A stretch of 64,000 nt of DNA from Eubacteriaceae bacterium (GTDB lineage Bacteria > Bacillota > Clostridia > Lachnospirales > Lachnospiraceae). The notes under the pieces were generated by a model, which was not told the origin of the DNA, searched no databases, and saw nothing but the letters and a program-made list of their open reading frames with translations. Position numbers and translations under genes: made by a program. The stretch spans positions 1 through 64,000 of the forward strand of contig CABIYF010000006.1 of assembly GCA_902362875.1 (NCBI GenBank), in the 5' to 3' direction. This document shows, one piece after another, positions 1 through 64,000 of the stretch (positions within the stretch are counted from its first letter, which is position 1; each line of letters starts with the position of its first letter).

Positions 1-116
1 ACGTCTCTACAGATACAGTAACTTATCAACCTATCAGTTCATTATGAAAGTCTTAGATTTTTGTCTTGACAACTGAACCACTATAATCTATTGCTGCTGG
101 AATTTTCTTTATATAC

Positions 117-626
117 ATGATATTTTATACTTATAAAAATGCAGAGGAATCACAATTTGAAACAACCAAAATTAGATGTAAATCAATCCCGGAAATTATT
201 TTTTTAATATCATTAATTCCAACATGGTTTTTGCTTTCGGTAGATCAAAACAGTTCTTTTGTTATGATAACAGTTGCTAGGCTATGGATGATTTGGAATT
301 TTTGGATATTACCAATAATTATCATTGGACGTTTTTTGATTAATCCTAGAGATGATTATGGATTTGGAGGTCCTTATTCAAAAAAAAGCATTTCAACAAT
401 ATGTATAGTAATAGCTGAAGTATGTTTGGTAGCATTTTCCGAAATAAGTATAGCTGAAAGTAATCTTATAAGAATTGGCTTATTATTAGCAGTGATAATT
501 TTTATTTTTTCGCATTTTTATCTAAAAAATAAAGTATCCAGTGAAACAAAATTTACGTTTGAGTTGGTAGTTAGTATGTATAGTGTTTTCTTTTTCTTTT
601 TATTAGATTATTTGAAAAATTTTTAA
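117..626 (+). CDS. hypothetical multi-span membrane protein
   Basis: A 169-residue protein I do not recognise. It is strongly hydrophobic, with about five candidate membrane segments: residues roughly 25-45 (IIFLISLIPTWFLL region), 55-75, 90-112, 117-137 and a C-terminal one around 150-165. No catalytic motif is visible. The ATG at 117 has no convincing ribosome binding site upstream, and the AT-rich composition is lower in GC than most of the window, so the start and even the functional status are uncertain. It is followed 16 bp later by a small reading frame with a good GGAGG site, so the two may be co-transcribed. No promoter with proper spacing was found upstream. Confidence 0.45.
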   Translation: MIFYTYKNAEESQFETTKIRCKSIPEIIFLISLIPTWFLLSVDQNSSFVMITVARLWMIWNFWILPIIIIGRFLINPRDDYGFGGPYSKKSISTICIVIAEVCLVAFSEISIAESNLIRIGLLLAVIIFIFSHFYLKNKVSSETKFTFELVVSMYSVFFFFLLDYLKNF

Positions 627-642
627 TATCCATGGAGGTACT

Positions 643-780
643 ATGTGTATAAAAGTAAAATTTACATTTTCATGTGATGATGAAAGTGTAAATAAAACAA
701 ATTTAGAGTTATGTCAATTAAAACAGCTTTTAAAAGATTATAAAATGAAAGAGGTCATCGGTAGCACCTCACTTTATTAA
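643..780 (+). CDS. small hypothetical protein (45 aa)
   Basis: A 45-codon frame starting ATG at 643 behind a GGAGGT sequence at 634-639 and ending TAA at 778-780. The product starts MCIKVKFTF and is polar and slightly charged, with no signal peptide or known motif that I can name. The ribosome site spacing is a little short (4 nt from GGAGG). It could be a real small protein co-transcribed with the membrane protein before it, or a decayed remnant. No function is proposed. Confidence 0.4.
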   Translation: MCIKVKFTFSCDDESVNKTNLELCQLKQLLKDYKMKEVIGSTSLY

Positions 781-887
781 TATATTAATATTATAAATGC
801 TTTATGTCAATGGAATTCCACTCAGTATTTATCTATTCTCTTAAATACTATAAGTAATAAAAAAATATTTAAAATATACAAAATGTC

Positions 888-916
888 TTGAAATGAAATA
901 GAAATTTGATTATAAT
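888..916 (+). promoter_or_regulatory. sigma-A type promoter for the AAA/nuclease-like gene
   Basis: TTGAAA at 888-893 and TATAAT at 911-916 are separated by 17 bp, 33 bp before the start codon at 949. A strong AAGGAGG ribosome site follows at about 938-944. Confidence 0.7.
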
Positions 917-948
917 AAGCTCAAATAGAAAATAAAAAGGAGGCTGCC

Positions 949-2520
949 ATGGGAAGTTATTTAAATCCAGGGAATGAAAAATTCTATAGAGCAATAAATT
1001 CAGAGATTTACGTGGACAAAACAGGTCTGATCGGATATACCAATAAGGTATTAAATACAATGCAGCAAAACCTTTGTGTCAGCAGACCACGCCGCTTTGG
1101 AAAGTCTATGGCAGCAGATATGTTAACTGCATATTACAGCCGTGGGTGTGATTCAAAGGAATTGTTTCAAGGGTTGAAGATTGCGAATGATCAGAATTTT
1201 GAAAAATATCTTAATAAATATGATACGATTTTTCTTAATATGCAAGAATTTCTAAGTCAAAGTAATGATATCTATGATATGTTAACATTGTTAAAAAAGA
1301 GTGTTTTATGGGACTTATTAGAAGAGTATCCAGATTACAGATATTTTGATAATACAAATCTGACAAGAACAATGAGTGATGTTTATAAGAATACGAAACG
1401 CCCATTTGTGATTATTATTGATGAGTGGGATTGTATCTTCAGAGAATATAAAAATGACAAAGATGCACAGGAAAAATATCTAGATTTTTTGAGGGATACC
1501 TTGAAAGATAAAGCATATATTCAACTGGTATATATGACAGGAATTTTACCGATAAAGAAATATGGAACACATTCAGCATTAAATATGTTTTCTGAATATT
1601 CGATGGCAAATCCTCGTCAATTGGCAGAATATGTCGGATTTACAGAAAAAGAAGTTAAAGAATTATGTGACCAATATCACATGAATCTGAAAGAATTAAA
1701 AGAATGGTATGATGGATATTCATTTGATGGAGTAGAATCTATATATAGTCCAAGGTCGGTGATTGAGGCAGTGTTATCCGGAGTATGTGACAGCTATTGG
1801 AATCAGACAGAAACTTTCGAGGCATTACAAGTTTATATAGATATGAATTATAAGGGATTAAAAGATGATGTTTTAAGTATGATTGCAGGTGAAAAAGTTG
1901 TTGTTAACACAGGAAGTTTTACAAATGATATGACAACATTCAATTCAAAAGATGATGTCTTAACATTATTAATTCATTTAGGGTATCTAGCATATGATTT
2001 CATAAATAAATATGTATACATTCCAAATGGAGAAGTCAAAGGAGAATATATTAATGCAATCTCTGTTTCAGATTGGGGAACCGTTTCAGAGGCATTAAGA
2101 GATTCTGCAAAAACACTACGATCAATCTGGGAAAGAAGACCAGAACAAGTAAGCAAAGGAATTGAACAAGCACATTTTGAAACGTCCCATCTCCAATACA
2201 ACGATGAAAACGCACTAAGCTACACGATTTCCCTAGCCCTCTACGCAGCAAGGAATTTCTACCAGATATACAGAGAACTACCAACAGGCAAAGGATTTGC
2301 AGACCTAGTATTCATCCCAAGAAAGAAATTCCCAGACAAACCAGCCCTCATCGTAGAACTAAAATGGGACAAAACGGCAAAAGGAGCAATCCATCAGATC
2401 AAGAACAAACAATATTTCGAAAGTTTAAAAGAATACCAAGGAAATCTACTATTAGTTGGTATCAATTATGATAAAGATACAAGAGAACATCAATGTGAGA
2501 TAGAAGAATTTCATAAATAA
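949..2520 (+). CDS. AAA-ATPase-like / PD-(D/E)XK nuclease-like protein
   Basis: A 523-residue protein of the widespread AAA-ATPase-like plus DUF1703 family (Pfam AAA-ATPase_like and PD-(D/E)XK nuclease superfamily), usually present in many copies in gut Firmicutes and Bacteroidetes. Seen here: an atypical P-loop RPRRFGKS at residues 46-53; a hydrophobic strand ending IIIDEWD at about 155-161 as Walker B; and near the C-terminus GFAD (449-452), VELK (469-472) and QI (483-484), the conserved nuclease core. Length is normal for the family. The biological role of the family is not established; it is often suspected of mobility or defence. A second, broken copy lies at 7932-9109. The start follows an AAGGAGG site with 8-nt spacing. 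Confidence 0.85.
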   Translation: MGSYLNPGNEKFYRAINSEIYVDKTGLIGYTNKVLNTMQQNLCVSRPRRFGKSMAADMLTAYYSRGCDSKELFQGLKIANDQNFEKYLNKYDTIFLNMQEFLSQSNDIYDMLTLLKKSVLWDLLEEYPDYRYFDNTNLTRTMSDVYKNTKRPFVIIIDEWDCIFREYKNDKDAQEKYLDFLRDTLKDKAYIQLVYMTGILPIKKYGTHSALNMFSEYSMANPRQLAEYVGFTEKEVKELCDQYHMNLKELKEWYDGYSFDGVESIYSPRSVIEAVLSGVCDSYWNQTETFEALQVYIDMNYKGLKDDVLSMIAGEKVVVNTGSFTNDMTTFNSKDDVLTLLIHLGYLAYDFINKYVYIPNGEVKGEYINAISVSDWGTVSEALRDSAKTLRSIWERRPEQVSKGIEQAHFETSHLQYNDENALSYTISLALYAARNFYQIYRELPTGKGFADLVFIPRKKFPDKPALIVELKWDKTAKGAIHQIKNKQYFESLKEYQGNLLLVGINYDKDTREHQCEIEEFHK

Positions 2521-2633
2521 AAATATATCTAAAGTGAAAAATTTCTTAATCTCTCGTTTACAAATACAAAAACCGAAATCCAATAATGTCTAACATACAC
2601 ACACAGTAGTGGTATGAATAACGTAAATTATTG

Positions 2634-2785
2634 AATATTATAAAAATGGTTATCTGTCGGCAACCGTAGGAACACGTTGGCACTTAATGAGCAGTGATGA
2701 TGTATCATCGCTGTCGAATTTAGTGTCCACTACGTGTGAGTCGAGCGAGAGCGCGTTGCAGACAGATAACCATTTTTATAATATT
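2634..2785. repeat. long hairpin element 1 (25-bp perfect terminal stem)
   Basis: The arms 2634-2658 and 2761-2785 are perfect 25-bp inverted repeats. Inside, shorter complementary blocks continue the hairpin: GCAAC/GTTGC, ACACGT/ACGTGT, CACTTAAT/ATTTAGTG (one mismatch) and CAGTGATGAT/ATCATCGCTG at the apex. The 3' side carries the word GAGCGAGAGCGCGTT (2742-2756), which resembles a word in the elements at 29 kb. It lies between convergent genes (AAA/nuclease-like + and HAD -). The A-rich left arm and T-rich right arm would allow bidirectional termination. Confidence 0.85.
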
Positions 2786-2810
2786 CCACCAACAACTTCC
2801 GGCTATCAAC

Positions 2811-3623
2811 CTAATCTAGCAAATATTTTTCAATAAACACCCCAATTCCATCATGATCATTATCTTCCGTAACATAATCCGCCACACTCTTAGTCATCTC
2901 ACTCCCATTCCCCATAACAACTCCAACCCCAGCATGAAGTGTCATATCATAATCATTATCCGCATCTCCAAAACTGCAAAGATTCTCCATCGTAAATCCA
3001 CGTCTCTTAAGAATCTTTTCCAGCCCAAAAGCTTTGGAAATCCGAGGGTCCATAAATTCAAATAAAAGCTTTGTTGTCTGAAGACAGGCAGATTTAAACT
3101 TCTCATTATGAAAACTCTTGCTTCGTTCAATCACAGCAGGCATTGTCTCAGGCGCACAGGTAATCAGAAGTTTTAACTGATCCTGTTTTAAAAATTCATT
3201 AAAATCAATCACTTCATAAGGAAGCTGATCCCCTTCAGATAAGGTTTTAATAAGTTCATCTTCTTTTGGAGTATACAAAACCCCATCTCCATGAATCGCA
3301 AAATTCACATCCATATCTTCAAAATGTTTCATGATCTCTAAGATCAGACTTCCGGGCAATGGATAATTCATCTCATAATAGTCATCCGCATAATCATAGA
3401 TTTCGCCACCGTTGCTTCCAACCATGAGATCAACCAATCCGTCAATCCCCCATTTTTTCAGAAGATGTTTGACACTTGGAACATCCCTTCCAGTAGAAAT
3501 TCCAAATAAAATCCCATGCTTACGAAGCTTTTTGACAGCCTCGATCGTTTTCGGACTAACGACCCCATTGCTGTTTAATAAAGTACCATCAATGTCACAC
3601 ATGACTGCTTTAATATTGTTCAT
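2811..3623 (-). CDS. Cof-type HAD-IIB family hydrolase
   Basis: A 270-residue haloacid dehalogenase superfamily phosphatase of the Cof/YidA subgroup. Motif I is DIDGTLL at residues 10-16 with the two catalytic aspartates at 10 and 12; motif II is the ISTGRD stretch around residue 43; motif IV is GDADNDYDM near residue 218, which binds Mg2+. The C2-type cap lies between. Such enzymes dephosphorylate sugar phosphates or flavin/PLP-type substrates; the substrate cannot be told from sequence. I chose the ATG at 3623 rather than an upstream in-frame ATG at 3647 because GAGGAG sits 7 nt before it. The gene converges on hairpin element 1. Confidence 0.9.
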   Translation of the reverse strand: MNNIKAVMCDIDGTLLNSNGVVSPKTIEAVKKLRKHGILFGISTGRDVPSVKHLLKKWGIDGLVDLMVGSNGGEIYDYADDYYEMNYPLPGSLILEIMKHFEDMDVNFAIHGDGVLYTPKEDELIKTLSEGDQLPYEVIDFNEFLKQDQLKLLITCAPETMPAVIERSKSFHNEKFKSACLQTTKLLFEFMDPRISKAFGLEKILKRRGFTMENLCSFGDADNDYDMTLHAGVGVVMGNGSEMTKSVADYVTEDNDHDGIGVFIEKYLLD

Positions 3624-3725
3624 AGAAATTCTCCTCTTATCCGTCATTTATATAGTTAAATCATAACACAAAACCACAAAGACTGCATACTCTGATACAA
3701 GAAAGAACTGCAGGAAGGATTGACT

Positions 3726-4487
3726 ATGGCAGGAGTGATCTTAGATGCCGGACATGGCGGTTATGATAATGGAGCGCAATATAATGGGAGAAAGGAAAAA
3801 GATGATAACCTAAGATTGACACTCGCGGTCGGACAGATTTTAGAACAAAATGGAATCCCGGTATCTTATACAAGACAAAGTGATATCTATCAGTCGCCAT
3901 CCGAGAAAGCCAGACTTGGAAATGAAAGCGGTGCAAACTATTTTATCTCATTTCACAGAAATGCAAGTCCAAATGCAAATGAATATGAGGGAGTTGAAAC
4001 ACTGGTATTTGATGACGGCGGAATCAAGGCAGAGATGGCAAGAAACGTCAATGCCAATTTGGAGGAACTTGGATTTCGTAATATCGGTGTCAAAGAACGT
4101 CCGAATCTCACAGTGTTAAGGAGAACCAGAATTCCAGCAATCCTGATCGAAGCAGGATTTTTAAATTCCGATCAGGACAATCAAAGATTTGATGAGAAAT
4201 TTGAACAGATCGCACAGGCGATCGCAGATGGGATCATGCAGACGATCGGGGATGAAAAAGAAGCGCTACGGGGAATCTACAGAGTTCAGATTGGACTATA
4301 CCGTAATTTCTCCAATGCCCAGTATGCATTAAATCGTGCGGTATCCGATGGATACGAAGGTGATATTGTCTATGAAGATCCATATTATGCGGTGCAGATC
4401 GGGGAATATAATACCCTCGATGAGGCTGTACAGCTTGAAAATGAGTTGAGAAAGAAAGGGTACGATACACTAGTTATTAAGAAATGA
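3726..4487 (+). CDS. N-acetylmuramoyl-L-alanine amidase with SPOR-like domain (CwlC-like)
   Basis: A 253-residue Amidase_3 family zinc amidase that cleaves the bond between muramic acid and L-alanine in peptidoglycan. Zinc and catalytic residues are visible: His10 in DAGHGG, Glu24, His77 in SFHRNAS and Glu142 in IEAGF. Residues about 182-253 look like a SPOR-type peptidoglycan-binding repeat (YRVQIGLY and YAVQIGEY halves). There is no signal peptide. This architecture and length match Bacillus CwlC, a mother-cell lytic amidase made late in sporulation; that role is inferred. The ATG at 3726 is preferred over the TTG at 3720 because AGGAAGGA ends 6 nt upstream of the ATG. Confidence 0.85.
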   Translation: MAGVILDAGHGGYDNGAQYNGRKEKDDNLRLTLAVGQILEQNGIPVSYTRQSDIYQSPSEKARLGNESGANYFISFHRNASPNANEYEGVETLVFDDGGIKAEMARNVNANLEELGFRNIGVKERPNLTVLRRTRIPAILIEAGFLNSDQDNQRFDEKFEQIAQAIADGIMQTIGDEKEALRGIYRVQIGLYRNFSNAQYALNRAVSDGYEGDIVYEDPYYAVQIGEYNTLDEAVQLENELRKKGYDTLVIKK

Positions 4488-4625
4488 TCTCAACTAAGAA
4501 GATCAAGACACATACTGCACAGTGCGCTGCCATAGGGATCATAGGAAATGGTGCGCACCGGCAGTAAAGAATCTATCATAATCAGTATTTGTTGAAAATA
4601 AATAAAAAGAAAATGAGAAAAAAGG

Positions 4626-4654
4626 TTGACTTTTGTACAAAATGCTGATAAGAT
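4626..4654 (+). promoter_or_regulatory. promoter of the licT-type PTS operon
   Basis: TTGACT at 4626-4631 and TAAGAT at 4649-4654 with a 17-bp spacer. The transcript would begin about 45 nt before the RAT element. Upstream, at 4512-4565, there is an imperfect hairpin (ACTGC...AGTGCGC with GTGCGCAC...GGCAGT) without a T-run. Confidence 0.7.
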
Positions 4655-4704
4655 AAAGATAAGTTAAAGGAATAAATAAAGTGACTTAAATAATATGAAT
4701 ATTT

Positions 4705-4734
4705 AGGATTGTCACTGGTAATGCAGGCAAAACC
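4705..4734 (+). promoter_or_regulatory. RAT ribonucleic antiterminator for a BglG/LicT-family protein
   Basis: AGGATTGTCACTGGTAATGC followed by AGGCAAAACC closely matches the known RAT consensus (GGATTGTTACTG...GCAGGCAAAACC). Its last six bases (4729-4734) are also the left foot of the terminator that follows, so RNA binding by the CAT domain and terminator folding are mutually exclusive. Confidence 0.93.
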
Positions 4735-4795
4735 GGATTTTATAAGTATGAAAGGCACACACCTTTCATGTTTATAAAATGTGGTTTTCTTTTTT
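4729..4795 (+). terminator. conditional terminator overlapping the RAT
   Basis: Stem AAAACC / ATTTTATAA / ATGAAAGG pairs with CCTTTCAT / TTATAAAAT / GGTTTT around the loop CACACA, followed by CTTTTTT at 4789-4795. Confidence 0.93.
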
Positions 4796-4866
4796 ACTTA
4801 AAATGACAAAGTATAGAAATTATATGGATATAATTAGACATTTCCAATGATCATGGAGAGAAGATT

Positions 4867-5724
4867 ATGAAGATAGATAAAGTAATGAACAACAATGTAG
4901 TAAGCAGCGTAGATGAAGACGGACAGGAGATTATTGTTGTAGGAACAGGGATTGGATTTCAGGGCAAAGAAGGAAAACCAGTCGATGAGAAGAAGATTCA
5001 GAAGATCTTCCGGTTAGAAGATCCGAAGATGATAAGAAAGTTAAAAGAAGTCTTACAAGATCTTCCCATGGAACAATTTGAGATTTCAACAGCGATCATA
5101 GAACACGCCAAGCAAAGTCTTGGAACGGAATTAAACGAGAATATTTATGTGACATTAACAGATCATATTCATTTTGCAATTCAAAGATATGAAGATCATA
5201 TGAATTTTCCGAATCCGATGCTAAGGGAAGTAAGATTGTTTTATGAGAGAGAATTTGCATTAGGAGAATATGCACTGGGGATGATACAGCAGAAACTTGG
5301 GATTACACTTCCATTGGATGATGCAGCTTCGATCGCATTACATATTGTCAGTGCAGAATTTGATACAAGAGTGAGAGACACATTAAAGATCACAGCTTTT
5401 TTGGAAGATGTGATGGAGCAGGTGAAGAATTATTTTCATCTGGAGATTGATACACAATCGCTTAGTTATGAGCGTTTTATCACACATCTGAAGTTCTTAT
5501 CAAGGAAACTGTTTGGAACTGAGAGAATGGATGATGTGAACAATGATGTGCAGGAGATGATACGAAAGATCTTCCCGGAAGAATACGAATGTGCAAGATT
5601 TATTCAGTGTTTTATCCGTAAGAAGTACGAGAAGAATATGACAGAAGCAGAGTTAGCATATCTGACCATGCATATCGAGAGAATCCGAAAAAACAGCATA
5701 GAAAAAGGAGAAGAAGATGTTTGA
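4867..5724 (+). CDS. licT: BglG/LicT-family transcriptional antiterminator
   Basis: A 285-residue antiterminator with the family order: CAT RNA-binding domain (residues 1 to about 56, starting MKIDKVMNNNVV), PRD1 (about 70-170) and PRD2 (about 175-280). Candidate phosphorylated histidines are in EHAKQS and DHIHF of PRD1 and in THLKF and MHIERI of PRD2. Known members bind RAT RNA as dimers and are switched by PTS-dependent phosphorylation. A RAT sits in the gene's own leader, so it should autoregulate and control the two PTS genes that follow, with which it overlaps by 8 bp. The subfamily (LicT or GlcT) is not certain; the RAT is LicT/SacY-like. Confidence 0.88.
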   Translation: MKIDKVMNNNVVSSVDEDGQEIIVVGTGIGFQGKEGKPVDEKKIQKIFRLEDPKMIRKLKEVLQDLPMEQFEISTAIIEHAKQSLGTELNENIYVTLTDHIHFAIQRYEDHMNFPNPMLREVRLFYEREFALGEYALGMIQQKLGITLPLDDAASIALHIVSAEFDTRVRDTLKITAFLEDVMEQVKNYFHLEIDTQSLSYERFITHLKFLSRKLFGTERMDDVNNDVQEMIRKIFPEEYECARFIQCFIRKKYEKNMTEAELAYLTMHIERIRKNSIEKGEEDV

Positions 5725-6214
5725 TTCATTAAAGAAGATGTTTGAAAAGAATGCAAAGATTATTTCATTAAAAGCAGCAGAGAGCGGAAGAACGATTCCG
5801 ATGGACGAAGTCAATGATCAGACATTTGCACAGGAATTGTTAGGACCTGGAATTGCAATACAGCCATCAGATGGAACCGTAGTTTCTCCGATTGATGGAA
5901 CCGTAGCCACGGTTATGGATACAAAGCATGCCGTCTGTGTTCAGGGAGAAGACGGATTAGAACTGATTGTTCATGCAGGACTGGATACCGTGGAATTAAA
6001 AGGAAAGTATTATGAAGCGCATGTTAATACAGGAGATCAGGTAAAGGCAGGAGACGTTTTGCTTACATTTGATCTTGAGGAGATTGCGAAGGCAGGATAT
6101 GACGTCACAACGCCGATCGTAATAACGAATTTAAGTGGTTATAGGATCACGAAATGTTTAACAGGACAACAAGTAAAAGCAGGAGATGAGGTGATACAGT
6201 TAACAAAAGAATAA
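5717..6214 (+). CDS. PTS glucose-family EIIA component
   Basis: A 165-residue EIIA of the glucose family (Crr/PTS_EIIA_1). The phosphorylated histidine is His86 in LIVHAGLDT and the partner histidine His71 in KHAV. The fold signature GTVVSPIDGTV precedes it and GDQVKAGD follows. It takes phosphate from HPr and passes it to the EIIB domain of the next gene. It overlaps the antiterminator gene by 8 bp and lies 71 bp before the EIIBC gene, so all three form one operon. As a stand-alone EIIA it may serve more than one EIIBC. Confidence 0.92.
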   Translation: MFDSLKKMFEKNAKIISLKAAESGRTIPMDEVNDQTFAQELLGPGIAIQPSDGTVVSPIDGTVATVMDTKHAVCVQGEDGLELIVHAGLDTVELKGKYYEAHVNTGDQVKAGDVLLTFDLEEIAKAGYDVTTPIVITNLSGYRITKCLTGQQVKAGDEVIQLTKE

Positions 6215-6285
6215 CAAAGATGAGTAACCAAAAGAGAAGGAAAAACATGAAAAACTAAAAGTAAAAATGAAAGGGGACGAGCTAT

Positions 6286-7752
6286 ATGAAATTTTTACAA
6301 AAATTAGGGAAAGCGTTAATGCTTCCAGTAGCGTGCTTACCAATCTGTGGTATTTTAATGGGAATCGGATATGCACTGTGTCCTGCAACCATGCAGGGTG
6401 GTGATATCACAGGTATCGGAAACCAGATCGGATTCTTCCTTGTAAAGGCAGGAGGAGCATTAATTGATAACATGGCATTACTGTTTGTTATCGGTGTCGG
6501 TGTCGGTATGTCGGACAAACACGATGGAACCGGTGGTCTGGCAGCTTTAGCATCATGGCTGATGATCACCAATCTGTTATCTACAGCAGTTGTAACAACT
6601 ATCATGCCATCTATCGCAAAGAACGCAGATGCAACACTTGCATTTGATAAGATTGCTAATCCATTTATCGGTATCTTAGCCGGTGTGATCGGATCTATGT
6701 GTTATAACAAGTTCAAAGATACAAAATTACCAGACTGGTTATCATTCTTCAGTGGTAAACGCTGTGTAGCAATTATCGCTGGTGTTGTATCTATCATCGT
6801 ATCCGTTGTATTACTGTTTGTATGGCCGGTTGTATTTACAGCACTGATCACAGTCGGACAGTCCATTGCGAAGATGGGAGCCGTTGGAGCTGGTATCTAT
6901 GCATTCTTAAACCGTCTGCTGATCCCAACCGGATTACACCATGCATTGAATAACGTATTCTGGTTTGACACGATCGGACTTGGAGATTTAACTCACTTCT
7001 GGGCAGGTGAAACATCTAAGAATGTATCATGGAGCCTTGGAATGTATATGTCAGGATTCTTCCCATGTATGATGTTCGGTATTCCAGGAGCAGCCTTAGC
7101 TATGATCCAGACAGCTAAGAGCAACAAGAAAAAGATCGCTATCGGTTTAGTAGGATCTGCAGCCGTTTGTGCATTTGTCTGTGGTGTAACAGAACCATTT
7201 GAATTCGGATTTATGTTCTTAGCACCAGGTTTATATGTAATTTATGCAATCCTTTACGGAATCTTCACAACGATCACAACTCTGGTAGGATTCAGAGCAG
7301 GATTTAGTTTCTCTGCAGGAGCAACGGACCTTGTATTCTCATCTTCCTTACCAGCAGCACAGAAGACATGGATGATCATTCCTTTAGGAATCGCAGCATT
7401 TATCGTATTCTATGTAGTATTCCGTATCGCAATCACCAAATTCGATCTGAAAACACCAGGTCGTGAAGATGATGATATTGATGAAGAGAATATTACATTA
7501 GCCAATGATGATTTTACAACAATGGCAACAGTCATCCTTGAAGGATTAGGTGGAAGTGCCAATGTTAAGAGTATTGATAACTGCATTACAAGACTTCGTC
7601 TGGAAATCAATGATGATAACAAAATAGATGAAGCGAAGATCAAATCTTCAGGAGCAGCAGGAATCATTCGTCCAGGAAAAGGTAACATTCAGGTTATCAT
7701 TGGACCAAAAGTTCAGTTTGTTGCAGATGAGATGGAAAAATTATGTAAGTAA
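6286..7752 (+). CDS. PTS EIIBC component, glucose/N-acetylglucosamine type
   Basis: A 488-residue membrane permease: an EIIC domain (residues 1 to about 385, roughly ten hydrophobic segments) and a C-terminal EIIB domain (about 405-488). The EIIC has the glucose-superfamily features LLIPTGLHHALNN and VTEPFEFGFMFLAP; the EIIB phosphorylation site is the cysteine in DNCITRLR. The MSGFFPCMMFGIPGAALAM stretch resembles NagE more than PtsG, and nagA lies 2 kb downstream, which favours N-acetylglucosamine as substrate, though glucose is possible. The product would phosphorylate the sugar during uptake using the EIIA encoded just upstream. Ends at a strong terminator. Confidence 0.87.
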   Translation: MKFLQKLGKALMLPVACLPICGILMGIGYALCPATMQGGDITGIGNQIGFFLVKAGGALIDNMALLFVIGVGVGMSDKHDGTGGLAALASWLMITNLLSTAVVTTIMPSIAKNADATLAFDKIANPFIGILAGVIGSMCYNKFKDTKLPDWLSFFSGKRCVAIIAGVVSIIVSVVLLFVWPVVFTALITVGQSIAKMGAVGAGIYAFLNRLLIPTGLHHALNNVFWFDTIGLGDLTHFWAGETSKNVSWSLGMYMSGFFPCMMFGIPGAALAMIQTAKSNKKKIAIGLVGSAAVCAFVCGVTEPFEFGFMFLAPGLYVIYAILYGIFTTITTLVGFRAGFSFSAGATDLVFSSSLPAAQKTWMIIPLGIAAFIVFYVVFRIAITKFDLKTPGREDDDIDEENITLANDDFTTMATVILEGLGGSANVKSIDNCITRLRLEINDDNKIDEAKIKSSGAAGIIRPGKGNIQVIIGPKVQFVADEMEKLCK

Positions 7753-7786
7753 CTCTGTTTTTCTTAGTTGCTATCCTTTCTGAAAG

Positions 7787-7815
7787 CGAGCCGGCGATAT
7801 GCTGGCTCGTTTTTT
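7787..7815 (+). terminator. intrinsic terminator after the PTS operon
   Basis: CGAGCCGGC-GATAT-GCTGGCTCG followed by TTTTTT. Confidence 0.92.
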
Positions 7816-7866
7816 GAAATAAGGCTGTTGCAATCCTGCTGGCTTTAGACAATGGGTAGTTCACGA

Positions 7867-7895
7867 TTGATAAGGAAGGGAGCTTTTTGTATAAT
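7867..7895 (+). promoter_or_regulatory. promoter upstream of the broken AAA/nuclease gene
   Basis: TTGATA at 7867-7872 and TATAAT at 7890-7895, 17-bp spacer; AGGAG ribosome site at about 7920-7924. The expression signals are intact although the gene is not. Confidence 0.65.
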
Positions 7896-7931
7896 AAAAT
7901 GTAAATAGAAAACTTGGGAAGGAGTTAAAAG

Positions 7932-9109
7932 ATGGGTTTTTATTTAAATAATAAATCAAAGATATCATTATACAAAAGTGAAGTACAAAGACCATATTTT
8001 GTAGATAAAACATTAATCTTATCAGAACTGTTTCCGTTAATCGAGTCAGGAAATTCCCATATCTGTATTACAAGACTAAGACGTTTTGGAAAGACAGTGA
8101 TGGCGAATATGATAGGGGCTTTCTTTGAAAAAGGTGTGGATACGAAGAACATATTTGAACAACTGAAAATTTCAAAGAGTCCAGAATATGAAAAACACAG
8201 AAATAAACACGATGTAATTTACATTGATTTTAGTAAAATGCCAGAAGATTGTGAGAGTTATGAACAGTATATCGGTAGAATTATTAATCGTTTAAAGAAG
8301 GATTTGATACGTGAATACCCAGATGCTGATTATGAGGAAGATGATGCATTATGGGATATACTAGATTGCATCTTTGATATGTATGATGGACAAAAGTTTA
8401 TTTTTGTTATGGATGAATGGGATTGTGTATTTCATAAAGCGTTTATCACAAGAGAAGATCAGCAAAAATATATTTCGTTTTTAAGCAATCTGTTAAAAGA
8501 TCATGGATATGTTGAATTATTATATATGACAGGAATCTTACCGATTGCGAAGTATTCCAGCGGTTCGGAATTGAATATGTTTTTGGAATATACGATGGCA
8601 TCTGAAGAAAAGTTTAATGAATACTTTGGATTTACAGAATCAGAAGTAGATATTCTTTTTGAAAAATATTTAAAAATATGTGAAACACCGACAATCACAA
8701 GAGAACAATTACGTTTGTGGTACGATGGTTATGCGACCAAAGCAGGAGAAAGAATGTATAATCCAAGATGGTTGTAACCGCTCTTTCCAATAATAATATT
8801 GGAAACTACTGGACAAGTTCAGGACCATATGATGAAATTTTTTACTATATTAAGAATAATGTAGCAGATGTGAAAGCTGACCTTGCATTGATGGTATCAG
8901 GAGAAGCAGTGCAGGCGAAAGTTCGAGAATATGCTGCAGTGTCAATGAATTTATCAACCAAAAATGAAATTTTCTCGGCTATGGTTGTTTATGGATTTTT
9001 GAGTTATGAGAATGGAAAGGTAAGAATCCCAAATAAAGAATTGATGGAATGCTTAGAAGATCAGTTGGAAACAAAACAACATAGATGCCAAGTAGAAGAG
9101 ATAAAATAG
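7932..9109 (+). pseudogene. AAA-ATPase-like/PD-(D/E)XK family gene, frameshifted and internally deleted
   Basis: Paralogue of the gene at 949-2520. The N-terminal part is intact, with P-loop-like TRLRRFGKT (about residues 48-56) and Walker B VMDEWD. At 8766-8776 the reading AAT CCA AGA TGG TTG TAA stops the frame; restoring one base after AGA gives NPRSVVTAL and joins the next frame (VVTALSNNN onward from about 8770). A second lesion follows: after the IPNKELME stretch the protein jumps to HRCQVEEIK, which matches the extreme C-terminus of the intact copy (EHQCEIEEFHK). Roughly 140 codons, including the whole nuclease core (GFAD, ELK), are missing. The gene should be non-functional. Confidence 0.85.
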
Positions 9110-9124
9110 GATAAGGTGAAAGAC

Positions 9125-9592
9125 ATGAGAAGAAAAGACAGAGAAATTAAAGATTATAGTAAAATGTTAGAAATCATTGATCAATGTGACTGTATCCGTA
9201 TAGGCTTCCAAGAACAACAAGGAACTTATATCCTCCCACTAAATTTCGGTTACGAATCAAAAGAAGACCAACTAATTTTTTATTTCCACGGAGCCAAAGA
9301 AGGTAAAAAAGTAGAACTGACAAAAGAACAAAGTGTCGTAGGATTCGAATTAGACACAAAACATGAATTAGTACAACACCAAACAGCCTGTGGATTTTCC
9401 TATCTATACCAAAGTATCATCGGAAAAGGAAAATTAGAAATCTTAGATACCAAAGAAGACAAAATCCAAGGCTTAACAAAGGTCATGAGTCATTACTCTG
9501 ACAAGTCCGACTGGACATTTGAAGACCAGATGGTTAATAGTGTCAACGTATGGAAATTAACCGTAACCGAATGGTCTTGCAAAGAACACTAG
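9125..9592 (+). CDS. pyridoxamine 5'-phosphate oxidase family protein (NimA-like)
   Basis: A 155-residue protein beginning MRRKDREI, the usual opening of the FMN-binding split-barrel family related to pyridoxamine-phosphate oxidase and the nitroimidazole-resistance protein NimA. Conserved features are ILPLNFGY (about residues 32-39), LIFYFHGAKEGKK and a C-terminal VNVWKLTV strand. Members bind flavin and act as small reductases of poorly defined substrate. The ATG at 9125 is chosen over GTG 9116 because AAGGTG lies 6 nt before it. It sits 15 bp after the pseudogene, may rely on its promoter, and ends at a clear terminator. Confidence 0.85.
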   Translation: MRRKDREIKDYSKMLEIIDQCDCIRIGFQEQQGTYILPLNFGYESKEDQLIFYFHGAKEGKKVELTKEQSVVGFELDTKHELVQHQTACGFSYLYQSIIGKGKLEILDTKEDKIQGLTKVMSHYSDKSDWTFEDQMVNSVNVWKLTVTEWSCKEH

Positions 9593-9661
9593 ACAAATTG
9601 AAAGTACATTCAAAAACAAGATCAAACAAAAACACATCATGAAGGAACAATCAGTTTCAGC

Positions 9662-9690
9662 AAAACAGGGCAAAAAAGCCCTGTTTTATT
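9662..9690 (+). terminator. intrinsic terminator
   Basis: AAAACAGGGC-AAAAAA-GCCCTGTTTT followed by ATTTG; symmetrical A/T tails allow both directions. Confidence 0.85.
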
Positions 9691-9766
9691 TGATTGTACA
9701 GTATCAGACTGCTAAAATAAAAGCAGAAAGAACAATACAAATGGTAACGGGAATCGAGGTAATACA

Positions 9767-10879
9767 ATGATCATAAAAAATGGACTGGTCTATACACCAG
9801 AAGGAAAATTTGAGAAAAAAGATCTCTATGTAGAAGGTGAATATGTAGCCAAAGAGACAACAGATAATCAAGAAGTAGAAGCCGAAGGATGCTATGTGAT
9901 TCCAGGACTTGTAGATATTCATTTTCATGGATGTGTCAGACATGATATGTGTGATGGAACCGAAGAATCCATTCAGGCACTGGCCGATTATGAGGCAGAG
10001 AATGGAGTACTTGCTATCTGCCCAGCTACAATGACAATCCCTGAAGATCAGTTAATGCAGGCAATGAAAGCAGCCAAAGAACATAAGAATGGAAAAGGTG
10101 CAGATCTTGTCGGAATCAATATGGAAGGACCTTTCGTAAACAAAGAAAAGAAAGGTGCCCAGAAAGAAGAAGATATTAAAACAGCGGATGTTGATCTCTT
10201 CCACAGACTTCAGGAGGCAGCAGGCGGACTTGTAAAATTAGTCGATCTTGCACCAGAGACAGAAGGAGCCATGGAATTTATCGATCAGGTCAAAGACGAA
10301 GTGCATGTATCAATCGCACATACAACCGCAGATTATGATACAGCAACTGAAGCGATTCATAGAGGTGTCGATCATATTACTCATCTATACAATGCAATGC
10401 CGCCATTTGGTCACAGGACACCAGGAGTTATTGGAGCAGCAAGGGACAGCGAATGTTTCGTAGAACTGATCTGTGATGGAGTTCATATTCACCCATCCTG
10501 TGTCAGAGCAACCTTTGAGATGTTCACAGATAAGAGAATCGTGCTGATCAGTGACAGCATGATGGCAACAGGTATGGATGACGGACAGTATGAATTAGGT
10601 GGACAGCCAGTAACTGTTGTAGGAAACCTTGCAACACTGACAGAAGGTGGAGCAATTGCAGGTTCCGCAACAAACTTAATGGATTGCATGAGAACAGCTG
10701 TTAAGAAAATGAATATTCCATTGGAAAGTGCAGTCAGATGTGCAACCTTAAATCCAGCTAAATCTATTGGAATCGATGATAAATATGGAAGCCTTGAAGA
10801 AGGAAAATATGCGAATGCAGTCGTTTTAGATAAAGATTTAAATATTGTATCCATCATCCAGAAGGGTCAGGTAAAATAG
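9767..10879 (+). CDS. nagA: N-acetylglucosamine-6-phosphate deacetylase
   Basis: A 370-residue amidohydrolase that removes acetate from GlcNAc-6-phosphate to give glucosamine-6-phosphate in the cytoplasm. Metal-site and catalytic motifs are in place: DIHFHG with His52 and His54, NMEGPF with Glu120, SIAHTTADYD, THLYNAMPPFGHR and the catalytic aspartate in ISDSM. Length is normal for the family. No nagB is nearby. The EIIBC operon 2 kb upstream plausibly supplies the substrate. A GAGGT ribosome site lies 7 nt before the ATG. Confidence 0.95.
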   Translation: MIIKNGLVYTPEGKFEKKDLYVEGEYVAKETTDNQEVEAEGCYVIPGLVDIHFHGCVRHDMCDGTEESIQALADYEAENGVLAICPATMTIPEDQLMQAMKAAKEHKNGKGADLVGINMEGPFVNKEKKGAQKEEDIKTADVDLFHRLQEAAGGLVKLVDLAPETEGAMEFIDQVKDEVHVSIAHTTADYDTATEAIHRGVDHITHLYNAMPPFGHRTPGVIGAARDSECFVELICDGVHIHPSCVRATFEMFTDKRIVLISDSMMATGMDDGQYELGGQPVTVVGNLATLTEGGAIAGSATNLMDCMRTAVKKMNIPLESAVRCATLNPAKSIGIDDKYGSLEEGKYANAVVLDKDLNIVSIIQKGQVK

Positions 10880-10920
10880 ACAATATTATAAGGTAAAGAA
10901 TGTCAGTAAAGATAAGAAAA

Positions 10921-10950
10921 AGAATTCTGTGAAAGCAGGATTCTTTTTTT
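10921..10950 (+). terminator. intrinsic terminator after nagA
   Basis: AGAATTCTG-TGAAAG-CAGGATTCT with G-T pairs, followed by TTTTTTT. Confidence 0.85.
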
Positions 10951-10996
10951 ATACCAGAATTCATAAAATGATAAAAACAAAGAGAGACAAAAAATA

Positions 10997-11770
10997 ATGT
11001 TTCGAAAAATGACAGTTTTTATCATACTGGTCTTAACAGCCGTCTGGTTTACAAACAGTGACAGCATTCAACCTGCGAGAGAATTTATACAAAACAACAT
11101 CTATGTCTGGAGTGAAACACAGGAAGAAAAACTTCCAATCTACTGTGTAGATACAGACAAAAAGCAAATCGCACTGACATTTGACACCGCATGGGGCAAT
11201 GAAGATATTCCACAGATTTTAAAGATACTAAAGCAGGAAAATGTAAAAGCAACATTTTTCTTTTGCGGAGACTGGATCAGCAAATATCCAGCTGATATTA
11301 AAACAATCTATGAAGAAGGACACGATATTGCAAGCCACGGAGATCGTCATAAATATATGACAAAATTAACAGACAAACAGCAGCAGGAAGAAATTAGAGG
11401 CGTCACAGAAAAAATCCAAGGATTATTAGGTATCAAAATCGATCTCTTCCGGGCGCCATATGGAGATTACAATGAATCTGTTGTAAAAAATGCAAGAAGA
11501 ATGAATTATTATATTATTCAGTGGAACGTAGACAGCTTAGACTGGCAGGAACCAACGAAAGAACAATTAATAAAGAAAGTATGTGAACATAAAAACTTAT
11601 CTCCAGGAAGTATCATCCTGATGCACACTGGAACAAAATGCACCAAACAGGCATTAAAACAGATCATAAGAAATATCAAAGTAAAAGGATATCAGTTCGT
11701 ACCAGTCTCCAGATTGATCTATCGAAGCAATTACCGCATTGATCCAACAGGAAAGCAGATAAAACTATGA
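10997..11770 (+). CDS. polysaccharide deacetylase (PdaB-like, NodB domain)
   Basis: A 257-residue protein with an N-terminal membrane anchor (residues 5-19) and a NodB homology domain. Motif 1 is TFDTAWG (Asp63; the usual second aspartate is Thr64, as in the PdaB group), motif 2 HGDRH (His114, His118), motif 3 FRAPYGDY, motif 4 DSLDW and motif 5 ILMHTG. The TFDTAWG variant and the size resemble Bacillus PdaB, needed for late spore stability; whether it de-acetylates peptidoglycan here is inference. The ribosome site is weak (AGAGAG). Confidence 0.87.
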   Translation: MFRKMTVFIILVLTAVWFTNSDSIQPAREFIQNNIYVWSETQEEKLPIYCVDTDKKQIALTFDTAWGNEDIPQILKILKQENVKATFFFCGDWISKYPADIKTIYEEGHDIASHGDRHKYMTKLTDKQQQEEIRGVTEKIQGLLGIKIDLFRAPYGDYNESVVKNARRMNYYIIQWNVDSLDWQEPTKEQLIKKVCEHKNLSPGSIILMHTGTKCTKQALKQIIRNIKVKGYQFVPVSRLIYRSNYRIDPTGKQIKL

Positions 11771-11826
11771 AGTATCAAAAAGTTATCGAAACGAACAAGG
11801 AAATCCTATAAAAACACTCGAAAATC

Positions 11827-11856
11827 TTGACAACTAAAGAACAAATATTACATAAT
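11827..11856 (+). promoter_or_regulatory. promoter of the cobalamin-uptake operon
   Basis: TTGACA at 11827-11832 and CATAAT at 11851-11856 with an 18-bp spacer, about 40 bp before the riboswitch. Confidence 0.6.
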
Positions 11857-11892
11857 AAAAAGACGAAAATAAGAAAAACGAAATGCATAATT

Positions 11893-12045
11893 TCATGGTG
11901 ATTTGATATATCAGATCTCAAATTGGAATCAGGTGCAAAACCTGAGCGGTCCCGCCGCCGTGATAAGGAGTCAAAGCAACATACCACTGGGAAACTGGGA
12001 AGGTGCCAAGACGATGATCTTAAGCCGGAATACTTGCCATGATCT
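11893..12045 (+). ncRNA. cobalamin riboswitch
   Basis: Conserved elements in order: AGGTGCAAAACCT hairpin (11931-11943), GAGCGGTCCCGCCGCCGTGAT (11944-11964, matching the family GCGGTCCCGCCACTGTGAT), CCACTGGGAAACTGGGAAGG and the B12 box AAGCCGGAATACTTGCC (12022-12038). The P1 stem is TCATGG (11893-11898) with CCATGA (12037-12042). Adenosylcobalamin-type riboswitches normally switch genes off when the vitamin is abundant, which fits the transport operon downstream. Confidence 0.93.
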
Positions 12046-12173
12046 AAGGATATACTTTGCGAGTGACGAAGTCGTCCTCATGGTGCCATAATAACAAAAG
12101 ATAAGATGATCAATGCAGTCTTTTTAGAAATGAATAAGAATGCATGTCTTTTTGTTATGTAAATATGCCAGAG

Positions 12174-12214
12174 TAGATCCTTTTATGCCGTATACATGGG
12201 AGGATCTATTTTTT
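12174..12214 (+). terminator. expression-platform hairpin sequestering the ribosome site
   Basis: TAGATCC (12174-12180) pairs with GGATCTA (12202-12208), with an inner ATG/CAT pairing, followed by TTTTTT directly before the ATG at 12215. The GGGAGG ribosome site (12199-12204) is partly inside the right arm, so the hairpin could stop transcription, block translation, or both. Confidence 0.7.
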
Positions 12215-12952
12215 ATGAAAAAGTATATGATATGGCTGTTTTCAATTATGATGGCAGTTTCAATGACCGCATGTTCCAATACAGCGAAAAAAGAAGAAAC
12301 AAAACAGGAACAAAATGCCAGCAAAGATCAGGCTGTGAATGATAATACAACAGAAAATAAGACAACAACAGAGAAAAAGAAAAACGACAAAAAAGATAAG
12401 AAGAACGATAAAAATAAAGATAAGAAGAAAGACAACAAGAAAAACAAAAAAGATAACAAGAACAAAGCAGATAAAACAACAAAGAAAAATAAGACAACAA
12501 TCGTAAAAAAGAAAACAGCAACAACGAGTGCCAAGAAAACAACAACGACACATAGTCAGAAAGTTACAACACAAGAACATAAGACAACACAGGAAGCAAA
12601 AAAAGAAGAATATTGTGAGTTCTTGATCAGTTGTAAAACAGTACTTTCTCACAAAGACAGTCTTCAGTCTAATTATAAAGTACCATCTGGTGGAAAGATT
12701 TTTGAGAAAAAGATGAAGATTGAAGAGGGAGATACTGTCATGGATGTCCTGAAACGTACAGGAGTGGAACTTGACATCTCCAGAGGATATGTAGCAGGAA
12801 TTGATGGTTTATATGAATTTGATTGTGGCAGAAACAGCGGATGGATGTACCGTGTGAATGGAAAATTCCCAAATTATATGGCTGGAAAATGTACACTTCA
12901 TGATGGTGACAAGGTTGAATGGCTGTATACATGTGTCAGAGGAGATCTTTAG
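12215..12952 (+). CDS. DUF4430-domain lipoprotein of the cobalamin operon
   Basis: A 245-residue lipoprotein. The signal peptide ends in a lipobox with Cys20 (VSMTAC). Residues about 25-130 are an extreme Lys/Asn/Asp/Thr-rich linker without predicted fold. Residues about 132-245 form the DUF4430 domain, related to the beta domain of transcobalamin/intrinsic factor, with the typical DTVMDVL and SGWMYRVNGK features. I infer an extracellular cobalamin-capturing role, because a cobalamin riboswitch precedes it and ECF transporter genes follow directly. An upstream in-frame ATG at 12140 is rejected: it lies in the leader and would destroy the signal peptide. Confidence 0.88.
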   Translation: MKKYMIWLFSIMMAVSMTACSNTAKKEETKQEQNASKDQAVNDNTTENKTTTEKKKNDKKDKKNDKNKDKKKDNKKNKKDNKNKADKTTKKNKTTIVKKKTATTSAKKTTTTHSQKVTTQEHKTTQEAKKEEYCEFLISCKTVLSHKDSLQSNYKVPSGGKIFEKKMKIEEGDTVMDVLKRTGVELDISRGYVAGIDGLYEFDCGRNSGWMYRVNGKFPNYMAGKCTLHDGDKVEWLYTCVRGDL

Positions 12953-13789
12953 ATGATTAAGGCGCTAAAGAGAGCACATCCGCTTGTTGTGTTTTCCTAT
13001 TTTTTAGGACTGCTTTTGCTTGCACCATTTAGCAGACATCCATGGATGACAGGGGTTCAGATGATCTGTTTATGTCTGTTGTATCTGTATCACAATCGAA
13101 GTTTGAAAAAATTTCTGCCATTTACAGGTTTGATCGTGATCGTGGCAGTTACCAATCCAATATTTGTACAAAGAGGAAGAACGATCCTGTATGCAGATGC
13201 ACATCTAAGAATTACAAAGGAAGCGTTGCTTTATGGGATTCACTATGGATGCGTGTTGGTAAATCTGTTACTGGTATTTTCAATATTTAACCAATATATA
13301 AAGAAGGAACAGTGGATTTATCTGTCAGGACAGATCTTCCCCAAATTAGGAGTTGTAACTTCCATGGCATTTGGATTGATTCCAAGATACCAAAAACAAG
13401 CAAAGAAGATTTTAAAGACACGCAGATCTTTAAAATCAGAAAAAGCAGTGCAGCGTGTGATGAATACAGTATCGATGGAAACGACATGGGCATTTGAATC
13501 TTCTATGGACCAGTTAGATTCCATGAATGCAAGAGGTTATGGAGTCCTTAAAAGAACGCATTTTCATTTGTTTGTGTGGGAGAAAAAAGACTGGATTCAT
13601 ATAATGGAGATTCTTATTTTGACGATATTGAATTTATGGGCATACAAGCAGTATTATTCCAGATTTTTCTTTTATCCAATGATCATTATGCCAGTATTTC
13701 AGACGAAAGATGCAATATGGATGGTATTGATGGGATTACAATTTTTATTACCATGCTTATGGAAGGAGAATTTTAATGTACGAAATTAA
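12953..13789 (+). CDS. ECF transporter transmembrane component EcfT (CbiQ family)
   Basis: A 278-residue integral membrane protein with about five hydrophobic segments in the first half and last third. The cytoplasmic coupling region carries ARGYGV (near residue 190) and a preceding charged helix, matching the EcfT Ala-Arg-Gly signature that contacts the ATPases. It couples ATP hydrolysis to the S component. It starts on the base after the lipoprotein stop codon and overlaps the ATPase gene by 14 bp, so the operon is translationally tight. Because the set lies behind a cobalamin riboswitch it is probably dedicated to cobalamin rather than shared. Confidence 0.92.
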   Translation: MIKALKRAHPLVVFSYFLGLLLLAPFSRHPWMTGVQMICLCLLYLYHNRSLKKFLPFTGLIVIVAVTNPIFVQRGRTILYADAHLRITKEALLYGIHYGCVLVNLLLVFSIFNQYIKKEQWIYLSGQIFPKLGVVTSMAFGLIPRYQKQAKKILKTRRSLKSEKAVQRVMNTVSMETTWAFESSMDQLDSMNARGYGVLKRTHFHLFVWEKKDWIHIMEILILTILNLWAYKQYYSRFFFYPMIIMPVFQTKDAIWMVLMGLQFLLPCLWKENFNVRN

Positions 13790-15329
13790 TAACTTAACAT
13801 TCCGCTATATGCTTTCAGACAGAAATTCTCTAAAGCAGGTATCATTAAAGATAAAAAAAGGAAAGATCACACTGATCGCAGGACCAAGCGGCAGTGGAAA
13901 GACGACGCTGCTAAGACATTTAAAAAAGGAACTGATGCCGAAAGGGGAGAGATCAGGAGATATTTCTTATGATCGGCAGAAACTTGAACAACTATACGAT
14001 CTGCGTTCCGTAAAAGAAATTGCATATTTGTTTCAGAATCCATCGGCGCAGATGGTAATGGATACGGTATGGCACGAGATTGCGTTTGGGCTTGAAAATA
14101 TAGGAATGCCTTATGAACAGATGAAGCGTACGGTTGCGGAGATTGTCAATTACTTTGATCTGCAAAAGATTTATCACGAAAGTACCGATGAATTATCTGG
14201 CGGGCAAAAACAGATGGTAAATCTGGCAGCTGTCATGGCAATGCATCCAAAGGTGTTGATCCTTGATGAACCAACAGCACAGTTAGATCCCACAGCAAGA
14301 AAAGACTTTCTTGTGATGCTTCAGAAATTACATAAGGAATTTGGATTAACGATTATTTTGACATCCCATAATTTAGAAGATGTGATGGAAATGGCAGATC
14401 AATGCATTATTTTGGATGACGGAGAGGTTATTGAAAATGGAAATCCTCTGGAAGTTGCAGGAAATCTTCAAAAAAGGCATCATCCATTTGAACAGTCACT
14501 TCCACAGATTCTTCGTTTGGAAGATAAATTTAACTTAGAACCAAGCTTTAAGATAGAAGAAGCAAGGAAGCAGATAAGAAAGAAAGATTATCAGTTGATA
14601 AAAAAACAAAAATATACATCTAGCACAGTACTTTCTGTGAATCATTTATATGCAGGATATGAAAAAGGAAAAGATGTACTGTCAAATTTATCTGTTGAAG
14701 TGAAGCTTGGAGAAATATTTGCGGTTGTTGGGGCAAATGGAAGTGGAAAATCAACGCTTCTTTCATGTATTACAAAGCAGATGAAATATGATGGAAAAAT
14801 AAAATACAAAAAGAAAATCGTTTATATGCCGCAAGATCCAACTTTGGTGTTTGTGAAAGATGAGTTGTTTGCAGATCTTTGCGAAATGACAAATGGCAGG
14901 GAAGAAAGGATCGATGAACTGTTAGAGATGGCAGGGCTTATGAAAGAAAAACAGACACATCCGTATGATCTAAGTGGCGGCCAGCAGCAGATGGCGGCTT
15001 TGATCAAGGTATTGCTTGCAGATCCGGAGATTTTGTTGTTAGATGAACCAACCAAAGGGATGGACAGGGAACACAGCAGGAAATTTGGAGAGCTTTTGCA
15101 AAAACTTACAGATGAGGGAAAGACCATTTTCATAGTATCTCATGATCTGGAATTTTGTGCAGAATATGCAGACCGTATCGGGATGATGTTTGACGGTAAA
15201 ATCGAAGGAATTGGTGAACCATCTGAATTTTTTGGACAGAATTATTTCTATACAACAGAATGTGCAAAGATTACAAGAGACTTTGAGGAAGTGATCATCT
15301 TGCCGCAGGAGGTGGTAAGCGTATGTTAA
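13776..15329 (+). CDS. fused double ECF ATPase (EcfA-EcfA')
   Basis: A 517-residue protein with two complete ABC ATPase domains in one chain. Domain 1: Walker A GPSGSGKTT (36-44), Q-loop LFQNP, signature LSGGQ (140-144), Walker B LILDEPT (161-167), switch His in TSHNLED. Domain 2: Walker A GANGSGKST (319-327), MPQDP, LSGGQQQ, LLLDEPT and VSHDLEF. Fused ECF ATPases are known in dedicated transporters. It powers import through the EcfT encoded before it. The overlap with the S-component gene is 7 bp. Confidence 0.94.
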   Translation: MYEINNLTFRYMLSDRNSLKQVSLKIKKGKITLIAGPSGSGKTTLLRHLKKELMPKGERSGDISYDRQKLEQLYDLRSVKEIAYLFQNPSAQMVMDTVWHEIAFGLENIGMPYEQMKRTVAEIVNYFDLQKIYHESTDELSGGQKQMVNLAAVMAMHPKVLILDEPTAQLDPTARKDFLVMLQKLHKEFGLTIILTSHNLEDVMEMADQCIILDDGEVIENGNPLEVAGNLQKRHHPFEQSLPQILRLEDKFNLEPSFKIEEARKQIRKKDYQLIKKQKYTSSTVLSVNHLYAGYEKGKDVLSNLSVEVKLGEIFAVVGANGSGKSTLLSCITKQMKYDGKIKYKKKIVYMPQDPTLVFVKDELFADLCEMTNGREERIDELLEMAGLMKEKQTHPYDLSGGQQQMAALIKVLLADPEILLLDEPTKGMDREHSRKFGELLQKLTDEGKTIFIVSHDLEFCAEYADRIGMMFDGKIEGIGEPSEFFGQNYFYTTECAKITRDFEEVIILPQEVVSVC

Positions 15330-15955
15330 ATGCGGTGATCATTTTTATCGTATGTCTTTCCTGCATTCCATACTATTTCAAATACGAAAAGAGAAAACCA
15401 CAGACAAGGGAAAGTGTCGTACTTGCAGTGATGATCGCCTTGACGGTTGCATCAAGAGTGATATTTGCATTTGCACCCGGATTTAAACCAGTCAGTGCGA
15501 TGGTGATCATCTGTGGAATGGCATTTGGAAGAGAGTCAGGATTCTTGTGCGGATCTTTAAGTGCCGTGGTATCAAATTTCTTTTTTGGACAAGGACCATG
15601 GACACCATTTCAGATGCTCGCATGGGGAATGATCGGATGGATCGCAGGAATCTTAAATCAGAGAAAATGGCTGGAACACAGTAAGATACTATTGACAGTC
15701 TTTGGAATCTTATCAGGAATCGGATATTCCTTTGTCATGGATATCTGGACCCTGCTGGCAGCAGGAGATGGATTTCAGTTTATGAGATATGTGGCAGTAT
15801 TAGGGACTTCGGTTCCAACAACAATCGAATACTGCGTATCAAATGTGGTATTTTTATGGATTTTAACGCCTGTTTTTGTAAAGAAACTAAACAGGGTTAA
15901 ATATAAATATGGTTTCTTTAAAGAAAAAGAAATCAGGAAACTAATGAATCAATGA
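15323..15955 (+). CDS. ECF transporter S component, probable cobalamin specificity
   Basis: A 210-residue membrane protein with about six hydrophobic segments. The GFKPVSAMVIICGMAFGRE stretch and FFFGQGPWTPFQMLAWG are typical of the S-component group found beside cobalamin riboswitches (CbrT-like). S components bind the vitamin within the membrane and dock on EcfT. Specificity is inferred from the riboswitch and the DUF4430 lipoprotein, not from a binding motif. It ends 20 bp before the start of the propeller gene. Confidence 0.88.
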   Translation: MLNAVIIFIVCLSCIPYYFKYEKRKPQTRESVVLAVMIALTVASRVIFAFAPGFKPVSAMVIICGMAFGRESGFLCGSLSAVVSNFFFGQGPWTPFQMLAWGMIGWIAGILNQRKWLEHSKILLTVFGILSGIGYSFVMDIWTLLAAGDGFQFMRYVAVLGTSVPTTIEYCVSNVVFLWILTPVFVKKLNRVKYKYGFFKEKEIRKLMNQ

Positions 15956-15975
15956 GACATAACAAGGAGGATTTT

Positions 15976-17826
15976 ATGAGAACAATGAAACGTGCAGCGG
16001 CAGTTGCATTATCTGTTGTCATGCTGATGACATCAGGTGTTAGTGCAAAAGCAGCAGTGACAGATGCGCAGCCAGCGAAGAGTAGTAGTGAGGCTGTAGA
16101 AAAATGGGCCAAACAGATTGGATCAACATATGAAACAATGACTGATCTGAAAGTTGTTGGTGATTATATTTATCTGGCTGAAAATGCAAATAAACGTGTA
16201 GTAAGGCTTGATAAAGAAACAGGAGATATTGTTGCACAACATAAGTTTTCAGGAGATGGAGAACAGGATTACTATGCGGATATAGCATATGGTGATGGAA
16301 AAGTTTATGTAGAATATACAAATCATAAAATAGAAGCGTTTGATGCGAAAACACTGACACCAGTCTGGATCAGTGAAACAGCAGATGACTCAATCGCATC
16401 AAAGTTAACATATAAAGATAAAAAACTGTATTTTGGAACAGGAGCGTTTGGAAATTCTGGAAGCTTCTATGTACTGGATACAACAGATGAAGATCCATCA
16501 AGTGAGAATGAAGAAAAATCAATACAGAAAATTATAACGTCTACAACAGGATCATTTTACTGGAAAAAAGGAATTGATATAGGAAATTATATTATTGTTT
16601 CTGATAGAGCTGGAAATGTTACAAGTATTGATGCAAATACACAGAAGGCTGTAGATACATTTTCTGTAAATGATACGTTTAGTGGCGGAATTACATATGA
16701 TAAAACAACAGGAACTATTTATTTCGTGGCAGGAACAAATAATTTATATGGTGTAAAAGTTAATGAGGATGGAACCTTTGGACAAAGTGAACATGTACAG
16801 GTATATAAAACTGGGTTTGTTTCAATGACACCAGAAGTTTATGATGGAAAAGTTTATTTATCAGGAACAGTAGGTAATCCTTATACTGATCCAGGATATG
16901 CAGCGGTGGTAGATGTAACAACAAATCCTTATACTGTAAACTGTGTGATAGATGATGTGCTGGCAAAATATGCACAGTGCGAATTTTTAATCTCCAAAGC
17001 AGACAATTCGGTTCAGGCGTATTTTACAATTAACGATCAAGAGAAGGGTGGAATTTATTCTATAAAAGACTCTACAGGTAATGGAGATTATAAAATAGAA
17101 AATATATATGCACCACAAGATGATGAAGATAATAATATATATCGGAAACAATATTGCATGAGAGATGTTTGTGTAGACGAAAATGGTACTATGTATTATG
17201 GCAATGATGCAGGATATGTTTTTGCAGTTGGCAAAAAATCATCATCAGACCCAGTAAAACCAACACAGCCAACAACAACAGAAACAAAACCAACTACAAC
17301 AACACAGACAAAACCAACAACAAGCGTAAAACCAATCACAAAGACCCAGACATCCACAAGAAGTGTAAAACTGACATGGAAAAAGAATAAATCCGCAAAA
17401 GGATATGTAATCTATGCCAAAGCTGGAAAAGGAAAATACAAAAAACTTACAACGGTAGGAAAAACAACAAAGAAAACAGTCACAGTAAAATCAGAAACAT
17501 CCTACAAGTTTAAAGTAAAACCATACAAATACACAAAGAAAAAAGGCAAAAAAGTAAAGAAATACTATAAAGCCTATGCAGCAAAAGCAAAATACGGAAG
17601 CAAGACAGTCAAAGTTACATATAAAAATGTAAAAGGATACACAAGCTACCGCATAGACATGAAAGTAGGAAATGGTTCTTATAAAAAAGTATTAACAAGC
17701 AAAAAAACAGGAACACTGACTCTTACATACACACAGAAAAAAGCAAAAGTAGGAAAGAGTTACAAGTTCCGCCTGGTAGGAATCAAAACAGTGAATGGAA
17801 AATCTGTCGAAAAAACGATCAAATAA
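15976..17826 (+). CDS. secreted beta-propeller protein with C-terminal Fn3-like region
   Basis: A 616-residue exported protein: signal peptide at residues 1 to about 27 (VSAKA-AVT cut), then a region to about residue 425 with repeated propeller-like blades (DLKVVGDYIYLAEN, YGDGKVYVEYTNHKIEAFD, TYDKTTGTIYFVAGTNNLYGV, YDGKVYLSGTV, a PQQ-like/quinoprotein pattern), a Thr/Pro/Lys linker at about 432-460, and a fibronectin-III-like tail (LTWKKNKSAKGYVIYAKAG onward). It is the last gene of the cobalamin ECF operon and precedes a terminator. Its part in vitamin capture is inferred from position only. The ATG at 15976 with AAGGAGG 5 nt upstream is preferred to the ATG at 15952. Confidence 0.82.
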   Translation: MRTMKRAAAVALSVVMLMTSGVSAKAAVTDAQPAKSSSEAVEKWAKQIGSTYETMTDLKVVGDYIYLAENANKRVVRLDKETGDIVAQHKFSGDGEQDYYADIAYGDGKVYVEYTNHKIEAFDAKTLTPVWISETADDSIASKLTYKDKKLYFGTGAFGNSGSFYVLDTTDEDPSSENEEKSIQKIITSTTGSFYWKKGIDIGNYIIVSDRAGNVTSIDANTQKAVDTFSVNDTFSGGITYDKTTGTIYFVAGTNNLYGVKVNEDGTFGQSEHVQVYKTGFVSMTPEVYDGKVYLSGTVGNPYTDPGYAAVVDVTTNPYTVNCVIDDVLAKYAQCEFLISKADNSVQAYFTINDQEKGGIYSIKDSTGNGDYKIENIYAPQDDEDNNIYRKQYCMRDVCVDENGTMYYGNDAGYVFAVGKKSSSDPVKPTQPTTTETKPTTTTQTKPTTSVKPITKTQTSTRSVKLTWKKNKSAKGYVIYAKAGKGKYKKLTTVGKTTKKTVTVKSETSYKFKVKPYKYTKKKGKKVKKYYKAYAAKAKYGSKTVKVTYKNVKGYTSYRIDMKVGNGSYKKVLTSKKTGTLTLTYTQKKAKVGKSYKFRLVGIKTVNGKSVEKTIK

Positions 17827-17854
17827 AAGTACTAGATAAAATACAAAAAAGGGC

Positions 17855-17883
17855 TTGATTTTCAAAAAGAATCATTGTATCCT
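17855..17883 (+). promoter_or_regulatory. putative glnN promoter upstream of a leader terminator
   Basis: TTGATT at 17855-17860 and TATCCT at 17878-17883, 17-bp spacer. If active, its RNA would begin just before the hairpin at 17905, making that hairpin part of the glnN leader. Confidence 0.45.
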
Positions 17884-17904
17884 ATAACCAGTGAAGTTAC
17901 TGAC

Positions 17905-17951
17905 AAGGGCGTCAAACAATTAGTTTCATATTGTTTGTCGCCCCTTTTTTT
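17905..17951 (+). terminator. strong terminator between the propeller gene and glnN
   Basis: AAGGGCG-T-CAAACAAT pairs with ATTGTTTG-T-CGCCCCTT around the loop TAGTTTCAT, followed by seven T. It ends the cobalamin operon and may also act as a glnN attenuator. A small hairpin CAGT-GAAGTT-ACTG (17889-17902) precedes it. Confidence 0.9.
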
Positions 17952-18026
17952 CTACTATCAGTTAGATAATAGAAGAAAAAACATATGGATTATGCTTCAA
18001 ATGTAAGAGAAGAAAGGAAGAACTCT

Positions 18027-20144
18027 ATGAAGGAAAAAATCAATGTATCAGAAATCTTCGGATCCCACGTATTTAATGACAGTGTTATGAAAGCACGCCT
18101 TCCAAAAGCTGTTTACAAAGATCTGAAAAAGACAATCGAAGAAGGAACAGAATTAAATCCAGCAATTGCAGACGTAGTTGCCAATGAGATGAAAGAATGG
18201 GCCATTGAAAAAGGTGCCACACATTATACTCACTGGTTCCAGCCATTAACAGGCGTGACAGCAGAGAAACATGACGCATTCATTAATCCAACAGACGACG
18301 GTAAAGTTTTACTTGAGTTCTCAGGAAAAGAACTGATCAAAGGTGAACCAGATGCATCTTCATTCCCATCTGGTGGATTAAGAGCAACATTTGAAGCAAG
18401 AGGATATACAGCATGGGATTGTACATCACCTGCATTCATCAAAGAAACAGATAATGCATGCATCTTATGTATCCCAACGGCATTCTGCTCATACAAAGGT
18501 GAAGCATTAGATAAGAAGACACCACTTCTTCGTTCTATGCAGGCATTAGATATCCAGGCAACAAGATTATTAAATGTATTAGGAAATAAAAATGTAAAAC
18601 GTGTCAACACATCTGTTGGACCAGAACAGGAATATTTCTTAGTAGATGAAGAAAAATACAAACAGAGAAAAGACTTGATCTTTACTGGACGTACATTATT
18701 CGGAGCAATGCCTCCAAAAGGCCAGGAAATGGATGACCATTACTTTGGAATCATCAAACCAAGAATCGAAGGATTCATGAAAGATTTAAATATCGAAGCA
18801 TGGAAACTTGGAATCAGTGCGAAGACAGAACATAACGAAGTAGCTCCAGCACAGCACGAATTAGCTCCAATTTATAACTCAAACAACGTGGCAACAGACC
18901 ACAACCAGTTATTAATGGAAACAATGAGACGTGTTGCAAGACGCCACGGATTAAAATGCTTACTTCATGAAAAACCATTCGCAGGAATTAACGGATCAGG
19001 AAAACATAACAACTGGTCTATGGTAACAAACGAAGGAAAGAACTTATTAGATCCAGGAAAAACTCCTCACGAGAACAACCAGTTCTTATTAATCTTAGCA
19101 GCGATCATCGCAGCAGTAGATAAACATGCAGACTTACTTCGTATGTCAGCTTCCACACCAGGAAATGACCACAGATTAGGAGCTAATGAGGCACCTCCAG
19201 CAATCATCTCTATCTTCCTTGGAGATCAGTTAGAGGACGTTGTAAAACAGCTTGTAACAAGAGGAGAAGCTACAGAATCTAAACATGGTGACAAACTTGC
19301 ATCAGGAGTACATTCTCTTCCAGATTTCGAAAAAGATGCAACAGACCGTAACAGAACATCACCATTTGCATTTACAGGAAACAAATTCGAATTCCGTATG
19401 GTAGGTTCTACACAGTCTATCTCTGATCCAAACGTTGTATTAAATACAATTGTAGCAGATGTATTTGCAGATATCTGTGACAGATTAGAGAAGGTTGAAG
19501 GTGGAGCTGAAGCGGTAGCAATGGAAGCTCACGAAATCACAAAAGAATTATTAACAAACCACCAGAGAGTAATCTTTAATGGTAATGGATATTCTGACGA
19601 ATGGGTAGCAGAAGCTGAGAGAAGAGGACTTCCAAACTTACGCAGCATGGTAGATGCAATCCCAACATTAACAACAGAAAAATCTATCAAGATGTTCGAA
19701 AAATTCGGTGTATTTACAAAAGAAGAATTAGAATCTCGTGTTGAAGTATTATACGAACAGTATTCTAATACAATCAACATCGAAGGACTTGCAACATTAG
19801 ATATCGCTAAGAAACAGATCGTTCCAGCAGTTATGAAATACCAGAGAAAACTTGCAAATGGTGTTGCAGAATTAAAAGCTGTAGGAATTGACAGTTCTGT
19901 ACAGGAAAAACTGTTAGCAGACATCACAGAGAACTTAAAAGAAATGTTTGCAGCAATCAGCACATTAGAAGTAGATATCCCAACAGCACAGGGATTAGAA
20001 AGCGAAGCACAGGCTCGTTACTATCATGACACAATCTTTGCAGATATGAATGCAGTACGTGAACCAGCAGACAAACTGGAAATGTTAGTAGCCAAAGAAG
20101 ACTGGCCAATGCCAAGCTATGGAGATCTGATCTTCGAAGTTTAA
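18027..20144 (+). CDS. glnN: glutamine synthetase type III
   Basis: A 705-residue GSIII enzyme that makes glutamine from glutamate, ammonia and ATP. Length and signatures fit the family: [19 protein letters not shown] near residue 110, the [11 protein letters not shown] metal-site region, [13 protein letters not shown] and [10 protein letters not shown] for ATP/glutamate binding, and [14 protein letters not shown]. Type III enzymes are typical of Lachnospiraceae and Bacteroides. The ATG at 18027 is chosen: AAAGGAAG lies 8 nt upstream, and the in-frame ATG at 17985 would add 14 residues not typical of the family. No GlnR-type operator is evident; the leader terminator may be regulatory. Confidence 0.95.
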
Positions 20145-20177
20145 AATTACATAGTTTGTAAAACTCTTTAATACACG

Positions 20178-20215
20178 AAAAAAGTGGCGGAAATGATATT
20201 TCCGTCACTTTTTTT
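20178..20215 (+). terminator. intrinsic terminator after glnN
   Basis: AAAGTGGCGGAAA-TGATA-TTTCCGTCACTTT followed by TTTT. Confidence 0.9.
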
Positions 20216-20324
20216 GTACAGATATATTTCATGTGTAAATATATGCCAGAATAAAAATGAAAGTTCTTCGCATGATAAATAGAAAGAAGAATTGAAATCA
20301 AAATATTTTGGAAAGAGGAAGAAT

Positions 20325-21095
20325 ATGAGAAAGAAAATTTTTGCGTATGGGATCATGTTGTTGATGATCAGCACATGTACATTACAATTAATGTCCAGAC
20401 AAAATAATATATTCAAGATTGCAAGTCAGGGAGAAGGCGAGGGAGGATTTCTGACCAACAATAATTTAAATCAAAAAAAGGTATATCTGACTTTCGATGA
20501 CGGGCCGTCAGACCATACGGCAGAAATCCTTGATATTCTAAAGAAAAATAAAGTCAAAGCCACATTTTTTGTTGTAGGGAAAGAGACAGAACATGCCAAA
20601 AAGATGTACCAGAGAATCATTTTAGAAGGTCATACACTCGCAATGCATTCCTACAGCCATAATTATGATCAGATTTATGCAAGTGTCGATGCATTTTCAA
20701 AAGATCTGATGAAGCTTCAAAAATACTTGTATGATGTGACGGATGTAAAGCCGTATATTTACAGATTTCCAGGAGGAAGCAGCAATCATTGTGCGGGAGA
20801 TATCAAACCATATATCCGTTATGTGAATAAAAAAGGACTGCTTTATTTTGACTGGAATGCATTAAATGAGGATGCAGTCAATTTTGAACAGACTTCGAAA
20901 CAGTTAAATGACAAAATATTAAAAGATGTCAGAAGACAGAAGACAAGTATTGTGTTAATGCATGATCTTCATGAGACGAAAAATACAGTGAAGGGGCTAG
21001 ATACATTGATCAAAACGTTGAAAAAAGAAGGGTATCTGATACTTCCGATCACAAAAAATACGAAGCCGCTTCACCATGTCTCCATTGACAAATAA
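20325..21095 (+). CDS. polysaccharide deacetylase (NodB domain), membrane-anchored
   Basis: A 256-residue protein with an N-terminal signal anchor (residues 5-21) and a complete NodB deacetylase domain: LTFDDGPSDH (motif 1 with both aspartates), MHSYSHNY (motif 2 His pair), RFPGGSSN (motif 3), DWNALNED (motif 4) and VLMHDLHE (motif 5). It probably removes N-acetyl groups from peptidoglycan at the cell surface, which raises lysozyme resistance in related organisms; substrate is inferred. The ATG at 20325 follows GAGGAAG; an upstream in-frame TTG at 20292 is less likely. Confidence 0.88.
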   Translation: MRKKIFAYGIMLLMISTCTLQLMSRQNNIFKIASQGEGEGGFLTNNNLNQKKVYLTFDDGPSDHTAEILDILKKNKVKATFFVVGKETEHAKKMYQRIILEGHTLAMHSYSHNYDQIYASVDAFSKDLMKLQKYLYDVTDVKPYIYRFPGGSSNHCAGDIKPYIRYVNKKGLLYFDWNALNEDAVNFEQTSKQLNDKILKDVRRQKTSIVLMHDLHETKNTVKGLDTLIKTLKKEGYLILPITKNTKPLHHVSIDK

Positions 21096-21152
21096 TGGGG
21101 GATAACGTAGAATATGTTCGGTAATGGATTTATTATACGTTAGGAGAATGAC

Positions 21153-21755
21153 ATGATCATAAAAAGTGTAAATTTAGAAACCGTCTGTGGAATCACAAGT
21201 AAATTACCGGACAATACATTGCCGGAAGTGGCATTTGCAGGAAAATCAAATGTAGGAAAGTCATCACTCATCAATGCACTGATGAACCGTAAATCCTATG
21301 CAAGAATTTCAGCACAGCCAGGAAAGACACAGACGATCAATTATTATAATATCAACGAAGAACTGTATTATGTAGACCTTCCGGGATACGGATTTGCAAA
21401 AGTAACGCAGTCCGTCAAAGAAAAATGGGGACACATGATCGAGAATTATTTACAGACATCAAAACAGCTTAGAATGGTATTCCTGCTGATCGATATCAGA
21501 CATAAACCATCTAAGAATGATGTGATGATGTATGACTGGATCTTACACAACGGATATCGTCCAGTGATCATCGCAACAAAGCTTGATAAATTAAAAAGAA
21601 GCCAGGTGACAAAACATCTAAAAGAGATCCGCACAGAGCTTCAGATGGACAAGGAAACACCAATCTTCCCATTCTCAGCATTATCTAAGCAGGGAAGAGA
21701 TGAAATCTGGGATTTCATTGAGAAGATCGTCCTTGAAAAAGAAGAAGCCGAATAA
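21153..21755 (+). CDS. engB: ribosome biogenesis GTP-binding protein EngB/YsxC
   Basis: A 200-residue TrmE-Era-EngA-like GTPase that helps assemble the 50S ribosomal subunit. G1 is GKSNVGKSS (about residues 30-38), G2 region PGKTQTINYYN, G3 DLPGYGFAKV, G4 TKLDK and G5 FSALSKQGRD. Length and order are normal. In many Firmicutes it follows lonA/clpX; that context is missing here. The stop codon is immediately followed by the stop of the DUF4364 gene on the other strand, so the two genes converge with no space for a separate terminator. Confidence 0.95.
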   Translation: MIIKSVNLETVCGITSKLPDNTLPEVAFAGKSNVGKSSLINALMNRKSYARISAQPGKTQTINYYNINEELYYVDLPGYGFAKVTQSVKEKWGHMIENYLQTSKQLRMVFLLIDIRHKPSKNDVMMYDWILHNGYRPVIIATKLDKLKRSQVTKHLKEIRTELQMDKETPIFPFSALSKQGRDEIWDFIEKIVLEKEEAE

Positions 21756-22289
21756 TTACTTATCCGGCTCGTCAAATAATAACTTTTCAATTAACATAGA
21801 GTAGACATCGGAGTGTTTCTTCTCCCAATGGTCACATATGTAAACTGCCTGGTCTCTTGAGACAACGTTTAAGTTGATCTCAAGGAGCGGGCTTTCTTTT
21901 TCGCTGATCTTAAGATTTACCGTGTATTCATCTCCTCTGGATGGGTAAAAATCAGCTTTAACATTCGCTTCTTTGCGCAGCTCATATTCTTTTTCTTTTA
22001 AGAACTGTGCGATATCTTCTTTGATCGAATTCGGAATCTGGTATTCAAACATATCGATCGCCTCTAAACCTTCATCACTAAGCGCGTAATGGCTCATATT
22101 ACGGATTTGTTTGACCCTGAGCATATTCTCTTCCTCTAACTCATGAAAAGCTCTCTGAACGGTGAAATAGTTCGTATAGCCCTTGTCTAAGATAAACTCA
22201 GATATCTGGGAATTACTCAAAGGAAAATCTACTTTCTCAATTAAATATAAAATCATAAGTTTATAGAGGGTTAACTGTTCTTGTTCCAT
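21756..22289 (-). CDS. DUF4364 family protein (winged-helix-like)
   Basis: A 177-residue protein of the DUF4364 family, common and nearly restricted to Clostridia. The N-terminal half (LTLYKLMILYLI, then FPLSNSQISEFIL, TVQRAFHELEEENML and HYALSDEGLEAI) has the look of a winged helix-turn-helix of the PadR/MarR kind; the C-terminal half is acidic and unassigned. A regulatory role is therefore suspected but not shown. The gene converges tail to tail with engB. Its start follows a GGAGAAC sequence read on the minus strand. Confidence 0.85.
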   Translation of the reverse strand: MEQEQLTLYKLMILYLIEKVDFPLSNSQISEFILDKGYTNYFTVQRAFHELEEENMLRVKQIRNMSHYALSDEGLEAIDMFEYQIPNSIKEDIAQFLKEKEYELRKEANVKADFYPSRGDEYTVNLKISEKESPLLEINLNVVSRDQAVYICDHWEKKHSDVYSMLIEKLLFDEPDK

Positions 22290-22411
22290 GGCTGTTCTCC
22301 TTTGAATGATCGATAAAAGTCACTATGAAAAATTATAACACCACATGATTTTTCTTGCAACTTATGAATGAAAAGTAAAAAATAACAGATAATAACGCTG
22401 AGGTGATAAAA

Positions 22412-23035
22412 ATGAACGTTTACATTAAGGCGCAAGACAGTGTATGTCTGAATCATAAAGAAATCAAAATGAAGGATATTCTGTCTTTGTACTGCAGCAA
22501 TAAGGATATCGAACAAGCGATCAAAAATAAAAGTGTTTATCATTTTACAAAAGGGGATAACCAGAGAAAATGTTTTTCCATTCTGAAAGTGATCGAGAAG
22601 ATCAAAGAGGTAGATAAAACGCTTGATATCATGAATCTTGGACCACAGGATTTTATCGTTTATTACAAGAAAGAACAGGAAGAATCAAAGATCATGCATT
22701 ATGGAAAAATCCTGTTTGTCATATTGGTCGCATTTTTTGGTGCGAGCTTTTCAATCATGACTTATAACACAGATGTCGGCATTGAGGAGCTGTTTTACAA
22801 CGTTTATGAAATGATCATGGGAAAAGCACCGAATGGACCGAATCTTCTTCATATTTCATACACAGCAGGTCTTGCGATCGGAATTATCATCTTTTTTAAT
22901 CATGCAGGAAAGATCAAACTAAATGATGATCCAACACCATTTGAGGTGCAGATGCGTCTTTATGAGAGAGATGTAAATGATACATTGATGATCGATGCAG
23001 ATCGTAAAGAGGAGGAAGAAGATGTGGATTCGTAG
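22412..23035 (+). CDS. spoVAA: stage V sporulation protein AA
   Basis: A 207-residue SpoVAA: an N-terminal soluble domain (MNVYIKAQDSVCL onward) and two C-terminal hydrophobic segments (about residues 102-120 and 150-168). The SpoVA proteins sit in the inner forespore membrane and move Ca-dipicolinic acid in during spore formation and out at germination. This is the first of five consecutive spoVA genes. The ATG at 22412 is preferred to GTG 22403, with GAGGTG 7 nt upstream. Expression would be expected from a sigma-G promoter, but I could not define one with confidence. Confidence 0.88.
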   Translation: MNVYIKAQDSVCLNHKEIKMKDILSLYCSNKDIEQAIKNKSVYHFTKGDNQRKCFSILKVIEKIKEVDKTLDIMNLGPQDFIVYYKKEQEESKIMHYGKILFVILVAFFGASFSIMTYNTDVGIEELFYNVYEMIMGKAPNGPNLLHISYTAGLAIGIIIFFNHAGKIKLNDDPTPFEVQMRLYERDVNDTLMIDADRKEEEEDVDS

Positions 23036-23438
23036 TGTGTTTTTGATATTTTATGGTATATGTGCCGGCAGTCTGATCGCAGCGAGTTTTCTTGCGTTTT
23101 TGAGTATGCTGGGCGTGATCCCAAGATTGGCGGGACTTACCAAAAGTATAAAGTATGCAAGGATGTATGAAAGTTTTGTGGCAGCAGGAGGAATCCTTGG
23201 AACGCTGGTATTTATTTACCGGTGGCCGATAAGGGCAGGGTACTGGCTTTTAGTGCTTTATGGAGTGTTTGGCGGTATTTTTATTGGCTGTATGATCGGA
23301 GCGTTAGCTGAGACGATCAAAAGTCTTCCGATTTTCTCAAGAAGGTTAAAACTGCGGTCAGGAATCCCTTATGTGATCTATGGGATCGCACTTGGGAAAA
23401 TGCTAGGATGTTATATGTATTTCTTTATATTCCGCTGA
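23022..23438 (+). CDS. spoVAB: stage V sporulation protein AB
   Basis: A 138-residue membrane protein with about four hydrophobic segments, containing GICAGSLIAASFLAFLSMLGV and PRLAGLTKS typical of SpoVAB. It overlaps the end of spoVAA by 14 bp; ATG 23022 follows GAGGAGGAAG. It belongs to the Ca-dipicolinate channel complex of the forespore membrane; the exact role of the AB subunit is not known. Confidence 0.9.
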   Translation: MWIRSVFLIFYGICAGSLIAASFLAFLSMLGVIPRLAGLTKSIKYARMYESFVAAGGILGTLVFIYRWPIRAGYWLLVLYGVFGGIFIGCMIGALAETIKSLPIFSRRLKLRSGIPYVIYGIALGKMLGCYMYFFIFR

Positions 23439-23469
23439 ATTTTATCAATCAATAGAAAGGGTGGTTACA

Positions 23470-23934
23470 ATGAAAAAGGAACCAGATAAACAAGAATATC
23501 AAAAGATCGTAAAAAATCTTACGCCGAAACATAACAGCCTGAAAAATTGTGCGAAAGCATTTGTAGTTGGAGGGGCGTTTTGTGTTCTGGGAGAAATGAT
23601 GAAACAGACGATGATCACATATTTTGGCCTTTCAAAAAAAGACTCCCTGCTTTATGTGACGATTGAACTTGTCTTATTCAGTGTGATCCTGACAGGGTTT
23701 AATCTGTATGGAAAGATCACAAAATTTGGCGGTGCAGGAGGGCTTGTTCCAATTACAGGGTTTGCAAATTCTGTAGCATCTGCTGCGATCGAATATCAGA
23801 AAGAAGGACAGGTTTTTGGAATCGGAGTGAAGATCTTTACAATCGCAGGGCCGGTTATTTTGTATGGAATTTTCTCATCATTTTTAGCAGGGCTTATTTA
23901 CCTGTTTACAAAGCAGTGGGGGTGGTTTTTATGA
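23470..23934 (+). CDS. spoVAC: stage V sporulation protein AC
   Basis: A 154-residue membrane protein with about four transmembrane segments. The KNCAKAFVVGGAFCVLGE start and the FGGAGGLVPITGFANSVASA region are SpoVAC signatures. In Bacillus SpoVAC behaves as a mechanosensitive channel for dipicolinate release. ATG 23470 follows AAAGGGTGG. The stop overlaps the spoVAD start (ATGA). Confidence 0.94.
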   Translation: MKKEPDKQEYQKIVKNLTPKHNSLKNCAKAFVVGGAFCVLGEMMKQTMITYFGLSKKDSLLYVTIELVLFSVILTGFNLYGKITKFGGAGGLVPITGFANSVASAAIEYQKEGQVFGIGVKIFTIAGPVILYGIFSSFLAGLIYLFTKQWGWFL

Positions 23935-24947
23935 CAAGGATAAAAGGAATCCAGAGTCTGGAATTTGACAAGACACCATATATAAAAGGCTGGGCATCGG
24001 TTGCGGGGCAGAAAGAAGGAGAAGGACCTTTAGGAAATGCGATCGACCAGATCATAGAAGATCCTTATTTTGGACAAAAAAGCTGGGAGCTTGCCGAGGG
24101 ACGTTTTATGAAGCAGGCAGCGATGCTCGCGATCAGCAAAGCAGGACTTCACAAAAAAGATATCCGGTATGCGTTTGCCGGAGATCTTCTGGAACAGAAT
24201 ACGGCGACATTTTCTGGAATGAAAGAACTTGAAATTCCATTGTTTGGTTTATTTGGAGCTTGCTCAACGGCAGGAGAAGCATTATCACTGGCAGCTATGA
24301 GTGTTGCAGGAGGTTTTGCAAAACATACACTGGCAGTCGCATCAAGCCATATTGGAAGTGCGGAAAAACAGTTTCGGTTTCCTTTGGAATACGGAAATCA
24401 AAGGCCGTTATCCGCAACATGGACAGTCACAGGTTCTGGGGGATTTGTCGTGTCAGATGAGAAGGGACCGGTAAAGATCAAAGGGATCACAACAGGAAAG
24501 ATTGTGGATTATGGGATGGAAGATCCGATGAATATGGGAGCATGCATGGCACCAGCGGCAGCAGAGGTTATCTATCAGCATTTTGTCGATTTTAACACAA
24601 AGCCAGATGACTATGATGCGATTTATACAGGAGATTTAGGTGAGGTCGGGAAAAAGATTTTACTGCATCTCCTTCATGAAAATGGTTATGATCTTTCAGG
24701 CGTGCATGGAGATTGTGGAATTGAAATTTATGAAAGCGAGGAACAGGATACCCATTCAGGAGGTTCTGGATGTGCATGCAGTGCGGTTGTGCTTGCATCG
24801 ATGATCATAAAAAAGATAACAGATGGAATATGGAAGCGGGTATTGTTTGTTCCAACAGGGGCATTGATGTCAAAAACAAGTTTTAATGAGGGGGAGAGTG
24901 TGGCAGGAATCGCACATGCGATCCTTCTGGAAGGAGAAAATGAGTGA
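23931..24947 (+). CDS. spoVAD: stage V sporulation protein AD
   Basis: A 338-residue protein with the thiolase-like fold of SpoVAD (FGLFGACSTAGEALSLAAM and GGSGCACSAVVLAS motifs). Bacillus SpoVAD binds dipicolinic acid directly and plugs the channel. The length matches. The start ATG overlaps the spoVAC stop; the GGGGGTGG ribosome site lies inside spoVAC. Confidence 0.95.
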   Translation: MTRIKGIQSLEFDKTPYIKGWASVAGQKEGEGPLGNAIDQIIEDPYFGQKSWELAEGRFMKQAAMLAISKAGLHKKDIRYAFAGDLLEQNTATFSGMKELEIPLFGLFGACSTAGEALSLAAMSVAGGFAKHTLAVASSHIGSAEKQFRFPLEYGNQRPLSATWTVTGSGGFVVSDEKGPVKIKGITTGKIVDYGMEDPMNMGACMAPAAAEVIYQHFVDFNTKPDDYDAIYTGDLGEVGKKILLHLLHENGYDLSGVHGDCGIEIYESEEQDTHSGGSGCACSAVVLASMIIKKITDGIWKRVLFVPTGALMSKTSFNEGESVAGIAHAILLEGENE

Positions 24948-25303
24948 TGGAATATATCAGGGCATTTATTACAGGTGGGATCATCTGCATTCTGGTACAG
25001 ATTCTTATGGATCATACAACATTGCAGCCAGGAAGGATCATGGTAATTCTTGTTATCACAGGGGTTATTCTTGGTGCATTAGGAATTTATAAAAAGATAG
25101 AGGCGTTTGGAGGATGTGGAGCAACCGTTCCGTTGTCTGGATTTGGATTCAGTTTGTGGAAGGGAATGAAAGAAGCAATCGATGATCATGGATTCCTTGG
25201 GCTGTTTGAAGGTGGATTTACAGCAGCGGCAGTTGGAACATCGGCGGCATTGATCTTTTCGTATCTTGCCTCGCTGATCTTCCAGCCCAAAATAAAAAAG
25301 TAA
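24947..25303 (+). CDS. spoVAE: stage V sporulation protein AE
   Basis: A 118-residue membrane protein equivalent to SpoVAEb, with about four hydrophobic segments and the FGGCGATVPLSGFGFSLWKG motif shared with SpoVAC. It starts at ATG 24947 at the spoVAD stop; a GTG at 24944 is a possible alternative with better spacing from AGGAG. This closes the operon; spoVAEa and spoVAF are absent. Confidence 0.92.
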   Translation: MEYIRAFITGGIICILVQILMDHTTLQPGRIMVILVITGVILGALGIYKKIEAFGGCGATVPLSGFGFSLWKGMKEAIDDHGFLGLFEGGFTAAAVGTSAALIFSYLASLIFQPKIKK

Positions 25304-25332
25304 GGGATTTCGTTTGGAATCCCTTACTTTTT
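25294..25332. terminator. bidirectional terminator between spoVAE and the PBP gene
   Basis: AAAAAAGTAAGGGATT pairs with AATCCCTTACTTTTT around TCGTTTGG. The A and T tails let it serve both convergent genes. Confidence 0.92.
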
Positions 25333-25337
25333 GTCTG

Positions 25338-27875
25338 TTAATGCATCGTACAAAAACTTGACAGATATTTTTTTGGAAGCAGATATTTTGTATCAGCTGT
25401 TTTTCCGTGGCTGCCTTTTTTTCGGACGATATAGACTTTCTTTATACGTTCGGATTTTGGGCATTTTTTGTTAGCAAGTTTGTCGGTTTTCTTGCATATC
25501 TCAACCGCAACATGTGTGTCACAGGTCTGTTTTGGAACGGTGCCTTTCTCGAAGTATTCTGTGATAACACAGTTGCCGCGTGGATCGTGGTCACAAACGC
25601 CTTTGATCGCCAGTTTTCCAGATTCTTTACAGATCTTGGCTTTGACAATGTTAGATGGTTTTGAGAAGTCTTTTGGTTTCTCATTTTTTGTCTTTATGAT
25701 CGCATTCATGATCTTTGCCCACATTTTCTTGTGTGTGTTATCAGAACTGAAATTTGTATTATTATCATATCCCATCCATACAGAAGCTGTATGATAAGGG
25801 GTGTAACCGCTGAACCAGTAATCATAGTTGTTAGATGTTGTACCGGTTTTTCCGGCAGCTGCCATGGAAGAAGATAATTTTGCATCTTTACCAGTTCCTT
25901 TGGTAATGACATCTTTCATAGCATCTGTGAGAAGAAAAGCGGTGCTTGATTTCATGACCTGTTTCTTCTTTGGCTTGTTGGAAAGAAGAACGTTACCATT
26001 TTGATCGACCACCTTTGTGTATAAAACAGGTTTGTTATACATACCGCCATTTGCAATAGAGGCATAGGCTGCAGTCAGTTCCATGTTTGTGACACCATAG
26101 GTCAGACCTCCAAGTGCTAATGATTGTGTGACATCGGTATACACATTACCATTTGATGTAAATTCATTGGAAACCAGAGTTGAAAAACCAAGTTTTGTAA
26201 GGCAATCAAAAGAGGCTTTTGGCGTTACATCGGAAATCGTTTTTGCAGCAACGATATTCATGGACTGTGTGATCGCTTCACGGATCGTTGAATAACCTTT
26301 ATAACCTTTGTAATAGTTATGAACAGGACGGTTTGAGTCAACATAGTTATATGGGGCATCATCATAAACTGTTCCAAGAGTCATCTGGTTCTTGTCAAGA
26401 GCTGGCAAAAATGCAGACAGGATCTTAAAGGTTGATCCAGGCTGTCTTGTTGAAGCAGTGGCACGATTCAGAGAAAGGTCTGAAGTTTTTGACCCGCGTC
26501 CGCCGACCAAAGCTTCCACAGAACCGTCGGACTGGTTCATGATCGTTAAAGAAACCTGTGGCTGAATCGTTGTCTGAGAGGTCTCATCGATGATGATTGC
26601 ACCCTCCTTTTCCAGATGATGTTTGTATTTAGCGAGAGTGTTTTTCGCAGCAGAAGCATTCTGGAAGACCAGACTATTGCCAAGTTTCTTGGATCTCATA
26701 TAGTTAAGAAGGTTATGTTCGGTGTAAGTAACAGGTTCTCCAGAAGCTGTACGCACCGTAAAAGTACAGGTTAAAGCGACTTTTGTGCCATTTGGATAGT
26801 TTGAAGGATCACTTGTGATGCTGTTAGCAATATTCTGGATGGCTGTATCCTGTGTGGAATATATTTTTAATCCGCCACTGTAGATCGCACTGTAAGCTTT
26901 TGTCTCATCATATCCGAGTTGACTTTTTAAGTCTTTTACAACTTGAAGGATCAATGCATCTTCAAAATAAGAATTCGTAGTTTTTTTCGCTGTTGATGCA
27001 GCAGCATTTTTTTGAATTCTTGTGTATACATCATCACGAAGTGCTTCTCTATATTGAGATTTTGTGATATAATGTTGGTCTAACATATTTTGTAAAACAA
27101 GTAATCTTCTGGAAGCATTGTTTTCCGGATGAGTAATTGGGTCTAATTTTGTAGGATTTTTAGTAATTCCGGCAAGAACCGCACATTCTGAAAGTGTCAG
27201 ATCAGAGACATCTTTGTTAAAATATTTTTGTGATGCTGTCTGAACACCCAGAGTGCCTTCACCGAGATTGATCGCATTTAAATATTCTTCCAGGATATAC
27301 TGCTTGGAAGCTATTTTCTCAAGTTCCAATGCAAGAGACTGTTCTTTGATCTTACGTTCCAGACGTTCAATCGTAGTCTTTTCAGGCTGAATTCCCAACA
27401 GATTATTCTTGATCAGCTGCTGCGTGATCGTACTTCCCCCTTGGCTTAGTGATTGGTTACGAATACCAAGGAAGGTAGCTCGAATGATCCCGTACAAATC
27501 GATACCATTATGGCTGTAAAACCGTTCATCTTCAATTGCGATAAAGGCATGCTGAAGATCTTTCGGGATAGATGACAGGGGTGTATAAATTCTGTTTGAG
27601 TCATGGTTTGACAAAGTTTTGATCGTCTGTCCCTTATTATCATAGATCGTTGTGATATAGCCCTTGGAATGTACGGAATTTTTGGTGATCTGTGGAGTTG
27701 TCTTAAGGATACCACGCACAAATCCCACACCAAGACCAAGACCGGCAACGATCAGGATAATGGAAACAATAAAAGCATATTTAAAAAGAAAGAGAGAGAT
27801 ACTGGAATTCTTCCTGACTTTATCAGACGAAAGGACTTTTCTCTTTTTCTCAATATTTTGTTTGGTGTATTTCAT
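25338..27875 (-). CDS. class A penicillin-binding protein (PBP1A family)
   Basis: An 845-residue bifunctional peptidoglycan synthase. One membrane anchor (about residues 25-52) precedes the GT51 glycosyltransferase domain (EDERFYSHNGID at about 115-126 with catalytic Glu, QGGSTITQQL at about 145-154) and the transpeptidase domain: STFK 481-484, SMN 538-540 and KTGT from 676. The C-terminus carries a cysteine-bearing tail (CKESGKLA, CDHDPRGNC, CKKTDKLANKKC) seen in many clostridial class A PBPs. It polymerises and cross-links the wall outside the membrane. The start at 27875 follows AGGAGG; an upstream ATG at 27896 lacks one. Confidence 0.93.
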   Translation of the reverse strand: MKYTKQNIEKKRKVLSSDKVRKNSSISLFLFKYAFIVSIILIVAGLGLGVGFVRGILKTTPQITKNSVHSKGYITTIYDNKGQTIKTLSNHDSNRIYTPLSSIPKDLQHAFIAIEDERFYSHNGIDLYGIIRATFLGIRNQSLSQGGSTITQQLIKNNLLGIQPEKTTIERLERKIKEQSLALELEKIASKQYILEEYLNAINLGEGTLGVQTASQKYFNKDVSDLTLSECAVLAGITKNPTKLDPITHPENNASRRLLVLQNMLDQHYITKSQYREALRDDVYTRIQKNAAASTAKKTTNSYFEDALILQVVKDLKSQLGYDETKAYSAIYSGGLKIYSTQDTAIQNIANSITSDPSNYPNGTKVALTCTFTVRTASGEPVTYTEHNLLNYMRSKKLGNSLVFQNASAAKNTLAKYKHHLEKEGAIIIDETSQTTIQPQVSLTIMNQSDGSVEALVGGRGSKTSDLSLNRATASTRQPGSTFKILSAFLPALDKNQMTLGTVYDDAPYNYVDSNRPVHNYYKGYKGYSTIREAITQSMNIVAAKTISDVTPKASFDCLTKLGFSTLVSNEFTSNGNVYTDVTQSLALGGLTYGVTNMELTAAYASIANGGMYNKPVLYTKVVDQNGNVLLSNKPKKKQVMKSSTAFLLTDAMKDVITKGTGKDAKLSSSMAAAGKTGTTSNNYDYWFSGYTPYHTASVWMGYDNNTNFSSDNTHKKMWAKIMNAIIKTKNEKPKDFSKPSNIVKAKICKESGKLAIKGVCDHDPRGNCVITEYFEKGTVPKQTCDTHVAVEICKKTDKLANKKCPKSERIKKVYIVRKKGSHGKTADTKYLLPKKYLSSFCTMH

Positions 27876-27979
27876 AAAAAACCTCCTGATTAGCATTATA
27901 CCAAATAAGAAAGTTCAAGTAAACCGGCCGTGCAACATACAAACAGATAAGAATAATGAATAAGGGAGGAAATATCATT

Positions 27980-28291
27980 ATGAATAAAGATTACGGAAGA
28001 AAATTCATGGGGAAACAGGTGTTTTATGATGACAAAGCAAGGGAAAATGTAGTATCCTACTATTTGATGGAAGATCCAGTGCATCAGATCTATGGAGTGG
28101 CACTGGAAAAAAGCCAGGAAAATGCAGGACTGATCGAATGGGACAGTATACCGAAGGTTACAGATTCCATGGAAGTGATCGATCACATGATCAATAGTCT
28201 GATAAAATATAAAGTAACACCGATCTCACTGGCAGAATCGTTAGATGAGATCATGACCAGGGAGGAAGAGAATGGACAGTCACAGATATAA
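27980..28291 (+). CDS. small conserved protein, DUF6514-like
   Basis: A 103-residue soluble protein. The YGVALEK strand near residue 40 and the C-terminal KVTPISLAESLDEI fit the DUF6514 family of Clostridia, as far as I can recognise it; function unknown. The ATG at 27980 lies 10 nt after GGGAGG; an ATG at 27956 is possible but has no ribosome site. The gene overlaps yigZ by 20 bp, so the two are translated together. Confidence 0.7.
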   Translation: MNKDYGRKFMGKQVFYDDKARENVVSYYLMEDPVHQIYGVALEKSQENAGLIEWDSIPKVTDSMEVIDHMINSLIKYKVTPISLAESLDEIMTREEENGQSQI

Positions 28292-28928
28292 GATCTTATA
28301 CAAGGAAGGGGAGGCAGAGATTTCAGAGAAGAAATCAAGATTTATCGCACATATCGCACCGGCACAGACAGAAGAAGAAGCACAGGCATTTGTAGAAAAG
28401 ATAAAGAAACAATACTGGGATGCCAGACATAACTGCTGGGCATACAGTATTGGAGAAAAACAGCCGGCACTAAGATGCAGCGATGACGGAGAACCAAGCG
28501 GAACCGCAGGCAAACCAATGCTGGAAGTATTAACAGGACAGGAGATTCACAATGTAGTTGCAGTAGTAACAAGATACTTTGGAGGAACACTCCTTGGAAC
28601 CGGCGGATTGATCCGTGCATACACAAAAAGCACGCAAGAAGGAATTCAAAATAGCGTCGTCATCGAAAAATGCCTCGGCCAGAAGATCAGCCTGACATGC
28701 GATTACACAACATCCGGAAAGATTCAGTATCTCACCGCAACCGACCATATTCCAGTACTTGATACCGTGTATACAGACAATGTAACTTTTGAGATGATCA
28801 TACCGATAGAAGATGTTGGAATGATGGAGAAGAAATTTATGGAAGCATCAATGGGGAAGGCGGTTCTTGAAAAAGGAGAAGAGAGCTATTATGCTGAAAT
28901 TAATGAACGAATAATGGTTGATTTGTAG
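28272..28928 (+). CDS. YigZ/IMPACT family protein
   Basis: A 218-residue member of the YigZ/UPF0029 family. Signatures are KSRFIAHIAP, ARHNCWAYSIG, CSDDGEPSGTAGKP and VVTRYFGGTLLGTGGLIRAY. Eukaryotic IMPACT regulates Gcn2; the bacterial role is unclear, with translation- or nucleic-acid-related suggestions. Length is normal. It starts at ATG 28272 after GGGAGGAAGAG. Downstream lies a 700-bp stretch without genes that holds three hairpin elements. Confidence 0.9.
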   Translation: MDSHRYKILYKEGEAEISEKKSRFIAHIAPAQTEEEAQAFVEKIKKQYWDARHNCWAYSIGEKQPALRCSDDGEPSGTAGKPMLEVLTGQEIHNVVAVVTRYFGGTLLGTGGLIRAYTKSTQEGIQNSVVIEKCLGQKISLTCDYTTSGKIQYLTATDHIPVLDTVYTDNVTFEMIIPIEDVGMMEKKFMEASMGKAVLEKGEESYYAEINERIMVDL

Positions 28929-28951
28929 TGTTTACGCCGGTAGGTTGTTGA

Positions 28952-29161
28952 CGTATAAAAAGAAACCGAAAAATGAATCATAGGGGTCTGAAAAACGAAT
29001 TCCATTTAACGGAGTTTTGACAGGTTGCTTATCCGCTGGCTCTCCATGCGAACTCGCTTCGCTCAAACAGCGCACCGAGCCAACTGCGAATCTGTCAAAG
29101 CTCCTATGGAATTCTATCATTTCAGACCCCTATGATTCATTTTTCGGTTTCTTTTTATACG
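28952..29161. repeat. long hairpin element 2 (42-bp perfect terminal stem)
   Basis: The arms 28952-28993 and 29120-29161 are perfectly complementary over 42 bp. Inside, GAATTCCA/TGGAATTC, GGAG-TTTTGACAG/CTGTCAAA-GCTCC and GGCTC/GAGCC extend the hairpin. The apex contains GCGAACTCGCTTCGCTCAAAC (29048-29068); read on the minus strand it gives GTTTGAGCGAAGCGAGTT, similar to element 1. It lies between convergent yigZ and leuA. Confidence 0.9.
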
Positions 29162-29208
29162 CTGAAGGCTGAGCGGTTTACAAATGAAGGGTGTTTTAGG
29201 CGGGAGAA

Positions 29209-29318
29209 GTGTATGTTGTACGGTATTGGTTACGGCTTGATAAATCGGTGATTGTAAGTTTCTTTGATCTTCCGTTAACGAACACAAAAATCATCAACCA
29301 ATACAACTCTCCATACAC
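29209..29318. repeat. weaker hairpin element between elements 2 and 4
   Basis: GTGTATG (29209-29215) pairs with CATACAC (29312-29318), and GTATTGGTT (29223-29231) with AACCAATAC (29296-29304), with equal 7-nt internal loops. It may be a decayed member of the same family. Nothing coding is visible in it. Confidence 0.5.
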
Positions 29319-29368
29319 ATCCTTTCGAATTCCTACCATATTGTGGGTTCAGCACTATAACCTTCAGG

Positions 29369-29597
29369 TATATGATAAAAAATAAATAATGGTCTGGGAA
29401 AGCAGCATTAGAATTTTGCCGTTGTTTTGAACGGTTCGCAGCGAACTTGGTCGATTGTTTGAGCGTCAAAGACTACTGGTTTGAGTATCTTTGAACGCGA
29501 GTTATCGAAGGAAAGTTCGTGTATCAGCGACCGTTCAAAACGGCGAGTGAAATTCTCTAGCTGCTTTTCCAGACCATTATTTATTTTTTATCATATA
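29369..29597. repeat. long hairpin element 4 (29-bp perfect terminal stem, 38 bp with one G-T)
   Basis: The arms 29369-29397 and 29569-29597 are perfect 29-bp inverted repeats and continue through GAAAGCAGC/GCTGCTTTT. Further in, AGAATTTTGCCG/CGGCGAGTGAAATTCT and TTTTGAACGGT/ACCGTTCAAAA pair. The apex has GTTTGAGCG (29457-29465) and GAACGCGAGTT (29493-29503), pieces of the word shared with elements 1 and 2. The end of the right arm is T-rich, facing leuA. Confidence 0.88.
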
Positions 29598-29640
29598 CAG
29601 AAAGAGTTCAATTGGCCAACCCTCCCCACAAAATCAAAAT

Positions 29641-31302
29641 CTACTGATCAAGGCGATCAACCGCACTAATTAAAGCCAGCACAGAAGCCGTAATAATATC
29701 TTCATGAATACCAGCTCCCCAAGTGATTGTTCCATTAGGTTCCTGAACACCAACATAAGCACAAGCCTGTGAGTTAGAACCAACGTTTAATGCGTGTTCC
29801 TGATAAGTAACAATAGAATAATGCATATCGCTGTGTCTCTGTAATGCATTACTTACAGCATCCAAGCGGCCATTTCCTTTTCCATGGTAAAGTTTTGGAA
29901 CACCAGATTTCTCTAAAGAGATTTCTGTTTCGATTCCGCCGTCTTTCTGTACGAAATGTACTTCTTTTAATTTGCAAGGATCATCGATGTTTACATAAAC
30001 TTCTTTAAATACCTTTAAGATATCTCTAGGAACTAATTCCTGGTGGCGTTTGTCGGATACGTCTTTGACTGTGTAACCAACATCTTCGCGCATCTTTCCA
30101 GGAATGTGGAATCCGAAGTTTTCTTCCAGTACATAGCTGATTCCACCTTTACCGGACTGGCTGTTGATACGGATAACATCACTTTCGTATTCACGTCCAA
30201 CATCGTGTGGATCGATTGGAAGATATGGGATATCCCAGTGTTCTGGGTGTTTTTCTTCTCTCCAGTGCATTCCTTTGGCGATCGCATCCTGGTGTGATCC
30301 GGAGAATGCAGCGAATACAAGCTGTCCTGTGTAAGGCTGACGTGCGTAAACAGACATTCTTGTTAATCTTTCATAAGCTTTTGTAAGTTCTGGAAGGTTA
30401 GAGAAGTCCAGTTTTGGATCAACACCGTGTGTGTACATATTTAATGCAAGAGTGATAACATCAACGTTACCTGTACGTTCACCATTTCCAAATAAAGTAC
30501 CTTCGACACGGTCAGCACCTGCAAGCAGGGCAAGTTCAGTATCAGCGACACCGCATCCACGGTCGTTATGTGGGTGAAGAGATAATACGACGTTTTCACG
30601 GTATTTCATATGTTTGCTCATGTATTCGATCTGGCTTGCATATACGTGAGGCAGAGAAAGCTGTACAGTTACAGGAAGGTTGATGATAACTTTCCAGTCT
30701 GGACGAGGCTGCCATACATCAAGAACTGCATTACATACATCTAATGCATAGTCGATCTCTGTACCAGTAAAACTTTCTGGAGAGTATTCGAATAAGAAGT
30801 TACCTTCTGTTTCATCTGCCAGACGTTTTAATAATTTTGCACCATCTGTGGCAATCTGCATGATCTCTTCTTTGGATTTTTTGAATACCTGTTCACGCTG
30901 TGCAACAGAAGTAGAATTGTATACGTGGACGATTGCTTTTTTTGCACCTTTCAGGGCTTCGAAAGTCTTTTTGATGATATGTTCTCTGGCCTGTGTTAAA
31001 ACCTGAATTGTAACATCGTCAGGGATCAGATTATTTTCAATTAATGTTCGTAAAAATGTATATTCTGTTTCAGATGCGGCTGGGAAACCAACTTCGATCT
31101 CCTTGAAACCGACTTTTACTAAATATTTGAAGAATTCAACCTTCTCATCAAGACTCATTGGAATGATCAGAGCCTGGTTTCCATCACGAAGGTCAACACT
31201 GCACCATGTAGGTGCCTTTGTGATATATTCTTTCTTTGTCCATTCAAGGGACGTTTCTGGTGGCATAAAATATTGTCTTTCATATTTGCTTGGGTTCATC
31301 AT
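29641..31302 (-). CDS. leuA: 2-isopropylmalate synthase
   Basis: A 553-residue enzyme of the long (fungal/actinobacterial-type, LeuA type 2) isopropylmalate synthase group. It condenses 2-oxoisovalerate with acetyl-CoA, the first committed step to leucine. Seen: SVDLRDGNQAL at the start of the TIM barrel with the metal-binding aspartate, GFKEIEVGFPAASETE, HPHNDRGCGVADTE with metal-binding histidines, and GNGERTGNVD. The C-terminal 120 residues form the leucine-sensing regulatory domain. A leucine T-box lies in its leader. The first of two ATGs at 31302 follows AGGAGC by 9 nt. Confidence 0.95.
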   Translation of the reverse strand: MMNPSKYERQYFMPPETSLEWTKKEYITKAPTWCSVDLRDGNQALIIPMSLDEKVEFFKYLVKVGFKEIEVGFPAASETEYTFLRTLIENNLIPDDVTIQVLTQAREHIIKKTFEALKGAKKAIVHVYNSTSVAQREQVFKKSKEEIMQIATDGAKLLKRLADETEGNFLFEYSPESFTGTEIDYALDVCNAVLDVWQPRPDWKVIINLPVTVQLSLPHVYASQIEYMSKHMKYRENVVLSLHPHNDRGCGVADTELALLAGADRVEGTLFGNGERTGNVDVITLALNMYTHGVDPKLDFSNLPELTKAYERLTRMSVYARQPYTGQLVFAAFSGSHQDAIAKGMHWREEKHPEHWDIPYLPIDPHDVGREYESDVIRINSQSGKGGISYVLEENFGFHIPGKMREDVGYTVKDVSDKRHQELVPRDILKVFKEVYVNIDDPCKLKEVHFVQKDGGIETEISLEKSGVPKLYHGKGNGRLDAVSNALQRHSDMHYSIVTYQEHALNVGSNSQACAYVGVQEPNGTITWGAGIHEDIITASVLALISAVDRLDQ

Positions 31303-31414
31303 TGCTGTGAAGCTCCTTTCAAAATTAATAATTGTTGTAGGTATGTGTTTTCAGTATATATAGATGATCGCGGTAAAAATACATGATAGAATGGTAAAAT
31401 AATCTTCTATAACA

Positions 31415-31702
31415 TAAAAAAAGCTCCGAATCTGATCCTTACCAGGATAGAGACGAAGAAACTTCCGCGGTACCACTCTAATTCACGTTATAAATAAACG
31501 TGCACTTTTTACTGATACGGGTTATAAAACCGATATCTCTCCACTGTAACGGTTGGACTCCGGCAATACCTACTGTAAGTTCAGCATGCTACTCAAAGGC
31601 GAGTTCAAATATCATCAACAATTGCTTCACACCAGCCAGCAACTCTCTGAATGTCTCAAATATTCTACTATTCCTTATCATTGTATTTAAATGATTTACA
31701 AT
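31415..31702 (-). ncRNA. T-box leader of leuA (leucine, CUC specifier)
   Basis: On the minus strand the leader has a stem I with the specifier CUC at 31603-31601 in the context GAA-CUC, the T-box GAGTGGTACCGCGG (about 31482-31469), and a terminator CTTCGTCTCTATCC...AGGATCAGATTCGGAG followed by seven T at about 31415-31460. Uncharged tRNA-Leu(GAG) would favour the antiterminator. Confidence 0.92.
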
Positions 31703-31708
31703 AATGAC

Positions 31709-31737
31709 AATCTAACATAAATTTAAGAAAGTGTCAA
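31709..31737 (-). promoter_or_regulatory. leuA promoter
   Basis: On the minus strand TTGACA (31737-31732) and TAGATT (31714-31709) are separated by 17 bp, just upstream of the T-box RNA. Confidence 0.75.
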
Positions 31738-31824
31738 CAGCTAAAGTGTAAAATATGACAAGACGGCTTTTATAAAAAATGAAAATATGATAAAGTAGAA
31801 AGCAAGTCAAAGGAGGATGGGAAA

Positions 31825-32208
31825 ATGAAATTTTTTGAATATTTAAAAAAACAGGAACCATCAAAAGAAAATGAAGCTGCAAGAAAGCGCATATATAGAT
31901 TACATCAATTAGAAGGAAGTCTTACATATATTAACCGTATGGAGAGGATCGAAGAAGGAAAAGGTTCTATGGAAGTTGAATTTGTAAGAGGAGAGCTTCG
32001 TGAGGGAATGACACTTTGCTTTTATGATCATCAGGGAAAAGAATCTGGAAGAGGAGAGATACTGGAGATTTATATTGGAAAAGGAGAAGATAAAGGAAGA
32101 TTCTCAGAACAAGGCAATACAGGAAAGATTATTTTTGAATACTGGCAGCCGGTAACAGAGCTTTTTTGGAGGAGCCAGTATCTAAAAGAATTCACTCTGG
32201 AAAAATAA
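31825..32208 (+). CDS. hypothetical protein (127 aa)
   Basis: A 127-residue soluble, charged protein that I do not recognise. An N-terminal helix-rich part (MKFFEYLKKQEPSKENEAARKR) is followed by strands (GSMEVEFVRGELREGMTLCFYD, GRGEILEIYIGKGEDKG) that could form a small beta barrel. No signal peptide or membrane segment. The ribosome site AAAGGAGGATGGGAAA is excellent. It stands alone between the leuA leader (divergent) and the tRNA cluster. Confidence 0.7.
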   Translation: MKFFEYLKKQEPSKENEAARKRIYRLHQLEGSLTYINRMERIEEGKGSMEVEFVRGELREGMTLCFYDHQGKESGRGEILEIYIGKGEDKGRFSEQGNTGKIIFEYWQPVTELFWRSQYLKEFTLEK

Positions 32209-32232
32209 ATTTAAAAAAATTTAAAAAAAGTG

Positions 32233-32262
32233 TTGACAGATGTCGTAATGCTATGATAATAT
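32233..32262 (+). promoter_or_regulatory. promoter of the first tRNA-Gln/Lys pair
   Basis: TTGACA at 32233-32238 with a -10 region GATAATAT at 32255-32262 (16-18 bp spacer depending on register). Confidence 0.7.
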
Positions 32263-32281
32263 AAACGAGCTGTCGCATTGA

Positions 32282-32352
32282 TGGGGTATCGCCAAGTGGT
32301 AAGGCACAGGATTCTGACTCCTGCACCGCTGGTTCGAGTCCAGCTACCCCAG
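32282..32352 (+). tRNA. tRNA-Gln (anticodon CTG), copy 1
   Basis: Acceptor TGGGGTA/TACCCCA with discriminator G; anticodon stem CAGGA/TCCTG around loop TTCTGAC, anticodon CTG; T-arm GCTGG-TTCGAGT-CCAGC. CCA is not encoded. Confidence 0.95.
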
Positions 32353-32357
32353 TTTAA

Positions 32358-32430
32358 GGGTGTGTAGCTCAGGTGGTAGAGCACTTGACTTTTAATCAAG
32401 TTGTCCGGGGTTCGAATCCCCGCACGCTCA
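32358..32430 (+). tRNA. tRNA-Lys (anticodon TTT), copy 1
   Basis: Acceptor GGGTGTG/CACGCTC with G-U pairs and discriminator A; anticodon stem CTTGA/TCAAG around loop CTTTTAA, anticodon TTT; T-arm CGGGG-TTCGAAT-CCCCG. Confidence 0.95.
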
Positions 32431-32474
32431 CTATATTTTTTAAAAATAAGATTTTAAAAAATATAAAAAAGTTC

Positions 32475-32503
32475 TTGACAAAGAACGACAGCTGATATAT
32501 AAT
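32475..32503 (+). promoter_or_regulatory. promoter of the second tRNA-Gln/Lys pair
   Basis: TTGACA at 32475-32480 and TATAAT at 32498-32503, 17-bp spacer: a consensus promoter. Confidence 0.88.
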
Positions 32504-32522
32504 GAAATAGTTGTTGCACTGA

Positions 32523-32593
32523 TGGGGTATCGCCAAGTGGTAAGGCACAGGATTCTGACTCCTGCACCGCTGGTTCGAGTCCAGCTACCCCAG
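32523..32593 (+). tRNA. tRNA-Gln (anticodon CTG), copy 2
   Basis: Identical in sequence to the copy at 32282-32352. Confidence 0.95.
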
Positions 32594-32597
32594 TTAA

Positions 32598-32670
32598 GGG
32601 TGTGTAGCTCAGGTGGTAGAGCACTTGACTTTTAATCAAGTTGTCCGGGGTTCGAATCCCCGCACGCTCA
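32598..32670 (+). tRNA. tRNA-Lys (anticodon TTT), copy 2
   Basis: Identical in sequence to the copy at 32358-32430; the Gln-Lys spacer is one base shorter (4 rather than 5 nt). Confidence 0.95.
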
Positions 32671-32675
32671 GTAGA

Positions 32676-32720
32676 GAAGCATGATTTAAGGATTTACTTA
32701 GATTGTGCTTTTTTCTTTTT
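32676..32720 (+). terminator. terminator after the tRNA cluster
   Basis: AAGCA...TTTAA and TTA...TGCTT form an imperfect stem followed by TTTTCTTTTT. Confidence 0.65.
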
Positions 32721-32749
32721 ATATAAAGATATGAAGAGATTGGTTATAA

Positions 32750-32782
32750 AAAAACTGGCATCGAAATGAATGCCAGTTTTTG
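32750..32782 (-). terminator. terminator of the HPr-like gene
   Basis: AAAAACTGGCAT and ATGCCAGTTTTT enclose CGAAATGA. On the minus strand the stem is followed by TTTTTTT. Confidence 0.9.
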
Positions 32783-32784
32783 TG

Positions 32785-33021
32785 TTATTTTTTGATGTAA
32801 GGTGCGATTGCTGCTGTAATTTCGTCAAGTTCATCATTTCCGTGTACAGTCAATGTCAAAGGCTGTGTCAGATCAAGGCTGAAGATTCCCATGATAGATT
32901 TTGCATTGACGACATATCTTCCAGAGGACATATCGATCTCAGATGTAAAATGTGCGATCATGTTCGCAAAAGCATTCACTTCCGCGATGGAATCAAGTGA
33001 AATTGTAAAATTAGTTTCCAC
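32785..33021 (-). CDS. HPr-like protein without the catalytic histidine (Crh-like)
   Basis: A 78-residue HPr-fold protein. The regulatory serine region is kept (NAKSIMGIFSLDL, Ser42, corresponding to Ser46 of HPr), but the catalytic HARPA motif around His15 is replaced by ISLDSIAEVNAF, without histidine. It therefore cannot relay phosphate in the PTS, but it could be phosphorylated by HPr kinase and act in carbon catabolite control like Bacillus Crh. Such paralogues occur in Lachnospiraceae. The start is GTG at 33021, 7 nt after AAGGAGG. It stands alone with its own terminator. Confidence 0.85.
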   Translation of the reverse strand: METNFTISLDSIAEVNAFANMIAHFTSEIDMSSGRYVVNAKSIMGIFSLDLTQPLTLTVHGNDELDEITAAIAPYIKK

Positions 33022-33139
33022 GTTGAAACCTCCTTATGGTTTTGATTTCTTTTATCCTACAATTTTTTGAAAGGAAAGTCAAATTCAATAGATTAGAGAA
33101 AAAAAGTATGGTAAAATAAAAGACAATGGAGGATATGAG

Positions 33140-33736
33140 ATGACGGAAAAACAAAAAATGCTGATGGGAATCATATATAATGCGGAGGAAGCTTGTTTGA
33201 TCGAAGAGCGCAATCGCGCAAAATCCCTGACAAAACAATATAATGAAAGCCGCCAGGAGGACAGAGACCATAGAAAATATCTAATGGGACAGATCTTCGG
33301 GAAATTAGGTCAGAATGTTCATTTAGAAGCACCATTTTATCTGGATTATGGATATCGAACAACGATCGGAGATGACTTTTTTTCGAATTTTAATCTGACA
33401 ATTCTTGACGGAGGTGGTGTTGAGATTGGAGATCGTGTTTTCATAGGACCGAATGTTGGAATCTACACGGCCAATCATCCAACCGATGTCAGAAGGCGTG
33501 AGAAAGGTTATGAATGGGCACTTCCGGTAAAGATTGGGAATAAAGTCTGGATTGGAGGCGGAGTGACAATTCTTCCGGGCGTGACGATCGGAGATAATAC
33601 AGTGATTGCAGCAGGAAGTGTCGTGACGAAAGATATTCCAGCCAATGTTGTAGCAGCAGGAAACCCTTGTAAAGTAATCAAAGAAGCAGAAGAAGGAGAC
33701 AGATATGGGATTATTGACAAGAAAGACGGAGAGTAA
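33140..33736 (+). CDS. maa: sugar O-acetyltransferase (maltose/galactoside acetyltransferase type)
   Basis: A 198-residue left-handed beta-helix acetyltransferase. The N-terminal Mac domain (MLMGIIYNAEE) is followed by hexapeptide repeats (FYLDYGYRTTIGDDFF, NLTILDGGGVEIGDRVFIGPNVGIY) with the catalytic histidine in ANHP, and the end WIGGGVTILPGVTIGDNTVIAAGSVV. It moves acetyl from acetyl-CoA to sugars such as glucose or maltose; the physiological role may be detoxification of non-metabolised sugars. No operon partner except the small frame overlapping its end. Confidence 0.9.
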   Translation: MTEKQKMLMGIIYNAEEACLIEERNRAKSLTKQYNESRQEDRDHRKYLMGQIFGKLGQNVHLEAPFYLDYGYRTTIGDDFFSNFNLTILDGGGVEIGDRVFIGPNVGIYTANHPTDVRRREKGYEWALPVKIGNKVWIGGGVTILPGVTIGDNTVIAAGSVVTKDIPANVVAAGNPCKVIKEAEEGDRYGIIDKKDGE

Positions 33737-33884
33737 TCCATTGAGCAAGAATATTGATGAATTGTTAGATGGGATGCATCAGGAGAAAGAAGAAGCGAAA
33801 GAAGGAACCTATGAAGATTCTTTGAAGAAAATAGAAGAACGGATCAAAGAATTAGGAATTCTTGATAATGAAGATGATGAGTAG
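33705..33884 (+). CDS. small acidic hypothetical protein (59 aa or 47 aa)
   Basis: The frame starts at ATG 33705 (MGLLTRKTE) inside the end of the acetyltransferase gene and ends TAG at 33882-33884. AAGGAGAC precedes the ATG. Alternatively it starts at TTG 33741 (LSKNIDELLDGM), 7 nt after GGAGAG and just after the acetyltransferase stop; the later start gives a cleaner gene layout. The product is rich in Glu and Lys, probably helical (DSLKKIEERIKELGIL), and unknown. A terminator follows. Confidence 0.6.
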   Translation: MGLLTRKTESNPLSKNIDELLDGMHQEKEEAKEGTYEDSLKKIEERIKELGILDNEDDE

Positions 33885-33888
33885 AGAA

Positions 33889-33925
33889 AGGCACAGATAT
33901 CGGGCATAGATATCTGTGCTTTTTC
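33889..33925 (+). terminator. intrinsic terminator
   Basis: GCACAGATATC and GATATCTGTGC around GGGCATA, followed by TTTTTCTTTTT. Confidence 0.92.
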
Positions 33926-33949
33926 TTTTTGTTTGAAGATAAAAAAGTA

Positions 33950-34010
33950 TTGTTAACCTTGATTGTTAACCAAAATGAAAATAATAGTTGACAATAGAAA
34001 GTTAACAATC
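33950..34010 (+). promoter_or_regulatory. BirA-like operator array upstream of bioY
   Basis: TTGTTAACC occurs at 33950-33958 and 33963-33971, and the inverse GTTAACAA at 34001-34008; GATTGTTAAC (33961-33970) and GTTAACAATC (34001-34010) are perfect inverse copies. With the known Firmicute BirA pattern (TTGTTAACC, 14-15 nt, GGTTAACAA) the best full site is TTGTTAACC-N14-AGTTGACAA (33963-33994), two mismatches in the right half, lying over the -35 box. Confidence 0.7.
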
Positions 34011-34016
34011 TATAAT
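33988..34016 (+). promoter_or_regulatory. bioY promoter
   Basis: TTGACA at 33988-33993 and TATAAT at 34011-34016, 17-bp spacer: consensus, so repression by the overlapping operator would be needed for control. Confidence 0.88.
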
Positions 34017-34059
34017 AACAGACAGATTAGAAAAACAATAAAAACGAGGAGAATTTATT

Positions 34060-34617
34060 ATGAAACAACAGACAATGAAAATTCAGGACCTGACATTGAT
34101 CGCCTTGATGGCAGCTTTAACTTGCATTCTGGGGCCGATGTCAATCACACTGCCATTTACACCAGTGCCAATTTCATTTACCAATCTGGTAATTTATTTT
34201 TCAATTATGGTCATTGGAATGAAACGTGGAACGATCAGTTATCTTGTATACTTATTGATCGGAGCTGTAGGGCTTCCAGTGTTCTCTGGTTTTAGTGGAG
34301 GACTTGCCAAACTTGCAGGACCAACAGGAGGATATCTGGTTGGATTTATCTTTTTAGCACTGATCAGTGGATTTTTTGCAGAAAAATTTTCTGATAACGT
34401 TATAATGACAGCAATCGGTATGGTTCTTGGAACTGCAGTAACTTATGCGTTTGGAACAATCTGGCTTTGCGCACAGATGCATTTAACATTTGTCCAGGGA
34501 TTATATGCAGGTGTCATTCCATATCTTCCAGGGGATGCAGCAAAGATCGTAGTTGCGATCATTGTAGGAAGTGCAGTAAAGAAAGCAGTTGTGAAAGCAA
34601 GGGTTTTACCAGAATAA
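34060..34617 (+). CDS. bioY: biotin transporter BioY (ECF S component)
   Basis: A 185-residue membrane protein with about six hydrophobic segments and the BioY signatures TLPFTPVPISFTNLVIY, YLLIGAVGLPVFSGFSGG and GPTGGYLVGF. It binds biotin in the membrane and needs a shared EcfT/EcfA module, not encoded beside it. The start follows ACGAGGAG. Regulation by biotin through BirA is inferred from the operator array at 33950-34010. Confidence 0.95.
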   Translation: MKQQTMKIQDLTLIALMAALTCILGPMSITLPFTPVPISFTNLVIYFSIMVIGMKRGTISYLVYLLIGAVGLPVFSGFSGGLAKLAGPTGGYLVGFIFLALISGFFAEKFSDNVIMTAIGMVLGTAVTYAFGTIWLCAQMHLTFVQGLYAGVIPYLPGDAAKIVVAIIVGSAVKKAVVKARVLPE

Positions 34618-34653
34618 GATACAGAAATAATTTGTATGAAAAACAAGAATTGG

Positions 34654-34682
34654 TTGACATTTTGTATGAAAAAGCATAAACT
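34654..34682 (+). promoter_or_regulatory. promoter of the cysE T-box operon
   Basis: TTGACA at 34654-34659 and TAAACT at 34677-34682, 17-bp spacer. Confidence 0.7.
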
Positions 34683-34689
34683 ATTCGTA

Positions 34690-34967
34690 GTTAAATGCAA
34701 TGAACAGAATTAGTACAGACGAATTGGAACTGTCAGAGAGAAGCTGTCACCGGCTGAAAGCAGCTTTTAGGGAAGATGTCTGGAATGCATCTGGGAGCAG
34801 ACAAGATGAATCAAGTAGTTTTGTACGTCGCCGGCGTTAACGGATTTAAGTGAAAACATTCTGCCTAAGTGATATCACTCAGGGATATGATCAGAAGGAC
34901 AGAAGTTTTTAAAAGAGTGGAACCGCGGATATACTTCGTCTCTTTGTTAGGAGACGGAGTTTTTTTG
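34690..34967 (+). ncRNA. T-box leader of cysE-cysS (cysteine, UGC specifier)
   Basis: Stem I region from about 34720 (AGAGAAGCTG...CAGCTTTT...) with the specifier UGC at 34786-34788 in the context GAA-UGC; T-box AGAGTGGAACCGCGG at 34914-34928; terminator ACTTCGTCTC/GGAGACGGAGT with TTTTTT at 34933-34967. Uncharged tRNA-Cys should permit read-through. Confidence 0.93.
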
Positions 34968-35054
34968 TTTTTGAAAGTTCAATAATAATTTGAAAGTTCA
35001 ATAAAATAAAAAATCCCGTAAATTACATACTATATATTGGAGGTTTTAGAAGCT

Positions 35055-35753
35055 ATGATGGGTTTTCGAGAATTTGCGAAAAGCCAATATGATACGATCA
35101 AACTAAGAGACCCTGCATTAAGGGAAGAAAAAGAAGTTTTTTTGTATCCTTATGTGAAGGCGTTGTATTGGCATCGAGTTGCACACGAATTATATAAGAA
35201 GGGAGAGTTTTATAAAGCCAGAAAGATCTCACAGAAATGGGCGAGAAAGACTGGAATTGAGATTCACCCGGGTGCACAGATCGGAGAAGGATTCTTTATT
35301 GACCACGGGCATGGAGTGGTTATTGGAGAGACAACGATCATTGGAAATAATGTAACATTATATCAGGGGGTTACACTAGGCGGAACCGGAAATGAGACTG
35401 GAAAGCGTCATCCAACGATCGAAGATAACGTTATGATCAGTTCAGGGGCAAAAGTTTTGGGTTCTATTACCATTGGAAAGAACTCAAAGATCGGTGCAGG
35501 AAGCGTTGTTGTATCTGATGTACCGCCAAACTCAACAGTTGTCGGAGTTCCAGGAAAGGTAGTTAAACAGGATGGAGAGAGAGTAAACCGCATTCAGAGT
35601 CTGGTACTTGACCAGATCGACCTTCCAAACCCTGTTGATATGGATATCGAGAAACTTGCAAGAGAAAATGCTGAATTACGACAGGCATTAGAGACATTTA
35701 TTATACATTATCAAAATTCAGAGGCGCTTAGAAAGGAAAAAGAGAAAAAATGA
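35055..35753 (+). CDS. cysE: serine O-acetyltransferase
   Basis: A 232-residue hexapeptide-repeat acetyltransferase that makes O-acetylserine from serine and acetyl-CoA for cysteine synthesis. Seen: [32 protein letters not shown] with the catalytic His/Asp pair, [33 protein letters not shown] Lys/Glu-rich helix extends the C-terminus (about residues 195-232). Several starts are possible: ATG 35055 or 35058, or TTG 35037; GGAGG at 35039-35043 best fits 35055 though 11 nt away. Its stop overlaps the cysS start (ATGA). Confidence 0.93.
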
Positions 35754-37153
35754 AAATTTACAATACACTGACAAGACAGAAAGAAGAATTTGTGCCAGTA
35801 CATCCAGGAAAAGTTGGAATGTATGTATGTGGACCAACAGTTTACAATTATATTCATATTGGAAATGCAAGACCAATGATCATTTTTGATACAGTCCGCC
35901 GCTATTTTGAATATAAAGGATATGAAGTAAACTACGTTTCAAACTTTACAGATGTCGATGATAAGATCATCAAGAAGGCAAATGAAGAAGGTGTGACAGC
36001 GACAGAGATTGCAGAAAGATATATCAAAGAATGCAAGCAGGATATGGAAGCTTTGAATATCAAACCTGCAACACATCAGCCAAGAGCAACAGAAGAAATC
36101 GGTGGTATGATCAAGATGATACAGACACTGATCGAAAAAGGGCATGCTTATGAAGTTGATGGAACTGTTTACTTTAAGACAAGATCCTTTAAAGATTATG
36201 GAAAACTTTCCAAGAAAAATATCGATGATCTGGAAGCAGGACATCGTGAGATCAAGGTAACAGGAGAAGAAGGAAAGAAAGATCCGCTTGATTTCGTATT
36301 ATGGAAACCAAAGAAAGAAGGAGAGATCGCATGGGATTCTCCATGGGGAGAAGGAAGACCAGGATGGCATATCGAGTGTTCTGAGATGTCCAAAAAATAC
36401 ATCGGAGATACGATCGATATCCATGCAGGTGGAGAAGACTTAATCTTCCCTCATCATGAAAATGAGATCGCACAGAGTGAAGCATGCAACGAAGAGAAGT
36501 TTGCAAATTACTGGATGCATAATGGATTTTTAAATATTAATAATAAGAAGATGTCCAAATCTGCAGGAAACTTCTTTACAGTTCGTGAGATCGGAGAAAA
36601 ATACCCATTACAGGTAATCCGCTTCTTCATGTTAAGTGCACATTACAGAACACCATTAAATTTCAGTGATACATTAGTAGAAAGTGCCAAGACAGGATTA
36701 GACCGTATTTTAACAGCGATCGATCTGTGCAGAGAGATGGCAGCGAAAGAAGAAACAGGAACTCTTAGCGATGCAGAAAAGGAACATTTTGCAAATGTAG
36801 AAGCACTTGTAAAGAAATTTGAAGATGCGATGGAAGATGACTTTAACACAGCAGATGCGGTTTCCGCTATTTTTGAGATTGTTCGTGAGTCAAATTCAAC
36901 AGTCAAAGATTTCAGCGCAGACTATGCAAAGAAAGTCTTAAAAGTCTTAGAAGATCTTTGCGGAGTCCTTGGAATTGAGACAAGAAAAGAAGAAGAGATC
37001 TTAGACGAAGAAATCGAAAAACTGATCGAAGAACGTCAGGCAGCAAGAAAGAACAAAGATTTTGCAAGAGCAGATGAGATCAGAGATCAGTTATTAGAAC
37101 AGGGTATCGTATTAAAAGATACAAGAGAAGGTGTAAAATGGAGCAGAGCTTAA
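35750..37153 (+). CDS. cysS: cysteinyl-tRNA synthetase
   Basis: A 467-residue class I aminoacyl-tRNA synthetase that charges tRNA-Cys. The HIGH-type motif is HIGNARP (about residues 37-43), zinc ligands appear in [21 protein letters not shown] and the [11 protein letters not shown] region, and the KMSKS loop is [10 protein letters not shown] (about 264-273). The C-terminal DALR-like helical domain is complete. Co-transcription with cysE under the cysteine T-box couples cysteine supply to its use in translation. Confidence 0.97.
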
Positions 37154-37593
37154 TTAACAAGATCAAAGAAGGATTGTCACTCGATGGGTTAGATCCAAAA
37201 AGTTACTCTCCATTATCCCTTGCCTACATCGGAGATGCAATCTATGAGATTGTGATCCGTACGATCGTTATGTCTGCTGGGAATATGAGCGTGAATAAAT
37301 ATCACAAAAAATCAAGCAGCATGGTAAAAGCTTCTGCACAAAAGGAAGTATTCGAAAAGATTGAACCATTTTTGACAGAAGAAGAGATGGCAGTTTACAA
37401 ACGTGGAAGAAATTCCAAATCAGGATCTGTTGCAAAGAATGCATCTATGATGGATTATAGAAAGGCAACAGGGGTGGAAGCATTGATGGGCTATTTATAT
37501 CTGTCAGGAGATATGGACCGTATCATCGAACTGATCGGGATCGGTTTTGATTTAAATAAGAAAGAAGAAACAGGAGAAGAACATGAATCATAA
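37138..37593 (+). CDS. mrnC: mini-ribonuclease III
   Basis: A 151-residue RNase III catalytic domain without the double-stranded-RNA-binding domain. The signature LAYIGDAIYEIVIR (about residues 28-41) carries the catalytic acid; VAKNASMMDYRKATGVEALMGYLYL is the second conserved block with Glu and Ala/Thr. It matures 23S rRNA precursor. It overlaps cysS by 16 bp and rlmB by 11 bp, the usual Firmicute order. Confidence 0.95.
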   Translation: MEQSLINKIKEGLSLDGLDPKSYSPLSLAYIGDAIYEIVIRTIVMSAGNMSVNKYHKKSSSMVKASAQKEVFEKIEPFLTEEEMAVYKRGRNSKSGSVAKNASMMDYRKATGVEALMGYLYLSGDMDRIIELIGIGFDLNKKEETGEEHES

Positions 37594-38323
37594 AGAAGAT
37601 CTGATCGCAGGCCGCAACGCCGTGATCGAGGCTTTGAGAGCAAAGAAACCAATCGATAAGATTTTTGTACTGGATGGATGTCAGGATGGACCAATCCGTA
37701 CGATCGTAAGAGAAGCAAAGAAAACAGACGCGATTCTTAAATTTGTAGACAAAGAGCGTCTAAACCAGTTGACAAATGAGCATCATCAGGGTGTTGTAGC
37801 AATTGTAGCAGCATATGAATATGGAACAATAGATGACCTATTTAAGAGAGCAGAAGAAAAGGGAGAAGATCCTTTCTTTATCTTACTTGATGGAATTGAA
37901 GATCCACATAATCTTGGTGCGATTATTCGTACAGCAAATCTTGCAGGAGCGCACGGAGTGATCATTCCAAAACATCGTGCTGTTGGAATCACACCAACTG
38001 TAGCAAAGACGTCAGCAGGAGCGATCAATTATACTCCGGTAGTGAAAGTTACAAATATTGGAAAAACAATGGATGAGTTAAAAGAACGCGGTATGTGGTT
38101 TGCATGTGCAGATATGGATGGAGAAGTGATCTATCGACAGAATCTGACAGGATCCATCGGTCTTGTGATTGGAAACGAAGGAAGCGGTGTTAGTCGACTT
38201 GTAAAAGAAAAATGTGACTTTATTTCATCAATTCCGATGAAAGGAGATATTGATTCTCTGAATGCATCAGTAGCAGCCGGAGTTCTGGCATTTGAAGTTG
38301 TAAGACAACGACTGGGAAAATAA
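37583..38323 (+). CDS. rlmB: 23S rRNA (guanosine-2'-O-)-methyltransferase, TrmH/SpoU family
   Basis: A 246-residue SPOUT methyltransferase. The N-terminal substrate-binding domain begins DLIAGRNAVIEALRA; the knot domain contains DGIEDPHNLGAIIRTANLAGAHGVI (motif 1), GLVIGNEGSGVSRLV (motif 2) and SIPMKGDIDSLNASVAAGVLAFE (motif 3), all needed for S-adenosylmethionine binding. The expected target is G2251 of 23S rRNA, by homology. Good ribosome site CAGGAGAA inside mrnC. Confidence 0.93.
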   Translation: MNHKEDLIAGRNAVIEALRAKKPIDKIFVLDGCQDGPIRTIVREAKKTDAILKFVDKERLNQLTNEHHQGVVAIVAAYEYGTIDDLFKRAEEKGEDPFFILLDGIEDPHNLGAIIRTANLAGAHGVIIPKHRAVGITPTVAKTSAGAINYTPVVKVTNIGKTMDELKERGMWFACADMDGEVIYRQNLTGSIGLVIGNEGSGVSRLVKEKCDFISSIPMKGDIDSLNASVAAGVLAFEVVRQRLGK

Positions 38324-38325
38324 TA

Positions 38326-38928
38326 ATGAATGAATTAAGAACAATTTCCGATGAGGAATTGCTAAGACAGATCCATGGCGGCAGTGATGACGCCATGGAA
38401 TGTCTGTTGGAAAGATATCGGGATATGGTAAGAAAAGAGGCAAGAAAATTTTTCCTTGCAGGCGGTGACGAAGAAGATCTGATTCAAGAAGGCATGATCG
38501 GGCTTTTTAAGGCGATAACATCTTATCAGGAAGGGAAAAGTACTTCATTTTCGACATTTGCATATTTGTGTGTGCATAGACAGATCTATACAACGATCAC
38601 AGCATTTAATAGAAAAAAACATATTCCATTAAATACGTCAATTTCTTTGTTTGAATATAAAGATCAGGGGGACGAATTTGCACTTGATGAGATCTTGGAG
38701 AATCCTGATGAGACACCAGAGGAAAGACTGCTTCGAAAAGAAGAAATTAAAGATTATTATCAAAAGATCAATCAGAAATTAAGTGAATTTGAAAAACAGG
38801 TTATGTATTATTATCTGAATGGGGATAATTATACGATGATCGCAAAGAAGCTTGGGAGAACTGATAAATCAATTGATAATGCGATTCAAAGAATTCGCAA
38901 AAAGATTAAAAGTGATGAAAGAAAATAG
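38326..38928 (+). CDS. sigH: RNA polymerase sporulation sigma factor SigH
   Basis: A 200-residue sigma-70 family factor of the Spo0H group. Region 2 has GGDEEDLIQEGMIGLFKAITSYQEGKSTSFSTFAYLCVHRQIYT; region 4 has FEKQVMYYYLNGDNYTMIAKKLGRTDKSIDNAIQRIRKKI with its helix-turn-helix. SigH drives early sporulation genes. It follows rlmB by 2 bp; cysE-cysS-mrnC-rlmB-sigH is a classic Firmicute order. A terminator closes the operon. Readthrough from the cysteine T-box would link sigH level to cysteine supply unless an internal promoter exists; none was clear. Confidence 0.95.
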   Translation: MNELRTISDEELLRQIHGGSDDAMECLLERYRDMVRKEARKFFLAGGDEEDLIQEGMIGLFKAITSYQEGKSTSFSTFAYLCVHRQIYTTITAFNRKKHIPLNTSISLFEYKDQGDEFALDEILENPDETPEERLLRKEEIKDYYQKINQKLSEFEKQVMYYYLNGDNYTMIAKKLGRTDKSIDNAIQRIRKKIKSDERK

Positions 38929-38943
38929 TTAATACAATGAAAA

Positions 38944-38978
38944 AATGGCTTAAAACATAAGTTTTAAGCCATTCTTGT
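38944..38978 (+). terminator. terminator after sigH
   Basis: AATGGCTTAAAAC-ATAA-GTTTTAAGCCATT followed by CTTGT; the T-run is poor on + but A-rich upstream helps the opposite strand tRNA transcript. Confidence 0.75.
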
Positions 38979-38981
38979 ATA

Positions 38982-39054
38982 AGCTGCTGACGGGAGTTGA
39001 ACCCGTGACCTCCTCACTACCAATGAGGTGCGCTACCTCCTGTGCCACAGCAGC
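38982..39054 (-). tRNA. tRNA-Thr (anticodon GGT)
   Basis: On the minus strand: acceptor GCTGCTG/CAGCAGC, discriminator T (as in Bacillus tRNA-Thr), anticodon stem CCTCA/TGAGG with loop TTGGTAG, anticodon GGT, T-arm CGGG-TTCAACT-CCCG. CCA is not encoded. Confidence 0.93.
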
Positions 39055-39125
39055 AGAACTGATTAATAATTTATCATGAAAATGAAACACTGTCAATAGA
39101 ATTCACAAAATAAAGGGAAAATCAG

Positions 39126-40445
39126 ATGATAAAGAGATATAAGGGAAAAAAGAGATGGATCAGCATGATCCTGTGTCTTATCCTGTGTATGCAGATGACG
39201 ATAAAGATACAGGCGGCTGAGCCGGGGTATTTTGATAATCCACAGAAGGTTTATGACGAATTTAAAGGGAAGATTGCAGATACGTCGTACAAGAAGCAAT
39301 ATGCATTTTTGAAAAATAAAATGAATGTGTATGAGAATTCTTCAGGTTCTAAAAAAATTGCATCTGCACCGAAATATTCAGGGATTATTGTTGTAAGCAA
39401 AGCATCCGGATATTTACAGGTTATTTATGAGAAAAAGAAAGGATATGGCATCGGATGGATTGAAAAAAGTAAGTATCATAAAGAAGCGATTGCTTACAAT
39501 GGAAGCGAAAAACAATTGATTGGAAATGGAAAGTATTGGGTACAGAATAAAAAAACAAAAGAAGGTATAGACATAACAATTACATTTTCAGGAAACCAGC
39601 AGTATAAATTCCAGACAGAAGATAAATATTTGAAATCTCAGGATACGAACTGGGAACTGGTAAGAGAATATGATCATTTATATATAAAAAATGTGAAAGA
39701 AGATAAATATCTTTCCATAGATCAGGATGGAAACCTTGTGTTAGTGAAACATGGAGATATAAAAAATAACTTCCAAAAAACAGATAAAGAGGCGGGAAAT
39801 GAGACAATGCAGTGGCAGTTTATTCGCCTTCAGAATAAAAATGTGACACCATATAGAAACTTTATGCAGTTTGATCCGGCATGGGCAAGAAAAGATTATG
39901 GAAATGTTTCAGACTACAGCGGGAAAATGGCGGCAGCAGGATGTGGAGTTGTAGCGATTACCAATGCAGTTTATGCATTAAATGGACAGTTTGTAGATCC
40001 TATGCTCTTTGCAGATTTTGCAGTAAAAAAACATTACAGGATCATAGGTTCAGGAACACAGGATGGGGTCTTTAAAGGAGCAGCTAAAGAATTTGGAGAG
40101 GCCTATGGATTTTCTTATGTAAAAACAAGTTACAGTCTCTCTGAAGTCAGAGACTATCTGCAGAAAGGATATGTTGCGATTTCACATGTACCAGGTCATT
40201 ATGTGACGATCGCAGATTTTAATCCGAAAACGAAAAAATATCTGGTGCTAGATTCACATCCGATTAAAAGCAGACCGACAAGTTCTTTTGGAAACTGGTT
40301 TAAAAGAGAAAGAGTCCAAAGAGGGGGACTTACTTCTTCAGCGTACTATATTTATGGGACAAGAGTGAAAACACAAGAGTTTAACACAGTGAAAACAATA
40401 CAATTTCAAAAAGATATGTTTCAATTGATGATGTTGGTTCAATAA
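39126..40445 (+). CDS. secreted protein with C39-like cysteine peptidase domain
   Basis: A 439-residue exported protein: signal peptide at residues 1 to about 30, an SH3-like segment (about 60-115, FLKNKMNVYENSSGSKK), a middle part resembling a ricin-type beta-trefoil (about 125-235, YWVQNKKTKEG, KYLSIDQDGNL, MQWQFIRL) and a C39-like peptidase domain (about 245-415). Candidate catalytic residues are Cys273 in AAGCGVVAITNA, His358 in VPGHYVTI and Asp376 in LVLDSHP. It may be a wall-associated cysteine peptidase; substrate unknown. Not in an operon; a terminator follows. Confidence 0.8.
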   Translation: MIKRYKGKKRWISMILCLILCMQMTIKIQAAEPGYFDNPQKVYDEFKGKIADTSYKKQYAFLKNKMNVYENSSGSKKIASAPKYSGIIVVSKASGYLQVIYEKKKGYGIGWIEKSKYHKEAIAYNGSEKQLIGNGKYWVQNKKTKEGIDITITFSGNQQYKFQTEDKYLKSQDTNWELVREYDHLYIKNVKEDKYLSIDQDGNLVLVKHGDIKNNFQKTDKEAGNETMQWQFIRLQNKNVTPYRNFMQFDPAWARKDYGNVSDYSGKMAAAGCGVVAITNAVYALNGQFVDPMLFADFAVKKHYRIIGSGTQDGVFKGAAKEFGEAYGFSYVKTSYSLSEVRDYLQKGYVAISHVPGHYVTIADFNPKTKKYLVLDSHPIKSRPTSSFGNWFKRERVQRGGLTSSAYYIYGTRVKTQEFNTVKTIQFQKDMFQLMMLVQ

Positions 40446-40461
40446 AATTATAAAATGAAAA

Positions 40462-40497
40462 AAATAGGATTCTGTAGATGCAGGATTCTATTTTTTT
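40462..40497 (+). terminator. intrinsic terminator
   Basis: AAATAGGATTCTG-TAGATG-CAGGATTCTATTT with G-T pairs, then TTTT. Confidence 0.85.
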
Positions 40498-40521
40498 CAT
40501 GTATTTATTTAAAGCAAAGTA

Positions 40522-40550
40522 TTGACATTAAAAGTTGGTAGTACCATAAT
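40522..40550 (+). promoter_or_regulatory. promoter of the lrgAB operon
   Basis: TTGACA at 40522-40527 and CATAAT at 40545-40550, 17-bp spacer. Confidence 0.75.
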
Positions 40551-40596
40551 ATTGTATACATAAGAGAAGACTTAATATGAAAAACTGGAGGATTGT

Positions 40597-40956
40597 ATGA
40601 AATTTCTTAGACAATTTATGATTATTTTACTCCTCTCATTTCTGGGAGAAGTGCTTAAGATGTTCATACCACTGCCAATACCGGCAAGCGTGTATGGACT
40701 GGTGTTAATGCTTGCATGCTTAATGACTGGTGTGTTAAAGACAAGCCAGGTCAAAGATGCAGCTTTTTTTCTGATTGAGATCATGCCGGTTATGTTTATT
40801 CCGGCAGCAGCTGGGCTGATTGATTCGTGGGGTGTATTAAGACCACTGATCGTACCGATCATGATCATTACCGTTGTGATCACCGTATTTGTTATGGTGG
40901 TTACGGGAAGAGTTGCACAAATGATAGCACAGAAGAGAGGAATTAAAAATGAATGA
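40597..40956 (+). CDS. lrgA: CidA/LrgA family holin-like protein
   Basis: A 119-residue membrane protein with four hydrophobic segments. The LSFLGEVLKMFIPLPIPASVYGLVLMLACLMTG stretch and FFLIEIMPVMFIPAAAGLID are characteristic of LrgA/CidA. The family acts as holin-like or antiholin-like and in pyruvate/overflow metabolite transport in some Firmicutes. It overlaps lrgB by 8 bp. LrgA versus CidA cannot be separated firmly. Confidence 0.88.
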   Translation: MKFLRQFMIILLLSFLGEVLKMFIPLPIPASVYGLVLMLACLMTGVLKTSQVKDAAFFLIEIMPVMFIPAAAGLIDSWGVLRPLIVPIMIITVVITVFVMVVTGRVAQMIAQKRGIKNE

Positions 40957-41641
40957 GTTATTCAGACAATCATTGTTTGCGGGAGCAGCGATCAGCTTGA
41001 TCGCATATGAAATAGGATTATTTTTAAAGAAAAAACTTGGGTGGCCGGTCTTAAATCCGTTATTAGTGTCAATTATTCTTGTCATTATAGCATTAAAAGG
41101 ACTTGGAATCAGCTATGAAGTATATAATGCGAGTGCAAAATACATATCTTATCTGCTGACACCAGCAACCGTATGCCTTGCAGTGCCACTGTATGAACAG
41201 CTGGAATTATTAAAGAAGAATATGGTAGCTGTAGTGTGCGGAATTTTATCTGGAACATTGGCAAGTCTGTGTGGAATTTTTGCACTTTGTACTTTGTTTG
41301 GATTCAATCACCAGCAGTATGTAACGATGCTTCCAAAATCAATCACAACAGCGATTGGAATTGGAATATCAGAAGAATTAGGCGGAATTGTGACAATTAC
41401 GGTAGCAGTGATCATCATCACAGGAATTCTTGGAAATGTGATCGCAGATACTGTATTCCACATCTTTAAGATCAAAAATCCATTAGCAAAAGGACTGGCG
41501 CTTGGAACTGCTTCTCATGCGATTGGAACAGCAAGAGCAATCGAAATGGGACCTGTAGAGGGGGCAATGAGCAGTCTGGCAGTTGCGGTTGCAGGACTTT
41601 TAACTGTTGTATTTGTATCAGGATTTGCTCAGCTTATTTAA
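40949..41641 (+). CDS. lrgB: LrgB/CidB family protein
   Basis: A 230-residue membrane protein with about seven hydrophobic segments. LGWPVLNPLLVSII, LLTPATVCLAVPLYEQ, LPKSITTAIGIGISEELGG and GTASHAIGTARAIEMGPVEGAMSSLAV are LrgB signatures. It works with LrgA. It is followed 16 bp later by a cytidylate-kinase-like gene with its own good ribosome site. Confidence 0.93.
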   Translation: MNELFRQSLFAGAAISLIAYEIGLFLKKKLGWPVLNPLLVSIILVIIALKGLGISYEVYNASAKYISYLLTPATVCLAVPLYEQLELLKKNMVAVVCGILSGTLASLCGIFALCTLFGFNHQQYVTMLPKSITTAIGIGISEELGGIVTITVAVIIITGILGNVIADTVFHIFKIKNPLAKGLALGTASHAIGTARAIEMGPVEGAMSSLAVAVAGLLTVVFVSGFAQLI

Positions 41642-41657
41642 AGAGGAGGAAGAAATC

Positions 41658-42242
41658 ATGGCAGATGAAAAGATGATCATTACGATCGGAAGAGAACATG
41701 GAACGATGGGAGAGAAGGTTGCAGATAAACTCAGAAAGCAGTTTGATCTGCCTCTTTATGACAAAGCTCATCTTCTAAGGGCTGTAGAAGGCACAAATGA
41801 TTATGATGAATTAAATGCATTTTTTAATGACAGGAAAGTAAACAGTTTGCTGTATGCAATTGCAATGAGTGAAAATGTAAGATCAAATGATGTACCATTT
41901 GGCATTATAAAAAAAGTTGTAGGAGATACTGGCGGGATCGTGATGGACAGCTGTGGAAATTATTTATTCAGAAATCGTCCAAATACAATCAGAATTTTTC
42001 TGCATGCGGATAAAAAGATTCGAGTGAATAATCTGATGACACATCTTGGGATAACAAAAGAACGGGCAGAAGAAGAGATTGAAAATGAAGATTCCAAGCG
42101 ATATGAATTTCATAAATATTACACAGATGAAATCTGGGGAGCATCTAAAGGATATGAGTTATGTCTTGATGAAGGAGTCCTTGGAATTGATGGATGCGTA
42201 GAGATGATTTTGGATTATTTAAAAATACGAAAATTAATTTAA
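41658..42242 (+). CDS. cytidylate kinase-like family protein
   Basis: A 194-residue protein of the cytidylate-kinase-2 group. The N-terminal MIITIGREHGTMGEKVADKLRKQF has the family GREYGSGG-like loop in altered form: GREHGTMGEKVA lacks a standard GK[ST] P-loop. An RVNNLMTHLGITKERAEEEIENEDSKRYEFHKYYT segment matches the lid and the KDR-like region. Kinase activity on nucleotides is uncertain for this group. ATG 41658 follows AGAGGAGGAAG; an upstream in-frame start inside lrgB is unlikely. Position suggests an operon with lrgAB. Confidence 0.82.
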   Translation: MADEKMIITIGREHGTMGEKVADKLRKQFDLPLYDKAHLLRAVEGTNDYDELNAFFNDRKVNSLLYAIAMSENVRSNDVPFGIIKKVVGDTGGIVMDSCGNYLFRNRPNTIRIFLHADKKIRVNNLMTHLGITKERAEEEIENEDSKRYEFHKYYTDEIWGASKGYELCLDEGVLGIDGCVEMILDYLKIRKLI

Positions 42243-42250
42243 AAAAAGTA

Positions 42251-42278
42251 TTGACATTATGAAAATAATCCGTATAAT
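42251..42278 (+). promoter_or_regulatory. tRNA-Glu promoter
   Basis: TTGACA at 42251-42256 and TATAAT at 42273-42278, 16-bp spacer. Confidence 0.8.
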
Positions 42279-42317
42279 AAATAGAGGTGGTTGCGACAGA
42301 CCACCTCGAATATATCT

Positions 42318-42389
42318 GGCTCCATGGTCAAGCGGTTAAGACGCGACCCTCTCAAGGTCGAATCACGAGTTCGATTCTCGTTGGAGTCA
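42318..42389 (+). tRNA. tRNA-Glu (anticodon CTC)
   Basis: Acceptor GGCTCCA/TGGAGTC with discriminator A, anticodon stem CGACC/GGTCG around loop CTCTCAA, anticodon CTC, T-arm ACGAG-TTCGATT-CTCGT. Confidence 0.94.
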
Positions 42390-42390
42390 T

Positions 42391-42430
42391 AAGCTACAAA
42401 CCACGCATTTATGCGGTTTGTAGCTTTTTT
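42391..42430 (+). terminator. terminator after tRNA-Glu
   Basis: AAGCTACAAACC-A-CGCA-TTTA-TGC-GGTTTGTAGCTT followed by TTTT. Confidence 0.93.
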
Positions 42431-42584
42431 GTTTTTTAGAAGAAAAAAGTGCTAAACAAAATTACTAAACAAAAAATCCCCCTGGCATATAAAATGCCAA
42501 AGAGGATTCAAACAAATGTCAAAGTGCTAATAAAAGCACAAAAATATTATAACATACAAAAAATAAAAGGCAATGATAAATTAC
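42431..42584 (+). other. intergenic stretch with two small hairpins
   Basis: AATCC-CCC-TGGCAT-ATAAA-ATGCCA-AAG-AGGATT (42475-42508) and GTGCT-AATAAA-AGCAC (42514-42529) are short inverted repeats. No gene is visible; they do not match an RNA family known to me. Confidence 0.4.
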
Positions 42585-42613
42585 TTGACAAAAAAATATC
42601 AATATGATAATCT
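42585..42613 (+). promoter_or_regulatory. promoter of the thiSGH operon
   Basis: TTGACA at 42585-42590 and TAATCT at 42608-42613, 17-bp spacer; the transcript would begin near 42620. Confidence 0.75.
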
Positions 42614-42638
42614 ACCAACAGAGTGAATCTGAACAATC

Positions 42639-42696
42639 GGGTCCACGAAGGGGCACACCACCTCGGGTGTGAAGCTTCTTCGTGGACCCTTTTTTT
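42639..42696 (+). terminator. promoter-proximal terminator (attenuator) in the thiS leader
   Basis: GGGTCCACGAAG (42639-42650) pairs perfectly with CTTCGTGGACCC (42678-42689), with inner CACACC/GGGTGTG, followed by TTTTTTT. Only about 20 nt separate it from the expected start of transcription. No TPP riboswitch motif is present. Confidence 0.88.
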
Positions 42697-42740
42697 ATGC
42701 CTTTGAAATAACCAAAGGATACAGGAAAAGGAGGAAGCAG

Positions 42741-42935
42741 ATGCGTTTAAATGGAGAGACAAAAACATTAAAAGACCCTGTCGCATTATCTGATTTCTTA
42801 ACACAGGAAGGATTCTTAGACAAGAGAATCGCTGTGGAAAGAAATGGAGAGATCGTTCCAAAGGGGGAATATGCAAATGTGATCTTAAGCGACAGCGACA
42901 CATTAGAAGTTGTGGCGTTTGTTGGAGGCGGATGA
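42741..42935 (+). CDS. thiS: sulfur carrier protein ThiS
   Basis: A 64-residue ubiquitin-like sulfur carrier for thiazole synthesis. It starts [13 protein letters not shown] and ends VVAFVGGG; the family normally ends in Gly-Gly, whose C-terminus is thiocarboxylated, so this one has an additional glycine. AAAGGAGGAAGCAG precedes the ATG. It opens thiS-thiG-thiH. Confidence 0.92.
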
Positions 42936-42996
42936 TATTTCGTAATTAAGAAACTGTAAATGATAAATAAGATATACATATATAAAGGAGAACAAC

Positions 42997-43767
42997 ATGA
43001 AACAGGACAAGTTAATCATCGGTGGACATGAATTTGACTCAAGATTTATCTTAGGATCAGGAAAATATTCCTTAGATCTGATCAACGCAGCAGTGCAGAA
43101 TGCAGGAGCACAGATCATCACATTAGCACTTCGAAGAACAAACACAAACGACACAGCCAATATCCTTGACTATATTCCAGAAGGTGTCACACTTCTCCCA
43201 AATACATCTGGAGCAAGAAATGCAAAAGAAGCCGTTCGTATCGCAAGACTTGCAAGAGAAGTTGGATGTGGAGATTTTATTAAGATTGAAGTCATTCATG
43301 ATTCTAAATATCTGCTTCCAGATAACTATGAAACGATCAAGGCAACAGAAATCCTTGCAAAAGAAGGATTCGTCGTTATGCCATATATGTATCCAGACTT
43401 AAATGCTGCCAGAGACCTTGCAAATGCAGGGGCAGCAGCAATTATGCCATTAGGATCACCAATCGGATCAAACAAAGGAATCTGTACAAAAGACTTTATC
43501 CAGATTTTAATCGATGAAATTGACTTGCCAATTATTGTAGATGCAGGAATCGGAAAACCATCACAGGCATGTGAAGCCATGGAAATGGGGGCAGATGCGG
43601 TTATGGCAAATACAGCAATTGCAACAGCAGGAGATATTCCAGCAATGGCAGAAGCATTTAAGAAAGCGATTGAAGCAGGAAGAAGCGCATACCTTGCAGG
43701 ACTTGGAAGAGTTATTGAAAAAGGTTCCAGCGCATCATCACCATTAACAGGATTTTTGGAGGACTAA
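42997..43767 (+). CDS. thiG: thiazole synthase
   Basis: A 256-residue TIM-barrel enzyme that forms the thiazole phosphate of thiamin from deoxyxylulose-5-phosphate, dehydroglycine and ThiS thiocarboxylate. Seen: [55 protein letters not shown] with the catalytic lysine-bearing strand, [14 protein letters not shown] and [23 protein letters not shown]. Length is standard. It needs ThiH (next gene) to supply dehydroglycine. Confidence 0.97.
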
Positions 43768-43769
43768 TC

Positions 43770-44936
43770 ATGAGTGTAAGAATTGACGAGAATACAGATC
43801 ATATGAAATATACCGATGACATGGAAGCAATTGATTCTGATATCATGGATCGTGTCATCGCAGAGATGAACAGTTATGATGCAGATATTTATACTGCAGA
43901 AGATGTGAAGGAAGCATTGGCAGCCGAAACTTGTTCTGTTGACAATTTCAAAGCATTACTATCACCGGCAGCACTGCCATTTTTGGAAGAAATCGCACAG
44001 AAAGCACAGAAGGAGACAAGAAAGCATTTTGGAAACTCTGTAGCGATCTTTACTCCGTTATATATTGCAAACTACTGTGAAAATTATTGTGTTTACTGTG
44101 GATTTAACTGTCATAATAAGATTAAACGTGCGCAGCTTAATTATGAAGAGATTGAAAAAGAAATGCAGGCGATCGCAGCGACAGGATTGGAAGAAGTTTT
44201 AATTCTGACAGGAGAAAGCCCTAACAAATCAAGTGTGGAGTATATCGGAGAAGCATGTAAGATTGCAAGAAAGTATTTTAAACTGATCGGTTTGGAAGTA
44301 TATCCAATGGATTCCAAAGACTATGCATATCTGCATGAGTGCGGAGCAGACTTTGTCACAGTTTTCCAAGAGACATACAATTCAGACAAATATAAGACTT
44401 TGCATTTAGGTGGAAGAAAGAGAATCTTCCCATACCGTGTCAATGCACAGGAACGTGCGATTATGGGTGGAATGAGAGGGGTTGGATTTGCAGCTCTCTT
44501 AGGACTTGATGATTTTAGAAAAGATGCACTGGCAACTGGAATGCATGCATATCTTCTGCAGAAGAAATATCCACATGCAGAGATCGCATTTTCATGTCCA
44601 AGATTACGTCCGATCATCAATAATGATAAGATCAATCCAAAAGATGTTCATGAGCCACAGCTTCTGCAGATCATTTGTGCATACCGTATCTTTATGCCAT
44701 TTGCAAGTATCACGATCTCAACGCGTGAATGCGAAAGATTCCGTGACAACATCATTCAGATCGCAGCGACAAAGATCTCAGCAGGGGTAAATGTTGGAAT
44801 CGGTGGACACAGCCAGGAAGAAGAAAAAGGTGATGAGCAGTTTGAGATCAGTGATGGAAGATCTGTTGATGAGATCTATCATATGATCGAGGATAAAGGC
44901 ATGCAGCCAGTCATGACAGATTATATTTATGTATAA
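43770..44936 (+). CDS. thiH: 2-iminoacetate synthase ThiH (radical SAM tyrosine lyase)
   Basis: A 388-residue radical SAM enzyme that splits tyrosine to p-cresol and dehydroglycine, the anaerobic route to the thiazole ring. The iron-sulfur cluster motif is C103-ENY-C107-VY-C110. VLILTGESPNKSSVEYI, TVFQETYN and GLDDFRKDA follow. It starts 2 bp after thiG with GGAGG in the thiG end. No thiF follows, so ThiS activation must use a gene elsewhere. Confidence 0.97.
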   Translation: MSVRIDENTDHMKYTDDMEAIDSDIMDRVIAEMNSYDADIYTAEDVKEALAAETCSVDNFKALLSPAALPFLEEIAQKAQKETRKHFGNSVAIFTPLYIANYCENYCVYCGFNCHNKIKRAQLNYEEIEKEMQAIAATGLEEVLILTGESPNKSSVEYIGEACKIARKYFKLIGLEVYPMDSKDYAYLHECGADFVTVFQETYNSDKYKTLHLGGRKRIFPYRVNAQERAIMGGMRGVGFAALLGLDDFRKDALATGMHAYLLQKKYPHAEIAFSCPRLRPIINNDKINPKDVHEPQLLQIICAYRIFMPFASITISTRECERFRDNIIQIAATKISAGVNVGIGGHSQEEEKGDEQFEISDGRSVDEIYHMIEDKGMQPVMTDYIYV

Positions 44937-44961
44937 GAAAATAAAAAGAATATAGTATACA

Positions 44962-44998
44962 AAATCCCGGATCAAAACAAAAGATCTGGGATTTTTTT
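44962..44998 (+). terminator. terminator after thiH
   Basis: AAATCCCGGATC-AAAACAAAA-GATCTGGGATTT followed by TTTT. Confidence 0.92.
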
Positions 44999-45053
44999 GC
45001 CTTTGAAAGAGGAAAACAAGCAAAAAAGAAGAAAAACCAAGAAATTTGAAGAA

Positions 45054-45203
45054 ATACACTAAGTGTATAAAAAAAGAAAATCAAACATTTTATATGAATA
45101 TAGTGTATAAAATTGATATAAAAACGGAAATAGTGTATAATTCTAACTAGAAAAACAGGAAAAATATATATACACTTCGGTAAAAATGTCTAATAGTGTA
45201 TAA
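45054..45203 (+). repeat. AGTGTATAA repeat array upstream of the LevR-like regulator
   Basis: AGTGTATAA occurs at 45062-45070, 45102-45110, 45132-45140 and 45195-45203, and in inverse form TATACACT at 45169-45176. The first copy is half of a perfect palindrome ATACACT-A-AGTGTAT (45054-45068). Spacings of 40, 30 and 63 bp are near whole turns of the helix. One copy covers the -10 box. Looks like a multi-site operator. Confidence 0.75.
45113..45141 (+). promoter_or_regulatory. promoter of the lactose/cellobiose-type PTS operon
   Basis: TTGATA at 45113-45118 and TATAAT at 45136-45141, 17-bp spacer; the -10 is embedded in an AGTGTATAA repeat. The leader is about 140 nt. Confidence 0.8.
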
Positions 45204-45291
45204 AAAATAAGCGTTTTACGAGTTTGTTTTTTATCTGGCAAAAGTGTTACATTATGAGCACAGGAACCGAAGACGTAGGTTAGGAGTTACG

Positions 45292-47745
45292 ATGAAACTT
45301 AAGAAAGAACAGGTTTTAGAGTTTATAAAAGAATATTCATCTGATTTTGTTCATGATGAATTCCCCAAAATCACGACAAGGTTTCTATCAGAAAAACTGA
45401 AGATGCAGAGAACAAACTTAAGTAGTATTTTAAATCAGCTGGTGAATGAAGGGAAGCTTGTAAAGTATAACGGGCGTCCGGTACTTTATCAATTAGCAGA
45501 TGAAAATGTTTCTGGCAATGGAGATGTGTTTGAACAGTTAGTCGGATATGATACTTCATTAAAAGAAGCAATCGCATCAGCAAAAGCAGCGGTTCTTTAT
45601 CCGGAAGGGAATCCAACGATCCTTATCTCAGCAGCTCATGGAAGCGGTGTTTCTCATTTTGCAAAAACAGTTTTTCGATTTGCACAAGCGTCAGGAAAGT
45701 TAAAAACAAGAGCACCATGGATCTTATGGGATTGTAAAACAATTCTTAATGAGCAAGAGAAATTTCAGGAAATTTTTCTGGGAGATCATGAAAACGAAGG
45801 AATCCTAAAAAAAGCATGTGGTGGAATGCTGATCTTAGAAAATATCGATGCGGTGTCAGAGAGAAATTTAGATTGGTTACTCGCGTTTTTAAGAGGAGAA
45901 AAAATACAAGGCCAGGATGAATGGCCATGGCAGAAAGATTATCATTGCATTACGATCTTTAGTGTTTTAAAAGATACAAATGAAATGATGTTAAATCTTC
46001 TACGAGGACGAATGGATTTTAGAATTTCATTGCCATCGTTAGAAGAACGTTCCATAGAAGAACGATTCTTGCTTTTACAGAAGTTTTTCAAAGAAGAAGC
46101 AAAAGCCATGGATCGGATGATTGAGGTGGACACAAGTATTTTACACGCTTTGCTGCTGTATGAGGTAACGGATGATATTAAAGGGCTGAAAAATGACATT
46201 CATACAGGTTGTGCAAACAGTTACGTACGTTCTTATAATACTGGGAACAAAACGATCGCATTGCTGATGTCTGATTTTCCGAATTATGTAAGAAAAGGAA
46301 TCATGTATTACAGGTCTTATAAAAATGAGATTGATGTAATGATCAAAAATGGATGTAAGTATACATTTTACAAAAATCAGATGCTTCGGGATAACAAAAC
46401 AGCAAAGAAAGATATTTATCAATCAATCGATGCTAGAAAAAGAGATCTTGAGAGACATGCACTGACTGAAGAAGAGATTAATATGGCAGTGTCTAATCAG
46501 CTGGAATCTGAATTTAAAGAGTATTTTAAACAACTATGTGAAAGAGCTGACAGCATTGATACTTTGAAGAAAATGGTGTCAGAGAAATTGATCAGTTTAA
46601 CGAGAGAATTTCTGTTGAGAGCAGGCGAAGAGTTGTCTTGTGAATTTTCAAAAGAAATTTTTTGTGGAATTTGCCTTCATGTAAATAGCTGTCTTGTAAA
46701 GGTTTCCAAGAAGCAAAGAATTTCCAATGAAGAGATTGCAAGGCTGTTGTCAAAATATCCAACGCATTATGAGCTGGTAAAACAGTTTCAAACAGAAATT
46801 GAAAAGGAATTTAATGTTAAATTTAATGTGGATGATCTGATCTTTTTGATGATGTTTTTGCTAGAAGCAAAGAAAGATGTAGATGAAAATAAAGTAGTTA
46901 CTTTGATCGCTATGCATGGAAGTCATGCAGCAAGCTCGATCGCAGCGGTTGTCAATGCATTATCGGATGATTCCAAGGTACAGTCGTTTGATATGGACCT
47001 GGATAAGAATGTACGGACTGTTTATAAAGAATTAAAAGAAAAAATTATAGAGATCGATCAGGGAAAAGGAATTTTATTGGTCTATGACATGGGTTCACTT
47101 CACACGATGGCAGAATCTATTGCACAGGAAACAAAAATAGCGATCCGATGTGTAGAAGTACCGATTACTTTGGTAGGAATTGCAGGAAGCAGTAAGGCAG
47201 CTGAAATGAAATCACTCGATGAGGTTGCGGATTATCTGCAGGACAATTTCAGTGGATTGCAGTATTTCAGGGCAAAACCTGCACCGGAGATCATGCCGGA
47301 GATAAAATCTGAAACAAAACCTGAAACAGAAGAAAATGACGAAGAGATCACAGAACAGACGATCGATGAATCCAGTCAGGAGGAAGACATCAATGAAGTG
47401 TTTGAATATCTCGGAGACCAGTTCCCTCAATTTGACATTGATCTTATGAAAAAATATCTGCTTGTGATCATCGGACAGATTGAGCATGAGATGAATCTTG
47501 TGTTAGATGAAGATAAGAAGATTGGACTGATCGTACATATCGTATGTCTGATCGATAAACTACAGCAACAACATACCCCATCCGTAAACTTTATGGCATA
47601 CAGTGTGCTGGGGGACTTCGGGGATGGAAGATATGGCGGTTTGTTTGAGAAAATGAAAATATTCTTAAAGCCGCTTGAGGAAACTTTTGATGTAATGATC
47701 CAGGATAATGAGATTGCAACGATCATTTCCATTATCCGTAAATGA
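45292..47745 (+). CDS. LevR-like PRD regulator with degenerate sigma-54 AAA domain
   Basis: An 817-residue regulator: N-terminal winged helix (about 1-75), AAA region (about 85-330), PRD (about 385-520), EIIA-Man-like domain (about 535-660, MHGSHAASSIA with a likely phosphorylated His) and a second PRD (about 700-817). The AAA part aligns with LevR-type activators but the Walker A lysine is lost (AAHGSGVSH at 114-122), Walker B reads LILENI, and the GAFTGA loop that contacts sigma-54 is deleted (IFLGDHENEGILKKACGG). It cannot be a standard sigma-54 activator. It probably controls the PTS genes just downstream. ATG 45292 follows TAGGAG. Confidence 0.85.
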   Translation: MKLKKEQVLEFIKEYSSDFVHDEFPKITTRFLSEKLKMQRTNLSSILNQLVNEGKLVKYNGRPVLYQLADENVSGNGDVFEQLVGYDTSLKEAIASAKAAVLYPEGNPTILISAAHGSGVSHFAKTVFRFAQASGKLKTRAPWILWDCKTILNEQEKFQEIFLGDHENEGILKKACGGMLILENIDAVSERNLDWLLAFLRGEKIQGQDEWPWQKDYHCITIFSVLKDTNEMMLNLLRGRMDFRISLPSLEERSIEERFLLLQKFFKEEAKAMDRMIEVDTSILHALLLYEVTDDIKGLKNDIHTGCANSYVRSYNTGNKTIALLMSDFPNYVRKGIMYYRSYKNEIDVMIKNGCKYTFYKNQMLRDNKTAKKDIYQSIDARKRDLERHALTEEEINMAVSNQLESEFKEYFKQLCERADSIDTLKKMVSEKLISLTREFLLRAGEELSCEFSKEIFCGICLHVNSCLVKVSKKQRISNEEIARLLSKYPTHYELVKQFQTEIEKEFNVKFNVDDLIFLMMFLLEAKKDVDENKVVTLIAMHGSHAASSIAAVVNALSDDSKVQSFDMDLDKNVRTVYKELKEKIIEIDQGKGILLVYDMGSLHTMAESIAQETKIAIRCVEVPITLVGIAGSSKAAEMKSLDEVADYLQDNFSGLQYFRAKPAPEIMPEIKSETKPETEENDEEITEQTIDESSQEEDINEVFEYLGDQFPQFDIDLMKKYLLVIIGQIEHEMNLVLDEDKKIGLIVHIVCLIDKLQQQHTPSVNFMAYSVLGDFGDGRYGGLFEKMKIFLKPLEETFDVMIQDNEIATIISIIRK

Positions 47746-47762
47746 TAGAAAGGGAAAAGAAA

Positions 47763-48071
47763 ATGACAAAAGAAGAAACAACAATGACAGGATTTGAAAT
47801 CGTATCTTATTCAGGAGATGCACGTTCTAAATTATTAACAGCACTTGCAAAAGCAAAAGAAAAGAAATTTGATGAATGTGATCAGCTGATCGAAGCAGCA
47901 GCAGAATGCTTAAAAGAAGCACATGATTCACAGATGGATGTTATGCAGGCAGAAGCAACAGGGGATGATGTGGAACTTGGATTTATCATGGTTCATGCGC
48001 AGGATCACCTGATGACAACATTATTATTAAAAGATATTATCGGAACACTGATCGACGTATATCGTGCGTAA
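47763..48071 (+). CDS. PTS lactose/cellobiose EIIA component
   Basis: A 102-residue, all-helical EIIA of the lactose/cellobiose family, acting as a trimer. The phosphorylated histidine is His78 in FIMVHAQDHLM. It passes phosphate to the EIIB domain of the next gene. The ATG at 47763, after GGGAAAAG, is preferred to an ATG at 47742 that overlaps the regulator stop. Confidence 0.93.
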   Translation: MTKEETTMTGFEIVSYSGDARSKLLTALAKAKEKKFDECDQLIEAAAECLKEAHDSQMDVMQAEATGDDVELGFIMVHAQDHLMTTLLLKDIIGTLIDVYRA

Positions 48072-48090
48072 ACAATAGGGGGAGTCGTTT

Positions 48091-49737
48091 ATGAAAAAAC
48101 TAATCAAAGCAATTGAAAAGATGAAACCGTTTTTTGATGCGGTTGCAAGAAATGTTTATTTAAAATCGATCAAAGATGGATTTATTTCCTGTATGCCGAT
48201 CGTTATTTTCTCAAGTATTTTCTTACTTGTGGCTTATGTACCAAATATTTTTGGATTCCATTGGTCAGCAAATATTGAAGCAATCCTTATGAAACCATAT
48301 AACTATTCCATGGGAATCCTTGCAGTTGCAGTATCCGCAACAACAGCCAAGCATTTTACAGATAGTTTGAATCGAAATATGCCAGAAAATAATCAGATCA
48401 ACAGTTTATCAACCATGATCTGTTCCATTATCTGTTTCTTAATGCTGAGTGCTGACTCCATTAAAGATGGATTCGCAAATGGTTATATGGGATCGAAAGG
48501 ATTATTAACAGCATTCTTAACAGCGTTTGTTGTTGGTGGAATTTATCGTTTCTGTATCTCAAGAGATATTACGATCAAGATGCCAGAACAGGTACCACCA
48601 AATCTTTCTCAGACATTTAAAGATATCATTCCATTTGGACTTGCGATCATTGTGATCTGGGTATTTGATTTATTATTTAGAACTTATGTAGGTATTAATT
48701 TTGCAGAAGGTGTGATCACATTCTTCCAGCCAATCTTCCAGGCGGCAGATGGATATATCGGACTGGCAATTATTTACGGAGCAATGTCATTATTCTGGTT
48801 CGTCGGAGTACATGGACCATCCATCGTAGAACCAGCAATTTCAGCAGCATTAGTATTAAACTTAACAACAAACTTAGAAGCTTATCAGGCAGGACATCAC
48901 GCAACAAAGATTTTAACATTAGGAGCACAGCATTTTGCAGTAACATTTGGTGGAACAGGAGCAACACTTGTTATCACATTAATGTTTGCATTCCTTGCAA
49001 AATCAAAAGAATTACGTGCAGTTGGACGAGCAAGTAGTATTCCGGTATTATTTAACGTCAATGAACCATTCCTGTTTGGAGCACCAATCGTATTAAACCC
49101 AGTGTTCTTTGTACCATTTATCTTTGCACCGATCGCAAATATCTGGTTATTAAAGATCTTCGTTGATTACCTTGGAATGGATGGATTTATCTATGATCTT
49201 CCATGGACAACACCAGGACCAATTGGAGTTTTATTAGGACTTGGATTACGTGCACTTCCAGTACTTTATCTGGTAGCGATCATTGTCGCAGATTTTATCA
49301 TTTACTATCCATTCTTTAAAGTTTATGATAACGAAAAACTTCAGGAAGAAGCCGAAAATCACTTAAATGATGTTGAAAAAGAAGAAGAAGAGATCGAAGT
49401 TGATGGAAATGTCTTAAAATCAAAGAGAATCCTTGTACTTTGCGCAGGTGGAGGAACAAGCGGACTTCTTGCAAATGCACTGGATAAAGCAGCGAAAGAG
49501 AAAAATATTCCGTTGATCACAGCCGCAGGATCTTATGGAGCACATATGGATATCATGAAAGATTACGATCTTGTCATCTTAGCTCCACAGGTAGCATCTT
49601 ACTATGAAGATCTTAAGAAAGATACCGATCGTCTTGGAATCAAGAGTGTGGCATGTGAAGGAAAACAGTACATTAGCTTGACTAGAAATCCAGAAGAAGC
49701 ATTAAAATTCGTATTTGGAATTATGGAGGAAAAATAA
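48091..49737 (+). CDS. PTS lactose/cellobiose EIICB component
   Basis: A 548-residue fusion: EIIC (residues 1 to about 425, some ten hydrophobic segments, FVGVHGPSIVEPAI and FNVNEPFLFGAPIVLNP signatures) and C-terminal EIIB (about 443-548) with phosphorylated Cys451 in VLCAGGGTS. The EIIC-EIIB order and fusion are those of LacE of staphylococci and lactococci. With LacG-like GH1 downstream, lactose or a related beta-galactoside is the best guess; cellobiose cannot be excluded. Confidence 0.92.
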   Translation: MKKLIKAIEKMKPFFDAVARNVYLKSIKDGFISCMPIVIFSSIFLLVAYVPNIFGFHWSANIEAILMKPYNYSMGILAVAVSATTAKHFTDSLNRNMPENNQINSLSTMICSIICFLMLSADSIKDGFANGYMGSKGLLTAFLTAFVVGGIYRFCISRDITIKMPEQVPPNLSQTFKDIIPFGLAIIVIWVFDLLFRTYVGINFAEGVITFFQPIFQAADGYIGLAIIYGAMSLFWFVGVHGPSIVEPAISAALVLNLTTNLEAYQAGHHATKILTLGAQHFAVTFGGTGATLVITLMFAFLAKSKELRAVGRASSIPVLFNVNEPFLFGAPIVLNPVFFVPFIFAPIANIWLLKIFVDYLGMDGFIYDLPWTTPGPIGVLLGLGLRALPVLYLVAIIVADFIIYYPFFKVYDNEKLQEEAENHLNDVEKEEEEIEVDGNVLKSKRILVLCAGGGTSGLLANALDKAAKEKNIPLITAAGSYGAHMDIMKDYDLVILAPQVASYYEDLKKDTDRLGIKSVACEGKQYISLTRNPEEALKFVFGIMEEK

Positions 49738-49739
49738 AA

Positions 49740-51140
49740 ATGAAATTTAAAGATGATTTTATTTTTGGCGGGGCAACCGCAGCTTATCAGTGTGAAGGAA
49801 GCATCGCAGATTACGGAAAAGGAAAGAATGAATGGGACGTATTCTTAGAAGAAAAAGGCAGATTTAAAGCAGATCCAGCCAGTGACTTTTATCATCAGTA
49901 TCCAGTGGATCTAAAGCTTTGCCATGATTTTGGAGTTAATGGAATCCGTATTTCTATTGCCTGGACAAGAATCTTTCCAGATGGAACAGGCAAGATCAAC
50001 AAAGAAGGTGTAGAATTTTATCATAAATTATTCAAAAAATGTCACGAAGAAGGTGTGGAGCCGTTCGTAACACTGCATCATTTTGATTCCCCAGCCGGTT
50101 TATATGCCGATGGAGATTTTATGAATCCTGAAACGATCAATGCATTTGTGGAATATGCAAAATACTGCTTTGAAGAGTACAAGGATGATGTTACATATTG
50201 GTTTACATTTAATGAGATCTGGGCGGTTGCAACCAATACATATATTGAAGGAACCTTCCCAAATGGTGTACAATATGATATGGCAAGTGCGATCCAGTTA
50301 ATGCACAACATGATGGTAGCTCATGCGAAGGCTGTCATTGCATACAAAGAAGCAGGATATGAAGGAAAGATCGGTATCGTACATTCTTTAGAAAGTAAAT
50401 ACCCTTATGATGAAGCAAAAGAAGAAGATATCAAAGCTGCGAAAAATGAAGATGTATTAAATAACCAGTTTTTATTAGATGCAACATTCCTTGGAGAATA
50501 CAGGGATGAGACGATGGAGATCATCAATCATCTGGTAGAATTAAACAATGGAAGTTTTCATGCAAGCGAAGAGGATATGGAAGTCCTTAAGAAAGCTGCG
50601 TCATACAATGATTATCTTGGAATCAACTACTACCAGAGTCGTTTCATCAGACATTATGATGGAGAAAATGATATTTTCCATAATGGAACTGGAGAGAAAG
50701 GTACTTCAAGATTCTGCTTAAAAGGTGTCGGGGAACGTATGGATAAAGAAGGAATTCCAAAGACAGACTGGGATTGGCTGATCTATCCAGAAGGACTTTA
50801 TGATATGATCATGAGAATTAAGAAAGATTATCCAAACTATAAAGCAATCTATATCACAGAAAATGGAATGGGATATAAAGATGATTTTGCAGATGGAGAA
50901 ATCGATGATTCACCAAGAATTGACTATATCAAAAAACATTTAGAGTGGATCTTGCGTGCAATCTCATGTGGAACAAATGTAGAAGGATATTTTGTATGGT
51001 CACTGATGGATATGTTTTCATGGACGAATGGATATAACAAACGTTATGGACTGTTTTATGTAGATTATGAGACACAGAAACGTTATCCAAAGAAATCTGC
51101 ATACTGGTATCATGAAGTCAGCAAAACAAAAGAATTGTAA
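49740..51140 (+). CDS. lacG: 6-phospho-beta-galactosidase / 6-phospho-beta-glucosidase (GH1)
   Basis: A 466-residue GH1 enzyme acting in the cytoplasm on the phosphorylated disaccharide delivered by the PTS. The acid/base Glu is in TFNEIW, the nucleophile Glu in YITENGMGYKD. The C-terminal NVEGYFVWSLMDMFSWTNGYNKRYGLFYVDYETQKRYPKKSAYWY closely resembles LacG. The GH1 substrate preference (phospho-galactoside or phospho-glucoside) is not safely decided by eye. Starts 2 bp after the EIICB stop. Confidence 0.88.
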   Translation: MKFKDDFIFGGATAAYQCEGSIADYGKGKNEWDVFLEEKGRFKADPASDFYHQYPVDLKLCHDFGVNGIRISIAWTRIFPDGTGKINKEGVEFYHKLFKKCHEEGVEPFVTLHHFDSPAGLYADGDFMNPETINAFVEYAKYCFEEYKDDVTYWFTFNEIWAVATNTYIEGTFPNGVQYDMASAIQLMHNMMVAHAKAVIAYKEAGYEGKIGIVHSLESKYPYDEAKEEDIKAAKNEDVLNNQFLLDATFLGEYRDETMEIINHLVELNNGSFHASEEDMEVLKKAASYNDYLGINYYQSRFIRHYDGENDIFHNGTGEKGTSRFCLKGVGERMDKEGIPKTDWDWLIYPEGLYDMIMRIKKDYPNYKAIYITENGMGYKDDFADGEIDDSPRIDYIKKHLEWILRAISCGTNVEGYFVWSLMDMFSWTNGYNKRYGLFYVDYETQKRYPKKSAYWYHEVSKTKEL

Positions 51141-51162
51141 AAATATGATGGAGGAATAACAA

Positions 51163-51822
51163 ATGGAATATCAGGGAATCATTTTTGATTTCAACGGAAC
51201 ATTATTTTTTGATAATGACAAACATGTGAAAGCATGGAACGAGATTTCTAAGATCTTACGTGGAAAAGAAATCACATTAGAAGAACTTCACACGAAGTTA
51301 AACGGAACACCAAATATACAGAACATTTTATATTTTACCGATGGAAAGGCAACGAAAGAAGAACAGGAAAAGTATTCTCAAAAAAAGGAAGAATATTATC
51401 GTCAGTTTTGTAAAGAAGATACGAAAAGTTTCCACTTGGTCGATGGTGTGTGCGAATTCTTTGACCATTTAAAAGAAAAAGGTATTCCATTTACGATCGC
51501 GAGTGCCTCTATCAAAGAAAATATCGATTTTTTTATCGAATCTTTTGGATTAGACCGCTGGATCAAACCAGAAGATATCATCTATGATGATGGAACTTAT
51601 GAAAATAAGATCGCTATGTTTCATAAGGCAGCCGATGTGATCGGTGTTGATATGAAAGATATCAGGATTTATGAAGATTCTAATTCAGGAATCAGAAATG
51701 CATATGATGCAGGATGTAAACAGATCGTTGTGATCTGTGATAAAGAAAAGGAAGAAGAATATATGGCTCGTCCAGGGGTGATAGAGACAATGCAGGATTT
51801 TTCTTTCGCAAAAGAATTGTAA
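51163..51822 (+). CDS. HAD family hydrolase (beta-phosphoglucomutase-like)
   Basis: A 219-residue HAD-IA protein with a helical cap. Motif I is DFNGTLF at residues 9-15: the usual second aspartate of DxD is asparagine, which would change general acid/base chemistry unless another residue serves. Motif II is IASAS, motif III the lysine region, motif IV YEDSNSGIRNAYDAG. The group includes beta-phosphoglucomutase and sugar phosphatases. It is the last gene of the PTS operon, perhaps handling a sugar phosphate product. Confidence 0.85.
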   Translation: MEYQGIIFDFNGTLFFDNDKHVKAWNEISKILRGKEITLEELHTKLNGTPNIQNILYFTDGKATKEEQEKYSQKKEEYYRQFCKEDTKSFHLVDGVCEFFDHLKEKGIPFTIASASIKENIDFFIESFGLDRWIKPEDIIYDDGTYENKIAMFHKAADVIGVDMKDIRIYEDSNSGIRNAYDAGCKQIVVICDKEKEEEYMARPGVIETMQDFSFAKEL

Positions 51823-51843
51823 TACAAATTTAAAATTGATTTT

Positions 51844-51873
51844 AGGGAGTTTCATAGACGAAACTCCCTTTTT
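51844..51873 (+). terminator. terminator of the PTS operon
   Basis: AGGGAGTTTC-ATAGAC-GAAACTCCCT followed by TTTT. Confidence 0.93.
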
Positions 51874-51891
51874 GTGATAAGATAAATTGAA

Positions 51892-51926
51892 TATACCTTA
51901 ACTAATATGGAAAGGTAAGGTATAAC
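51892..51926 (+). promoter_or_regulatory. inverted repeat over a putative pyr operon promoter
   Basis: TATACCTTA (51892-51900) and TAAGGTATA (51916-51924) are perfect 9-bp inverse copies, 15 bp apart. They overlap a possible promoter TTAACT (51898-51903), 17 bp, TATAAC (51921-51926). An operator for a dimeric repressor is likely; no PyrR attenuator is seen. Confidence 0.55.
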
Positions 51927-51966
51927 CTTTTGAAATACAAGAATAAAGATATAAAAGGAGAGTTCG

Positions 51967-52890
51967 ATGATCAATCAGTTAGTAAACAATATTAAGAAAT
52001 TAGATGCCCCTATTGTTGTTGGATTAGATCCAATGCTTGATTATGTACCAGAGTATATCAAGAAAGCAGCATTTGCTGAGTATGGAGAGACTTTAGAAGG
52101 AGCGGCAGAAGCAATCTGGCAGTATAACAAAGGAATCATTGACGCTACATATGATCTGATTCCAGCAGTGAAACCACAGATCGCTATGTATGAACAATTT
52201 GGAGTTCCAGGACTTGTTGCATTTAATAAGACATGTGAATATGCAAAGAGCAAAGGTCTTGTGATCATCGGAGATATCAAACGTGGAGATATTGGGTCAA
52301 CATCCAAAGCTTATGCGATCGGTCATGTAGGAAAGGTTGCAGTGGGAAGCAAGACATACAGCGGATTTTGTGAAGATTTTGTAACAGTTAATCCATATCT
52401 TGGAAGTGACGGAATCCGTCCATTTATGGAAGTATGTAAGGAAGAGAAGAAGGGAATGTTCATCTTAGTTAAGACATCAAACCCATCTAGCGGAGAATTC
52501 CAGGATCAGGAGATCAATGGAAAACCGTTATATGAGATGGTAGCCGAGAAAGTTGCTTCCTGGGGAGAAGAAATGATGGGAGATTCTTACAGCTATATCG
52601 GTGCCGTTGTTGGAGCAACTTATCCTAAGATGGGAGAAGTATTAAGAAAGATTATGCCAAAATCATACATCTTAGTTCCAGGATACGGAGCACAGGGTGG
52701 TCAGGCAAAAGATCTTGCCCCATTCTTTAACGAAGATGGATTAGGTGCGATCATTAACTCTTCCAGAGGAATCATCTGTGCATATAAACAGGATGCATAC
52801 AGCCAGTTTGGGGAAGAAAACTATGCAGACGCATCAAGACAGGCTGTTCTTGATATGAAAGAAGATTTAAAACAGGCTTGGGTAAAATAA
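51967..52890 (+). CDS. pyrF: orotidine 5'-phosphate decarboxylase
   Basis: A 307-residue type 2 OMP decarboxylase, longer than the E. coli type. It makes UMP from OMP. Seen: PIVVGLDPMLDYVP, VKPQIAMYEQFG, the catalytic IGDIKRGDIGSTSKAYA (Lys/Asp network), TVNPYLGSDGIRPF, LVPGYGAQGGQAKDL and INSSRGII near the phosphate site. It heads pyrF-pyrK-pyrD-CBS-pyrE. ATAAAAGGAGAGTTCG precedes the ATG. Confidence 0.96.
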   Translation: MINQLVNNIKKLDAPIVVGLDPMLDYVPEYIKKAAFAEYGETLEGAAEAIWQYNKGIIDATYDLIPAVKPQIAMYEQFGVPGLVAFNKTCEYAKSKGLVIIGDIKRGDIGSTSKAYAIGHVGKVAVGSKTYSGFCEDFVTVNPYLGSDGIRPFMEVCKEEKKGMFILVKTSNPSSGEFQDQEINGKPLYEMVAEKVASWGEEMMGDSYSYIGAVVGATYPKMGEVLRKIMPKSYILVPGYGAQGGQAKDLAPFFNEDGLGAIINSSRGIICAYKQDAYSQFGEENYADASRQAVLDMKEDLKQAWVK

Positions 52891-52944
52891 AAGATTACCT
52901 AATTTGTGAGTGAAGAAAACAGCCAGATAAAGGAGAATTGCAAG

Positions 52945-53712
52945 ATGAGTAAGAAACAGGTAATGGCAGAGATCATTCGTCATACATCTTTATCAGACGG
53001 AATCTTTGATATGACATTAAAAGCAGAAGAGATTGCAGCAGAAGCGAAAGCAGGCCAGTTCATTTCTGTTTATTTAAATAACAAAAGCAAGATCCTTCCA
53101 AGACCAATCAGTATCTGTGGGATCGATAAAGCGGCAGGAACCTTAAGAATCGTATACCGCACTGTTGGAGATGGAACCAAAGAGTTATCCGATTACAAAG
53201 AAGGTGAAACAGTCAAGATCTTAGGACCTTTGGGAAATGGATTTACACAGAAAGATAAAAAAGCAATCTTGATCGGTGGTGGAATCGGAATTCCTCCAAT
53301 GTTAGAATTAATGAAACAGCTAGACTGTGAAAAGACAGCAGTTTTAGGATACCGTGACAGTGATATGTTCTTAAAAGACGAATTTGAGACAGTTGGAGAT
53401 GTTGTGATCTCCACAGAAGACGGGTCTTTTGGAACCAAAGGAAATGTCATTGATGCGATCAAAGAACAGGGTGTGGAAGGCAGCATCATCTATGCATGCG
53501 GACCAACACCAATGCTTCGTGGCATTAAGGCATACGCCGAAGAGATGGGAATCGAAGCACAGATTTCCATGGAAGAGAGAATGGCATGTGGAATCGGTGC
53601 ATGTTTAGCATGTGTGTGCAAATCAAAAGACGTAGATTCTCATTCACATGTTCATAACAAACGTGTCTGCAAGGACGGACCAGTATTTGATGCCAGGGAG
53701 GTGGAACTATAA
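52945..53712 (+). CDS. pyrK: dihydroorotate dehydrogenase electron-transfer subunit PyrK
   Basis: A 255-residue flavin and iron-sulfur protein that passes electrons from PyrD to NAD. The FAD part has LPRPISICGID and GDGTKEL; the NAD part has LIGGGIGIPPMLELMK and YACGPTPMLRGIKAYAE; the 2Fe-2S cluster is at CGIGACLACVCK with a distant RVC. ATG 52945, after AAAGGAGAATTGCAAG, is preferred to 52906. Overlaps pyrD by one base. Confidence 0.95.
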   Translation: MSKKQVMAEIIRHTSLSDGIFDMTLKAEEIAAEAKAGQFISVYLNNKSKILPRPISICGIDKAAGTLRIVYRTVGDGTKELSDYKEGETVKILGPLGNGFTQKDKKAILIGGGIGIPPMLELMKQLDCEKTAVLGYRDSDMFLKDEFETVGDVVISTEDGSFGTKGNVIDAIKEQGVEGSIIYACGPTPMLRGIKAYAEEMGIEAQISMEERMACGIGACLACVCKSKDVDSHSHVHNKRVCKDGPVFDAREVEL

Positions 53713-54614
53713 TGAATTTATCAGTTGATATTGCCGGAGTAACTATGAAGAATCCTGTGACAACAGGATCAGGAACATTTGGTTCTGGTGAAGAATTCAG
53801 TGAATTTGTCGACCTCTCTCAATTAGGAGCAGTGACAACCAAAGGTGTTGCCAATGTCCCATGGCCAGGAAATCCAGTGCCAAGAGTTGCAGAAGTTTAC
53901 GGTGGAATGTTAAATGCGATCGGACTTCAGAATCCAGGAATTGATGTATTTGTAGAGAGAGATGTTCCATATCTTAAGAAAGCAGGGGCAACGATCATCG
54001 TCAATGTTTGCGGAAAGTCCGAGAAAGATTATGTGGAAGTTGTAGAAAGACTTGCGGATGAACCAGTCGATCTGTTAGAGATCAATGTTTCTTGTCCGAA
54101 TGTCAAAGAAGGCGGAATTGCTTTTGGTCAGGATCCAAAAGCTTTATATGAGATCACAAAGGCAGTGAAGGCGAAAGCAAAACAGCCGATCATCATGAAG
54201 TTAAGCCCGAATGTCACAGATATCACAGAGATGGCAAAAGCTGCGGTTGACGCAGGAAGTGATGCACTTTCCCTGATCAATACATTAACTGGAATGAAGA
54301 TCGATATTGAAAGACGTGACTTTGTACTTGCGAATAAGACAGGTGGAATGTCAGGGCCAGCGATCAAACCAGTTGCTGTCCGCATGGTATATCAGGTTGC
54401 GAATGCAGTAGACGTACCGATCATTGGTATGGGTGGAATCGCAACAGCTGAGGATGCATTAGAGTTTATCATGGCTGGTGCCACAGCAGTATCTGTAGGA
54501 ACTGCAAACTTTATCAATCCAGCAACAACTCTTGAGGTTGTTGACGGAATCAAAGCTTACATGGAAAGACATCAGATCGATGATATCAATGAATTGATCG
54601 GATGTGTCAAATAG
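53712..54614 (+). CDS. pyrD: dihydroorotate dehydrogenase, catalytic subunit (class 1B)
   Basis: A 300-residue FMN enzyme oxidising dihydroorotate to orotate. TTGSGTFGSGEEF opens the barrel; NVSCPNVKEGG holds the catalytic cysteine; KLSPNVTDITEMAKAA, LINTLTGMKID and IIGMGGIATAEDALEFIMAGATAVSVGTANF line the FMN site. The 1B type works with PyrK encoded just before. Confidence 0.97.
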   Translation: MNLSVDIAGVTMKNPVTTGSGTFGSGEEFSEFVDLSQLGAVTTKGVANVPWPGNPVPRVAEVYGGMLNAIGLQNPGIDVFVERDVPYLKKAGATIIVNVCGKSEKDYVEVVERLADEPVDLLEINVSCPNVKEGGIAFGQDPKALYEITKAVKAKAKQPIIMKLSPNVTDITEMAKAAVDAGSDALSLINTLTGMKIDIERRDFVLANKTGGMSGPAIKPVAVRMVYQVANAVDVPIIGMGGIATAEDALEFIMAGATAVSVGTANFINPATTLEVVDGIKAYMERHQIDDINELIGCVK

Positions 54615-54636
54615 ATAAATAAAGGAGGATGAGGGT

Positions 54637-55056
54637 ATGAATATTTTATTTTTCCTGACTCCGAAAAGCGAGGTCGCTTATATTCCTGCCAATGAAAGTT
54701 TAAGGCAGGCATTTGAAAAACTAAAATATCATGGATATTCAGCAGTGCCGACATTAACTGATGAGGGTAAATACGCAGGAACGATCACAGAAGGTGATGT
54801 ACTGCGCGCTATGGAATCTATGTGCCATTGGAATATATCAGAAGCTGAGAAAGTCAAACTTATGGATGTAAAGAGAAAGAGAAACATTCAAGCAGTGACG
54901 ATCAGTACAGATATGGATGATCTTGTCGATGTGATCACAGATCAGAATTTTGTTCCGGTCATTGATGATCAGGAGAAATTTATCGGGATCGTGACAAGAA
55001 AAGATGTGATTCGTTTTTATTATGACGAATACCGCAAATTAGCAAAGAATGAATAA
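54637..55056 (+). CDS. CBS-domain protein within the pyr operon
   Basis: A 139-residue protein made of two CBS motifs (about residues 13-60 and 78-130) and little else: LRQAFEKLKYHGYSAVPTL, YAGTITEGDVLRAM, and DDLVDVITDQNFVPVIDDQEKFIGIVTRKDVIRF. CBS pairs bind adenosyl nucleotides and act as sensors. The gene sits between pyrD and pyrE with 22- and 20-bp gaps, so an energy- or nucleotide-sensing role in pyrimidine synthesis is possible but only inferred. Ribosome site AAAGGAGGATGAGGGT is strong. Confidence 0.88.
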   Translation: MNILFFLTPKSEVAYIPANESLRQAFEKLKYHGYSAVPTLTDEGKYAGTITEGDVLRAMESMCHWNISEAEKVKLMDVKRKRNIQAVTISTDMDDLVDVITDQNFVPVIDDQEKFIGIVTRKDVIRFYYDEYRKLAKNE

Positions 55057-55076
55057 GATGGAGGTTTAGATAGAAG

Positions 55077-55760
55077 ATGGAACAGTATAAGAGAGAGTTT
55101 ATCGAATTTATGGTAGAAAGTGATGTATTAAAATTTGGAGAATTTACATTAAAGAGTGGAAGAAAATCTCCATTTTTCATGAATGCAGGAGCTTATGTAA
55201 CAGGTTCTCAGTTAAAGAGATTAGGAGAATACTATGCAAAAGCCATCCACAGCACATATGGAGACGATTTTGATGTATTATTCGGACCTGCATACAAAGG
55301 AATTCCATTAGGAGTTGTAACAGCAATCGCATACAGCGAATTATATGGAAAAGAAGTACGCTACTGTTCTGACCGTAAAGAAGTAAAAGACCATGGGGCA
55401 GATAAGGGAAGCTTCCTTGGAAGTGAATTAAAAGACGGAGACCGCGTGATCATGATCGAAGATGTTACAACATCTGGAAAATCAATGGAAGAAACAGTAC
55501 CAAAAGTAAAAGGAGCTGCGGATGTTGAGATCGTAGGATTAATGGTATCCCTAAACCGTATGGAGATCGGAAAAGGCGGAGAAAAATGTGCGCTTGATGA
55601 AGTGAAAGAATTATATGGATTTGATACAGCAGCGATCGTTGATATGGACGAAGTTGTAGAATGTTTATATAACAAAGAATGCAATGGAAAAGTTGTGATC
55701 GATGATACATTAAAATCAGCAATTGATGCATACTATGAACAGTATGGTGCAAAACATTAA
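55077..55760 (+). CDS. pyrE: orotate phosphoribosyltransferase
   Basis: A 227-residue type I phosphoribosyltransferase joining orotate to PRPP to give OMP. FTLKSGRKSPFFMNAGAY at the N-terminus, FGPAYKGIPLGV, YCSDRKEVKDHG with the catalytic loop, and the PRPP motif RVIMIEDVTTSGKSMEET (about residues 120-137) are all present. Its product is the substrate of PyrF, the first gene of the operon. Confidence 0.96.
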   Translation: MEQYKREFIEFMVESDVLKFGEFTLKSGRKSPFFMNAGAYVTGSQLKRLGEYYAKAIHSTYGDDFDVLFGPAYKGIPLGVVTAIAYSELYGKEVRYCSDRKEVKDHGADKGSFLGSELKDGDRVIMIEDVTTSGKSMEETVPKVKGAADVEIVGLMVSLNRMEIGKGGEKCALDEVKELYGFDTAAIVDMDEVVECLYNKECNGKVVIDDTLKSAIDAYYEQYGAKH

Positions 55761-55771
55761 GGATGGTTCTT

Positions 55772-56248
55772 GTGACGGTTGAGAAAAAGAAGTTAGCCAG
55801 ACGAGGAGTAAAAATATTATTTTATCTTTATATTGTAGTTATATTTTATTTTGTATTATTAAGTGAACGATATGGGAGGGACACAGGGTATGATACCTCC
55901 CATATAAACTTAGTGTTGTTTAAAGAAATCAATCGTTTCTGGACATACAGACATTTGTTGTCTACCGAAGCAGTTGTAACGAATCTGTTTGGAAATATTT
56001 TTGCGTTTAGTCCATTCGGATTTATGATACCAATTGTGATCAATAAGAAGAAAGCTTTTTTCCGCGCAGTATTTGCGACATTTTTCTTCAGTTTATTGAT
56101 CGAAACAAGCCAGCTGATCATGAAAGTAGGGGTTTTTGATGTCGATGATCTGTTGATGAATACGATTGGTGGACTGATCGGGTATGTTGTGTACAGGATC
56201 ATGGTTATAATATATGAATTATATGACAGAAAGAGGGCGACAAAATGA
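55772..56248 (+). CDS. VanZ-like family membrane protein
   Basis: A 158-residue membrane protein with four to five hydrophobic segments (ILFYLYIVVIFYFVLLSERYG; NLFGNIFAFSPFGFMIPIV; FFSLLIETSQLIMKVGVFDVDDLLMNTIGGLIGYVVY), the VanZ pattern. VanZ proteins confer low-level teicoplanin resistance in some cases; the general function is unknown. I prefer GTG 55772, 5-8 nt after AAGGATGG, to the ATG at 55763, which has no spaced ribosome site. It lies just after pyrE and overlaps the next gene by 4 bp. Confidence 0.87.
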   Translation: MTVEKKKLARRGVKILFYLYIVVIFYFVLLSERYGRDTGYDTSHINLVLFKEINRFWTYRHLLSTEAVVTNLFGNIFAFSPFGFMIPIVINKKKAFFRAVFATFFFSLLIETSQLIMKVGVFDVDDLLMNTIGGLIGYVVYRIMVIIYELYDRKRATK

Positions 56249-56583
56249 AGAGAAACAAAAGAAAAACATTTGCATATCGTCCATCTGACGGAATTATTTC
56301 GCGGGAATCTATCATTTCCGTGGTTTTGGGAGCAGCAGGGATTATTGGATATTACCTGCTGCTTTTGGGTTCTATAAGAACAGGTGGAACAAGTGGAGTG
56401 TTAAGCGGAGCAGCCGGATGGATACTGACAGCAGTATCTGCCTTAGGATTATATTTAGGGGTGCGGAGTCTTGAAAATACCGCAGCAGTCATGAAATGGA
56501 AGATTATAGGCTGTGTATGCAATGCAGTTGTACTGGTGGTTTCCGCAGTTATTTTTGTAATCGGACTGATCGCAATGATCTGA
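56245..56583 (+). CDS. small membrane protein, possibly DUF6142
   Basis: A 112-residue protein with a basic N-terminus (MKRNKRKTFAYRPSDGIISRESI) and three hydrophobic segments (about 24-44, 57-73 and 88-111). The layout and GI-S opening are like DUF6142 proteins of Lachnospiraceae, but I am unsure. It overlaps the VanZ-like gene by 4 bp and is followed by the peptidase gene after 22 bp. Confidence 0.65.
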   Translation: MKRNKRKTFAYRPSDGIISRESIISVVLGAAGIIGYYLLLLGSIRTGGTSGVLSGAAGWILTAVSALGLYLGVRSLENTAAVMKWKIIGCVCNAVVLVVSAVIFVIGLIAMI

Positions 56584-56605
56584 CAATAGGAAAGGAAGAA
56601 GAAGC

Positions 56606-58618
56606 TTGAATACAATGTTAGCAGAAAGACATGAATTAAATAAGATCGCATTATTGGAATTAAAGAAAGATGTGGAAAAGACAAGAGAATATGCTTCCTA
56701 TTTTTCTAAGATGGCAGATTTATTATTATTTTTAAATGAAATCTATGATACAAAAGAAAAATCATTAAAGCAGTTAAAGCAGTGGAATGAGACATGGTAT
56801 GAAGAGATTTCGCCACAAAAATATACAAACAGTCTGGGAAATCCAGCATTCTGTGTACAGGAATATGGAAAAGATTACGGACAGATTTTCTCATTTTTAT
56901 ATGCAGAGATGCGTAGCGGATTTAGCTATGCCATCGAAGGAAGACTCTTTGATCTGGTGATCAACAATGAATTATTTTTGGAGATCAGCAATTTGTTTTT
57001 GACAGGAGAAGAACATCCACAGCAGATCAAGAATATTATTTTCGATCATATGAGAGATTACAGTGAAGATGTCTATGAATACAGGGTAAGAGAACAGTTA
57101 GATCCGGGACTTGATTTTGCAACAAAGATCGTGATGGAATCAGATTTAAGTAATCCAGATATCTTATACCAGTATGGAGAGTATATTTCAAAAAATGAAA
57201 TTGATACTCTGAAGTTTTTAAATAAACTGCCACAGGAAGAAATCACGGCTATGGCAAAAACTTATGTGGATGGATTCCACGAAGGATTTATCATCAATAA
57301 TATCGATATGAGTCCAAAACGAAGTGTGAACATTCGTTACACGATCGGATTTGAGCCAGTTGTGAGAGAAGCAGTCCGTTTATTTGCAGAGATTGGTCTT
57401 GCACCGATCATTTACCGCTGTGGCAAGTCAGTTCTCACACGAGGACTGAATAAGATTGGTTATGTTTCATCATCTCCAAACCCACAGTATGAATATGACC
57501 ATAGATATGACCAGGCTGTTTTCTTTGATAACCGTTTTATGAAACATAAATTAGAATGTTATCACAATGCATATGAACGTTACAAAGAAGAAGCTTATGT
57601 ATTTGCAGGACCAGCCTGTATGGAGACATTCGGTGAGACACCATTTTTACCAGAGAATAAAGAAGAGAATTTAAAATTAACCAAGAAACAGCAGGAGCTT
57701 TCGGTAGAATTCCAGATCAAAGCGTCTGAGATCATGAATCAGTATATCAAACCAGAACAGAGAAGCTTTACGATCATCGCATATCCGATTCCTGAGATTG
57801 GGGACAAATTTGAAGAGATCTTCCGTGAAGTGGTGAAAGTAAATACACTGGATAAGGATAAGTACAGAGAGATTCAGCAGCATTTGATCGATGCACTGGA
57901 TCAGGCGGTAGAAGTCCATGTCAAAGGAAAAGGAAATAATAAGACAGATCTTTATGTGGCAATGCATGAGATGAGTGATCCGTCTAAGGAAACAAATTTT
58001 GAAAACTGCCTTGCAGATGTAAACATCCCGGTTGGGGAAGTATTTACCTCTCCAAAATTAACAGGAACCAATGGAGTTTTACATGTTGGAGAAGTATATT
58101 TAAATGATCTCAAGTTTGTTGATCTTGAAATTGCTTTTAAAGACGGAATGATCTCTGAATATACTTGCAAAAATTTTGAAACAGAAGATGAAAACAAAGC
58201 ATTTATCAAAGAAAATCTGTTATATAACAGAGATACACTTCCAATGGGCGAGTTTGCAGTTGGCACAAACACGACAGCCTATGTGATGGCGAAGAAATAT
58301 GATATTTTATACCAGCTTCCGATTCTGATCGTTGAGAAGATGGGACCTCATTTTGCGGTAGGAGATACATGTTATAGCCACTGTGAAGAGACAGAAGTTC
58401 ACAATCCAGATGGCAAAGAAATCGTTGCAAAATATAACGAACGCTCCAAAGAAGGAGAGTATTTTCAGTGCCATACAGACATTACGATTCCATATGAAGA
58501 ATTGGATTCCATCTGTGCGATCACGCTTGGCGGGGATGAGATTTTACTGATCAATGATGGTAAATTTGTACTTTCTGGTACAGAAACATTAAATGAACCA
58601 TTGACGGAGATCGACTAA
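56606..58618 (+). CDS. M29-type aminopeptidase with long N-terminal extension
   Basis: A 670-residue protein. The second half resembles M29 metallo-aminopeptidases (AmpS/aminopeptidase T): NIPVGEVFTSPKLTGTNGVLHV with a metal-ligand glutamate, MGEFAVGTNTTAYVM, KMGPHFAVGDTCYSHCEE with histidines, and a final LGGDEILLINDGKFV. Usual M29 enzymes are near 400 residues; here about 260 additional N-terminal residues (helical, e.g. LLELKKDVEKTREYASYF) have no family I recognise. It should release N-terminal amino acids from peptides. The start is TTG 56606, 7 nt after AAGGAAG; ATG 56615 is an alternative. Confidence 0.82.
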   Translation: MNTMLAERHELNKIALLELKKDVEKTREYASYFSKMADLLLFLNEIYDTKEKSLKQLKQWNETWYEEISPQKYTNSLGNPAFCVQEYGKDYGQIFSFLYAEMRSGFSYAIEGRLFDLVINNELFLEISNLFLTGEEHPQQIKNIIFDHMRDYSEDVYEYRVREQLDPGLDFATKIVMESDLSNPDILYQYGEYISKNEIDTLKFLNKLPQEEITAMAKTYVDGFHEGFIINNIDMSPKRSVNIRYTIGFEPVVREAVRLFAEIGLAPIIYRCGKSVLTRGLNKIGYVSSSPNPQYEYDHRYDQAVFFDNRFMKHKLECYHNAYERYKEEAYVFAGPACMETFGETPFLPENKEENLKLTKKQQELSVEFQIKASEIMNQYIKPEQRSFTIIAYPIPEIGDKFEEIFREVVKVNTLDKDKYREIQQHLIDALDQAVEVHVKGKGNNKTDLYVAMHEMSDPSKETNFENCLADVNIPVGEVFTSPKLTGTNGVLHVGEVYLNDLKFVDLEIAFKDGMISEYTCKNFETEDENKAFIKENLLYNRDTLPMGEFAVGTNTTAYVMAKKYDILYQLPILIVEKMGPHFAVGDTCYSHCEETEVHNPDGKEIVAKYNERSKEGEYFQCHTDITIPYEELDSICAITLGGDEILLINDGKFVLSGTETLNEPLTEID

Positions 58619-58695
58619 ATCAGTACAATGATAAGAAAGATAAAAGCCTATAAGGGTAATATTATTGTTAATTTCATAAGATAAGGAGAAAGAAC

Positions 58696-59199
58696 ATGGC
58701 AAAAGTAGCAATTGTAATGGGCAGCGATTCTGATATGCCTATCATGAAAAAAGCAGCAGAGTTTTTAGATCAGATGGGAATCGATTTTGAGATGACGATC
58801 ATTTCCGCACACAGAGAACCTGATATTTTCTTTGAGTGGGCAAAAGGTGCCAAAGACCGTGGAGTGAAAGTGATCATTGCAGGTGCTGGAAAAGCAGCGC
58901 ATCTTCCAGGAATGTGTGCCGCCCTGTTCCCAATGCCAGTTATCGGTATTCCAATGAAGACTTCTGACCTTGGTGGTGTGGATTCCTTATATTCTATCGT
59001 ACAGATGCCATCTGGAATTCCAGTAGCAACTGTAGCAATCAATGGTGGACTGAATGCAGGAATTCTTGCAGCGAAGATCCTTGCAACATCTGATGAAGCA
59101 TTACTTGAGAAATTAGAAGCTTACAGCGAAGAGATGAAACAGTCTGTCGTAGCCAAAGCAGAGAAGCTTGATAAAGTTGGATACAAAGATTATGAATAA
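58696..59199 (+). CDS. purE: N5-carboxyaminoimidazole ribonucleotide mutase
   Basis: A 167-residue class I PurE that converts N5-CAIR to CAIR in purine synthesis. Seen: IVMGSDSDMPIMKKAAEFLD, the catalytic ISAHREPD, IIAGAGKAAHLPGMCAALFPMPVIGIP and GGVDSLYSIVQMPSGIPVATVAI. It heads purE-amidase-purM-purN-purD. No purine riboswitch or PurR box is visible in the 77 bp before it. Overlaps the next gene by 8 bp. Confidence 0.96.
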   Translation: MAKVAIVMGSDSDMPIMKKAAEFLDQMGIDFEMTIISAHREPDIFFEWAKGAKDRGVKVIIAGAGKAAHLPGMCAALFPMPVIGIPMKTSDLGGVDSLYSIVQMPSGIPVATVAINGGLNAGILAAKILATSDEALLEKLEAYSEEMKQSVVAKAEKLDKVGYKDYE

Positions 59200-59917
59200 G
59201 AAGATTATAAATAAAAAGATTGCAGCAGTATTTTTGTGTATGTGTATGATCGCAGTTACAGGAAGTTTTCCGGTAAGTGCAGCAAAGACAAAGAAGACTT
59301 ATAAGATTGCAATTGATGCAGGACATCAGGCAAAGGGGAATTCTAAGACAGAGCCGATCGGACCGGGAGCAAAGAAGCGCAAAGCGAAAGTAGCATCAGG
59401 AACACAGGGAGTCAAGACGAAAGTCCCAGAGTCCAAGTTAACATTACAGATCGCGTTAAAGCTTGAGAAAGAATTAAAGAAACGCGGTTACAAAGTGTAT
59501 ATGATAAGAAGAAAGCAGAATGTCAACATCAGCAATAAGCAAAGAGCGATCAGAGCGAACAAAAGCGGAGCTGATATCTGTATCAGACTGCATGCGGATG
59601 CTGCCGGATCAAAGGTAAGAGGAGCCTCTGTCCTTTATCCATCAAAGAAGAACCGCTATGTAGGTAAGTTAAGCAATAAGAGCAAGAAACTTTCAAAGAA
59701 TATACTGGATAGTTACTGTAGGTCAACCAAATTCAAGAAACGTGGTTTATCAAAACGTGATGATCTGACGGGAACAAACTGGAGCAAGATTCCAGTTGCA
59801 CTGATTGAGATGGGATTTATGACGAATAAGACCGAAGATAAACAGATGCAGACTAAGAAGATGCAGAAGAAGATGGTAGACGGAATTGCAAATGGTATTG
59901 ATCAATATTTTAAATAA
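59192..59917 (+). CDS. secreted N-acetylmuramoyl-L-alanine amidase inside the pur operon
   Basis: A 241-residue Amidase_3 protein with a signal peptide (residues about 8-31, VFLCMCMIAVTGSFPVSAA). Conserved residues: DAGHQAK with zinc-binding His, PESKLTLQIALKLE with Glu, CIRLHADA with His and VALIEMGFMTN with catalytic Glu. The GHQAKG rather than GHGG variant occurs in a subgroup of clostridial amidases. The protein is very basic (Lys-rich). It starts within the purE end, so translation is coupled to a purine gene, which is an odd pairing. An ATG at 59168 inside purE is less likely. Confidence 0.87.
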   Translation: MNKKIINKKIAAVFLCMCMIAVTGSFPVSAAKTKKTYKIAIDAGHQAKGNSKTEPIGPGAKKRKAKVASGTQGVKTKVPESKLTLQIALKLEKELKKRGYKVYMIRRKQNVNISNKQRAIRANKSGADICIRLHADAAGSKVRGASVLYPSKKNRYVGKLSNKSKKLSKNILDSYCRSTKFKKRGLSKRDDLTGTNWSKIPVALIEMGFMTNKTEDKQMQTKKMQKKMVDGIANGIDQYFK

Positions 59918-59935
59918 TCAGGAGGATAAGTAACA

Positions 59936-60961
59936 ATGGATTACAAGAAAGCAGGCGTGGATATCGAAGCAGGATACAAATCTGTAGAACTGATGAAAGA
60001 ACACGTAAAGAGAACCATGAGAGAAGAAGTACTTGGCGGACTTGGAGGATTTTCTGGAGCATTTTCCTTAAAGAAGATCAAAGACATGGATGATCCAGTC
60101 TTATTATCAGGTACAGACGGATGTGGAACAAAAGTAAAACTTGCCATGATCCTTGATAAACATGACACGATCGGTATTGATGCCGTTGCCATGTGTGTAA
60201 ATGATATCGCATGTGCTGGTGGAGAGCCATTATTCTTCTTAGACTATATTGCATGTGGTAAGAACTATCCAGAGAAGATTGCTGAGATCGTAAGCGGTGT
60301 AGCTGAAGGATGCGTACAGTCAGATGCAGCCTTAATTGGTGGAGAGACAGCAGAACATCCAGGACTTATGCCAGAAGAAGATTATGACCTTGCAGGATTT
60401 GCAGTTGGCGTATGTGATAGAAAAGACCTGATCACAGGAGAGAACTTAAAAGACGGAGATGTCTTGATCGGTATGGCATCTACAGGAGTTCACAGCAATG
60501 GATTCTCTTTAGTACGAAAAGTATTTGACATGAGCAAAGAATCCCTAAATACATATTATGATGAATTAGGAAAAACATTAGGAGAAGCTTTACTTGCTCC
60601 AACAAGAATCTATGTAAAAGCATTAAAGAGCGTGAAAGACGCTGGTGTTACAGTGAAAGCATGCAGCCATATCACAGGTGGTGGATTCTATGAGAATATC
60701 CCACGTATGCTTCCAGAAGGAATGAGAGCAGTTGTGAAGAAAGACAGCTATGAAGTACCAGCAATCTTTAAACTTCTTGCCAAAGAAGGAGATATCGCAG
60801 AAGAGATGATGTACAACACATTCAACATGGGACTTGGAATGGTAGTTGCAGTTGATAAAGAAGACGTTGACAAGACAATGGAAGCGATCAAAGCAGCAGG
60901 AGATACACCATATATCGTAGGTCATATGGAAGCAGGAGAAAAAGGAGTTACTTTATGCTAA
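59936..60961 (+). CDS. purM: phosphoribosylformylglycinamidine cyclo-ligase (AIR synthetase)
   Basis: A 341-residue enzyme closing the imidazole ring of AIR with ATP. DYKKAGVDIEAGYKSVELMK, LSGTDGCGTKVKLA, IGIDAVAMCVNDIACAGGEPLFFLDYIACG, IGGETAEHPGLMP, GMASTGVHSNGFSLVRKV and ITGGGFYENIPRMLP are standard. TCAGGAGGATAAGTAACA precedes the ATG. Overlaps purN by 7 bp. Confidence 0.97.
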   Translation: MDYKKAGVDIEAGYKSVELMKEHVKRTMREEVLGGLGGFSGAFSLKKIKDMDDPVLLSGTDGCGTKVKLAMILDKHDTIGIDAVAMCVNDIACAGGEPLFFLDYIACGKNYPEKIAEIVSGVAEGCVQSDAALIGGETAEHPGLMPEEDYDLAGFAVGVCDRKDLITGENLKDGDVLIGMASTGVHSNGFSLVRKVFDMSKESLNTYYDELGKTLGEALLAPTRIYVKALKSVKDAGVTVKACSHITGGGFYENIPRMLPEGMRAVVKKDSYEVPAIFKLLAKEGDIAEEMMYNTFNMGLGMVVAVDKEDVDKTMEAIKAAGDTPYIVGHMEAGEKGVTLC

Positions 60962-61578
60962 AAGTGGCAGTACTTGTCTCCGGAGGAGGAACAAACCTTC
61001 AGGCTATCATTGACGGAATCGAGAATGGAAGTATCACAAATGCCAAGATTGACGTTGTGATCAGCAATAATAAGAATGCATATGCACTCGAGCGTGCGAA
61101 GAAACATGATATCGAGGCAGTTGCACTTTCTCCAAAAGATTTTGAGACAAGAGATTTATTTAACGAAGCATTGTATAATGAACTTGTAGACCGTAAGATC
61201 GATCTGATCGTTCTTGCGGGATGCTTAGTTGTGATTCCAGAGAAGATCATTCATGAATTTGAGAATCGTATCATCAATATCCATCCATCCTTAATTCCAT
61301 CATTTTGCGGAACAGGATATTATGGGCTGAAAGTTCATGAGAAGGCTCTGGCAAGAGGAGTGAAAGTATCTGGAGCAACTGTTCATTTTGTTGATGAAGG
61401 AACAGATACAGGTCCGATCATTGCCCAGAAAGCAGTGGAGATCAAACAGGGAGACACTCCGGAAGTTCTTCAGCGAAGAATCATGGAACAGGCAGAATGG
61501 GTCATTATGCCAAAAGCTATCGATGATATCGCCAATGGAAGAATCAAAGTCGAAGACGGAAGAGTTATTTATCTATAA
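60955..61578 (+). CDS. purN: phosphoribosylglycinamide formyltransferase
   Basis: A 207-residue folate-dependent transformylase acting on GAR. VLVSGGGTNLQAIID at the N-terminus, the catalytic INIHPSLIPSFCGTGYYG (Asn, His) and VHFVDEGTDTGPIIAQKAV (Asp) are present. The acidic VSPKDF-type loop is normal. Length is standard. Confidence 0.97.
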   Translation: MLKVAVLVSGGGTNLQAIIDGIENGSITNAKIDVVISNNKNAYALERAKKHDIEAVALSPKDFETRDLFNEALYNELVDRKIDLIVLAGCLVVIPEKIIHEFENRIINIHPSLIPSFCGTGYYGLKVHEKALARGVKVSGATVHFVDEGTDTGPIIAQKAVEIKQGDTPEVLQRRIMEQAEWVIMPKAIDDIANGRIKVEDGRVIYL

Positions 61579-61611
61579 ATCATTCAGATCACGAAAGAAA
61601 GGAAATGAAAG

Positions 61612-62883
61612 ATGAAAGTTTTAATCGTAGGAAGCGGTGGAAGAGAACACGCGATCGCATGGTCTGTTGCCCAAAGCCCAAAAGTAGACAAGATTTATTG
61701 TGCACCAGGAAACGCCGGAATTGCTGAATTTGCAGAATGTGTAAATATCGGGGCAATGGAATTCGATAAACTGGTTGCATTTGCCAAAGAAAACGCAATT
61801 GATCTTACGATCATTGGTATGGACGATCCATTAGTTGGTGGTGTCGTTGATGCGTTTGAAGCAGAAGGACTTCGTGTCTTTGGACCAAGAAAGAATGCAG
61901 CAATCATCGAAGGTTCTAAAGCATTTTCCAAAGATCTGATGAAGAAATATAATATCCCAACAGCTGCATATGAGAACTTTACAGATCCAGATGAGGCGAT
62001 CAAGTATTTAGAGACAGCCAAGATGCCGATCGTATTAAAAGCCGACGGATTAGCACTTGGAAAAGGTGTACTGATCTGTAATACATTAGAAGAAGCCAAA
62101 GAAGGTGTTAAGACATTAATGCTTGACAAACAGTTTGGTGACGCTGGAAATGAGATCGTTATCGAAGAATTTATGACAGGAAGAGAAGTATCTGTTCTTG
62201 CATTCTGCGATGGAAAAACAATCAAATGCATGACATCTGCACAGGATCACAAACGTGCCAAAGACGGAGATCAGGGACTGAACACTGGTGGTATGGGAAC
62301 ATTCTCACCAAGCCCATTCTACAACGATGAAGTAGAAGCATTCTGTGAAAAATACGTCTACCAGCCAACGATCGATGCGATGGCAGCAGAGGGAAGACCA
62401 TTTACAGGAATCTTATTTACAGGATTAATGATCACAGAAGACGGACCAAAAGTCTTAGAATACAATGCACGTTTCGGAGATCCAGAAGCACAGGTCGTTC
62501 TTCCAAGAATGAAGAACGATATCATTGATGTGATGGAAGCCTGCATCGATGGAAAATTATCTGATGTAGAATTAGAATTTGAAGATAATGCAGCAGTATG
62601 CGTTGTCTTAGCATCTGACGGATATCCAGAGAAATATGACAAGGGATTCGAGATCAAAGGATTAGACACATTTAAAGACAAAGATGGATACTATGTCTTC
62701 CATGCGGGAACAAAGTTTGATGGCGATAAGATCGTGACAAACGGAGGACGTGTCTTAGGTGTTGTAGCCAAGGGAGAAGATCTGAAAGCTGCCAGAGCAA
62801 ATGCTTACAAAGCAACAGAATGGATCGACTTTGCAAACAAATATAAGAGAAATGACATCGGTAAAGCAATCGATGAGGCATAA
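61612..62883 (+). CDS. purD: phosphoribosylamine-glycine ligase
   Basis: A 423-residue ATP-grasp enzyme joining glycine to phosphoribosylamine. VGSGGREHAIAW, GPRKNAAIIEGSKAFSKDLMKKYNIPTA, IVLKADGLALGKGVLI, EEFMTGREVSVLAFCDG, NTGGMGTFSP and LEYNARFGDPEAQVVLPRM are typical. AAAGGAAATGAAAG precedes the ATG. Last gene of the pur cluster; purH, purF and purL are not in the window. Confidence 0.97.
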   Translation: MKVLIVGSGGREHAIAWSVAQSPKVDKIYCAPGNAGIAEFAECVNIGAMEFDKLVAFAKENAIDLTIIGMDDPLVGGVVDAFEAEGLRVFGPRKNAAIIEGSKAFSKDLMKKYNIPTAAYENFTDPDEAIKYLETAKMPIVLKADGLALGKGVLICNTLEEAKEGVKTLMLDKQFGDAGNEIVIEEFMTGREVSVLAFCDGKTIKCMTSAQDHKRAKDGDQGLNTGGMGTFSPSPFYNDEVEAFCEKYVYQPTIDAMAAEGRPFTGILFTGLMITEDGPKVLEYNARFGDPEAQVVLPRMKNDIIDVMEACIDGKLSDVELEFEDNAAVCVVLASDGYPEKYDKGFEIKGLDTFKDKDGYYVFHAGTKFDGDKIVTNGGRVLGVVAKGEDLKAARANAYKATEWIDFANKYKRNDIGKAIDEA

Positions 62884-62911
62884 TCTTTCAAAGACAATTT
62901 AGAAATGATAT

Positions 62912-62946
62912 AAAAAAGGATGACTGAGAGATCGGTCATCCTTTTT
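62912..62946. terminator. bidirectional terminator between purD and the transporter
   Basis: AAAAAAGGATGAC-TGAGAGATCG-GTCATCCTTTTT; A/T tails on both sides serve the convergent genes. Confidence 0.92.
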
Positions 62947-62982
62947 GTGTATCATTGAATGTATGCAATGTTATAAGTTAAT

Positions 62983-64000
62983 TTACATCGTAATAATTCC
63001 GAATGCATTTGCTACAGAGCTGATCAAAATGATCGCTGCAAAGATCGGACACAGATATTTGATCATAAAACAGAAAACTGCTTTTCGTTTAAAAGGCTGT
63101 CCGTCTTTTGTAATCTCTTCTTCTAATTTGTCAACTCCAACGACTTTGGATACCAGAAGGCAGGTAGCGATCGCAGCAATCGGCATCATCACGGAGTTTG
63201 TCATAAAATCAAAGAAATCAAGGAACTGCATTCCAAGAATCTTAAAATTCGCAAGCGGACCATATCCAAGACAGGAAAGTGTTCCGAGAAGAATCATGAT
63301 CACACCCATGAAGACAGTCGATTTTCTACGGCTCCAGTGTAATTCATCTTCGAAGGTTGAAACAGCACTTTCTGTAAGCGCAATGGAACTAGTCACAGCC
63401 GCAAACAGCACTAATAAGAAAAATACGATACCGATCGCAGTTCCGAATCCCATGTTTGCAAATACTTTTGGGATTGTGATAAACATCAATGCAGGTCCAG
63501 ACTTTAATGTCGCTGCATCACCGCCAGAGAAAGCGAAAACTGCAGGAATGATCATAAGTCCAGCCATGATTGCGATCGCTGTATCGAAAATCTCGACATT
63601 TTCCGTAGAATTCTCAATCGAAGTATCTTCTTTCATATAAGAACCAAATGTGATCAAAATACCCATGGCGATCGACAAAGAATAAAACATCTGTCCCATT
63701 GCGGATACCACCGTCATCCATGAAAAATGCTCAAAGTTTGGCACAAGAAAATATTTAACGCCCTCGATAGCGCCAGGTCTTGTCACAGAATAAACAGCGA
63801 TGATCAGTGATAAAACGATCAGGATCGGCATCATAAATTTGGAAACGCGTTCGATTCCATTACGAACACCTGCGTAAATGATTCCAAGAGTAAATAACGT
63901 AAAGATCAAAAAACAGATCTCTGTAGAAGTCCCATTGGAAATAAAACTTGTGAAATAAGCATCACTAGCCAGTGTTTTGCTGTGTCCGGAAAAATATTCG
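62983..64000 (-). CDS. sodium-dependent transporter of the NSS/SNF family (5' end outside window)
   Basis: The open frame runs without a stop from the window end (codons from 63999 downward, EYFSGHSKTLAS) to the stop at 62983, giving about 339 residues of a protein that is usually 440-500. The visible part has at least seven hydrophobic segments with NSS landmarks: LGIIYAGVRNGIERVSKFMMP, MGQMFYSLSIAMGILITFGSYM, MAGLMIIPAVFAF, GPALMFITIPKVF and FAAVTSSIALTES, matching LeuT-like helices 5-9. It imports an amino acid or similar solute with Na+. The true start lies beyond position 64000. Confidence 0.92.
   Translation of the reverse strand, partial: EYFSGHSKTLASDAYFTSFISNGTSTEICFLIFTLFTLGIIYAGVRNGIERVSKFMMPILIVLSLIIAVYSVTRPGAIEGVKYFLVPNFEHFSWMTVVSAMGQMFYSLSIAMGILITFGSYMKEDTSIENSTENVEIFDTAIAIMAGLMIIPAVFAFSGGDAATLKSGPALMFITIPKVFANMGFGTAIGIVFFLLVLFAAVTSSIALTESAVSTFEDELHWSRRKSTVFMGVIMILLGTLSCLGYGPLANFKILGMQFLDFFDFMTNSVMMPIAAIATCLLVSKVVGVDKLEEEITKDGQPFKRKAVFCFMIKYLCPIFAAIILISSVANAFGIITM

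Follow-up and report, generated by a model that had tools for sequence, protein, structure and literature searches.

Results

Organization of the operon

The window, by which we mean the whole stretch of 64,000 nucleotides analysed here, contains five tightly packed genes that code, in this order, for a DUF4430 lipoprotein, EcfT, a fused EcfA-EcfA ATPase, an S component and a secreted propeller protein, with a cobalamin riboswitch at the head and a terminator after the last gene (Table 1). From the lipoprotein through the S component neighbouring genes abut or overlap, and 20 nt separate the S component from the start of the propeller gene. The RF00174 match, the spacing of the ORFs and the domain matches bear out the preliminary description of the locus, in which a riboswitch was said to head five tightly linked genes; the riboswitch, however, starts at 11879, 14 nt earlier than had been given, and the terminator, correctly placed after the propeller gene, lies beyond the end that had been assigned to the region.

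Table 1. Features of the operon and of its flanks in the window.
Feature	Position	Strand	Basis
Promoter-like TTGACA-18-CATAAT	11827–11856	+	11/12 matches; consensus match only
Cobalamin riboswitch aptamer (RF00174)	11879–12055	+	95.2 bits (gathering score 31.5), E = 2e-22
Hairpin, probable expression platform	12170–12212	+	−20.3 kcal/mol, z = −5.3
Lipoprotein, Lys/Thr-rich linker, C-terminal DUF4430 (about 12728–12931)	12215–12952	+	PF14478, E about 1.2e-19 to 1.5e-19
EcfT-like membrane protein	12953–13789	+	Position and similarity within 46 loci; weak TIGR02454 match
Fused EcfA-EcfA ATPase, 517 aa	13776–15329	+	Two ABC_tran stretches in one protein
S component, CbrT-like	15323–15955	+	PF07155; 6FNP, E = 4.9e-6
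Secreted protein: signal peptide, propeller, linker, Fn3-like tail	15976–17826	+	PQQ_2, model, structure matches
Intrinsic terminator hairpin, then T run	17907–17943	+	z = −4.7

Promoter-like sites are not in excess in the whole scanned stretch (17, versus a shuffle mean of 22.8), and neither of the two hairpins of Table 1 is among the results of the scan that gave the promoter match. The first hairpin encloses the ribosome-binding site of the lipoprotein gene (GGGAGG at 12198–12203, which we take to be such from its motif) and runs into T residues; it could plausibly serve as an off-switch.

The ECF transporter core

The EcfT-like protein has no Pfam match, its TIGR02454 match is below cutoff and no curated family scores above cutoff; it is identified as EcfT because of the position of its gene and because a similar gene is present in each of the 46 related loci considered below. 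The fused ATPase scores 321.8 bits with TIGR04520 (cutoff 315) and 328.2 bits with TIGR04521 (cutoff 330). Among solved structures the S component is matched best by CbrT in 6FNP, with E = 1.5e-20 when a profile of 18 sequences replaces the single sequence of Table 1; the next best is 4HZU (E = 8.9e-4 and 1.4e-6 with the single sequence and the profile, respectively). As 6FNP is ECF-CbrT (PMC5997447), the locus combines an S component homologous to CbrT with an EcfT and two EcfA domains, the make-up of a CbrT-type ECF transporter. Cobalamin is its predicted cargo, to which the riboswitch points only indirectly.

The two surface proteins

The likely start of the lipoprotein is 12215 rather than 12140, the start of the longest ORF. 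Its N-terminus is hydrophobic and, as read from the sequence, carries the motif MTAC, which we take to be lipobox-like; these are features of an exported or surface protein. Its C-terminal domain matches the profile of the transcobalamin-like SLBB clade (DUF4430), and, judged by sequence, the protein shares this domain family with transcobalamin, which carries B12 in humans. In relatives the usual arrangement is a fusion of DUF4430 with an alpha-toroid, whereas the toroid profile matches no ORF of at least 60 aa in the window. A model of the toroid plus DUF4430 of one relative, L031, has transcobalamin, haptocorrin and intrinsic factor at Foldseek ranks 1–15; in this model of the relative, which is not the window protein, a helix (529–540) precedes two strands (544–549 and 554–560), a candidate for the beta-hairpin insert that characterises the transcobalamin-like clade.

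The propeller protein probably starts at 15976 (616 aa, the same length as P0001) rather than at 15952. Its propeller domain (about 16063–17247) scores 32.1 bits with PQQ_2 (cutoff 27.6), and the model places 32 strands in residues 40–420, which makes eight blades of four. BamB, YxaL and Tako8 (eight-bladed) are among the best structure matches; BamB, too, has eight blades. BamB itself was rejected as the identity of the propeller (22 bits with the equivalog TIGR03300, cutoff 285.2), as was the BtuG type, a surface lipoprotein with seven blades: the model has eight, and neither a Cys nor a lipobox can be read in the signal region. The Fn3-like tail (about 17323–17823) has 51 Lys/Arg versus 3 Asp/Glu in 167 residues; such a basic Fn3 tail is common to three surface proteins of G001 without a propeller-profile match.

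Distribution of the genes in related genomes

Loci whose S component is related, 46 in all, made up the comparison set; 44 of them have DUF4430 and 39 the alpha-toroid. A cobalamin riboswitch heads 20 (18 RF00174, 2 RF01689) and is not found at gathering score at the other 26; 19 of the latter are titled Ruminococcus, and L010, L013 and L019, also riboswitch-negative, are cut by contig ends. The propeller occurs in just one of the 46 loci. With L001 and L002 set aside, the S-component search gave 44 genomes, and none of these has the propeller. Three genomes, those of L002, L035 and L040, have ECF genes and DUF4430 and neither propeller nor toroid; therefore the propeller is not always needed. 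Most of the titled relative records are MAGs, which may be incomplete. Downstream of the operon of L002 lie the genes of MTHFR and of a B12-binding MetH.

A context-blind search with the propeller part only, in 397 genomes of a relative's family, gave a match in 25. A cobalamin riboswitch lies within 1 kb upstream of a propeller ORF in 12 of these (about 0.009 expected for one random gene per genome) and leads an uninterrupted run of same-strand genes in five more, so that it heads the propeller gene or its gene run in 17 of the 25. Within the stretches fetched from 31 propeller genomes, ECF-S/T of this type is present in 18, DUF4430 or the alpha-toroid in 10 further ones, and neither in three. 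In L086, L095 and L120 the propeller gene and the ECF genes are transcribed divergently, so that the linkage there is not co-transcription. The propeller is joined to DUF4430 in 11 ORFs; several DUF4430 matches adjoining propellers are weak, and Pfam confirmed DUF4430 in L098 and L114 and, in the fusion of L085, neither DUF4430 nor the toroid. The L098 fusion of DUF4430 and propeller lies at 7457–9487 and has 676 aa. Overall the propeller homologues lie mostly beside cobalamin riboswitches or ECF/DUF4430 genes, the opposite of the pattern that, by the preliminary description, would have refuted the proposed capture step.

Discussion

We consider it likely that the operon encodes a dedicated ECF-type cobalamin (cobamide) importer together with an extracellular capture module, under a cobalamin riboswitch. 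The gene order, the riboswitch, the domains, the relationship to CbrT, and the repeated occurrence of propeller, DUF4430 and ECF genes as neighbours or in fusions were computed directly, and it is very probable that the lipoprotein with DUF4430 and the propeller protein have a part in B12 uptake. We infer that the lipoprotein would keep a transcobalamin-type beta-domain (DUF4430, SLBB fold) at the membrane on a long flexible tether, where this domain may bind corrinoid, and that the very basic Fn3 tail may retain the propeller protein in the wall. The two proteins would cooperate, the propeller as capture partner or docking platform, and the corrinoid would be handed to the CbrT-like S component, with EcfT and the fused ATPase then driving import.

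The placement of the propeller gene at the end of the operon and its presence in a single S-component locus could suggest an unrelated surface gene that is there by chance, but the riboswitch counts and the 11 fusions already contradict this, and we regard it as extremely improbable. A role as tether or scaffold that holds capture proteins at the wall, B12 being contacted only by DUF4430 (and by the toroid where present), is a serious contender that we hold somewhat less probable than its opposite. Tethering was proposed for such extra domains by Burroughs et al. 2007 (PMC1796856), the propeller is often part of very large surface proteins (with Big_2 in L085 and SLH in L114), and BamB-like propellers have a scaffold role elsewhere; MMAR_1667/Rv3035 has been predicted to be eight-bladed and to partner the lipoprotein FecB (PMC12802301). 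Anchors, however, exist separately, in the window protein as its basic Fn3 tail and in L114 as SLH.

The propeller might also stand in for the alpha-toroid, with DUF4430 and the propeller on opposite faces of the corrinoid, as the two domains of transcobalamin are. Besides the fusions, nine tested genomes whose toroid-less loci carry ECF, DUF4430 and propeller argue for this: a toroid is absent from the whole genome in eight and lies outside the locus in the ninth (G655), and the same search found the toroid in 4/4 tested genomes whose loci carry it. Yet, in counts that like the preceding ones ignore relatedness, propeller and toroid occur together in 12 of the 31 loci, nine with ECF genes (L085, L086, L093, L113, L114, L115, L118, L120, L121) and three without (L081, L083, L122), and the three ECF-DUF4430 genomes mentioned above have neither; such a replacement is doubtful. 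The corresponding scenario for a gut Lachnospiraceae lineage is equally speculative: the toroid would have been lost, and the eight-bladed propeller, kept in the wall by its basic Fn3 tail, would act as the second jaw that closes, against the DUF4430 lipoprotein, on B12. In that case propellers would have been recruited for B12 capture twice independently, here and in BtuG. As to the substrate, the riboswitch is compatible with B12, other cobamides or precursors, the last mentioned by Burroughs et al. (PMC1796856), and in L084 the propeller genes have a CbiZ gene upstream; with CbrT as the nearest relative of the S component among solved structures and MetH downstream in L002, we think it rather unlikely that a different cobamide, or a precursor (cobinamide, for instance), takes the place of B12 itself.

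For the preferred reading, an importer with an extracellular capture module, linkage and fusions support the role in B12 uptake that the lipoprotein and the propeller had been given at the outset; the accompanying claim of novelty for ECF systems is not supported. Of the analogy drawn with BtuB and BtuF the first half fails, BtuB being an outer-membrane transporter, and BtuF, transcobalamin and BtuG/BtuH are the better parallels. The CbrT of Lactobacillus delbrueckii reportedly uses a shared ECF module. Like ECF-CbrT of that species, the window encodes an ECF importer with a homologous S component, but CbrT lies there in an nrdJ-cbrS-cbrT-pduO cluster (PMC5997447), whereas here EcfT, the fused ATPase, the S component and the surface proteins share one operon. 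As with BtuG/BtuH of Bacteroides, surface capture of B12 would be coupled to an importer; BtuG, a seven-bladed lipoprotein, interacts with BtuB (PMC6143338, PMC8941943), while the window propeller is eight-bladed, without lipobox and paired with an ECF importer. With BamB and YxaL, which have other functions, it shares the eight-bladed PQQ_2-type fold. Transcobalamin, intrinsic factor and haptocorrin share the beta-domain family and, with most relatives of the window protein, the alpha-toroid, unlike the toroid-less lipoprotein found here.

The closest precedent comes from Burroughs et al. 2007 (PMC1796856), who predicted B12 scavenging by Gram-positive proteins that have a signal peptide and a transcobalamin-C-terminal-like domain and whose genes share operons with CbiO-/CbiQ-like genes; a propeller fusion was already listed for these SLBB proteins. 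The window agrees in its DUF4430-type domain, signal peptide and ECF-type ATPase and membrane protein. It differs, as far as the accessible text of that paper goes, in its riboswitch (a word absent from the main text), in an S component tied to CbrT, in a propeller that is recurrent and here a separate subunit, and in lacking the toroid. What is new here is thus the counted links to riboswitch and CbrT, the recurrent propeller and the toroid-less variant.

Identification of B12 transport in numerous gut genomes has been said to remain "an open problem" (PMC6593275). The counts define a testable gene set and shed some light on a "domain of unknown function". If the proposed function is correct, some gut Firmicutes would capture B12 at their surface by means of the domain family to which human transcobalamin and intrinsic factor belong, with a propeller as partner. 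Such bacteria could be rivals of Bacteroides (BtuG/BtuH), and perhaps of the host, for B12.

Operon layout and control elements

The cobalamin riboswitch, the domains and the terminator of the preliminary description were all found, and the five genes lie in the order that it gave. The features are collected in the table below.

Features of the riboswitch-headed operon
Feature	Position	Remarks
Cobalamin riboswitch	11879-12055	heads the operon
Hairpin	12170-12212	z -5.3; contains the lipoprotein gene's ribosome-binding site and runs into T residues
DUF4430 lipoprotein gene	12215-12952	first of five
EcfT gene	12953-13789	second
Fused EcfA-EcfA gene	13776-15329	third
S component gene	15323-15955	fourth; PF07155 match
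Secreted propeller/Fn3 protein gene	15976-17826	fifth, last
Terminator	17907-17943	z -4.7; 3' of the propeller gene

The operon is flanked by a polysaccharide deacetylase gene and by a second gene that we take to encode glutamine synthetase, whose counterpart in the related locus L001 is 90% identical. Deacetylase-like genes lie on either side of the operon plus its neighbour (10997-11770, PF01522; 20292-21095, so named by resemblance only). Elsewhere in the window there are two tandem tRNA pairs with identical scores (32282-32670), apparently a duplication, and two T-box leaders on opposite strands (31446-31690, minus; 34691-34946, plus).

Transporter and S component

Among solved structures the S component is closest to 6FNP chain A (E 4.9e-6). 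With a profile built from 18 sequences 6FNP again comes first (E 1.5e-20), before 4HZU (1.4e-6) and 3P5N (0.0045); PMC5997447 describes 6FNP as ECF-CbrT, the L. delbrueckii B12 transporter. The same S component, used in a genome scan, yielded 46 loci (L001-L046), the nearest being those of Lachnospiraceae bacterium S14_Bin3 (L001, 69%) and Candidatus Anaerostipes avistercoris (L002, 67%), so that the window probably comes from a Lachnospiraceae species resembling Anaerostipes. In L002, MTHFR and a MetH with B12-binding domains lie downstream of the operon. In each of the 46, an EcfT-like and an EcfA-EcfA-like ORF precede the S component. A cobalamin riboswitch lies ahead of the ECF genes on the same strand in 20 of them (by batch 3/10, 4/9, 3/11, 5/9 and 5/7, two of the five in the last batch being AdoCbl-II); none was detected at the gathering score in 26, of which 19 are titled Ruminococcus. 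In four further loci the S component forms the C-terminal end of a chain of 768-823 aa (L113 3674-5980, L114 5820-8165, L115 10133-12544, L118 5103-7574); in the L114 chain, the one scanned with Pfam, two ABC_tran stretches precede it.

DUF4430 and alpha-toroid in relatives

DUF4430 is present in 44 and an alpha-toroid in 39 of the 46 S-component loci. The seven toroid-less loci include L010 and L019, both cut by the contig end, and L030, which has neither domain in the locus and a toroid elsewhere in its genome. Pfam recognizes DUF4430 in 45 of 47 proteins, both exceptions being neighbours in L030, and labels the toroid as squalene-cyclase/prenyltransferase repeats (SQHop_cyclase_C in 24/47, Prenyltrans in 13/47). 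For the L031 protein (622 aa) a model with mean pLDDT 84.0 was obtained, with values below 50 in the linker at 334-409. Foldseek placed rat, bovine and human transcobalamin, haptocorrin and intrinsic factor at ranks 1-15 (E 7.6e-7 to 1.8e-5); the human beta-domain on its own (5no0) came at rank 46 (E 0.0031, TM 0.78 by 5no0 length). With both domains taken together the TM-scores to the B12 carriers are low (at most 0.49 by target), as expected because the linker is free; for the toroid alone, squalene-hopene cyclase is the closest structure.

No ORF of at least 60 aa in the window matches the toroid profile, and the lipoprotein is a DUF4430-only form. According to PMC4350170, the C-terminal region of transcobalamin contains DUF4430, and teleosts have short DUF4430-only forms.

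Linkage of the propeller to probable B12 uptake genes

The propeller part of the last gene (window 15952-17199) matched in 25 of 397 genomes of the family of the relative G001 at E 1e-10. At order level, query A3 matched in 10 of 295 genomes at E 1e-15, and six of these had not come up in the family search, which gives 31 propeller genomes in all. One stretch per genome was fetched and profile-scanned: EcfS and/or EcfT of the window type occur in 18 of the 31 loci, DUF4430 or toroid only in 10 (several DUF4430 matches being short or weak, E 1e-6 to 1e-10), and neither ECF genes nor DUF4430/toroid in three. Two of these three (L089, L123) have a riboswitch within 1 kb of the propeller; the third, L092, has none at the propeller and a toroid elsewhere in its genome. 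In L086, L095 and L120, propeller and ECF genes are divergently oriented. Eleven ORFs fuse the propeller to DUF4430, and that of L085 (2851 aa) also carries a toroid; among three scanned with Pfam, DUF4430 was confirmed in L098 and L114, and neither domain in L085, where both were found by custom profiles only.

Cobalamin riboswitches were listed for the 25 family-level genomes and G002. In 12 of the 25, a propeller ORF has such a riboswitch on its own strand no more than 1 kb upstream, versus an expectation of 0.009 if one gene is drawn at random from each genome; some genomes have up to three propeller ORFs. A riboswitch heads an unbroken same-strand run including the propeller in five further genomes (G001, G229, G332, G053, G125), and precedes the propeller gene or its run in four of the six order-level genomes (L113, L115, L116, L117). 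The association with riboswitch, ECF and DUF4430 genes is real, and on these counts the claim that the propeller is no chance neighbour holds.

Other genes were seen at these loci. At L084 3050-4195, CbiZ (adenosylcobinamide amidohydrolase) is encoded upstream of the propeller genes, which suggests cobamide remodelling. MoxR-like AAA_3 ATPase genes occur within or next to DUF4430/toroid/propeller genes (L093 2063-6181, L083 1090-3104, L090 13402-14343), accompanied by DUF58 in L093 and L083 and by a transglutaminase-core protein in L093. The propeller protein shares its very basic Fn3-like tail with other surface proteins, found in G001 (L048, L049, L050).

Toroid or propeller as possible partner of DUF4430

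Whole genomes were searched for the toroid in nine cases where ECF, DUF4430 and propeller share a locus that has no toroid. It is absent genome-wide in eight (G001, G038, G110, G157, G332, G249, G147, G053) and present outside the locus in the ninth, G655; the search recovered it in all four control genomes with toroid loci (G183, G229, G100, G177) and also in G160, G630 and G694. At E 1e-15 the propeller gave no match in the 44 genomes that contain L003-L046, with a query that works in six known carriers (G183, G100, G177, G606, G427, G655). The propeller may stand in place of the toroid, these counts ignoring relatedness; the two occur together in 12 of the 31 propeller loci, and neither was found in the genomes of L002, L035 and L040. 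Since either, both or neither can be present, DUF4430 looks like the core of the module, partnered by a toroid, a propeller or both.

Discussion

These results can be set against what was already predicted. Burroughs, Balaji, Iyer and Aravind defined the SLBB superfamily in 2007, including the transcobalamin C-terminal domain (PMC1796856). They described Gram-positive transcobalamin-like members with signal peptides, alpha/alpha toroid fusions and a beta-propeller fusion, in operons with CbiO- and CbiQ-like genes and with key B12 synthesis enzymes usually missing; B12 scavenging was predicted, and the extra domains were suggested to tether (PMC1796856). The main text of that paper does not contain the word riboswitch, and no experimental follow-up of the prediction was found among the open-licence papers searched. 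An extracellular capture step formed by the DUF4430 lipoprotein and the propeller is well supported as a prediction, and we consider it probable; its presentation as new for ECF systems is not supported, the 2007 paper having priority. BtuG (PMC6143338) and BtuH (PMC8941943) are counterparts in Bacteroides. The contribution of the present analysis lies in the counts, and in a well-defined set for testing, for an already predicted kind of system.
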